A stretch of 32,011 nt of DNA from Methanobrevibacter sp. (GCA_030539795.1 JAUNXN010000007.1:1-32011); one strand, 5' to 3'; counted from the first letter of the stretch, positions 1 through 32,011 are shown. Numbers and translations: made by a program. The notes: generated from the letters alone by a model not told the origin.

Positions 1-10
1 AATGTACTGT

Positions 11-302
11 GTTTAAAATAGACTTAATAGTATGGAAATCCTTTAAAGCCCAATGCTTTAGCTATAGCATTCGTTAGTTTAAAATAGACTTAATAGTATG
101 GAAATGGGCTTGGGTGTTGTATTTTCGGCAGTATCCGAAGAGTTTAAAATAGACTTAATAGTATTGAAATATATATGATTTATAGGCAATGCTTTTAGGC
201 TTCCTGGTTTAAAATAGACTTAATAGTATGGAAATAGCCAAGTTGATGAATATGTCGCAAGTGTGCTGGTCAGGTTTAAAATAGACTTAATAGTATGGAA
301 AT
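11..302 (+). CRISPR. CRISPR array, leader-distal end, five repeats
   Basis: Five 29-bp repeats begin GTTTAAAATAGACTT and end ATAGTATGGAAAT. They lie at 11-39, 77-105, 142-170, 207-235 and 274-302. Four complete spacers lie between them (40-76, 106-141, 171-206, 236-273; 36-38 nt), and a partial spacer occupies 1-10. Repeat 3 differs by one base (ATTGAAAT instead of ATGGAAAT at its 3' end). The 3' end resembles the ATTGAAA(C/T) crRNA 5' handle of type I-B arrays, which suggests transcription on the + strand with the leader off the left edge. After the last repeat there is an ORF rather than an AT-rich leader, which agrees with this orientation. No cas gene is in the window. Confidence 0.97.
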
Positions 303-464
303 ATGAGTAAAGTGCCGACTCTGGTCAAAATCGATGAGTTTAAAGGCCGTCGCCATGGTGATGACATGGATATAGTTTCCTATTTCAAAAACATTAAAGA
401 AAAGGAAGCTGAAGAGATTGAACGCCTAGAACAGGAAACCTTAGATATGGGATATGATTACTAA
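303..464 (+). CDS. 53-aa orphan ORF abutting the last CRISPR repeat
   Basis: ATG at 303 directly follows the last base of the terminal repeat; TAA ends at 464. The repeat has in-frame stops at 282, 288 and 291, so the frame cannot extend through the array. The product begins MSKVPTLVKIDEFKGRRHGD and ends in a charged, probably helical stretch rich in Lys and Glu (IKEKEAEEIERLEQE) followed by DMGYDY. I recognise no family. It has an unusual number of G/C-rich codons (CCG, CTG, CGT, CGC) for this AT-rich region. A 7-bp stem followed by a T-tract overlaps the stop codon, which supports a transcribed unit. The only ribosome-site-like bases (GGA) come from the repeat itself. It could be the tail of a gene cut by the array or a small acquired gene. 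Confidence 0.45.
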   Translation: MSKVPTLVKIDEFKGRRHGDDMDIVSYFKNIKEKEAEEIERLEQETLDMGYDY

Positions 465-490
465 TCCCATCTTTTTTTAATTATTTTTTT
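447..490 (+). terminator. Stem-loop and T-tract after the 53-aa ORF
   Basis: ATGGGAT (447-453) pairs with ATCCCAT (464-470) across a 10-nt loop. T-rich sequence follows (472-478 and 483-490). The stop codon TAA (462-464) lies at the loop/right-arm junction. Archaeal termination relies mainly on the T-tract; the stem is an extra feature. Confidence 0.6.
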
Positions 491-522
491 AAGAATTTTT
501 CTTTCCCAAATGCAATATTGAT

Positions 523-560
523 TACTTTTCAAATGCTCTCTGGGAAAACTCTTAAATATA
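523..560 (+). promoter_or_regulatory. mre11-rad50 promoter with shared 19-bp element
   Basis: TACTTTTCAAATGCTCTCT (523-541) lies 10 nt upstream of a TATA-like stretch CTTAAATATA (551-560). The start codon is at 644 with AAGGTAAT before it. The identical 19 bases occur on the minus strand at 12826-12808, upstream of the uvrD-like gene and in the same orientation toward it. The position just upstream of TATA is where an archaeal activator or BRE-region factor would act. That role is inferred; the identity of the two copies is read directly. Confidence 0.6.
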
Positions 561-643
561 CAATGGAATATACTATTATTCAGTTAAATACTTTAGAAAG
601 TGTTTAAATTGGTTATATACAAAAAATTAAAAAAGGTAATATA

Positions 644-1861
644 ATGAAATTTGCACATTTAGCAGATACTCATTTAGGTTATCGTCAATTCGGATTAATT
701 GAACGTGAAAAAGACTTTTATGAAGTATTTGAAAAGATTATAGATAAAATAATTGAAGAAAAAGTAGATTTTGTAATACATAGCGGAGATCTGTTTGAAA
801 CTGCAAGGCCATCTCCAAATGCGCTTTTGGTTTTCCAAAAAGGATTGCTTAGACTAAAAGGCGCAGGAATTCCTATGTATGCAATAGCCGGAAACCATGA
901 TATGGTAATGCGTAGTGGAGCAATTCCTCCACATGTAATATTCAAAAGATTAGGCCTCAAGGTAATTAGTCCAATCAATACTAATTATACACAAGGGGAT
1001 GTCTTTATTGCAGGACTACCACACTATCCATCATCACAAGTCAAAGTTTTAAAATCTAAATTAGCGGATTTGTCTAAGATGGCCGCCAAGTATGATAAAT
1101 CAATTTTGGTTTTGCATCAGGGAATTGACAAGTACTTCGGATATAATTATGAACTGGAAATCGGAGATATTCCCGACAATTTTGATTACTATGCCTTAGG
1201 CCACATTCATAATTATATTAATGACAACTTTGGAGAAGGAAAGCTAGTTTATCCGGGTTCCAGTGAAATTTGGAAAACCAGCGAACTTAAAGATTACAAT
1301 GAACATGGAAAAGGTTTTGTTTTAGTTGACTTTGACGGCCCAAAACCATATGTCAAGAGGGTTAAGATTGATATTTCCCGCCAGTTCATTAAGAGATCCA
1401 TTAAATATGACGATCTGGAAAGCGACATTGCGGGAATTAAAGAACTTATTGAAGACGCTGATAAAAAGCCGATTTTGGATTTGGAAATTAAGGATGTTGA
1501 TTCAGATACAAAAGTTGTTTATGACATTATTAAAGAGGAATTGGGCGATTTGGCATTAATGATTAGGCCAAAATTCACCATGGCCGGAGAGAAAAGCATT
1601 GATGAAATATTTGCTGATGAAAATGCAAATATCGGCCCTAAGGAACTCATCATAAAACAGCTGGAAGATTACAATAGTGATGAGGTAAACCAATTGGCTC
1701 TTGATTTATACGATTACCTGTCCAAGGACAAGATTGATGAGTCCATGGATTTGATTGAGCAATTCTATTCTGAATTTTATGACAAGACTAAGAACTATGA
1801 AAGCGCACCTCAAGATGAATTCGAGGATGTTGAAGAAACAGCAGATGAGGTTTTAAAATGA
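644..1861 (+). CDS. mre11: DNA double-strand break repair nuclease Mre11
   Basis: Mn-dependent exo/endonuclease of the Mre11-Rad50 complex that processes DNA ends. Phosphoesterase motifs are in order: LADTHLG with D8 and H10, HSGDLFE with D49, AGNHDM with N84 and H85, then LHQGI, ALGHIHNY and YPGSSEIWK. The acidic C-terminus (after about residue 330) fits the Rad50-binding helices and tail. The length, 405 aa, is normal for archaeal Mre11. The start is ATG preceded by AAGGTAAT. The stop codon overlaps the rad50 start by 4 nt (ATGA), so the two are translationally coupled. The promoter region carries the 19-bp element shared with the uvrD-like operon. Confidence 0.96.
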   Translation: MKFAHLADTHLGYRQFGLIEREKDFYEVFEKIIDKIIEEKVDFVIHSGDLFETARPSPNALLVFQKGLLRLKGAGIPMYAIAGNHDMVMRSGAIPPHVIFKRLGLKVISPINTNYTQGDVFIAGLPHYPSSQVKVLKSKLADLSKMAAKYDKSILVLHQGIDKYFGYNYELEIGDIPDNFDYYALGHIHNYINDNFGEGKLVYPGSSEIWKTSELKDYNEHGKGFVLVDFDGPKPYVKRVKIDISRQFIKRSIKYDDLESDIAGIKELIEDADKKPILDLEIKDVDSDTKVVYDIIKEELGDLALMIRPKFTMAGEKSIDEIFADENANIGPKELIIKQLEDYNSDEVNQLALDLYDYLSKDKIDESMDLIEQFYSEFYDKTKNYESAPQDEFEDVEETADEVLK

Positions 1862-4605
1862 TTTTCACTAAATTAAAACTAAATAATTTCAAGTCTCATG
1901 AAAACACAACCATTAAATTCGATAAGGGAATCAGTGTTATCGTGGGTGAAAATGGTGCAGGAAAATCAACTATCTTGGAAGCAATTAGCTTTGCTTTATT
2001 TAAACAACATACCGGCAAAAAAATCGATGATTTAGTTAGAAACAATGCGCAATCAATGTCTGTAGAATTGGAATTCACTTCTAATTCAAGACAATATAGA
2101 ATAGTTCGTGAAAAGAAATCTAATTTAAAATCATCAATATATAAGAAAACTTCCGCTGATGGAAATTATGTTCATATTTGCACTGGGGATAAGGAAGTAT
2201 CCAATGAGATACGCCAGATTTTAGATATAGATTCAGATCTGTTTTTAAACGCAATTTACATAAGACAAGGTGAAATTGCAGAGTTGGTGGATAAGACTCC
2301 CGCCGAGAAAAAGCAGTTGCTTGGTAAATTGCTGGGCATTGATTCTTTAGAAAAATCCTGGAAAAACTTGTTGCCTTTAATAAATGATTATGAAAATAAG
2401 CTTTCAGAGCTTAAAGGGAAATTATATAACTCAGATAAATTAGTCGAAGAGCTCAATGTTAAAAGAGATGAATTATCATCACTTAAAAATAGAGGTCATG
2501 AACTTGAAGAGCAAATCAATGAGGTAAATGAGTTACGCAGTGAAATTTCTGAAAACAAAAGGAATATGGAAAGGGAAAAGGAGATTTACGATACTCAAGT
2601 AACTAACTTGGATTCCGAAGAAAAAACTTTATCCAGACTTGAAGATGAGAAAAAGGTAATTCAAGAGAATTTGGATAAGATTAGGGAAGCGGAAGAACTA
2701 AGTAACAGATTGGAAAAATACGTTTCCAAATTGGATGTCTACCTTGAATTTGAAAAGGCAGTAAATGCAATTCAAACTTTGAAAAAAGAAGAGCTTGAGA
2801 TTGATAAGAAGTTAGATGCAATTTCCAAGCAAAAACAACTAATTGATGATAATAGGGAAGGCTACAAGAAATTTTTAGATTCCGATGAGGAGATTGCCCG
2901 CTTGGATAATCAGAAGGTCGAATATGAAAAAGATTTGGCCGGCATGACCAAGCTTGAAAAGGATAAGAAGGAACTCCTAAAAGAGATTCAGGATGAACGT
3001 AATGATATTCAAAAATTCTTTGTCAGTTCCAAAGCCAAATTAAAGGATTATGACTTAGACCAGGATGCACTTGATGGAATTGATGATTTAAGTCATCTGG
3101 ACAAGGCTACAAATGATTTCTTAGATGAGGTTTCAGCAAATATCAAAGAGTTAGGTGATGACATAATTTCCAAGAATGAAGAAATTGTTGTATTCAATCA
3201 GAATATCAAATCCAATGAAAAATCTTTAGAGGAATTATATGGTGCTGAAAATAAATGTCCAGTCTGTCAATCTGATATTAATGAAAATAAAAAAGCTGGT
3301 TTAATCAAGGATTATACTGCTGAAATCAATAAAAACACAGAGTTAATTTCCGAGTATGAGGAAGTTGTCTCTGAATTGTCTGAAAATAAGGAAGCCCTGG
3401 AAGATAAACATGACAAATTGCTTGATTTGTTAAAGCATATCTTTGAATATAAGCATAAGTTCCACCATTTGGAAAACCAATCTGACAAATTAAGAAAGAT
3501 TGACCAAGGTTTGGAGTCAAAAGACCTTATCAGCAATAAATTGGGTGAGCTTATACTGGTTATTGCAAATAAGAAATCAGACCGTGAGTCTTACAGGGAA
3601 AATCACGATTTGTATATTCAGGCCAATGGTGCTTTAGAGGTTTTAGGCAGTGAAACCGAGACCCAATTCAAGTTAAAGCAGGTTAAAAATGAAATAGATA
3701 ATCATGTAACCAATATCAAACTTGCAATCGAACAAGATCCTCATTTAAGCAGTGATATCAGTACCCTTGAACTTAAGAATCGTATTGAAGATTTGAAAAA
3801 GAAAAATGAGGAATATAATCAACTTAAAGGATTTATTCAAACCAAACCATCTTTCTTGACTAGATTAAATTCTGTAAAAGAAGAAATCGGAATGTCAATC
3901 AATCAAATTGATATTACTAAAAACAAGATTAGCGCATCAATTTACGATAAGGAAAAGTATGAGCAAATTATTTATCGCTCAGAACTTTACGAAAGAAGAT
4001 ACGAGACATTCAACACTGAATTGCATGAGATTAAAGGAAGGGCTAAGGTATTGATTGGTGATGTTAAAGAGCTGAACATTAAAATCGATACAGTTAACAG
4101 ATTCCAGCAAGAATATGATGACATTTCAGATTACATTAATCTTTTAAGTCATATAAGAAGCTTATTCAGTAAGAATGGTATTCAAAAAGATTTAAGGAAT
4201 ATTTCAAGGCCTTTAATCCAGAAATACACCAAAGAATTCTTCAATGAATTTAACTTTAATTATTCTGATTTAACACTTGATGATGATTATGACGTGACCG
4301 TTTACGGTCCTGAAGGAGAATCATCAATGAGCATGGTTAGTGGTGGTGAAAAGATAGCTATTGCTCTTGCTTTAAGGCTTGGAATTACTCAGGCAATGGC
4401 TAATGGTGAATTGGACACAATCCTATTGGATGAACCTACAATTCATTTGGACAGTTCCAGAAGACATGAATTAATCAATTTATTAAAGGAAATGTCTTTA
4501 TTGCCGCAGATGATTATTGTAACCCATGAGCCACAACTTGAAAATGCTGCAGACAATCTGATTAAAGTAGAAAAAGAAAATGGTATTTCAAAAGTAATAA
4601 TGTAG
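1858..4605 (+). CDS. rad50: DNA double-strand break repair ATPase Rad50
   Basis: SMC-like ATPase partner of Mre11. The Walker A motif GENGAGKST is at residues 30-38. Long coiled coils surround a zinc hook CPVC at 467-470, almost exactly mid-protein. The ABC signature SGGEK is at 828-832, and the Walker B motif LLDEPTIHLD has its catalytic Asp-Glu at 858-859. A late ThrHisGlu (VTHEPQ) corresponds to the H-loop. All key residues are present and the length of 915 aa is usual. It overlaps mre11 by 4 nt. Its stop codon lies inside a perfect 10-bp hairpin followed by T-tracts. Confidence 0.97.
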   Translation: MIFTKLKLNNFKSHENTTIKFDKGISVIVGENGAGKSTILEAISFALFKQHTGKKIDDLVRNNAQSMSVELEFTSNSRQYRIVREKKSNLKSSIYKKTSADGNYVHICTGDKEVSNEIRQILDIDSDLFLNAIYIRQGEIAELVDKTPAEKKQLLGKLLGIDSLEKSWKNLLPLINDYENKLSELKGKLYNSDKLVEELNVKRDELSSLKNRGHELEEQINEVNELRSEISENKRNMEREKEIYDTQVTNLDSEEKTLSRLEDEKKVIQENLDKIREAEELSNRLEKYVSKLDVYLEFEKAVNAIQTLKKEELEIDKKLDAISKQKQLIDDNREGYKKFLDSDEEIARLDNQKVEYEKDLAGMTKLEKDKKELLKEIQDERNDIQKFFVSSKAKLKDYDLDQDALDGIDDLSHLDKATNDFLDEVSANIKELGDDIISKNEEIVVFNQNIKSNEKSLEELYGAENKCPVCQSDINENKKAGLIKDYTAEINKNTELISEYEEVVSELSENKEALEDKHDKLLDLLKHIFEYKHKFHHLENQSDKLRKIDQGLESKDLISNKLGELILVIANKKSDRESYRENHDLYIQANGALEVLGSETETQFKLKQVKNEIDNHVTNIKLAIEQDPHLSSDISTLELKNRIEDLKKKNEEYNQLKGFIQTKPSFLTRLNSVKEEIGMSINQIDITKNKISASIYDKEKYEQIIYRSELYERRYETFNTELHEIKGRAKVLIGDVKELNIKIDTVNRFQQEYDDISDYINLLSHIRSLFSKNGIQKDLRNISRPLIQKYTKEFFNEFNFNYSDLTLDDDYDVTVYGPEGESSMSMVSGGEKIAIALALRLGITQAMANGELDTILLDEPTIHLDSSRRHELINLLKEMSLLPQMIIVTHEPQLENAADNLIKVEKENGISKVIM

Positions 4606-4635
4606 ATTACATTATTATCTTTTTATTTTTTTTTT
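4595..4635 (+). terminator. rad50 terminator hairpin overlapping the stop codon
   Basis: TAATAATGTA (4595-4604) and TACATTATTA (4608-4617) form perfect 10-bp arms around the loop GAT, followed by two T runs to 4635. The rad50 TAG (4603-4605) lies inside the hairpin. The convergent TIR-like gene ends at 4634. Confidence 0.7.
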
Positions 4636-5038
4636 ACATTGTTTCAGGCGCATCCTTGATAGAGTCGATAATGCAGTTTGCGTTCCATCCCACGATGGTT
4701 GCAGCTTTCTCTTCTAATTTTTCAGGAACTTCTTCAACGCCTAATGGTCTGACCAGAACGATTGGAATGTCGTATTTTTCGCTTGCAGCCAATAAATCTT
4801 CAAATAATTCTGTATTATCATTATAAAGTCCGGAAAGCATTATGATTCTGTCTACTTTTTTGTAAAACTCTTCACCTGCGGAAGCATATGACCCTGACAT
4901 TGACTCTTTCCATAGAAATTCAACTTTTGAGAATAATTTTTCTGTAAACTGGCCATATTCATTGTTTTGATCTATGCCCTGTGTAATTATTAAATTGTAA
5001 ATCTTATCATCTCGTTCATCTTCAAACATTTTTTTCAC
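4634..5038 (-). CDS. Stand-alone TIR-like (MTH538/DUF1863 type) protein
   Basis: A 134-aa protein with the flavodoxin-like pattern of MTH538-type TIR-like domains, the family that includes ThsB of Thoeris. Strand segments YNLIIT and DRIIMLSGLY are followed by a helix NTELFEDLLAASEKY, then IPIVLVRPLG and the late motif ATIVGWNANCIIDSIKDA. The family call rests on these patterns. I cannot say whether the acidic residues of ELFED sit where the catalytic Glu of NAD-cleaving TIR domains does. No ThsA-like effector is nearby. Neighbours are rad50 (convergent) and a Mur ligase (divergent). The start is supported by a strong AGGTGA site. Possible roles are antiviral signalling or a housekeeping nucleotide-binding function. 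Confidence 0.7.
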   Translation of the reverse strand: MKKMFEDERDDKIYNLIITQGIDQNNEYGQFTEKLFSKVEFLWKESMSGSYASAGEEFYKKVDRIIMLSGLYNDNTELFEDLLAASEKYDIPIVLVRPLGVEEVPEKLEEKAATIVGWNANCIIDSIKDAPETM

Positions 5039-5077
5039 CTTGCTTTTATTATTATTGTTATTATATAAAATTTTTTG

Positions 5078-5105
5078 TTTTACAAAATCTTTATAAATTG
5101 TAAAA
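5078..5105. promoter_or_regulatory. Divergent promoter: TATA box inside an inverted repeat
   Basis: TTTTACAA (5078-5085) and TTGTAAAA (5098-5105) are perfect 8-bp inverted arms. The 12-nt centre includes the self-complementary TATA box TTTATAAA (5090-5097). Start sites about 25 nt away would give leaders of roughly 30 nt for both the TIR-like gene (start 5038) and the Mur ligase (start 5148). A dimeric repressor here would block both genes by covering TATA; this is inference. Confidence 0.5.
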
Positions 5106-5147
5106 ATGTAACTTTAATATAACGATTATTTTAAGGAATTATTTTTT

Positions 5148-6431
5148 ATGAAAGCAGCAGTAATTGGATTAGGTGTAGAAGGAAAAAAAGCAGTCAATTC
5201 CCTTTTAAGGCATGGTTGGGAAGTATACGCTACTGATTTGAATATTGACGTTGACTTGTCCGGTTTGGATTTGCCCTTATTGTCAATGAATATGATTGAT
5301 GAAAAACAGACAATTTCCATAGTCGGCGAAAACATTACTGTGGATTTGGGTTTTACCAATCCTTACGCCATTGAACAGTGTGATGCGGTAGCTATAAGTC
5401 CCAGTATGTATGGGGGAGCATTTGCAACAAGACTATTGGAAAACGGCGATTTGCTAAGTGATGTTGTAACAAAACATAAGGATATTTTCACTATTGGAAT
5501 AACAGGAACAAATGGAAAGACCACCACTGTACACATGTTAAAGGAAATATTGGAAAATGCCGGAAAAAAGGTTTTAGTCGGAGGCAATGGTGGCGGAGGA
5601 TTTTCAGGTTATTACGATTTGATTCTTGAAGCTAATGAAACTGACTGTGACATTCTTTTGGTGGAAGTGTGCGATATGACTCTTGATTTCTGCCGTTATA
5701 CATTTGATTTTGACATGATCGGACTTACCAACATCGGAAATGACCATATGGATGTCCACAAAACAATTGCAAATTATAAGGATTCATTGGTTAGATTCTT
5801 TAAGGACAAAACTGTTTTCACCGCGTACAATCAGGATTTTAACGCTGATTTTAAGGAAGCTGCTTCTAAAAATATTCTTTATTTTGAATATCAGGATGAA
5901 CTGAAGGTATTTGGTAAATTTAACCTGCTTAATGCAGGCCTCGCCACTGCAATTTCAAGAGAATTAAAGGTATCAAAGGATATTATCAAATCCACTCTCT
6001 CCAATTTCAACGCAGTTCAGGGACGTTTGGATGTTTATAAAATCAATGATGCATCTGTTTATGTTGGAAAAACAGATAATTCCGATGCATTGGCTTCAAT
6101 CTTATCCGAAAGAGATTTTTACGCAATATTTATCGGAACACCCCGCCATAATGAAATACATAGGCTGGACATTCTGGATGTTGCAGTGAAATATAATCCT
6201 GAAGTCATTGTGCTCTTCCCAGGATTGGACGATACGTTGGATATTGCAATTTACAGGCTAAATGCGCTTGGCTATATGGGAAACATCATAACTGTCAATT
6301 CCCTTGATGAAATCATTGAACTGGTGGCCGAGTACTCACATGAAGATGCAATCCTGATTGGTGGCAATGGTCAAGATGTCATTATTGATATTCAAGAAAG
6401 AATTAAATTAATTTCTGAAAATTTAGCCTAA
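5148..6431 (+). CDS. Mur ligase family protein (MurC/MurD-like)
   Basis: ATP-dependent amide ligase fold. It has an N-terminal Rossmann motif GLGVEGKKA (residues 7-15), the Mur ATP-binding loop GITGTNGKTT (117-126), the central conserved IGLTNIGNDHMDVH, and a C-terminal ligand domain with GRLDVY. Length is 427 aa. In pseudomurein-walled methanogens such ligases build the wall peptide. Another archaeal member, CfbE, makes coenzyme F430. The VanW-like surface protein downstream favours a wall-related role, but I cannot separate the options from motifs alone. The start ATG follows AAGGAATT. Upstream it shares a divergent promoter with the TIR-like gene. Confidence 0.8.
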   Translation: MKAAVIGLGVEGKKAVNSLLRHGWEVYATDLNIDVDLSGLDLPLLSMNMIDEKQTISIVGENITVDLGFTNPYAIEQCDAVAISPSMYGGAFATRLLENGDLLSDVVTKHKDIFTIGITGTNGKTTTVHMLKEILENAGKKVLVGGNGGGGFSGYYDLILEANETDCDILLVEVCDMTLDFCRYTFDFDMIGLTNIGNDHMDVHKTIANYKDSLVRFFKDKTVFTAYNQDFNADFKEAASKNILYFEYQDELKVFGKFNLLNAGLATAISRELKVSKDIIKSTLSNFNAVQGRLDVYKINDASVYVGKTDNSDALASILSERDFYAIFIGTPRHNEIHRLDILDVAVKYNPEVIVLFPGLDDTLDIAIYRLNALGYMGNIITVNSLDEIIELVAEYSHEDAILIGGNGQDVIIDIQERIKLISENLA

Positions 6432-6500
6432 TTATAACAATGTTTTTATATTAGTTTTTTTATATCTATCTATGTATTATTAATAATATAGGTGTACTAA

Positions 6501-7691
6501 ATGAGTAGTGGTTGGAGAAAGATTTCAATAACAATATTTATAGCATTAATTGTACTATGTGCATTATTTGTTGTATTCAATGCAGTAAATAGCGCTCCTT
6601 ACACAGCTCAATCCGTAACTGAGGATTATGACCTTCCAATTGGCCAATCTATGTTTGAAAATCAATCCATTTTAGGCCAAAGAGATCAAATTGAAGTTCC
6701 TTTATTATCCAATTTAGGATTTTTAACCCATCAACTATTAGCATTTGATATTCATGGTATATTAATGTCTTTGGCTACAGGTGTTGTTCCATTTGATTTT
6801 ACTACAGTATCCAGTGAAGGTATTGACTCTTATGGACATGTAGTTGATGTAGACGGGCCTGGATTTTTGACTTTTGAGGGAGATAAACTGGCTGTTAAAT
6901 CTCCAGATAATTATGTATGGGGTTATAGTGCTCCATATAAATGGTTAGTTAAAACTGAAAATGGTGTTGATGTTGTAGAGAACGGTACTGTTATCAAATC
7001 CGTTCCTGTTGATGGAATAAAAGATTTAGATTATCATAATGAGTATTACAATAATGATACAATCAGAAGTTGGTATAATTATGATGCATCCGTTGGTTCT
7101 ATTTTCACATTGGAAAAAGGAATGGTTGGATTTTCCGATGGAAGGAACAATATCAGCTCTTCTGATGTTCCGGTAATATTCGGTCAGGATGTAGTGGATT
7201 ATGCAGCTGAATATCCTACAGGTTCTCCTATTCTTTTATACTCAGGAAATTACACTGAACAGTCCGGTGAAGTTTACGGTACTTCTTTAGGTTCTCACCC
7301 TGAATATGGTGACTCCATTAGGGAAGTCAATGCTAGACAGTTTGTTGAAGCATGGAACGGAACCATCATACCTCCTAATTCAACAGGCAGTGGTAAAGAT
7401 TATGTTTACTTTGAATCTGCTAATGACGCATCCGCTCCTGGTGGAAGTGCAGCACATGGAGTATGCCCATCTGCTAGAGCTTTAAGGGCTGCAGTCACAT
7501 CTGAAGGGTTCGATTTGCCTACTGGTATGACCTGGGATGAAAATGCAGTGTTATTCGGATATAACCCTGCAAGAGATATTACAGTGACAAATACTCATGA
7601 CTATCCGGTTAGGATTAATATGTGGACTGAAGGTTCAGGAACCGGTATGGGTGTTTACGCACAAGTTACAAGATATATTCCGACTAACTGA
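6501..7691 (+). CDS. Membrane-anchored protein with VanW-like C-terminal region
   Basis: A 396-aa protein with a short basic N-terminus and one membrane segment (about residues 9-28), so most of the protein faces the outside. The extracytoplasmic part has several N-x-S/T sites. The C-terminal third (about 305-396) contains SAAHGVCPSARALRAAV with C322, then NPARDITVTNTHDYPVRI. This layout resembles the end of VanW-type proteins (ICQ...AAL...NNTDYPV). The similarity is remote and was judged by eye. It lies 69 nt after the Mur ligase, so it may act in pseudomurein wall assembly or anchoring; this is inferred from context only. A GGTG precedes the start. Confidence 0.55.
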   Translation: MSSGWRKISITIFIALIVLCALFVVFNAVNSAPYTAQSVTEDYDLPIGQSMFENQSILGQRDQIEVPLLSNLGFLTHQLLAFDIHGILMSLATGVVPFDFTTVSSEGIDSYGHVVDVDGPGFLTFEGDKLAVKSPDNYVWGYSAPYKWLVKTENGVDVVENGTVIKSVPVDGIKDLDYHNEYYNNDTIRSWYNYDASVGSIFTLEKGMVGFSDGRNNISSSDVPVIFGQDVVDYAAEYPTGSPILLYSGNYTEQSGEVYGTSLGSHPEYGDSIREVNARQFVEAWNGTIIPPNSTGSGKDYVYFESANDASAPGGSAAHGVCPSARALRAAVTSEGFDLPTGMTWDENAVLFGYNPARDITVTNTHDYPVRINMWTEGSGTGMGVYAQVTRYIPTN

Positions 7692-7716
7692 ATATATCCT
7701 TTTTTTTACTTTTTTT

Positions 7717-8370
7717 ATGTCAATTTCAACTATTATAACAGCTGCCGGAAAAAATTCTAGAATGAGAAAAGATCAACTTTCTAGAAATCTCGAATTAAAA
7801 AATAAACTTATTCTTCCGTTTGAGGGAAAGACTGTTATTGAGACAACTATTGATAATGCATTATCCACAAATGTAGATGAATGCATTGTGGTACTTGGCC
7901 ATTATGCTAGTGAAATAAAAGAAGCTATTTATGATAATTACAAAGATAAAGTAAAATTCGTGATTAATGATCCAGTTGATGTAGGTTTATCAGTATCACT
8001 TTACAATGGTCTTTCAAATATCGCTTCAGACTTTGCCCTGTGCATAACAGCTGACCAGCCAACCGTATCAACCGAGACATTTAATAAAATGATTGAAGTA
8101 AGTCAGAATTCGGATGATCCCTATAAAACAATTTCAATTTTAAGAAGAAGAAAAACCGGATTGCTTGATACTGCAGAAGGATTGGGAATGCCTTTCGTAG
8201 CGCCCCGTGAAAATCTGATGAGATATCTGGAAAATGAGGATGATAACTTAAATCCGATTCTAAGAAAAATTTTTGCTGATGGCTATACGTTTTATGGAAT
8301 AAAAGAAAAAAATAAAAAAGAATTGTTAAATATCAATCATTATGATGATTATTTAGCACTTTTAGATTGA
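7717..8370 (+). CDS. MobA/MocA-like nucleotidyltransferase
   Basis: A 217-aa NTP-transferase fold protein. The N-terminal nucleotide-binding motif TIITAAGKNSRM is followed by the substrate/Lys element KLILPFEGKTVIETTIDNAL and a metal-site region CITADQPTVS, as in molybdenum cofactor cytidylyl/guanylyltransferases and GlmU-type enzymes. The start is ATG 7717; the open frame extends upstream, but that stretch overlaps the VanW-like gene and lacks family features. The leader is nearly all T (7698-7716) with no ribosome binding site. The last 9 nt overlap the convergent DUF169 gene. The substrate cannot be told from sequence. Confidence 0.75.
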   Translation: MSISTIITAAGKNSRMRKDQLSRNLELKNKLILPFEGKTVIETTIDNALSTNVDECIVVLGHYASEIKEAIYDNYKDKVKFVINDPVDVGLSVSLYNGLSNIASDFALCITADQPTVSTETFNKMIEVSQNSDDPYKTISILRRRKTGLLDTAEGLGMPFVAPRENLMRYLENEDDNLNPILRKIFADGYTFYGIKEKNKKELLNINHYDDYLALLD

Positions 8371-9036
8371 TTCCAAACCGGAAATAACTTCTTCGATTTT
8401 AGCTTTACTAATACCGACAGTCATTTCGTTGTCTTTAATGTCAGCCGCTTTTCTGGAGCCGTCACAACCTAAAGTGAAGTTCACACCATCTGATAGATAT
8501 GGGTTTGCAAATGCGTCTCCACACAATGATTGGATACCTGCAAATGAAGGAGTAATCTTTTCACCTGTTTTGTAAACGATACTTTGAGCAAGCTTCATTC
8601 CGCCAACAGGTTCGGTTATGATTTCGATAACATCAGCTTCAAAGTCAGCCTCATCCAAAGGTGCGTAAATGATTCCCCAGTGGATATCCTTGATGATGGA
8701 TAGTTTGGCTGTAAGGTTTTTAGCGGTTTCCAAGTCTTGGAATCTGCCTAATGAAAAGTATTTTTCACCATTAGCTAACTTCTCAGGCATGTCTCTAAGT
8801 CCAATGGCGCCTGCTCCTCCTAAACACATTTGTTCCTCAATTGTTGAGTAAAATTTACTTCCTAATGATGCTTTTCTAACCATTTCACAGTGTCTGATTT
8901 TTTCATCAATCAAATCGTAACCTTCAGGCAAATCTTCAGGGGTTTTGATTAGTTTCATGGCTACCGGTTTTGCATCAAGTTTAATTTTACTTTCAATTAC
9001 TTCGCAGTATTTTTTGTTTGTTTCTAAATTAGTCAT
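8362..9036 (-). CDS. DUF169 family protein
   Basis: A 224-aa protein recognised as DUF169 by its opening (a helix, then DAKPVAMKLIKTPEDLPEGY), the Cys-containing RHCEMVRKAS and MCLGGAGAIGL, and the late CGDAFANPYLSDGVNFTLGC with DGSRKAA. Members are common in methanogens and other anaerobes. The function is not established; the conserved cysteines suggest cofactor or metal binding. It starts 24 nt downstream of the nuclease gene on the same strand and could be the third cistron of the uvrD-nuclease transcript. Its 3' end overlaps the convergent nucleotidyltransferase by 9 nt. Confidence 0.85.
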   Translation of the reverse strand: MTNLETNKKYCEVIESKIKLDAKPVAMKLIKTPEDLPEGYDLIDEKIRHCEMVRKASLGSKFYSTIEEQMCLGGAGAIGLRDMPEKLANGEKYFSLGRFQDLETAKNLTAKLSIIKDIHWGIIYAPLDEADFEADVIEIITEPVGGMKLAQSIVYKTGEKITPSFAGIQSLCGDAFANPYLSDGVNFTLGCDGSRKAADIKDNEMTVGISKAKIEEVISGLESI

Positions 9037-9060
9037 ACAATCGCCTATTATTATATTGTA

Positions 9061-10296
9061 TTAAGGAATTTTAAAGTCTTTTGCATTAACAGTGTTATTT
9101 TTACAGAATGTTTTAAAATCGCAAGCGCTGCAGGTTCTTTCATCTGAATCCGCTTTCCATGCATCTTGAATTTTACATCCCTTAATCTCTTTAATCAATG
9201 ACTCTTCAATATCTGCCACAACACTATCAAATTTCAAAAGAGCTTTTTCCTGTTCCGTTTCATCAACATTAATGATTCTGATGGACCTTGCTATTTTAAA
9301 CTCATCACTCAAATCAGGAGCCTTATCCTCTTCTTCCCAGTTGTTGATTAGGTCAACGTCGTGTTCATATTCATTGCCGATATCAGTAAGGCCATTGTTC
9401 AATTCATCTTTGATTAGCACCAGGTCCTCTTTGGACGGTACAAGCTCATTTAAATAAAAAATTATTCCTGCAACTATAGGCTTTGAGTCTTCCTGTTTTG
9501 ACCTGAGCCAGGAATATGTTAGGATTTGCTGCTTGTGGGTTTCCCACTTGTCCTCAGTTTTTTCGTTAATCACCGCTGTAGGAGGTCTTTTCATTCCCTT
9601 ATAGTCAATGATTATTTCATAGTCGTCCCCCTCGTTGTATTGGGAGATTGTCTTTTGAAAATTGGAATCCTTTTTTAGAAAGTTAATGATCTTATTGTCA
9701 TAGTTGTCCAAATTGCTCTGTTCCAGTGTTCTGTTTATTTTCATTGAAGTCAGCACATCCACAACACCGTTGATGCCGTAGTAATTGGACCTGCTGGTTT
9801 TTTCATCATAATTGGGCATCTGACGCACGCCTTTAATCAAGAGTTCTGAAGAATCGATTAAAGGAAAGAGATGTTTTCCCCATATGTTGATAGCCTTTTC
9901 AGCCCTTGCGCTGGCCAGTTTCTTGTGGTCATGCTCATTCAAATCGTCAATTGTCATATTGCCGTCAGGCTGATTTAAGATGCTGAAAAACAGGTCCTCA
10001 TCGTGAGGGTAAAGCCCCCTGACCTGCAGTCTACTGTCAATCATGTCTTCAATGGGTCTGATGTCCTCTTTCCAATCCCATGGAAATTGAGTATTGTTGT
10101 ATTTCCATTGAATGAAAGCTTCCTCTAAAACGCCGTGAATGAATTCCCCAAACCATCTCTGAACGGGCTTTGAAGGAGGAAGCGTTCCTTTATTTTGGTA
10201 TCTGTATTGCAGATTGCATGTTAAGAATGAAAGCAAATCGCCTGTAAGGCTGTATTCCGGAATTATATATGCTTTTGATCTTGACGGTAACTTCAC
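9061..10296 (-). CDS. PD-(D/E)XK nuclease with Fe-S staple (AddB/Cas4-like)
   Basis: A 411-aa RecB-family nuclease. It shows the RecB motif I region GEFIHGVLEEAF, the catalytic strand YEIIIDYKGM (Asp-x-Lys) and the motif QQILTYSWL. Cysteines C27 and C389, C392, C398 (CxxCx5C near the C-terminus) form the typical iron-sulfur staple of AddB, Dna2 and Cas4-type nucleases. The start is GTG at 10296, placed 7 nt after AGGAAG; an ATG two bases upstream on the minus strand runs at once into a stop. It begins 11 nt after the uvrD-like stop. The pair probably forms a two-subunit helicase-nuclease for processing DNA ends; no AddB-type helicase domain is fused to this nuclease. Confidence 0.85.
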   Translation of the reverse strand: MKLPSRSKAYIIPEYSLTGDLLSFLTCNLQYRYQNKGTLPPSKPVQRWFGEFIHGVLEEAFIQWKYNNTQFPWDWKEDIRPIEDMIDSRLQVRGLYPHDEDLFFSILNQPDGNMTIDDLNEHDHKKLASARAEKAINIWGKHLFPLIDSSELLIKGVRQMPNYDEKTSRSNYYGINGVVDVLTSMKINRTLEQSNLDNYDNKIINFLKKDSNFQKTISQYNEGDDYEIIIDYKGMKRPPTAVINEKTEDKWETHKQQILTYSWLRSKQEDSKPIVAGIIFYLNELVPSKEDLVLIKDELNNGLTDIGNEYEHDVDLINNWEEEDKAPDLSDEFKIARSIRIINVDETEQEKALLKFDSVVADIEESLIKEIKGCKIQDAWKADSDERTCSACDFKTFCKNNTVNAKDFKIP

Positions 10297-10307
10297 ATTA
10301 ACACTTC

Positions 10308-12746
10308 CTAAATTAGATAAATCTCCTTAAATCCGACATATTCCTCATCCCTGCTCCATCCAAGAGCAACGTTCGGAATGTAAAAATGATCGTTTTTAGT
10401 TTTATAACCTTCAATTGCATTGTTGAGGCCTACCAATAACAAAACGCTTTCGGCTCTTGAAAATGCAACAAAATAAAGTCTTGTCAAATCATCGAATTTT
10501 CTGTCTTTTTCACTTCTGTCGCTTTGTCCCAATGAGCTGTATTTCCTGATGGAATCCTCGATTGTCACGTTGTCTTTAAGGGATTTTGGAAATCTGAATA
10601 TTTGAGTTCTGATGTCGTTGTTCTTGAATTTGGAACCGACATCAACAATGACTAGTGGAAATTCCAGTCCTTTTGACTGATGGATTGATAAGACGTTTAC
10701 CCTATTGTCGGGCAATGTTTCAAGAAGAGATTCATCAATTGAAACTCCTCCTGTTGATAAAGGCACAAAAATGTTCCATATTGCCTCTAAAACGGAATCC
10801 CTTTCATGAGTTGGGCTTACAAATGAAATATTTGAGTGATAATCATTGAAAAATCCTGTTTGTGTAATGGATTTGGTAATCGCTTCAAGATATACGATTC
10901 CTTCAACATCATCCTGAAGTTCTTCAATCCAAGTTGTTATCTTGTATGCAAGCTCCATAAGGCTGGCGGTTTTTGGCCATTCGTCATAGCCTTTAGGTTT
11001 TCTCAGCTGCCAGGATGTTACGAATTGGGATAATGTAATAGGCTCATGAGGTTCAGGATTCATTTTTACATATTCCTTGGCCAGCACTCTCCATCGGTTC
11101 ATGTTGTGAATGGCCAATTTAGGAATTGTCTTATCTGATTTTTGAATGCCGGCTTCAGGGTCTATGCACTCGAGAATCAAGCCGCAAAAAACAGCGACAA
11201 TCTCGATATCCTGAAGGTCAATTCCCCTTGGATTGAATATTTCTATTGGCTGGCGGTATCTTTTGAGCTGTTTTCTTAATAGGTATAAAAATGCGTTGTT
11301 TCCATGCTTGTTTTCTTTAGGGGAATATGATAGAATTGCTATGTCTGACGCTGAACCATAGTCGCTGTCCAGTTTAAGGCTTATCTTATCCATTTCCTTG
11401 CCGGCCCTGATTGTTTCCTCTTTAATTTGCAGTAGTTTGGCAATATCGACATTTCCATTTACTTTTTTGTAATATTCCTCATCTAAAACACGCAAGACTT
11501 CCAATTCGCATTCGCCATGATTTACAAGTTTATTTATCAGCATGGACAAGTCCTTCGCAAGCATCTGAGGGTTATTCCTGAACATTCCCAAAACGGGCAT
11601 CTTATCCTTTTCAAAATCGGGAGCTATAATTTTAGGCTTGTTTTCCACTCTTGCCTTTTGGTATTCCTGGTCCAGTTCGACAAACTTATTGCAATGCTCG
11701 ATAATGTTTTGTGTTGAACGGTAGTTTGTTCTTAAATTGATTTCCTCAACATCAATGCCCAGACTTTGCCTGACCCTTTTGGGATAGTTTGTAAACAGGT
11801 CTACGGTTGCGCCTCTGAAGCGGTAAAGTGACTGGTCATCATCGCCTACAACGGTAAGGCTGCCGTCATTTTTTAATGCGGATTTTGCCATTGTGAAATA
11901 GATGTCTTCCTGAAGCAGATTTGTGTCCTGATATTCATCGACCAAAACGATTTTTATTTCATCCAGGAAGGATTTCAATTCATCGCTTTTCAATTTGTTC
12001 AGAAACAGTGATTCCAGCATTGCAAAATCAATCGTATTTCTGTTCAATAGAACTTCCCTATATTCGTTTATGCATTCAAGCGCAATGCGCTGGCCGCTGT
12101 CTTCAGGTGTATTTTGATACAATTCATTAAAGTCAACTTGGTCATGGTATATTCTATTCTTTATTTTAAGGAGTATTTCGCTGATTTTGGATGGCTCATT
12201 AAGTTTTTCATGCCCTTCCAACTCCTTTAGGTAGTCAATAAGTTTGGTGTTTAGATATGTTTCATTTTTAATGATGATTTTTATCATTGCTGATTTGGCG
12301 ACAAATTCTTCAATAACAATGGCTTGGTTTTCCCCAGGTTTCTTATAATCTCTTAACAATTCTTCAGCTATACTGTCAATCGTACCGATTTTAATCAGGT
12401 TGAAATCGATTCTGTTAACTTTCATTATCCTGTCGAAATCATCAGTATTGTCCATCAGATGATTCTTGATTTCATCACCCCAGCCCAGCACTCTTGAGTA
12501 GAGCTCTTCAGCTGCTTTTCTGGTGTATGTTGTAGCCAGTATTGCATTCGGTTCAATGTCATCCACAAATATGTATTTCAATATTTTAAGAACCATTACT
12601 GTAGTTTTACCGGAACCCGGCCCGGCTACAATGAAAAGGGACTTGTTGCTTGGAGATAGTATAGCATTCTTTTGATCTTTATTTGAGGAGATATCTCTTT
12701 TTAATATATTCACTACAATATCTTCAAATTCTTCATATGAAATCAT
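10308..12746 (-). CDS. UvrD/AddA-type superfamily 1 DNA helicase
   Basis: An 812-aa SF1A helicase. It has a Q-motif region NKDQKNAIL (Q25), Walker A AGPGSGKTT (41-49), motif Ia TYTRKAAEEL, motif II LVDEYQDTN, motif III VVGDDDQSLYRFRGA, motif IV region NLRTNYRST, motif V VNVLSIHQSKGLEFPLV and motif VI LYFVAFSRAE. All ATPase and helicase motifs are intact. There is no fused nuclease domain; the Fe-S nuclease is the next gene, 11 nt away. ATG at 12746 follows GAGGG. Its promoter has the 19-bp sequence found also before mre11. Predicted role: 3'-5' translocase of a DNA-end resection complex. Confidence 0.93.
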   Translation of the reverse strand: MISYEEFEDIVVNILKRDISSNKDQKNAILSPSNKSLFIVAGPGSGKTTVMVLKILKYIFVDDIEPNAILATTYTRKAAEELYSRVLGWGDEIKNHLMDNTDDFDRIMKVNRIDFNLIKIGTIDSIAEELLRDYKKPGENQAIVIEEFVAKSAMIKIIIKNETYLNTKLIDYLKELEGHEKLNEPSKISEILLKIKNRIYHDQVDFNELYQNTPEDSGQRIALECINEYREVLLNRNTIDFAMLESLFLNKLKSDELKSFLDEIKIVLVDEYQDTNLLQEDIYFTMAKSALKNDGSLTVVGDDDQSLYRFRGATVDLFTNYPKRVRQSLGIDVEEINLRTNYRSTQNIIEHCNKFVELDQEYQKARVENKPKIIAPDFEKDKMPVLGMFRNNPQMLAKDLSMLINKLVNHGECELEVLRVLDEEYYKKVNGNVDIAKLLQIKEETIRAGKEMDKISLKLDSDYGSASDIAILSYSPKENKHGNNAFLYLLRKQLKRYRQPIEIFNPRGIDLQDIEIVAVFCGLILECIDPEAGIQKSDKTIPKLAIHNMNRWRVLAKEYVKMNPEPHEPITLSQFVTSWQLRKPKGYDEWPKTASLMELAYKITTWIEELQDDVEGIVYLEAITKSITQTGFFNDYHSNISFVSPTHERDSVLEAIWNIFVPLSTGGVSIDESLLETLPDNRVNVLSIHQSKGLEFPLVIVDVGSKFKNNDIRTQIFRFPKSLKDNVTIEDSIRKYSSLGQSDRSEKDRKFDDLTRLYFVAFSRAESVLLLVGLNNAIEGYKTKNDHFYIPNVALGWSRDEEYVGFKEIYLI

Positions 12747-12790
12747 TTTTTCCCTCTAAATCTAATATGATTTAATCTATGTAACTAGGT

Positions 12791-12826
12791 TATTAATAAA
12801 GTAATGTAGAGAGCATTTGAAAAGTA
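12791..12826 (-). promoter_or_regulatory. uvrD-nuclease promoter with shared 19-bp element
   Basis: Read on the minus strand, TACTTTTCAAATGCTCTCT (12826-12808) is followed after 7 nt by TTTATTAATA (12800-12791), a TATA-like box. The gene starts at 12746. The arrangement matches that before mre11 (523-560). Confidence 0.6.
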
Positions 12827-12893
12827 TTCATTATTTTTAATCAATTATTTTTTAACAAACATTTATTAAAGCAAATTATCATATTTTAATTTG

Positions 12894-12912
12894 TGAAAGA
12901 TTTCATCTTTCA
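12894..12912. repeat. Perfect inverted repeat, 8-bp arms
   Basis: TGAAAGAT-TTC-ATCTTTCA, in the intergenic region between the two divergent helicase genes. Possible operator or the stem of a short transcript; no function shown. Confidence 0.7.
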
Positions 12913-12925
12913 TAATATGCATAAA

Positions 12926-12955
12926 TAAGTTAGAGACAATTTTGTTTCTAACTTA
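12926..12955. repeat. 30-bp near-palindrome, 14-bp arms
   Basis: TAAGTTAGAGACAA (12926-12939) and TTGTTTCTAACTTA (12942-12955) are inverted copies with one mismatch (G-T, a wobble in RNA) and only 2 nt between. The near-zero spacer favours a protein-binding palindrome over an RNA hairpin. It lies 23 nt upstream of the TATA box of the MrfA-like gene. Confidence 0.75.
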
Positions 12956-12970
12956 CTGTTTTTAGATTTG

Positions 12971-12992
12971 CAAATACTTTAAATAGTATTTG
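12971..12992 (+). promoter_or_regulatory. MrfA-like gene promoter: TATA within an inverted repeat
   Basis: CAAATACT (12971-12978) and AGTATTTG (12985-12992) are perfect 8-bp arms around TTAAAT. The TATA box TTTAAATA (12978-12985) spans the centre. Transcription would start near 13007, giving a leader of about 27 nt before ATG 13034. A repressor bound here would cover TATA. Confidence 0.6.
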
Positions 12993-13033
12993 AACTTAAA
13001 ATATAATTGTTAATTTTAATTTTAGCTGATATT

Positions 13034-15898
13034 ATGTCTGAGGTCAACAATATTGATATGTTTAAAAATGATGTGAGATACAGGGAAAACATCGCCCATA
13101 TTGAAACTATACCGGCTAAAAAGGCAAGTTTTAAAAAAGTTGATAATTTAGATGAAAAAATAATAGATTATCTTAATTCAAAAGATGTAAAACTGTATAA
13201 CCATCAGGCCGAGACTTATGAAGCCATTAAAAATGGGGAAAATGTAATAATTACAACTCCCACAGCATCCGGAAAAACCTTGGCTTTCAATTTGCCGATT
13301 ATGGAAACGATGATTGAAGATTCCGATGCGACTGCCCTTTACATTTATCCCGCAAAGGCACTGTCCAATGACCAGCTGCATGTTCTTGAAAACCTTGAAG
13401 AGCAGCTTGACATAACAATCAACCCAAGAACCTATGATGGAGACACTCCAAGAGACCAGAAGAGGGGGATTCGCGAAAAGTCAAGGATAGTTTTGACAAA
13501 CCCCTATCAGCTGCACCTGATTCTTTCATGGCACCACCAATGGTCCAGGTTTTACAAGAACCTGAGATATATAGTCATTGATGAGGCCCATTATTACAAG
13601 GGAGTGTTCGGCTCAAATGTCGCTTTTCTAATAAAGAGATTAAAGAGAATAGCTAATTTCTATGGCTCTTATCCTCAGTTCATATTATCTTCAGCGACAC
13701 TTGCAAATCCGTTGGAATTGGCCAATAGGCTAACCGGAGAGGATTTTGCTTTAGTTGATGATGACACTTCACCCAGCGGAGAGAAGGACTTCATCTTATA
13801 TAATCCATTTAAGAATTATGTGAGAAACAAGGCCTACACGCAGAATGCGCCGTCTGTGCACATGGAAACTGAAAACATATTCATGTACATGATGCTGAAG
13901 AATATCCAGACTTTATGCTTTACGGTTTCAAGAAAAACCACCGAACTGATTGCAATGTGGGCTAAAAAGGACATGACTCAGGTCAAAGGGAAATTGGCCC
14001 ACCGGATTGCAGCATATAGGGCAGGCTATAGGCCTCAGGAGAGGCGTGAAATTGAAGAGGGCCTCAAAAGCGGTAAATATCTGGGTGTTACATGCACCAA
14101 TGCACTGGAGCTGGGAATTAATATAGGTTCACTTGATGCGGTTATCATTTCAGGCTATCCCGGAACAATGATATCAACTTGGCAGCAATCAGGAAGGGCC
14201 GGAAGAAGCAATCAAAAGTCAATAGCTATCCTAATTGCTTTTGAAAATCAATTGGACCAGTATTTCATGAACAATCCTCAATTTTTCTTTGATAAGCCTC
14301 ATGAAAATGCAATCATCGATTTGACAAATCCCATTCTTCAGGAAGCCCATCTCCTGTGTGCCGCAAAGGAATTGCCGCTCAAACGTGGCGAAGCTGAAAA
14401 ATACTTCGGAATATCACAGAATGTCATAGATGAATTGGTCTTAAAAAAGGATCTCTTTGAAAATCATAACGGTGATTTCATGTATCCCTACGATGATAAT
14501 CCTGCAATGGACCATTCTTTAGACCAGATTTCATCAGAAGAATTCAAAGTAATGAACAACGGCAGGCTTTTGGAAACGATGGAGCGCTCTCAGGTATATA
14601 GGGAAGCCCATGAAGGTGCAATTCTAATCAATAAGGGAGACACCTATGTTGTAAACAGCGTTAATTTAAATAGGGGATATGTCAATGTATCCCAGCAGAC
14701 TGTGGATTATCACACAATGGTCTTAAATAAGACTGAAATTAACATCAAAAGGAAATTGTCCAAAACAAAATACGGCGATTTGACTATTCACTTCGGTGAG
14801 CTTACCGTAAGCGAAGATTACTTCAAATACAAAAAGATGCACTTCTCAAAGGCTATCGGAACATACCCTCTGGATTTGCCTCCTTTAAAATTCAATACAA
14901 AGGGGCTATGGTTCACCATTCCTAAAAGTGTTAAGGACACTCTGGAGGACATGTTTCCAAATGAGGAGGAAGTCTTTGCAGGAGGCCTTCACGGTGCAGA
15001 GCATGCACTGATTGGACTCTTCCCGCTTCATACCATGTGTGACAGATTTGATATAGGAGGACTGTCCACCAATTATCATGAAGATACGCAAGAGGCAAGC
15101 ATTTTTATTTATGATGGTTATGAGGGTGGAATTGGAATCACTGAAAAGGCAGTTGACGTATTTGTTGATTTGCTGAACTCCACAATAGACCTATTAAATA
15201 ACTGCCAATGCAAAAGCGGCTGTCCGGCTTGCATCTACTCACCGAAATGCGGAAATGACAACAAGCCGCTTCACAAGAACGCTACAAAATACATTCTTGA
15301 ATACATGAAGAAGCTAATCTCTGGTGATGTTGAGGGCGAAAAGGAAGAGATTATTGATGTTGATCCAGTCATCGAAGAAAAGGATGAATTTTCAGAAGCG
15401 TTTGATTTATATGAAAAAGGAGATTACTCCGCTTCAAAGGATATTCTGAACAATATCATAGCCAATGATAAAAAGCATGTTAAGGCGTTGGCATTGATGG
15501 CTCAGATATTGTATAATCAGGACCAGAAGGACATTGCGCTGTTATTCACCAAAAAGGCATTGGCCATTGACAAGTCAAATGAGATGGCAAATGACCTTGA
15601 AGTTTTGCTGACAAATAAAACCAAGGAAGATAGTTCTGATTTCAATTCCCTAGACGATGTCGAAGCGTTATATGAAGAAGCCTATGACCTGTATGAGCAG
15701 GGGGATTTGGAAACTTCTTTAGAGCTTTTGGAGAAGCTGCTTGATTTTGATGATAAAAACTCTGAAGCGTTGGCTCTGGTAGGTTTAATATATTATCATT
15801 CCGGATTTTTCCCAAAAGCGGTTGAATACTATAGAAAAGCCATAAAAATAAATAAAAATGGTGAAATGGTTAATCAGTTGAAAATGAGGATTTCTTAG
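13034..15898 (+). CDS. MrfA-like SF2 helicase with C-terminal TPR repeats
   Basis: A 954-aa DExH helicase related to bacterial MrfA/YprA and eukaryotic Hrq1. It has Q-motif LYNHQAETYEAI, Walker A TPTASGKT (K81), DEAH 183-186, motif III SSATLANP, the RecA2 segment TNALELGINIG and motif VI QQSGRAGR. A C-terminal Cys cluster typical of the MrfA/DUF1998 region has C724, C726, C730, C733 and C739. After an acidic linker (about 765-785) come TPR-like repeats to the end (for example SEAFDLYEKGDYSASKDIL and EEAYDLYEQGDLETSLELL), which are not part of the usual MrfA core. The start ATG 13034 is preferred to an in-frame TTG at 13007, since the TATA box puts the transcript start near 13007. The last 4 nt overlap the convergent reductase gene. 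Confidence 0.9.
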   Translation: MSEVNNIDMFKNDVRYRENIAHIETIPAKKASFKKVDNLDEKIIDYLNSKDVKLYNHQAETYEAIKNGENVIITTPTASGKTLAFNLPIMETMIEDSDATALYIYPAKALSNDQLHVLENLEEQLDITINPRTYDGDTPRDQKRGIREKSRIVLTNPYQLHLILSWHHQWSRFYKNLRYIVIDEAHYYKGVFGSNVAFLIKRLKRIANFYGSYPQFILSSATLANPLELANRLTGEDFALVDDDTSPSGEKDFILYNPFKNYVRNKAYTQNAPSVHMETENIFMYMMLKNIQTLCFTVSRKTTELIAMWAKKDMTQVKGKLAHRIAAYRAGYRPQERREIEEGLKSGKYLGVTCTNALELGINIGSLDAVIISGYPGTMISTWQQSGRAGRSNQKSIAILIAFENQLDQYFMNNPQFFFDKPHENAIIDLTNPILQEAHLLCAAKELPLKRGEAEKYFGISQNVIDELVLKKDLFENHNGDFMYPYDDNPAMDHSLDQISSEEFKVMNNGRLLETMERSQVYREAHEGAILINKGDTYVVNSVNLNRGYVNVSQQTVDYHTMVLNKTEINIKRKLSKTKYGDLTIHFGELTVSEDYFKYKKMHFSKAIGTYPLDLPPLKFNTKGLWFTIPKSVKDTLEDMFPNEEEVFAGGLHGAEHALIGLFPLHTMCDRFDIGGLSTNYHEDTQEASIFIYDGYEGGIGITEKAVDVFVDLLNSTIDLLNNCQCKSGCPACIYSPKCGNDNKPLHKNATKYILEYMKKLISGDVEGEKEEIIDVDPVIEEKDEFSEAFDLYEKGDYSASKDILNNIIANDKKHVKALALMAQILYNQDQKDIALLFTKKALAIDKSNEMANDLEVLLTNKTKEDSSDFNSLDDVEALYEEAYDLYEQGDLETSLELLEKLLDFDDKNSEALALVGLIYYHSGFFPKAVEYYRKAIKINKNGEMVNQLKMRIS

Positions 15899-17043
15899 GG
15901 TGCTCCCGCATAAGGGGTAAAACCTTCCTCAAAGTGTTCACAGACTTTTTCCAGCTCTTCGGGAATGTCTATTTTTTGAGTACAGAAATCAAGGCAGGTT
16001 CCGCAGTATGTGCATTCGTCGGCAGGAACTTTTTCATCAGCCAACTTATCGAAGTATAATCTGTAAATGTCGGATTCCGGCTGGTTTTTGCTTAGATTAT
16101 ATAAACTGAAGTATTCTGGAATAGGAATCATTTCAGGACAGGCATCTACACAGTATCCGCATTCGCTGCATGGCACCGCAACGCTTTCGGCTAATTTTTG
16201 CGCCATCTTTTCGAGGAATTCGCTTTCTTCATCGCTCAATACTTCAAAGTTTTCATAGGTATCGCAGTTATCGATTAAATCATCCATTTTGCTCATTCCA
16301 CTTAAAACCATTTTGACATGCTCAAGGGATGCGCAGAACCTTATTGCAAAACTGGCTATTGACTTGTCAGGATTGAACTCCTTGAACTCATTTTTAATCT
16401 CATCGGAAGGGTTTACAATGACTCCTCCCTTTAAGGGTTCCATAACATAGACATCGAGTCCATGCTTAACGCACAGGTCATAGCACTTGTGAGCTTCAAT
16501 TGCCGGATCTTCCCAGTCGAGGTAGTTTAATTCCAGCTGAACAACGTCTAGGATATCAGCGTATTTGTCCAATACCTTTTCCAATAGATCTGATGTATCG
16601 TGGAAACTGAAACCGATTTTTTTAGCTATTCCGTCCTCTTTCATTTTTTTGATGTATTCAAAACTGTTATGGCTTTCAGCCAGTTTGAACCATGGGGTAT
16701 TGATGTTATGTATGAAAAATACGTCAAAATAGTCAATTCCAAGTCTTTCCAGCATTTCATTAACGAATTTTTCGTTGTCTTCCTGTGAAGTCAATGCCCA
16801 TGTAGGCATCTTGTCACATATTTTAAAGGACTCGCGTGGATATCTTTCAACAATGGCTTTTCTCATTGCTATTTCGCTCATTCCATTGTGATAGGCATAG
16901 GAAGTGTCAAAATAGTTGAAGCCTTTTTCCATGTAAATATCGACCATTTCATTAAATAATTCCTGGTCGATTGATGTCGGGTCATCCGCATTGGTTAGCG
17001 GAAGCCTCATGCATCCAAAACCGAATTTAGATTTGTAAGTCAT
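15895..17043 (-). CDS. Aldo/keto reductase with two 4Fe-4S cluster motifs
   Basis: A 382-aa fusion. The N-terminal AKR barrel shows GFGCMRLPLT, the tetrad residues D46, Y51 (FDTSYAYHNG), K78 (CDKMP) and H112 (FFIHNI), and a C-terminal ferredoxin-like segment with CSECGYCVDACP and CTYCGTCLDFC. This is the COG1453-type oxidoreductase common in anaerobes, presumably coupling carbonyl reduction to ferredoxin; the substrate is unknown. The gene is monocistronic, between converging and diverging neighbours. Upstream lie a TATA-like TTTATAAATT (about 17082-17091) and an inverted repeat at 17099-17119. Confidence 0.9.
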   Translation of the reverse strand: MTYKSKFGFGCMRLPLTNADDPTSIDQELFNEMVDIYMEKGFNYFDTSYAYHNGMSEIAMRKAIVERYPRESFKICDKMPTWALTSQEDNEKFVNEMLERLGIDYFDVFFIHNINTPWFKLAESHNSFEYIKKMKEDGIAKKIGFSFHDTSDLLEKVLDKYADILDVVQLELNYLDWEDPAIEAHKCYDLCVKHGLDVYVMEPLKGGVIVNPSDEIKNEFKEFNPDKSIASFAIRFCASLEHVKMVLSGMSKMDDLIDNCDTYENFEVLSDEESEFLEKMAQKLAESVAVPCSECGYCVDACPEMIPIPEYFSLYNLSKNQPESDIYRLYFDKLADEKVPADECTYCGTCLDFCTQKIDIPEELEKVCEHFEEGFTPYAGAP

Positions 17044-17098
17044 GTCTCTATCTCCAAAAAAATATAATTAATCTTAAATTTAATTTATAAATTATTTA

Positions 17099-17119
17099 AA
17101 TGTTGTTAATATCAACATT
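17099..17119. promoter_or_regulatory. Inverted repeat upstream of the aldo/keto reductase
   Basis: AATGTTG-TTAATAT-CAACATT has perfect 7-bp arms. It lies 56-76 nt upstream of the reductase start, next to the TATA-like sequence on the minus strand. It is a plausible operator; the bound protein is unknown. Confidence 0.4.
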
Positions 17120-17163
17120 AATTAAAAAAATTTTTTTCATCAAGTATTACTTCGATATTGCTC

Positions 17164-17228
17164 AAATATTAAATAGTTTTATTAATGTACAAGATTATAA
17201 TTATAATATTAATGTTTTATAAGGAGTA
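17164..17228 (+). promoter_or_regulatory. hypA-hypB promoter region
   Basis: A TATA-like AAATATTAAATAG begins at 17164. A 14-bp palindrome ATTATAATTATAAT (17194-17207) lies between it and the AAGGAG ribosome site (17220-17225). The palindrome is AT-only and may be chance. No NikR-type GTATGA/TCATAC pair was seen. Confidence 0.35.
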
Positions 17229-17233
17229 GTAAA

Positions 17234-17611
17234 ATGCACGAATTATCTATGGCTCAGGGCATTATTAATGCGGTTTTGGATACTGCCAATGAAAATAATG
17301 CGACTGAGGTTACTGAAGTTACCGTTGAAGTTGGTAGATTAGCTATGATTAATCCTGAACAGTTGCAGTTCATTTTAGGTGTTTTAGTTGAAAATACCTT
17401 AATGGAAGATGCAGAAATCAAATTTGAAGACATTCCTGCTGAAATCCAATGTTATGATTGTGATTTTAAAGGAGAAGCCATTTTGGATGATAAAGACCAT
17501 TATGCTCCTTTGGTAAAATGTCCAGAATGCGATAGCCTTAATGTGGAAACCTTAAACGGTAAGGATATTATTGTTAAGAATATAGTTATTGAAAAACCTG
17601 ATGATGCTTAA
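17234..17611 (+). CDS. hypA: Hydrogenase nickel incorporation protein HypA
   Basis: A 125-aa Ni/Zn metallochaperone delivering Ni to [NiFe]-hydrogenases. The N-terminus MHELSMAQ has the nickel-binding H2. The zinc site is two CxxC pairs, C73/C76 (CYDC) and C96/C99 (CPEC). The length is slightly above the usual 110-120 aa. An AAGGAG ribosome site precedes ATG 17234. hypB follows after 18 nt, so the two maturation factors are co-expressed. Hydrogenotrophic methanogens need both for their hydrogenases. Confidence 0.96.
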   Translation: MHELSMAQGIINAVLDTANENNATEVTEVTVEVGRLAMINPEQLQFILGVLVENTLMEDAEIKFEDIPAEIQCYDCDFKGEAILDDKDHYAPLVKCPECDSLNVETLNGKDIIVKNIVIEKPDDA

Positions 17612-17629
17612 ACAAATGGAGGAGAAAAT

Positions 17630-18283
17630 ATGCACCAAGTAGCAGATGTGGAAGTAGCAAAGAATATTATGGACGCTAATAAGAAATTAGCTCATAAAAA
17701 CTTACATAAATTAGAAGATAATGATATATTCTGTGTTGATTTTGTCGGAGCAATCGGTTCTGGTAAAACAACCCTCATAGAAGAAATCATTGACAATACC
17801 AATTATAAGATTGGTGTTTTAGCCGGAGATGTAATCTCCAAATTCGATGCAGGACGTATAGAAAAACATGATGTTCCTGTCGTCGGATTAAATACTGGAA
17901 AAGAATGTCACTTAGACGCACACTTAGTGGGACATGGCCTTGAAGACTTGCCATTAGACGATTTGGACATGGTAATCATTGAAAATGTGGGCAATTTGAT
18001 TTGTCCTGTTGACTTTGAACTTGGATCCCACTTGAGAATTGTCGTTGTAAGCGTTACCGAAGGTGACGACACAGTAGAAAAACATCCGATTATTTTCCAA
18101 ACTTCAGATGTGGTTGTAATTAACAAGGTGGATTTGGCGGATGCCGTTGGTGCTGATGCCGATAAGATGGTGGCAGATGCTAAAAAACTAAATCCGAATG
18201 TTCATGTTATCAAATCCAGCTTAAAGAAAGGCTGCGGTTTAGATGAAATTATTGCTGCAATTGAAGAAGCAAAAAATAATTAA
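17630..18283 (+). CDS. hypB: Hydrogenase nickel incorporation GTPase HypB
   Basis: A 217-aa SIMIBI-class GTPase acting with HypA in nickel insertion. It has the P-loop GAIGSGKTT (40-48), GDVISKFDAGRI, the Cys/His metal region GKECHLDAHLV, the Walker B-like IENVGNLICP and the G4 motif INKVDLAD. There is no N-terminal His-rich or CxxCGC extension, as is usual for archaeal HypB. A strong ribosome site, GGAGGAG, sits before ATG 17630. Confidence 0.96.
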   Translation: MHQVADVEVAKNIMDANKKLAHKNLHKLEDNDIFCVDFVGAIGSGKTTLIEEIIDNTNYKIGVLAGDVISKFDAGRIEKHDVPVVGLNTGKECHLDAHLVGHGLEDLPLDDLDMVIIENVGNLICPVDFELGSHLRIVVVSVTEGDDTVEKHPIIFQTSDVVVINKVDLADAVGADADKMVADAKKLNPNVHVIKSSLKKGCGLDEIIAAIEEAKNN

Positions 18284-18304
18284 ATAATCTGATTTGGTGG
18301 TTTC

Positions 18305-19336
18305 ATGAAGGTATGGATAGATATTTCAAATGCACCCCATGTAAGGTTCTTTAAGGATGTAATCAAGTATCTCGAAGCTGAAGGTGAGGATGTAATCGTT
18401 ACAGGCAGGCAGTTTGGTGATATCCATAAGTTAATGGAAATGTATGACATTGATTTCATATCCGTTGGAAAACATGGTGTAAGCCTATACGATAAGTTAA
18501 GGGAAAGCACATCAAGAGTTTATAATCTTGTTGATGTAATACATGATGAAAAGGTGGATGTTGCCCTTAGCAAGCATTCTATAGAACTTCCTAGAATCTC
18601 ATTCGGTTTAGGAATTCCTAGTTTGTACGTTTTAGACAACGAACATGCGCTTGCCGCCAATAAATTGACCCTTCCATTATGCGACAGGATCATTACACCA
18701 AGAATTATTGACATGTGGAAACTAATGAAATTTGGAGCCGACCCAAACACCATCATTTCCTATGACGGAACCTCCGAGTTAATGCATTTTAAAAGTTTCA
18801 AATATAATGATAACGTCTTTGATGAGTTAAACCTTGATTTAAAGCATCCGAAAACTATCCTGATGAGGCCGGAACCTTCACTTGCATCTTACCTGGATGC
18901 GGATTGCAGAAAATCAGTTCTATCCCCTATTGTCGATGAGCTGAAAAATGTTGCCAATATCCTGGTTCTTCCAAGATTCAAGGAACAGGCTGAAATATTC
19001 GAGGGCATAGATAACGTTTCTATTCTGAAACCTCCTGTCGACACTTCCAGTCTTATTAAAAAATGCGACTTGGTAATAGGTGCCGGTGGAACAATGAACA
19101 GGGAAGCCGCACTTCTGCAGACTCCTGTCATTTCATGCTATCCTGGTGAAACATTATCCGTGGACCAGTATTATATCAATCATGGCTTAATGTACAGGTC
19201 TCATGATACTGATGATGTTATCCATAAGGCTTTGGAATTCATTGTCAATCCTCATGAGGAAATTGAATTGAAAACTGATGATTTGTTCCAGGTCATTATA
19301 GATAATTTATATGATTTGGCTAAAAATGGTAAATAG
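18305..19336 (+). CDS. DUF354 family protein (glycosyltransferase-like fold)
   Basis: A 343-aa protein with the DUF354 opening MKVWIDISNAPHVRFFKDVI, a middle SKHSIELPRISFGLGIPSLYV, and a C-terminal nucleotide-sugar-site-like segment LVIGAGGTMNREAALLQTPVIS. The fold resembles GT-B enzymes of the WecB/MurG type. The specific reaction is unknown. It starts 21 nt after hypB with GGTGG before ATG, so it could be read through from hypAB although no functional link is evident. tRNA-Ala follows. Confidence 0.85.
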   Translation: MKVWIDISNAPHVRFFKDVIKYLEAEGEDVIVTGRQFGDIHKLMEMYDIDFISVGKHGVSLYDKLRESTSRVYNLVDVIHDEKVDVALSKHSIELPRISFGLGIPSLYVLDNEHALAANKLTLPLCDRIITPRIIDMWKLMKFGADPNTIISYDGTSELMHFKSFKYNDNVFDELNLDLKHPKTILMRPEPSLASYLDADCRKSVLSPIVDELKNVANILVLPRFKEQAEIFEGIDNVSILKPPVDTSSLIKKCDLVIGAGGTMNREAALLQTPVISCYPGETLSVDQYYINHGLMYRSHDTDDVIHKALEFIVNPHEEIELKTDDLFQVIIDNLYDLAKNGK

Positions 19337-19397
19337 TTTTTTATAGTAATACTTTCATATACTTATATAGCTATTTACTTTTTAATATTTTATTTGT

Positions 19398-19470
<73 letters not shown>

Positions 19471-19511
19471 TTTAATTTATTTTAAAAATAAAAAGAGATT
19501 GTGATTTAAAT

Positions 19512-20594
19512 ATGTTATTAATTGCTCAAAACCATTTACAATTAATTTTAGAAGTCGGGTTAATGCTATTTGTAACATTGGTATTTTGTCTTAACTTGAT
19601 TCCATTATCATTAAGTGTAGTGACATTCCTATCATTATTCTTAATGGGAGGTTTCACACTTCTTTTCGGAGCCGATATTGCACTTCTCGTAATATCTGCA
19701 AGTCAGGCAGAATTTACTCACCCATTTGGACCGATAGCGTTACTTGGTGCTGTAACAGCACTTGCTTCGCTGAAAGTGATGAAGGAATCGGGCGTGGACA
19801 TACGACCTCTTAGGAGATTCGTGATTCTATTCATCGGATGTATTACAATATTCGGTGGATTAATGCACAGGTCATTTTTAATCTTATGGTTATTAGGATT
19901 ATTCTTAGGTTATTTGATAATCTCAAAATCATTCAGGGAAAAATCAGTATTTACCATGAGAAGAATCCTGATATTCTTAGGCGCTGCAGGTGTAGGTTTC
20001 GTTCTTCTGGAAGTTATAGCCCGTGTAAGTGGTATGACAATTTTCTCCCCTCTTTTAAGGATGGGTAGGATTGAACAATACTCTTTTTCAAGTATCAAAA
20101 CCGTATTGCATAACATTCAATTAATAGGGCACAATGCAAAAGCATCCTATTGGGGTGCCGAAGGAACGGCCTTTGCTGAAGGATACATTACCTTGCCAAT
20201 GCAATTCGTATTGTTCTTCGGTCTTCCTTTCCCAATGTTTTTCGGAGTCCTGGTTAACCAAAAGGATACAATCGACTATATGCTTCCAGGTATCTTCGGT
20301 TGGGGATTCGACTTCGGTATCTTAGGTCTTGTAGGATTGATGGCATTTGTGCTTGGAACAATATTAATCGGTTTTAAGATATTGAATATCTACAGAGAGA
20401 AAAGAGAGAAAAACAACAAGAAATACTTGGGAAGAGAAGTATTATTAACTGGAGCATTAGCAGCATTCTGTGCACAGGCATTAATAGGATTATTTGTATT
20501 CAACAGATCTATCAACGGTATGGCGCTGTTGACTTTCATATTTGTAGGGGCACTGATTTTAGCTAATGTGGTCACACTTAAATCAAGAGAGTAG
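19512..20594 (+). CDS. Polytopic membrane protein, function unknown
   Basis: A 360-aa hydrophobic protein with roughly eight membrane segments, including LFVTLVFCLNLIPLSLSVV, GPIALLGAVTALASL, FVILFIGCITIFGGL, FLILWLLGLFLGYLI, ILIFLGAAGVGFVLLEVIA, FVLFFGLPFPMFFGVL, GILGLVGLMAFVLGTILI and MALLTFIFVGALILANVV. A basic loop REKREKNNKK comes before the last pair. I do not recognise the family. It lies just upstream of the DUF1890-DUF1894-metE set (10 nt to DUF1890) and probably belongs to that transcription unit. A wall-related or transport role is possible but unsupported. Confidence 0.8.
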   Translation: MLLIAQNHLQLILEVGLMLFVTLVFCLNLIPLSLSVVTFLSLFLMGGFTLLFGADIALLVISASQAEFTHPFGPIALLGAVTALASLKVMKESGVDIRPLRRFVILFIGCITIFGGLMHRSFLILWLLGLFLGYLIISKSFREKSVFTMRRILIFLGAAGVGFVLLEVIARVSGMTIFSPLLRMGRIEQYSFSSIKTVLHNIQLIGHNAKASYWGAEGTAFAEGYITLPMQFVLFFGLPFPMFFGVLVNQKDTIDYMLPGIFGWGFDFGILGLVGLMAFVLGTILIGFKILNIYREKREKNNKKYLGREVLLTGALAAFCAQALIGLFVFNRSINGMALLTFIFVGALILANVVTLKSRE

Positions 20595-20604
20595 AGGTAG
20601 TTAT

Positions 20605-21063
20605 ATGAAGGCTTTAGTATTGCTGGGATGTCCCGAAACCCCATCACAAACTCCAATGGCAGTTTATGTATTCAACAAATTAACAAAAATGGGTTATGAT
20701 ACCACAATTGCAGCAAATCCTGCAGCTTCCAAACTGGTAAGAATATCCGACCCTGAAGGACTTTATAATCTTAATTTGGTTGATTTGGAAAGAGCTTTAG
20801 GAGATATTAAAGAAGGGGATTATGATTTGTTGGTCGGTTTCGTTCACAAGGATGCGGCAGCATCATTTTTCGTAACATTCGAGCAGATTTTACAATGCAA
20901 ATCTTTGGCATTGGTATTTTCAAGAGATGCTGATGAAGTGGCTGAATTTGTCAATATGATTGAAGAAAGCGGAAGCAATGCTAAAATCACTGCAGTTAGA
21001 GCTTTCCATAATCCTTCACCGATTAAAGTTAAATTTGATAAAGCAATTAAGGAGTTTGAATAG
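20605..21063 (+). CDS. DUF1890 family protein
   Basis: A 152-aa protein starting MKALVLLGCPETPSQTPMAV, with a Rossmann-like alternation of strands and helices (DYDLLVGFVHKDAAASFFV, SLALVFSRDADEVAEFV). This matches the methanogen-specific DUF1890 family. The start is ATG 20605 after GAGAGGTAG; the open frame extends 39 nt upstream but overlaps the preceding gene and lacks a start context. One base separates its stop from the DUF1894 start. The function is unknown; the tight coupling to DUF1894 and metE suggests a role in methyl-group or cofactor handling. Confidence 0.8.
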   Translation: MKALVLLGCPETPSQTPMAVYVFNKLTKMGYDTTIAANPAASKLVRISDPEGLYNLNLVDLERALGDIKEGDYDLLVGFVHKDAAASFFVTFEQILQCKSLALVFSRDADEVAEFVNMIEESGSNAKITAVRAFHNPSPIKVKFDKAIKEFE

Positions 21064-21064
21064 C

Positions 21065-21379
21065 ATGTCATTCTGTTTGGATACTTACCTTCAGCAATCT
21101 GATAATTATGAAATCCATGCAGCCAGAGCAGGTTTTAAGGACTGCGCTATGATTATCCGTTATAAGGCTGAGGATATTGTTTACATTAAACCCGGTGATG
21201 AAGTTTTAGGCGTAAGGGTAATTGGAATTCCACCAATTCCAATAGGATTTGACCATAAAAAGGGAACTGTTTTTTTACCTTACACAAAACCTTGCCATGG
21301 AACTTCCGTTGTGGAGCTTCCAATCGATGAAGAAGAAATTGAAAAAATAAGAAAACTTGATACCGGTAATAAAAAATGA
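21065..21379 (+). CDS. DUF1894 family protein
   Basis: A 104-aa protein starting MSFCLDTYLQQSDNYEIHAA, with the Pro/Gly-rich segment RVIGIPPIPIGFD and a CHGTSVVELPIDEEEIE tail, matching methanogen DUF1894. ATG 21065 is chosen because it follows the DUF1890 stop by one base and begins the family region; upstream in-frame codons lie inside DUF1890. It overlaps the metE-type gene by 4 nt (ATGA), so DUF1890, DUF1894 and metE are translationally linked. Confidence 0.8.
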   Translation: MSFCLDTYLQQSDNYEIHAARAGFKDCAMIIRYKAEDIVYIKPGDEVLGVRVIGIPPIPIGFDHKKGTVFLPYTKPCHGTSVVELPIDEEEIEKIRKLDTGNKK

Positions 21380-22320
21380 AATCAACTGTTGTAGGGAGTT
21401 TTCCAGCTTCTGAAAGCTCTCCATCTAATTTTAAAGATAAACTGCTAAATAGCTTTGGAGCATATGACCCATTCAAGGAAGCCATCAAAAGCAGCGTCAT
21501 TGCTCAGCTTGATGCCGGAGTGGATATAATCTCTGACGGTCAGGTCAGGGGAGATATGGTTTCTATCTTCACAAAATACATTCCTGGAATGAAGATTGAG
21601 GATGGAAACACATTCATTGTGGGAAAGATTAGAAATCCGACTCAAGAAATTTCCATTAATGATTTGCAATACGCCAAGAAGGTCATGACTGACTATTACG
21701 GCGGTAAAATTCCTGAAGGCAAAGGAGTAAAGGGAATCATTACAGGTCCCAATACCATTGTCCACTCTTCAAGAATTCAGTCTTTCTATAAAAGCAAAGA
21801 GGATGCCATTATCGATTTGGCTCACAGTTTGAAGGTTGAAGTCGATGCAATCGCTAAAAAGGTGGAGCCTGTCTACATTCAAGTGGATGAGCCGTTTCTG
21901 TCAACTGGAATGGTTGATATGAAAGTTGCCCGTGAAGCTATCGGAATTATCAAGGATGGTTTGGATGTTCCTTTGGCAATGCATGTCTGCGGTCTTTTAA
22001 ATGATGCATTTAAGGATTTGGCTACTTTTGATATTGATATTTTGGACATGGAATTTGCCGGAAACAATGTCAATATGGGTGTTCTTGAGGAAAATGCATA
22101 TCTTCTTAAGGATAAAATGGTAGGATTCGGATGCGTCGATTCATCAGTTAATGAAGTTGATGATGTTTCGGATGTTGATGAGTTGGTGAGCAAAGCTATT
22201 GATATTGTCGGTAAAGACAAATTGCTTTTGGATCCTGATTGCGGTCTTAGAAGAGCTCCAAAAGACGTTGCCTTTAAGAAATTAAAATTGATGAATGAAA
22301 TTAAGGATAAGTACAGTTAG
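21376..22320 (+). CDS. metE: Core MetE-type methionine synthase
   Basis: A 314-aa protein corresponding to the C-terminal catalytic half of cobalamin-independent methionine synthase. It has the opening VVGSFPAS, the substrate region GVDIISDGQVRGDM, VQVDEP-type YIQVDEPFLS, the zinc ligands in MHVCG and DPDCGLRRAP, and a Glu in DMEFAGNN. Methanogen core-MetE proteins lack the folate-binding N-terminal half and take the methyl group from a corrinoid donor. The start overlaps DUF1894 by 4 nt. All zinc-site residues appear present. Confidence 0.85.
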   Translation: MKSTVVGSFPASESSPSNFKDKLLNSFGAYDPFKEAIKSSVIAQLDAGVDIISDGQVRGDMVSIFTKYIPGMKIEDGNTFIVGKIRNPTQEISINDLQYAKKVMTDYYGGKIPEGKGVKGIITGPNTIVHSSRIQSFYKSKEDAIIDLAHSLKVEVDAIAKKVEPVYIQVDEPFLSTGMVDMKVAREAIGIIKDGLDVPLAMHVCGLLNDAFKDLATFDIDILDMEFAGNNVNMGVLEENAYLLKDKMVGFGCVDSSVNEVDDVSDVDELVSKAIDIVGKDKLLLDPDCGLRRAPKDVAFKKLKLMNEIKDKYS

Positions 22321-22325
22321 ATAAT

Positions 22326-22784
22326 ATGGATTTCGGATTTTCATTTGTCGGATTAGTTTTTTTAGCAATGCTGTTTGTTCCGAATATCCTCTGGTCCAAA
22401 TGCCAACCTAAAGATTATGAAAGGTTTTCAAAAAACGAGAACAGACTTTTGCTTATTTTGGAGAGAATCGGGGAAGTTTTAGTTACCTGTTTGGTTTTAT
22501 TAACAGCTATTAAGTTCAGCTGGTCATTAGTGTTGGCCATTGCATTTTTCCTGATGATTATATATGAGTTTTATTGGTTGAGATATTTCAAAGGCAATCA
22601 TACCATGAAAGACATGTATTCAAGCTTCTTGGCCATTCCTCTTCCAGGCGCCACATTGCCTGTTTTGGCCATTTTCCTTTTGGGGATATATGCAAATAAT
22701 GTTTTTCTAATAATTTCGGCAGTAATTTTAGGAATCGGACACATTGGAATTCACTATAATCATCAAAAGGAAGTCAATTCTTAA
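22326..22784 (+). CDS. Small membrane protein, function unknown
   Basis: A 152-aa protein with four or five membrane segments (FSFVGLVFLAMLFVPNIL, VLVTCLVLLTAI, LVLAIAFFLMIIYEFYWL, LPVLAIFLLGIY, VFLIISAVILGIGHIGIH). A conserved-looking loop reads ILWSKCQPKDYERFSKNENR before the second segment. It starts 5 nt after the metE stop and is likely co-transcribed. I do not recognise a named family, though proteins of this shape occur in Firmicutes and methanogens. Confidence 0.75.
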   Translation: MDFGFSFVGLVFLAMLFVPNILWSKCQPKDYERFSKNENRLLLILERIGEVLVTCLVLLTAIKFSWSLVLAIAFFLMIIYEFYWLRYFKGNHTMKDMYSSFLAIPLPGATLPVLAIFLLGIYANNVFLIISAVILGIGHIGIHYNHQKEVNS

Positions 22785-22785
22785 T

Positions 22786-22795
22786 ATTTAAATAC
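22786..22795 (+). promoter_or_regulatory. TATA box before nfeD-stomatin
   Basis: TATTTAAATA lies 43 nt upstream of ATG 22839, giving a predicted leader of about 20 nt that includes CAGGAGCGG. A second AATATTTAAA lies at about 22810-22819. Confidence 0.5.
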
Positions 22796-22838
22796 TTTAA
22801 GTAACAAGTAATATTTAAAAAAATCAGGAGCGGTTTAA

Positions 22839-23255
22839 ATGGATATTTTAATATGGGTATTTATTGCTGTAATATTCACTATATTTGAATTGGTAACCGG
22901 CACTTTCATTTTGATATGGTTTGCAGTAGGCTCAGTCGTTGCAGCCGTTTTAAACTATCTTGGATTTGACATTTATGTCCAGTTTATAGCTTTTGCAATC
23001 GTATCGTTAATGCTGATTCTGTCCACAAGAAGATTTGCAGACAGGATAACTCCAGAACCAACCAAAAAAACCACCGCAGAAAGGTTAATAGGAAAACACG
23101 GAAAAGTCATTCGCAAACGTGACGACAATAACTATATTGTCAATGTCAATGGTGAAGAATGGTCCGCTACCGGAGAAAACAATTTGGATGTTGATGATGA
23201 GGTAGAGATTATTGGAATTGAAAGCATAAAGCTTATCGTTAAAAAAATAGATTAA
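22839..23255 (+). CDS. NfeD family membrane protein
   Basis: A 138-aa short NfeD. Two or three membrane segments (ILIWVFIAVIFTIFELV, FILIWFAVGSVVAAVL, FIAFAIVSLMLIL) are followed by a soluble OB-fold domain starting LIGKHGKVIRK and ending DVDDEVEIIGIESIKLIVKK. NfeD proteins pair with stomatin-type SPFH proteins in membrane microdomains, and the SPFH gene follows here after about 12 nt. The long N-terminal protease domain of bacterial NfeD is absent, as in other short forms. Confidence 0.92.
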   Translation: MDILIWVFIAVIFTIFELVTGTFILIWFAVGSVVAAVLNYLGFDIYVQFIAFAIVSLMLILSTRRFADRITPEPTKKTTAERLIGKHGKVIRKRDDNNYIVNVNGEEWSATGENNLDVDDEVEIIGIESIKLIVKKID

Positions 23256-23267
23256 GGGGTAATGGAA

Positions 23268-24170
23268 ATGATGTTGTATATTTTAATTTTAATTGTTTTA
23301 GTCATTATAGGTTTAAAATCCGTAAGGATATTAAGGCCTTATGAAAAGGGTGTTGTTGAAAGATTAGGGAAATATAACCGTACCGTAGGAAGCGGTGTGG
23401 CCATTCTGATACCTTTCATAGAAAAGATCGTAAAGGTAGACTTGAGGGAACAGGTAGTTGACGTGCCTCCTCAAGAGGTCATTACAAAGGACAACACAGT
23501 AGTGGTTGTTGACTGCGTTATCTTTTATGAGGTCGTAGATGCATTCAATGCAACATATAATGTGGTCAATTTCTATCAGGCAATAACAAAACTGGCCCAA
23601 ACCAACCTGAGAAACATCGTCGGTGATTTGGAGCTTGACGAAACATTGACCTCCCGTGAAATGATCAATGCGGAATTGCGTGAAGTCTTGGATGTCGCTA
23701 CAGACAAATGGGGAAGCAAAGTAGTCCGTGTTGAGATACAGAAAATCGAACCTCCTCAAGATATCGTTGATGCAATGAGTAAACAGATGAAGGCCGAAAG
23801 ATATAAAAGAGCATCAATTTTGGAAGCAGAAGGTTATAAGCAATCCGAAATCAAGAAATCCGAAGGTGACAAGCAGGCAGCTATTCTTGAAGCTGAAGGT
23901 CAGGCCGAATCCCTTTTAAGAATTGCGGAAGCCGACAAAAAGGCAGCCATCCTGAGGGCTGAAGGGGAAGCCGCAGCAATCGAAAAGGTATATAGTGCAA
24001 TCCATGAAGGAAATCCGGATGATGGCTTGATTGCAGTTAAATACCTGGAATCATTGGAAAAGATTGCAGACGGCAATGCATCAAAAGTATTCCTGCCTTT
24101 GGATACCAGCGGAGTTTTAGGCTCTGTAGCAGGAATTGCAGAACTTTTTAAAGAGGATAAGAAAGAATAA
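23268..24170 (+). CDS. SPFH/Band 7 (stomatin-like) protein
   Basis: A 300-aa stomatin/QmcA-like protein. One N-terminal membrane segment (YILILIVLVIIGLK) precedes the Band 7 domain with VRILRPYEKGVVERLGKY, PFIEKIVKVDLREQVVDVP and VDCVIFYEV. A long Ala/Glu/Lys coiled coil follows (EAEGYKQSEIKKSEGDKQAA and EGQAESLLRIAEADKKAAI). The start at 23268 is preferred over ATG 23262, since AAGGGG (23254-23259) is 8 nt from the former and 2 nt from the latter. Partner of the upstream NfeD. Confidence 0.93.
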   Translation: MMLYILILIVLVIIGLKSVRILRPYEKGVVERLGKYNRTVGSGVAILIPFIEKIVKVDLREQVVDVPPQEVITKDNTVVVVDCVIFYEVVDAFNATYNVVNFYQAITKLAQTNLRNIVGDLELDETLTSREMINAELREVLDVATDKWGSKVVRVEIQKIEPPQDIVDAMSKQMKAERYKRASILEAEGYKQSEIKKSEGDKQAAILEAEGQAESLLRIAEADKKAAILRAEGEAAAIEKVYSAIHEGNPDDGLIAVKYLESLEKIADGNASKVFLPLDTSGVLGSVAGIAELFKEDKKE

Positions 24171-24190
24171 TTCCTCTTTTTCTTTTTTTA
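24171..24190 (+). terminator. T-tract terminator after the stomatin gene
   Basis: TTCCTCTTTTTCTTTTTTTA follows the stop codon directly. No stem is needed for archaeal U-tract termination. It lies just upstream of the DUF89 gene. Confidence 0.5.
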
Positions 24191-24205
24191 ATAGGTTGTG
24201 GTATC

Positions 24206-25063
24206 ATCAAATCCAGCTATGAATGCGGGGCCTGCATATTGAGGCAGGTTAAGGAAGTAATTGATTTGTCATGCTGCGATGAGGATTTGAAATTCGAATT
24301 GATGAGGGATTGCATTGTCATCATGGCAGATAATTTCAAGGATTCTCAACCCAACGGATTGGCAACAGTAGTCAATCAGCACATCAAGGAAAAAACAGGA
24401 TGTGAAGACGCCTATTTTAAACAGAAAGAAATCAGCAATGGAATTGCATTGTCCCTGATGGAGAAAGTCAAAGAGATTCTAAAGGCAAATGACAGTTTAG
24501 AGACCTACGTTAAAGTAGCTATTGTTGGAAATATACTGGATTTTGGAGCTTATAATGTAAACACTGATTTTAAAGAGTTGATAACAGGGAATCTGAATGA
24601 AGATCTAAGCATAAGTGAAATTGATGAATTTGAAAAAGCATTGAAGAGTCATGATGAAGTATTGTATCTGGTCGACAATTCTGGGGAAATCGTATTTGAC
24701 AGGTTACTGATTGAAAAGATACTGAAATATGATGTTGGCGTAATTGTCGCTGTAAAAAGCGGCCCGATTGTAAATGACGCTTGCATAAAGGAAGCTATTG
24801 ATGCGGGTCTGGATGAATTGGCCGAAATCATCACTCTTGGATGTGATTCAGGTGGGATTGTTGAGGAAATGTTTTCGGATGAATTTAGAAAGAGATTTGA
24901 TGAAAGCAGATTCATAATAGCTAAAGGAATGGCGAATTATGAAGGCCTTACCGAAATGGACTTGGAAGGTAAGGATGTATTTTCTCTTCTTTGCTCTAAA
25001 TGCAATCCAATTTCTAGAAATTTATCTGTTGAAATCGGTTCATTTGTGCTAAAGAAATTATGA
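24206..25063 (+). CDS. DUF89 family phosphatase, apparent ATC start
   Basis: A metal-dependent phosphatase of the DUF89/ARMT1 type, proposed to remove damaged phosphometabolites. Metal-site motifs are LVDNSGEIVFD, VKSGPIVNDAC and LGCDSGGIVEE. The typical archaeal N-terminus with CxxC is encoded as IKSSYECGACILRQVKE, but its codons start at 24206. No ATG or GTG, and no TTG before 24239, occurs in that frame after the preceding gene. The bases before ATC 24206 (TTGTGGTATC) match the position and type of sites seen before other genes here (TGGTGGTTTC before ATG 18305). So either ATC is the start codon or an ATG was mutated. TTG 24239 would remove the Cys pair. Confidence 0.75.
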   Translation: MKSSYECGACILRQVKEVIDLSCCDEDLKFELMRDCIVIMADNFKDSQPNGLATVVNQHIKEKTGCEDAYFKQKEISNGIALSLMEKVKEILKANDSLETYVKVAIVGNILDFGAYNVNTDFKELITGNLNEDLSISEIDEFEKALKSHDEVLYLVDNSGEIVFDRLLIEKILKYDVGVIVAVKSGPIVNDACIKEAIDAGLDELAEIITLGCDSGGIVEEMFSDEFRKRFDESRFIIAKGMANYEGLTEMDLEGKDVFSLLCSKCNPISRNLSVEIGSFVLKKL

Positions 25064-25198
25064 AAAAATTAACATTAGTTCATGCTGATAACTCATGCAT
25101 GCTTTTAAGTTAATTAATGGAAAGGTATTGGCACATATATTAAATTTAATTCAAAGTGGTAAAATTAGATAATATTGTGAAAATGGTGGTGTCAAACA

Positions 25199-25741
25199 AT
25201 GCAAAAAATTAAATACTGCCCAGATTGTGGAGAACCTCTTCAGGAGGATGCAATTTACTGCAAAAATTGTGGACATAAATTAAGTTCCAAAAAGGAAAGT
25301 TTTTTTAAAAGGAATCTAATCCCAATCATATTGATTGGCATTGTTTTAATTATCGCAATAGTTGCCATTACCAATTCCATCAACAATCACGATTCACAAA
25401 CCGTTGATGTAGGCACGATAAATTTTAAAATACCTTTGGAGTTTAATGAAAATACTTCATTTTTTTCGGCTGAAAATGACTCAGGCATTGTAGTTACATC
25501 TAAAACATTTGAAAGCTCAACTGATGTAATTATGATTACTGTTATGTATTCGAGTGATACTTATATTGATGCAAATTTGGTCAATGATCAGATTGGAGGG
25601 CATAAACAGGAAATGTTGGGATACAACGGATTTCTTCGTGAAAGTCATGGAATATATTCGTTTTCATTTGTTAAAAAAAATATGCTAATCACAATATATG
25701 CAAGTGACATTGAGTTATTTGATGAAATATCGGTACTGTGA
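25199..25741 (+). CDS. Zinc-ribbon membrane protein
   Basis: A 180-aa protein. The N-terminal zinc ribbon has two CxxC knuckles (YCPDCGEPL and YCKNCGHKL). A basic stretch and one membrane helix follow (LIPIILIGIVLIIAIVAI), then an outside domain of about 115 aa with little similarity to anything I know (VDVGTINFKIPLEFNENTSF). Such zinc-ribbon/TM/unknown architectures are numerous in Methanobrevibacter, with no assigned role. A GGTGGTG site precedes the start. It is monocistronic. Confidence 0.8.
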   Translation: MQKIKYCPDCGEPLQEDAIYCKNCGHKLSSKKESFFKRNLIPIILIGIVLIIAIVAITNSINNHDSQTVDVGTINFKIPLEFNENTSFFSAENDSGIVVTSKTFESSTDVIMITVMYSSDTYIDANLVNDQIGGHKQEMLGYNGFLRESHGIYSFSFVKKNMLITIYASDIELFDEISVL

Positions 25742-25850
25742 ATGAATTTTGAATGATTGACAAAACTTTCGTAAAATTGCATTAAATAATCATGAAATTA
25801 ATGAAATTATTGAGTATATTGGAATAAAATTATTGGTAAAAATAATGGAG

Positions 25851-25871
25851 ATTAGGAAAAATTTTCCTAAT
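25851..25871. terminator. Perfect palindrome between convergent genes
   Basis: ATTAGGAAAA, a single A, then TTTTCCTAAT: 10-bp perfect arms. It lies between the zinc-ribbon gene (ends 25741) and the minus-strand secreted protein (ends 25881). It is most simply a bidirectional transcription end, though neither side has a long T-tract beyond it. Confidence 0.45.
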
Positions 25872-25880
25872 ATGATTTAA

Positions 25881-26321
25881 TTAGCTAAAGAAAATAGGGT
25901 TTATGTCACTGGATACAACTTCCACATTCTCAATATGGAGAATATTGTTCAGTCCACTGCCAAATGTCCTATTTTCTACAACATTGCAGGTTATATTGTT
26001 AGTAACTGATATGCCGGTGGTTACATCTTCATTTATTTTAATAGCATCTGATGCATTCATTACCAGGTAATACTCATCAGTTGTATAAATAACATAATTG
26101 GAATCAAATTCTTTTAACCAGTTGAAGGTAGTATGGTTGTAAGATTTGAAGTAAGGCTCAATAGGTATTATACTGACCATTTCAGAAACGGTCATGGGAG
26201 ATTTGGTTTCAACAGATAATGTTGTGTTGTTTGTTGTATTGCTTTCAGTTATTGCATATGCCGCAGACAGCCCAATAACTGCAACTATTGCTATTACCAG
26301 CATTATTGTAATTTTTTTCAT
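25881..26321 (-). CDS. Secreted or membrane-anchored small protein
   Basis: A 146-aa protein with a clear N-terminal signal or anchor (MKKITIMLVIAIVAVIGLSA, then AYAIT) and a Thr/Asn-rich mature region with many N-x-S/T sites. The body (ESNTTNNTTLSVETKS, FDSNYVIYTTDEYYLVMNAS) has no domain I recognise. AAAGGTGC precedes the start. It probably faces the cell surface. No operon partner. Confidence 0.65.
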   Translation of the reverse strand: MKKITIMLVIAIVAVIGLSAAYAITESNTTNNTTLSVETKSPMTVSEMVSIIPIEPYFKSYNHTTFNWLKEFDSNYVIYTTDEYYLVMNASDAIKINEDVTTGISVTNNITCNVVENRTFGSGLNNILHIENVEVVSSDINPIFFS

Positions 26322-26662
26322 AATTGCACCTTTAAATATTATTTGATGGTTAATATGTACATTATTATATTTTTCATTTTATATTTTGAATAATATTGAA
26401 ATTAATGAAATTTTTATTAATGTAATATTTATTTGCCATTAGGTATATTATTAATTGCGCGGCGGTGATGGATTGAGTTATTTTATGATATTGTAATCTT
26501 ATGGTTGGTTTTTAGTTTTGAATACTTGCCCCAAAAAGTTTCGTTAAAAGCAAAACTTGATGTTTGCATAAAATTTAAATAAAATTGTATCTTAATAAAT
26601 TAATGTTGACAAAAATAAGTTGCATGCCATTTATTCTATAGATTATAATTGCTTCTGATATC
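26322..26662. other. Intergenic region without recognised genes
   Basis: AT-rich, 341 nt between divergent genes. The only G/C-rich spot, GCGCGGCGGTGATGG (about 26457-26471), looks like a ribosome site, but the ATG there is followed by a stop one codon later. I see no RNA gene or repeat. Confidence 0.5.
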
Positions 26663-27523
26663 ATGAAAAGAGATTCTAAATTTTTCAAATATTTTATTCT
26701 GACTGATCCTGGAAGTTTGTCAATGAAAGAGAGGATAGGCATCATTCTTATTCCTTTAATTTTTATCACATGTCTGTTATTGCACATGTTAATTACTTCC
26801 CATGAACCTTTGATATTATTTTGGCTGTTGGGGATTTGGGTATTCTTCATCGGTTTGGGTTATCCTCTGATTTATTTTGAAGAATATGATGAAAAGTACG
26901 GATGGTACTCCAAAATAAGGTTGGGTTCTACCTATCAGATTATGTCCAAAACCCTTTCTTATCTAATTCCGGGACTGATAATAAATATTCTATTTGTAGG
27001 ATTAATACTGGAAAACATAACAAAAGCCTCCCTAATAGATTTTGCATTCGTACTTCCCTTTTTAGCTTTATTTTTTAGGACTGATGTTTTTAATGATGAC
27101 AGTTCTGTTGAAGGTGAGGAAATCATTTTGGGATATCATCCAACAATTTATGGGCTATTGAGTTTAATTTTAGGCATTTATGGCTATTTAAATGTGGATA
27201 AATTATTGAATTCAAATTTTAACCTGGCAATCGCATTATTTATCATAACACTGATGTTCCAGATACTGCTTTTGATTCCGGACCAATTGAACAAGGTCCT
27301 GTTTTTTGAAGTCAGAAGAAAAGAAGGCTTTTTGGCATATGCCTGTTTGATGATATTATGTTATGCGATTCTGTTCTCCATTACTGCCGGAAGAGTCTTT
27401 TTAAGTGATATCAATCTTGATTTGTCATTTGAAGGCATTGCAAGAAAAGCTATTATCTGGGGAACGGGAATTATCATAGCAATACTTTATATACGAAAAA
27501 TTAAGGATATGAATCGGAAATAA
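26663..27523 (+). CDS. Polytopic membrane protein, function unknown
   Basis: A 286-aa protein with about eight membrane segments, including IGIILIPLIFITCLLLHMLI, LILFWLLGIWVFFIGLGY, LIPGLIINILFVGLILE, FAFVLPFLALFF, LLSLILGIYGYL, LAIALFIITLMFQILLLIP, AYACLMILCYAILFSITAG and IIWGTGIIIAILYI. The loop YFEEYDEKYGWYSKIRLGS is acidic and aromatic. I do not recognise the family. It stands alone in a region of low gene density; the ribosome site is weak. Confidence 0.7.
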   Translation: MKRDSKFFKYFILTDPGSLSMKERIGIILIPLIFITCLLLHMLITSHEPLILFWLLGIWVFFIGLGYPLIYFEEYDEKYGWYSKIRLGSTYQIMSKTLSYLIPGLIINILFVGLILENITKASLIDFAFVLPFLALFFRTDVFNDDSSVEGEEIILGYHPTIYGLLSLILGIYGYLNVDKLLNSNFNLAIALFIITLMFQILLLIPDQLNKVLFFEVRRKEGFLAYACLMILCYAILFSITAGRVFLSDINLDLSFEGIARKAIIWGTGIIIAILYIRKIKDMNRK

Positions 27524-27593
27524 TATTCTTATTCTATTCAACGCTATTGTAAAAATCCTTTAAATTTTTTATCTTCTTCGATAGGTCATAGCT

Positions 27594-27972
27594 ATGTTTG
27601 GAATAATTTCTTTCAAAACATTCGTTAGAAACTTAAATGATGGGAATAAAATTCCTGCAATAGGATTTGGAACATTTCTAATCCCCGCAGACGGAAGCAC
27701 ATGCAAAGCCGTTAAAACAGCACTGGATTTGGGCGTAAGACACATAGACACCGCTGTTGCTTATTTCAATGAGCAGGAAGTGGGCGAAGCCATTAATGAA
27801 AGCGATGTTGAAAGGGAAAACATTGGATAACCTCCAAAATGTGGCTTCAGGACTTTGCAAATGAGGACGCCAAAAAATCAATCGATTTGCCCTGGAAAAA
27901 CTGGGAACCGATTACATGGATTTGTACTTGATTCACCAGCCGTACGGAAAAGTTGATGAAGCATGGAATTAA
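27594..27972 (+). pseudogene. Decayed, truncated aldo/keto reductase
   Basis: The first 78 codons read as an AKR N-terminus (LNDGNKIPAIGFGTFLIP, LDLGVRHIDTAVAYFNEQEV). A 1-nt loss near 27826 shifts the frame; the next segment reads [21 protein letters not shown] second 1-nt loss near 27887 restores the third segment, [19 protein letters not shown], which ends at TAA 27970-27972. The remaining half or more of a normal AKR of about 270-280 aa is absent. The first 13 codons (MFGIISFKTFVRN) are not AKR-like and are duplicated in part at 29642-29679. The break coincides with a nested palindrome (27966-28020). Confidence 0.85.
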
Positions 27973-28020
27973 ATTGAATGCCACATTTCAGTGCTGAAAT
28001 GATATCATGCCATTTAATTC
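27966..28020. repeat. 55-bp nested palindromic element
   Basis: Outer arms GAATTAAAT (27966-27974) and ATTTAATTC (28012-28020) are perfect inverses. Inside is a second perfect pair, CATTTCAG-TG-CTGAAATG (27984-28001). It begins exactly where the aldo/keto reductase is truncated and lies 46 nt before the SpoIIM-like gene. It could be a miniature inverted-repeat element, a terminator, or a structured leader. Confidence 0.65.
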
Positions 28021-28066
28021 TTAAAAATTCACTGATTATTTGAAATGGCGGAAACCTATTTAACCG

Positions 28067-28714
28067 ATGGAAAATAAAATGAACCATATGCAATTAAAAG
28101 ATTTATTTGTTGAATCAATAAAAGACAACAAGAAACTCATAATCGGACTGTATGTTCTCTTCATAGCAGTTTTCATTGCATCATGGATTCTTGCATCTCC
28201 CCAAATGCAAAGCGTTGCGGGAGATATTACTCCTTTAAATAATCCACAAAACACCGGAGTAGGTCCGCTGGAGCTTTTCATTCAAAATGCAGGAGGAGGA
28301 ATCATGACCTACCTTGCATCAGTATTCTTTGCAATTCCGGCAATAGTAATGGTAATATACAATGCTGTCAACATAAGCCTAATAGGGCCATTGTTCGACA
28401 CCATCTTGCCAAATGGGGGCATAATGTTCATCCTTTACCTGATTCCGCATGGAATATTTGAAATTACCGCAACAATCCTTCAATCCACTGCGGGAATACT
28501 TCTGTTCAAGTTCATCTGGAAATTCATCAAGGCATGGAGAAGCAGCGACACCGACGGCGCCGGAGATGCTTATGAAAAAACAAAAAAGATACTGCTTCAA
28601 AGCCTGGCGCTGATGGTTATTGCAACAGTTCTTTTGATTATTGCAGCTCCGATTGAAGCATATGTTTCATTACCAGTTTCCCAATTTTTAATGGGAGTTT
28701 TAGGACTGAGCTGA
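28067..28714 (+). CDS. SpoIIM-like (DUF95) membrane protein
   Basis: A 215-aa protein with membrane segments LIIGLYVLFIAVFIASWIL, GIMTYLASVFFAIPAIVMVI, MFILYLIPHGIFEITATIL and LLQSLALMVIATVLLIIAA. The signature LIPHGIFEI is the conserved PHG-E motif of the stage II sporulation protein M family. In non-sporulating archaea the role is unknown; a link to membrane or wall remodelling is only suggested by the bacterial relatives. The start ATG 28067 is the longest option; ATG 28079 is also possible. Confidence 0.85.
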   Translation: MENKMNHMQLKDLFVESIKDNKKLIIGLYVLFIAVFIASWILASPQMQSVAGDITPLNNPQNTGVGPLELFIQNAGGGIMTYLASVFFAIPAIVMVIYNAVNISLIGPLFDTILPNGGIMFILYLIPHGIFEITATILQSTAGILLFKFIWKFIKAWRSSDTDGAGDAYEKTKKILLQSLALMVIATVLLIIAAPIEAYVSLPVSQFLMGVLGLS

Positions 28715-28746
28715 ATTCTTAAAACTCTCTTTTAACATTTTTCAAG

Positions 28747-29184
28747 TTATAATTTTGAATTAGGATTATAACACATGCACAATTTATCTGCAACCCTGGA
28801 AGGGTTGGATATTATCAAAATAGTTGGAGACATAACTTCTATTGTTGCATTTACGGCATTCTGAAATGTTAGATTGTTCAATGTGACAGTATTCTTGGAC
28901 TGAAAAATAAAAGGTGTATCCTCATTGAGTCCATCACTCGTATGATTATTGCCGTATAGTAAATTCATTATCCTTTTAATGTATATTTGGTTGCCGTCAC
29001 ATTTATCATCATGTTCTAAAGTTATTTCACCCTCACTTTCAGATATTAATTGATTTAGTTCACTGAAAGGATGATAATCTGGCAAATCTGAAATTACTTG
29101 AGTTTGATTATCTGATGCCTAAACAGCAGTGATACTAAACAAAACACATAAGATTATTAAAAATATCATTGATTTTGATTTCAT
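28747..29184 (-). pseudogene. Adhesin-like protein remnant with in-frame amber codon
   Basis: On the minus strand, ATG 29184 begins a good signal peptide (MKSKSMIFLIILCVLFSITA). Codon 22 (29121-29119) is TAG, and the same frame stays open for 123 more codons to 28747. The downstream part has the ASDNQ start of a mature chain, FSELNQLISESEGEITLEHD and VTLNNLTFQNA, as in Methanobrevibacter adhesin-like (right-handed beta-helix) proteins, which normally run to hundreds or thousands of residues. The repeats stop after one unit, so the gene is both interrupted and truncated. Confidence 0.7.
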
Positions 29185-29533
29185 TATTAATCTCCACTTA
29201 TTCTTTTTTGTTCAATTGCAAGAGCTTTAAAAAGTAATCATCATACTACAATCGAAGTTAAATTTACTTGGTGGTAGTCGTTTCTACAGTAGCCACTATT
29301 AGTTCCGAATTCAATCAGAAATAACTTTAAAAATTATTAAATTTAAAATTCAAGAGGGATATAACGCTTATGAAAGTGAAGCGGATGCAAATGTGGCGCC
29401 TGCAAAAACTGAAATGGTTATTAAGCATAATAAATAATGAATACAATTGATTATTTGCGGAAATCTTTATATTAGATGCATACTAGACAATAACTTGAAA
29501 TTAAATCCTATGAGGACTTATTATGCAGTAATT

Positions 29534-29565
29534 TTGAACATCCCCCTATGAAGGGGGAAATTCAA
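29534..29565 (+). ncRNA. Two-part hairpin, possible structured RNA
   Basis: Inner stem TCCCCCT-ATGA-AGGGGGA (29541-29558) has 7 perfect pairs and a tetraloop. It is flanked by CA/AA internal-loop bases and outer arms TTGAA (29534-29538) and TTCAA (29561-29565). The run of G-C pairs stands out in a region of very low GC. No promoter was identified. Confidence 0.35.
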
Positions 29566-29641
29566 CCTCCATGATTCAACAGATATCCTGTTTTTTCAAC
29601 CCTTGAATCTCCAAATTAATTCATATCGCAAAATCATACTT

Positions 29642-29679
29642 TGTTTGGAATAATTGCTTTCAAAACATTCGTTAGAAAC
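29642..29679 (+). repeat. 38-bp direct copy of the decayed reductase's 5' end
   Basis: Matches 27595-27632 at 37 of 38 positions (T/G difference after GGAATAATT). No reductase sequence follows this copy. Confidence 0.9.
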
Positions 29680-29743
29680 AGCATTTATTTTTCCTTATAT
29701 TAACTGATTAAACACTTAAAAATTCTTCTTTAAAAAAAGTTGT

Positions 29744-29786
29744 GAGGACATCATTTAATGCCCTTAAATTTGGGTAGGTTTCCTCA
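29744..29786 (-). repeat. Terminator-like unit, copy 1
   Basis: On the minus strand it begins TGAGGAAACCTACCC and ends GATGATGTCCTC, closely matching copy 2 (29835-29878) at both ends. The GAGGA/TCCTC ends can pair. Confidence 0.5.
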
Positions 29787-29834
29787 AAATTCATTCAATC
29801 GAAGACCATTCAAACCTTCTTTTCAGGGATTTTT

Positions 29835-29878
29835 GAGGACATTATCAAACCATGAAAAAAATGAGGGTGGTTTCCTCA
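29835..29878 (-). repeat. Terminator-like unit, copy 2, at the 3' end of cbiF
   Basis: On the minus strand it begins TGAGGAAACCACCC and ends GATAATGTCCTC. Its first part includes the cbiF/cobM terminator hairpin. Copy 1 lies about 50 nt further downstream on that strand. Confidence 0.5.
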
Positions 29879-29880
29879 TT
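29854..29880 (-). terminator. cbiF/cobM terminator hairpin
   Basis: On the minus strand AATGAGG-AAACCAC-CCTCATT (29880-29860) is a perfect 7-bp stem with a T run to 29855 beginning in the right arm. The stop codon TAA (29882-29880) abuts the stem. Confidence 0.75.
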
Positions 29881-30632
29881 TAACGATATTCATGTTTGAA
29901 GTTTTTGTCATATAGCTTGGATGCATTAAAGTCACCAGGGTCTAGGACATCTCCCACTACAATCATTGCAGTCTTTGTTATATTGGCATCTTTAACTTTT
30001 CCTGCAATATCCTTGAGGGTTCCTCTAATTATTTGCTGGTCTGGCCAAGTTGCCTTTTTGACAACTGCAACAGGGGTTGTATCTTCATAGCCCTCAAGCA
30101 ATTCATCAACCACCTTGTCAATCATGCCAATTCCCAAAAAGATGCACATTGTTGCATGGTGCTTTGAAAAGCTTGCAATGCTTTCGCCGCTAGGCTTAGG
30201 AGTTCTTCCTTCTGGACGTGTAATGATTACGCTTTGTGAGATTTCAGGCAGGGTCAATTCAGCTTCCAATACGCTTGCTGTTCCAAAGAGTGAGCTGACT
30301 CCAGGAATGATTTCGTATTCGATGTCATGCTTTTTAAGCTCACGGATCTGTTCGGCAATTGCTCCGTAGATTGAAGGGTCTCCTGTGTGTACACGGGCGA
30401 CCAATTTTCCTTCATTTACTGCTTCAGTAATGATTGCATCGGTTTCATCCAGATTAAGATATGCGCTGTTGTGGATTTCACAGCCTTCCTTTGCAGGGCA
30501 TAATACATCTTTGTTAACGAGTGAACCTGCATAGATGATTACATCAGCTTTTTCAATTACATTTCTTCCTTTGACGGTTATCAAATCAGGATCTCCAGGA
30601 CCTGCACCAATGAAAATAACTTTTCCTTTCAT
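29880..30632 (-). CDS. cbiF: Cobalt-precorrin-4 C11-methyltransferase
   Basis: A 250-aa SAM-dependent tetrapyrrole methylase (CbiF/CobM) adding the C11 methyl group in corrinoid biosynthesis, needed for the corrinoids of methanogenesis. Motifs are VIFIGAGPGDPDLITVKG at the N-terminus, IYAGSLVN, the SAM-site loop VHTGDPSIYGA, EIIPGVSSLFGTASVLEAEL and ITRPEGRTP. The length is normal. No other cob/cbi gene is adjacent in the window. The start ATG 30632 lacks a strong ribosome site. Confidence 0.94.
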   Translation of the reverse strand: MKGKVIFIGAGPGDPDLITVKGRNVIEKADVIIYAGSLVNKDVLCPAKEGCEIHNSAYLNLDETDAIITEAVNEGKLVARVHTGDPSIYGAIAEQIRELKKHDIEYEIIPGVSSLFGTASVLEAELTLPEISQSVIITRPEGRTPKPSGESIASFSKHHATMCIFLGIGMIDKVVDELLEGYEDTTPVAVVKKATWPDQQIIRGTLKDIAGKVKDANITKTAMIVVGDVLDPGDFNASKLYDKNFKHEYR

Positions 30633-30729
30633 GGTTAATTCTTTATTTCAAATATTATTTAATAATTTTGTATCAAAATTGACTTTAAATCTGAGAAAAC
30701 TTTATTAATTTCAAGGATAATTAAAAAAT

Positions 30730-31125
30730 ATGGATAATAAAGGTTTTATTTCAATTGAATACTTATTTTCATTGTTTATAATATTGATAATAGCGTGTAG
30801 TTTGTTATTTTATTCATCATCAACCATTAGTTCAAGTTTAAATATTGAAGATGCGGTATCCCATAGGATAATTTTGGATAGTGTTGCAAATGAAATCAGC
30901 CAGGTCAATTCAAATGGTGAAGGGTATTCAAAATACATTGAACTGCCTTCCGATAAGGGCTATTTTGAAATAACTGTTGACAAATCCAAATTGATGATTG
31001 AATATGACGGCAAAAAGGGAGAAACATTGCTTCCACTTTTGAATATAGATTCAAGGTACAAATTAGTCAGCGGAAATGGGTATCACATTTCAAAAAATGA
31101 CGAGGGAAAAATCGTGATAGCATGA
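30730..31125 (+). CDS. Pilin-like protein with class III signal peptide
   Basis: A 131-aa protein. The N-terminus MDNKGFISIEYLFSLFIILI has the archaeal class III (EppA-processed) pattern: a short basic lead, S8 and E10, then a hydrophobic helix. The rest is a small beta-rich domain (GYFEITVDKSKLMIEYDG). It probably forms part of a type IV-like pilus or surface filament. AAGGATAA precedes the start. The stop overlaps the start region of the next pilin-like gene. Confidence 0.75.
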   Translation: MDNKGFISIEYLFSLFIILIIACSLLFYSSSTISSSLNIEDAVSHRIILDSVANEISQVNSNGEGYSKYIELPSDKGYFEITVDKSKLMIEYDGKKGETLLPLLNIDSRYKLVSGNGYHISKNDEGKIVIA

Positions 31126-31619
31126 TGGATAATAAAGCGCAGATGTCAGCGGAGCTTCTGCTCTTGTTTGGAACCTTGATAATCATTCTGATGATTTCAA
31201 TGGTTTTTATTGCAGGTGAAAATGAGCTGAACGTTGCAATGGCAGCGGCCAGAAACGGTGCAATCGAAGGATTGGCAGCATCATCAAGCGGAATCTATCC
31301 TATTGACACTTACAGGGAATATTCCAATTCCAAAACTGGCCTGCTTTATCCGTATTCCGTTGAAATCGTAAACGTTTCATATGCGGAACTTGGCGAAGAC
31401 ATGAATTACGATAAGAAATGGATTCAATTTACGGTGTATGCAAAGACTTCAGACAGATTCGATAATGATGAGCTGGTTTCAATAGGAGATAGGATTAACT
31501 ATAACCTAAGAAAATCAGTTGCAATCAGTTTCAATACAACCCAAGCGACCAATAAATTGTACAATCCTGTTTTTTCACCCCATTATGTTTTCACAACAGC
31601 TAATGTTAAATGGGTTTAA
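31125..31619 (+). CDS. Second pilin-like protein with class III signal peptide
   Basis: A 164-aa protein starting MDNKAQMSAELLLLFGTLII. S8 and E10 align with the preceding gene's signal, and a hydrophobic helix follows. The mature part holds SVEIVNVSYAELGED and WIQFTVYAKTSDRF. ATG 31125 is preferred over ATG 31122 because it reproduces the MDNK start of the neighbour; both overlap the upstream stop. The pair probably encodes minor pilins expressed together. I see no peptidase or assembly ATPase nearby. Confidence 0.75.
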   Translation: MDNKAQMSAELLLLFGTLIIILMISMVFIAGENELNVAMAAARNGAIEGLAASSSGIYPIDTYREYSNSKTGLLYPYSVEIVNVSYAELGEDMNYDKKWIQFTVYAKTSDRFDNDELVSIGDRINYNLRKSVAISFNTTQATNKLYNPVFSPHYVFTTANVKWV

Positions 31620-31635
31620 GTCCAAAATATTATTC

Positions 31636-32010
31636 ATGTCAAGGTATGAAAAAGGAAAAGAGGTTTTGGAAGGCATTCAGGAAAGGTCTTTAGAGGAAAT
31701 ATTCGGGGCCATCGATGATATCGCACCGGATATGGCAAGATTTGTTGTTGAATTTCCATATTCCGAGATATACACACGTCCTGAAGTTGATTTGAAAACA
31801 CGCGAATTGTGCACTGTTGCGGCCCTGACCGTTCTTGGAACAATTCCTCAGCTCAAGGACCATATCGGCGCTGCCTTGAATGTAGGAAACAGCCCGACTG
31901 AAATCGTTGAGATAATAATGCAGATGAGTGCTTATGCAGGATTTCCAAAAGCCATAAATGGAATTCTAGCCGCAAAAGAAGTGTTTAAAGACAAAGGGCT
32001 GCTCGAGTGA
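31636..32010 (+). CDS. Carboxymuconolactone decarboxylase family protein
   Basis: A 124-aa alpha-helical protein of the CMD/AhpD-like fold. The core runs from LKTRELCTVAALTVLG through QLKDHIGAALNVGNSPTEIV to EIIMQMSAYAGFPKAINGIL. It has a single Cys in RELC and a His in KDHI; the CxxC of AhpD peroxidases is not present. In methanogens such genes are often near redox or surface genes, with unknown substrate. The start is ATG 31636, since the open frame upstream lies inside the pilin gene. The stop TGA is one base before the window end. Confidence 0.85.
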   Translation: MSRYEKGKEVLEGIQERSLEEIFGAIDDIAPDMARFVVEFPYSEIYTRPEVDLKTRELCTVAALTVLGTIPQLKDHIGAALNVGNSPTEIVEIIMQMSAYAGFPKAINGILAAKEVFKDKGLLE

Positions 32011-32011
32011 G

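Follow-up and report, generated by a model that had tools for sequence, protein, structure and literature searches.

The window analysed here, a stretch of 32,011 nucleotides from the gut methanogen Methanobrevibacter sp. (GCA_030539795.1 JAUNXN010000007.1:1-32011) at the beginning of contig 74 in a draft genome that is 80% complete, carries close to its mre11 and rad50 genes two adjacent genes for a DNA helicase and a putative nuclease, raising the question of whether the two proteins work together in maintaining the chromosome, work together in defence against foreign DNA, or act separately. Both open reading frames are intact and lie on the minus strand: the helicase gene (10308..12746; 812 amino acids) is upstream and, after a gap of only 11 nt, is followed by the nuclease gene (9061..10296), which begins with a GTG start codon and encodes 411 amino acids.

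The original prediction described the first protein as a helicase with all SF1A motifs and no nuclease domain, and Pfam searches and motif alignments agree with this description. Pfam found the UvrD N- and C-terminal domains (PF00580, 1e-49; UvrD_C, 2e-10) and no nuclease domain, while the motifs GPGSGKTT, DEYQDT, GDDDQSLYRFRGA, NYRS, SIHQSKGLEF and YFVAFSRA are all kept in 15 relatives, which places the protein among the UvrD-type SF1A helicases. In NCBIfam, it falls near AddA, PcrA and UvrD and far below every cut-off (153 bits with the AddA model, for a cut-off of 708), and a profile of the helicase family compared with solved structures in the PDB matched AddA best (3u44_A, 3e-36), with UvrD1 marginally behind (9e-35). 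Models of GajB also pick up the helicase, as a relative of UvrD; with a PD-(D/E)XK protein in place of an OLD-family GajA as its partner, it does not form a Gabija (GajAB) system.

The second protein matched only PF12705 (PDDEXK_1; 1.5e-10) in Pfam. When 17 Methanobrevibacter sequences, 12 sequences from across the family Methanobacteriaceae and the bacterial and viral-contig orthologues presented below were aligned, H54, G177/D180, D231-Y-K233 and Q257-x3-Y261 were invariant from Methanobrevibacter to Bradyrhizobium, Rhizobium and Picosynechococcus, and cysteines C27, C389, C392 and C398 were likewise invariant from archaea to bacteria. These residues correspond to the H, D, D/E-x-K and QxxxY motifs of RecB-family nucleases and to the one N-terminal and three C-terminal cysteines of an iron-sulphur staple, so that an iron-sulphur cluster is predicted. 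The alignment thus confirmed what had been proposed from the window: a stand-alone RecB-family nuclease with C27 and a CxxCx5C motif, encoded right next to the helicase. A comparison of the nuclease sequence with solved structures gave no useful match, and a search for this nuclease in phages found none. The AlphaFold models of both proteins are weak (pLDDT 59 and 54), and Foldseek searches with the weak nuclease model had AddB and AddA as best matches at E values of 0.13-0.2, which are not significant.

By analogy of its parts, the pair would work like a split AddAB, but it is not AddAB. The likeness to the B. subtilis enzyme, which the original prediction expressed as "AddAB-like", holds for the components, namely two subunits, a helicase core that is nearest to AddA among solved structures and an AddB-type RecB nuclease with four cysteines. 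It fails for the make-up of both subunits: AddA has its own nuclease domain, whereas the helicase of the pair has no PD-(D/E)XK domain, and AddB has a helicase-like domain, whereas the partner nuclease has only PF12705 over its 411 amino acids; the pair has just one nuclease. With Cas4 and solo-Cas4 proteins, the nuclease shares the RecB fold motifs, the CxxCx5C motif and the N-terminal cysteine, but it reaches only 22 bits with the NCBIfam Cas4 model (cut-off 65), is about 411 amino acids long and has no adjacent cas genes, so it does not belong to Cas4. Hudaiberdiev et al. (2017) described unfused UvrD and Cas4-like (pfam12705) genes in a predicted operon of several bacteria, mostly Clostridiales, found them in a non-defence context and suggested that the two proteins act together, for example in DNA repair (PMC5704561). 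Compared by description only, this operon resembles our pair in its separate genes, predicted operon and proposed repair role; the pair differs in being archaeal, in lying near mre11-rad50 and in having a shared promoter element.

Turning to conservation, the nuclease was found in 112 and the helicase in 128 of 139 Methanobacteriaceae genomes. When the genus g12 is excluded, 108 of 119 genomes have both genes, two have only the helicase, four only the nuclease and five neither, showing that the pair is co-conserved across the family, as the original prediction would have it (Fisher p 1.4e-5, a value that ignores shared ancestry and draft gaps); the single-gene genomes outside g12 include contig-edge fragments. 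The main genus clades also agree between the unrooted helicase and nuclease trees, and neither gene was detected in the 13 genomes outside the Methanobacteriaceae in a search of the phylum (152 genomes).

The exceptions bear on whether the proteins act separately, as an accessory UvrD helicase and a Cas4-like nuclease that are merely on one transcript. In g12, which we guess to be Methanosphaera, a diverged helicase without the nuclease is present in 18 of 20 genomes (it is 731 and 733 amino acids long in the two that were read), which fits separate action and also speaks against a joint role in repair; similarly, the two genes are unlinked, on different contigs, in g10 and g13. However, both genes are retained in g10 and g13 despite being unlinked, the loss of the nuclease in g12 goes with a long helicase branch (1.87) and with missing segments such as the one matching residues 575-591 of the window protein, and the nuclease gene directly follows the helicase gene in all five loci found outside the family. 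Separate action thus appears very improbable to us, and the sequences suggest that the two proteins probably form a two-subunit helicase-nuclease for the maintenance of chromosomal DNA.

Those five loci, obtained from a thin sampling, are full-length orthologous pairs on three bacterial plasmids, for which tblastn found the full-length nuclease orthologues, and on two viral contigs. In the tblastn search, the nuclease orthologues on the plasmids had 37% identity (38-46% for the bacterial and viral-contig orthologues in the alignment), and the plasmid helicases have 33-38%, with conserved SF1A motifs. The Bradyrhizobium pair has queD, queE, dpdA and two dpdB genes nearby, the Rhizobium pair is near a DpdA (562 bits, for a cut-off of 200), two DpdB and a DUF6884 protein, the Picosynechococcus pair is near a TGT-like gene and DEAD helicases, and the pair on viral contig L115 has Mrr-like and DUF6884 neighbours; on the viral-labelled contig L123, the nuclease was read directly after the helicase. 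Because these loci are mostly beside DNA-modification or restriction genes, which counts against a repair role, the main rival explanation is an antiviral or restriction module, in which the helicase would track foreign DNA and the nuclease would destroy it while host DNA is somehow protected. A grouping of the nuclease with virus- or defence-linked proteins had been named from the start as a result that would speak against the original prediction, and it is in part what we found. Fused UvrD-Cas4 proteins have also been associated with defence (PMC5704561).

Against a defence module stands the situation in the archaeal family itself. There, almost every genome outside g12 has the pair, which in Methanobrevibacter occupies a conserved core position near mre11-rad50, with no mobile context and no modification genes nearby; its promoter element is moreover common to replication and repair genes, as described below. 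No DpdA above the cut-off was found in any of the 139 family genomes, and a Dpd-linked function of the archaeal pair was rejected on this basis: the likeness to Dpd islands concerns the bacterial plasmid orthologues, which lie inside compact dpdA/dpdB clusters and are the only ones that come with DpdA/DpdB genes. Canonical Dpd restriction uses dpdD-K (PMC11888242). Methanobacteriaceae also encode long UvrD-PDDEXK frames, but the nuclease profile of the pair did not match the open reading frames around them and the helicase profile did so only weakly; membership in the defence-linked UvrD-Cas4 fusions was rejected since the nuclease profile does not match. Considering the core position, the fact that the pair is conserved where modification genes are absent, and the element common to repair genes, we weigh repair well above defence, which we hold to be unlikely, and the pair is possibly a domesticated helicase-nuclease for chromosomal repair.

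Within a repair role, the pair had been proposed as an alternative or parallel route for the resection of DNA ends. In the window, mre11 (644..1861, plus strand; PF00149, 7e-16; NCBIfam archaeal Mre11 model, 8e-72) is overlapped by rad50 (1858..4605, plus strand; Pfam AAA_23 and Rad50 zinc hook) and preceded by the 3' end of herA (305..463, plus strand), of which tblastn identified the last ~53 codons, truncated by the contig edge, at 82% identity to a gene of another locus (L063) that is HerA by Pfam. NurA went undetected in the 80% complete draft genome from which the window comes, which looks like a gap because the contig ends inside herA. The possibility that HerA-NurA is missing was rejected: NurA is present in 125 of the 139 family genomes, covering all 17 genera, and the gene order is nurA-herA-mre11-rad50 in Methanobrevibacter and in one g9 relative. 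The "alternative" half of the proposal is thus lost, and the pair would at most provide a route parallel to HerA-NurA, not a replacement for it.

The link with mre11-rad50 comes from a promoter element, TACTTTTCAAATGCTCTCT, located 61 nt before the helicase start (12808..12826, minus strand), with a TATA-like box recognised by reading the sequence just 3' of it (TTTATTAATAA; 12790..12800, minus strand). The identical 19-mer is found 102 nt before the ATG of mre11 (523..541, plus strand), and the window has two matches when up to 3 mismatches are allowed, for 0.01 expected by chance, in keeping with the shared element that the original prediction had put forward; mre11 is predicted to be in the same regulon as the pair. 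A position-weight null, which included the two real sites, was informative only at the 95% level (1.7 bits). The divergent neighbour of the helicase gene (13034..15898, plus strand), a YprA/COG1205-type SF2 helicase with an MZB domain according to Pfam and NCBIfam, is in several genera a conserved neighbour of the UvrD gene and has no element of its own. At the other Methanobrevibacter loci examined, the element has 0-3 mismatches and precedes the helicase start by 57-61 nt. Genome-wide, the source genome has 22 matches compared to 1 in the control, and eleven other Methanobrevibacter genomes have 9-34 compared to 0-3 with a reversed control. When the sites are aligned, a strict core is followed after ~8 nt by the TATA-like box, which resembles TTTATATA and lies at +26 to +33.

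The genes downstream of these sites, identified by Pfam and NCBIfam where named, are often genes for DNA maintenance. RPA, TopoVI-B, UvrA and a Xer-like recombinase each have the element upstream in five out of five Methanobrevibacter genomes examined, and it also precedes the helicase-nuclease pair, Hef, a Hel308-like helicase, two XPD/DinG-like helicases, Hjc, NrdD (anaerobic ribonucleotide reductase), MCM, mre11, an HhH protein with MutS2-like similarity, DUF763, a YdjM-like protein and small uncharacterised proteins. In the complete genome G043, about 10 of the 20 sites fetched are followed by a gene for replication, repair or recombination (p ~1e-8 under the assumption that 5% of genes belong to this class). 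The element is partly conserved in a second genus, g9: one g9 genome has 29 sites compared to 3 in the control, located at orthologues of RPA, Hef, Hel308, Hjc, XPD/DinG, DUF763 and the small protein and additionally at Orc1/Cdc6 and the PolD large subunit, while nurA bears the element and the helicase gene is preceded by a weaker copy at a distance of 267 nt. In both g1 and g9, the element is common to the pair and to the mre11 and/or nurA operons. Copies are few in g12 and in genomes from other families, and at the pair the element was not found in g10, g13, g15 or g12, which argues against the repair role that we favour.

We give somewhat better than even credence to an SOS-like (in function) replication-repair regulon in Methanobacteriaceae, which would be marked by this element next to a TATA box and would comprise nurA-herA-mre11-rad50, RPA, TopoVI-B, UvrA, Hef, Hel308, XPD/DinG, Hjc, NrdD and a helicase-nuclease pair that either came from DNA-modification defence islands or was afterwards taken over by them. 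The element-bearing genes would then be co-regulated. A literature search found no description of the element or of such a regulon, most subscription journals being outside its reach. The UV-response motif of Sulfolobales (PMC5817253) is likewise a short archaeal promoter motif tied to DNA damage, but it is a hexanucleotide from another lineage.

The candidate regulon also bears on what the pair would repair. Dna2 combines an iron-sulphur RecB-type nuclease with an SF1 motor, as the pair does. The bacterial Bad protein has the same composition (PMC7430649), and a machine for flaps, stalled forks or lesions rather than for double-strand end resection would also fit a regulon that includes Hef, Hel308, Hjc, UvrA and XPD/DinG in a family in which HerA-NurA already covers resection. 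However, Dna2 and Bad are single fused polypeptides with a 5'-3' SF1B motor, whereas the pair consists of two genes with a UvrD-type SF1A motor and thus does not belong with them, and the element is also common to mre11 and nurA. We consider flap or fork processing possible though rather doubtful; being a variant of repair, it overlaps in confidence with the broader reading. It comes close behind end resection in parallel to HerA-NurA, which remains our tentative first guess.

In the chromosomal role that we favour, the UvrD/AddA-type motor, presumably 3'-5' as its family, would follow Mre11-Rad50 (and HerA-NurA), load on single-stranded DNA or at a DNA end, unwind the duplex and pass one strand to the separate RecB-family nuclease, whose fold the iron-sulphur staple would hold. 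This would deliver single-stranded DNA for RPA and RadA, or remove damaged or flapped ends, and expression would be tied to that of other replication and repair genes through the shared element upstream of the TATA box. The physical complex, its polarity and substrate, the regulator and co-expression are what we infer here.

To our knowledge, archaea have no LexA-based SOS system, and little is known on how methanogens coordinate DNA repair. Because the pair is co-kept across the family and its promoter element is common to double-strand-break repair genes, our results suggest a little-known repair machine and a network of DNA-maintenance genes, the latter new to the literature that we searched. 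If this is true, a single element precedes, in two genera, many genes for the repair of double-strand breaks and forks and for excision repair, giving a direct handle on the regulator, and it designates new repair candidates, namely DUF763, a 62-aa protein, a 111-aa protein and the YdjM-like protein. In the pair, Methanobacteriaceae keep a predicted AddAB-like helicase-nuclease beside HerA-NurA, and its relatives in DNA-modification islands provide a test case for the exchange of parts between repair and defence.

Among the element sites, some have no clear downstream gene and some precede IS605 TnpB genes, especially in the genome G039.

The UvrD gene of the helicase-nuclease pair has as its divergent neighbour a gene (13034-15898) for a YprA/COG1205-type SF2 helicase with an MZB domain, whose window copy also carries C-terminal TPR repeats. 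This divergent helicase gene adjoins the UvrD gene in the Methanobacteriaceae genera g1 (Methanobrevibacter), g9 and g10 (loci L075, L078 and L080), and it still does so where the nuclease gene is located elsewhere. Beside rad50, a gene at 4634-5038 encodes a protein of 131-134 aa that is conserved throughout the genus and also occurs at this place in further genera (loci L072 and L075), and for which we found no Pfam or NCBIfam match.

The pair was also observed near dpdA/dpdB in compact Dpd-like clusters on Bradyrhizobium and Rhizobium plasmids (loci L116, L117 and L118, grouped with the viral-labelled contig L115). These clusters may represent a variant type of restriction module that serves DNA systems based on 7-deazaguanine.

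At the contig start, the end of a CRISPR array (10-303), made of five repeats of 29-31 nt (GTTTAAAATAGACTTAATAGTATGGAAAT) and spacers of about 36 nt, runs straight into the herA tail, a junction that is possibly an assembly join. The final spacer (236-273) is similar to herA at codons ~308-319 of relatives, with an alignment score exceeding those of 200 shuffles; this points to a self-matching spacer, or else to an assembly chimera involving the herA gene that it adjoins.

The promoter element also precedes genes of unassigned role, each in two genera: one for a DUF763 protein (loci L249, L260 and L320; genomes G000, G043 and G019), a candidate repair or replication factor, and one for a 62-65-aa protein (L210, L253 and L310) with a hydrophobic C-terminal half, the L210 copy of which has no Pfam match. 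Finally, the same element is found before IS605-type TnpB genes (L204, L216, L228, L236 and further sites), and a promoter bearing it seems to have been taken up by an IS605-type transposon; in genome G039, nine element sites cluster with such TnpB genes.
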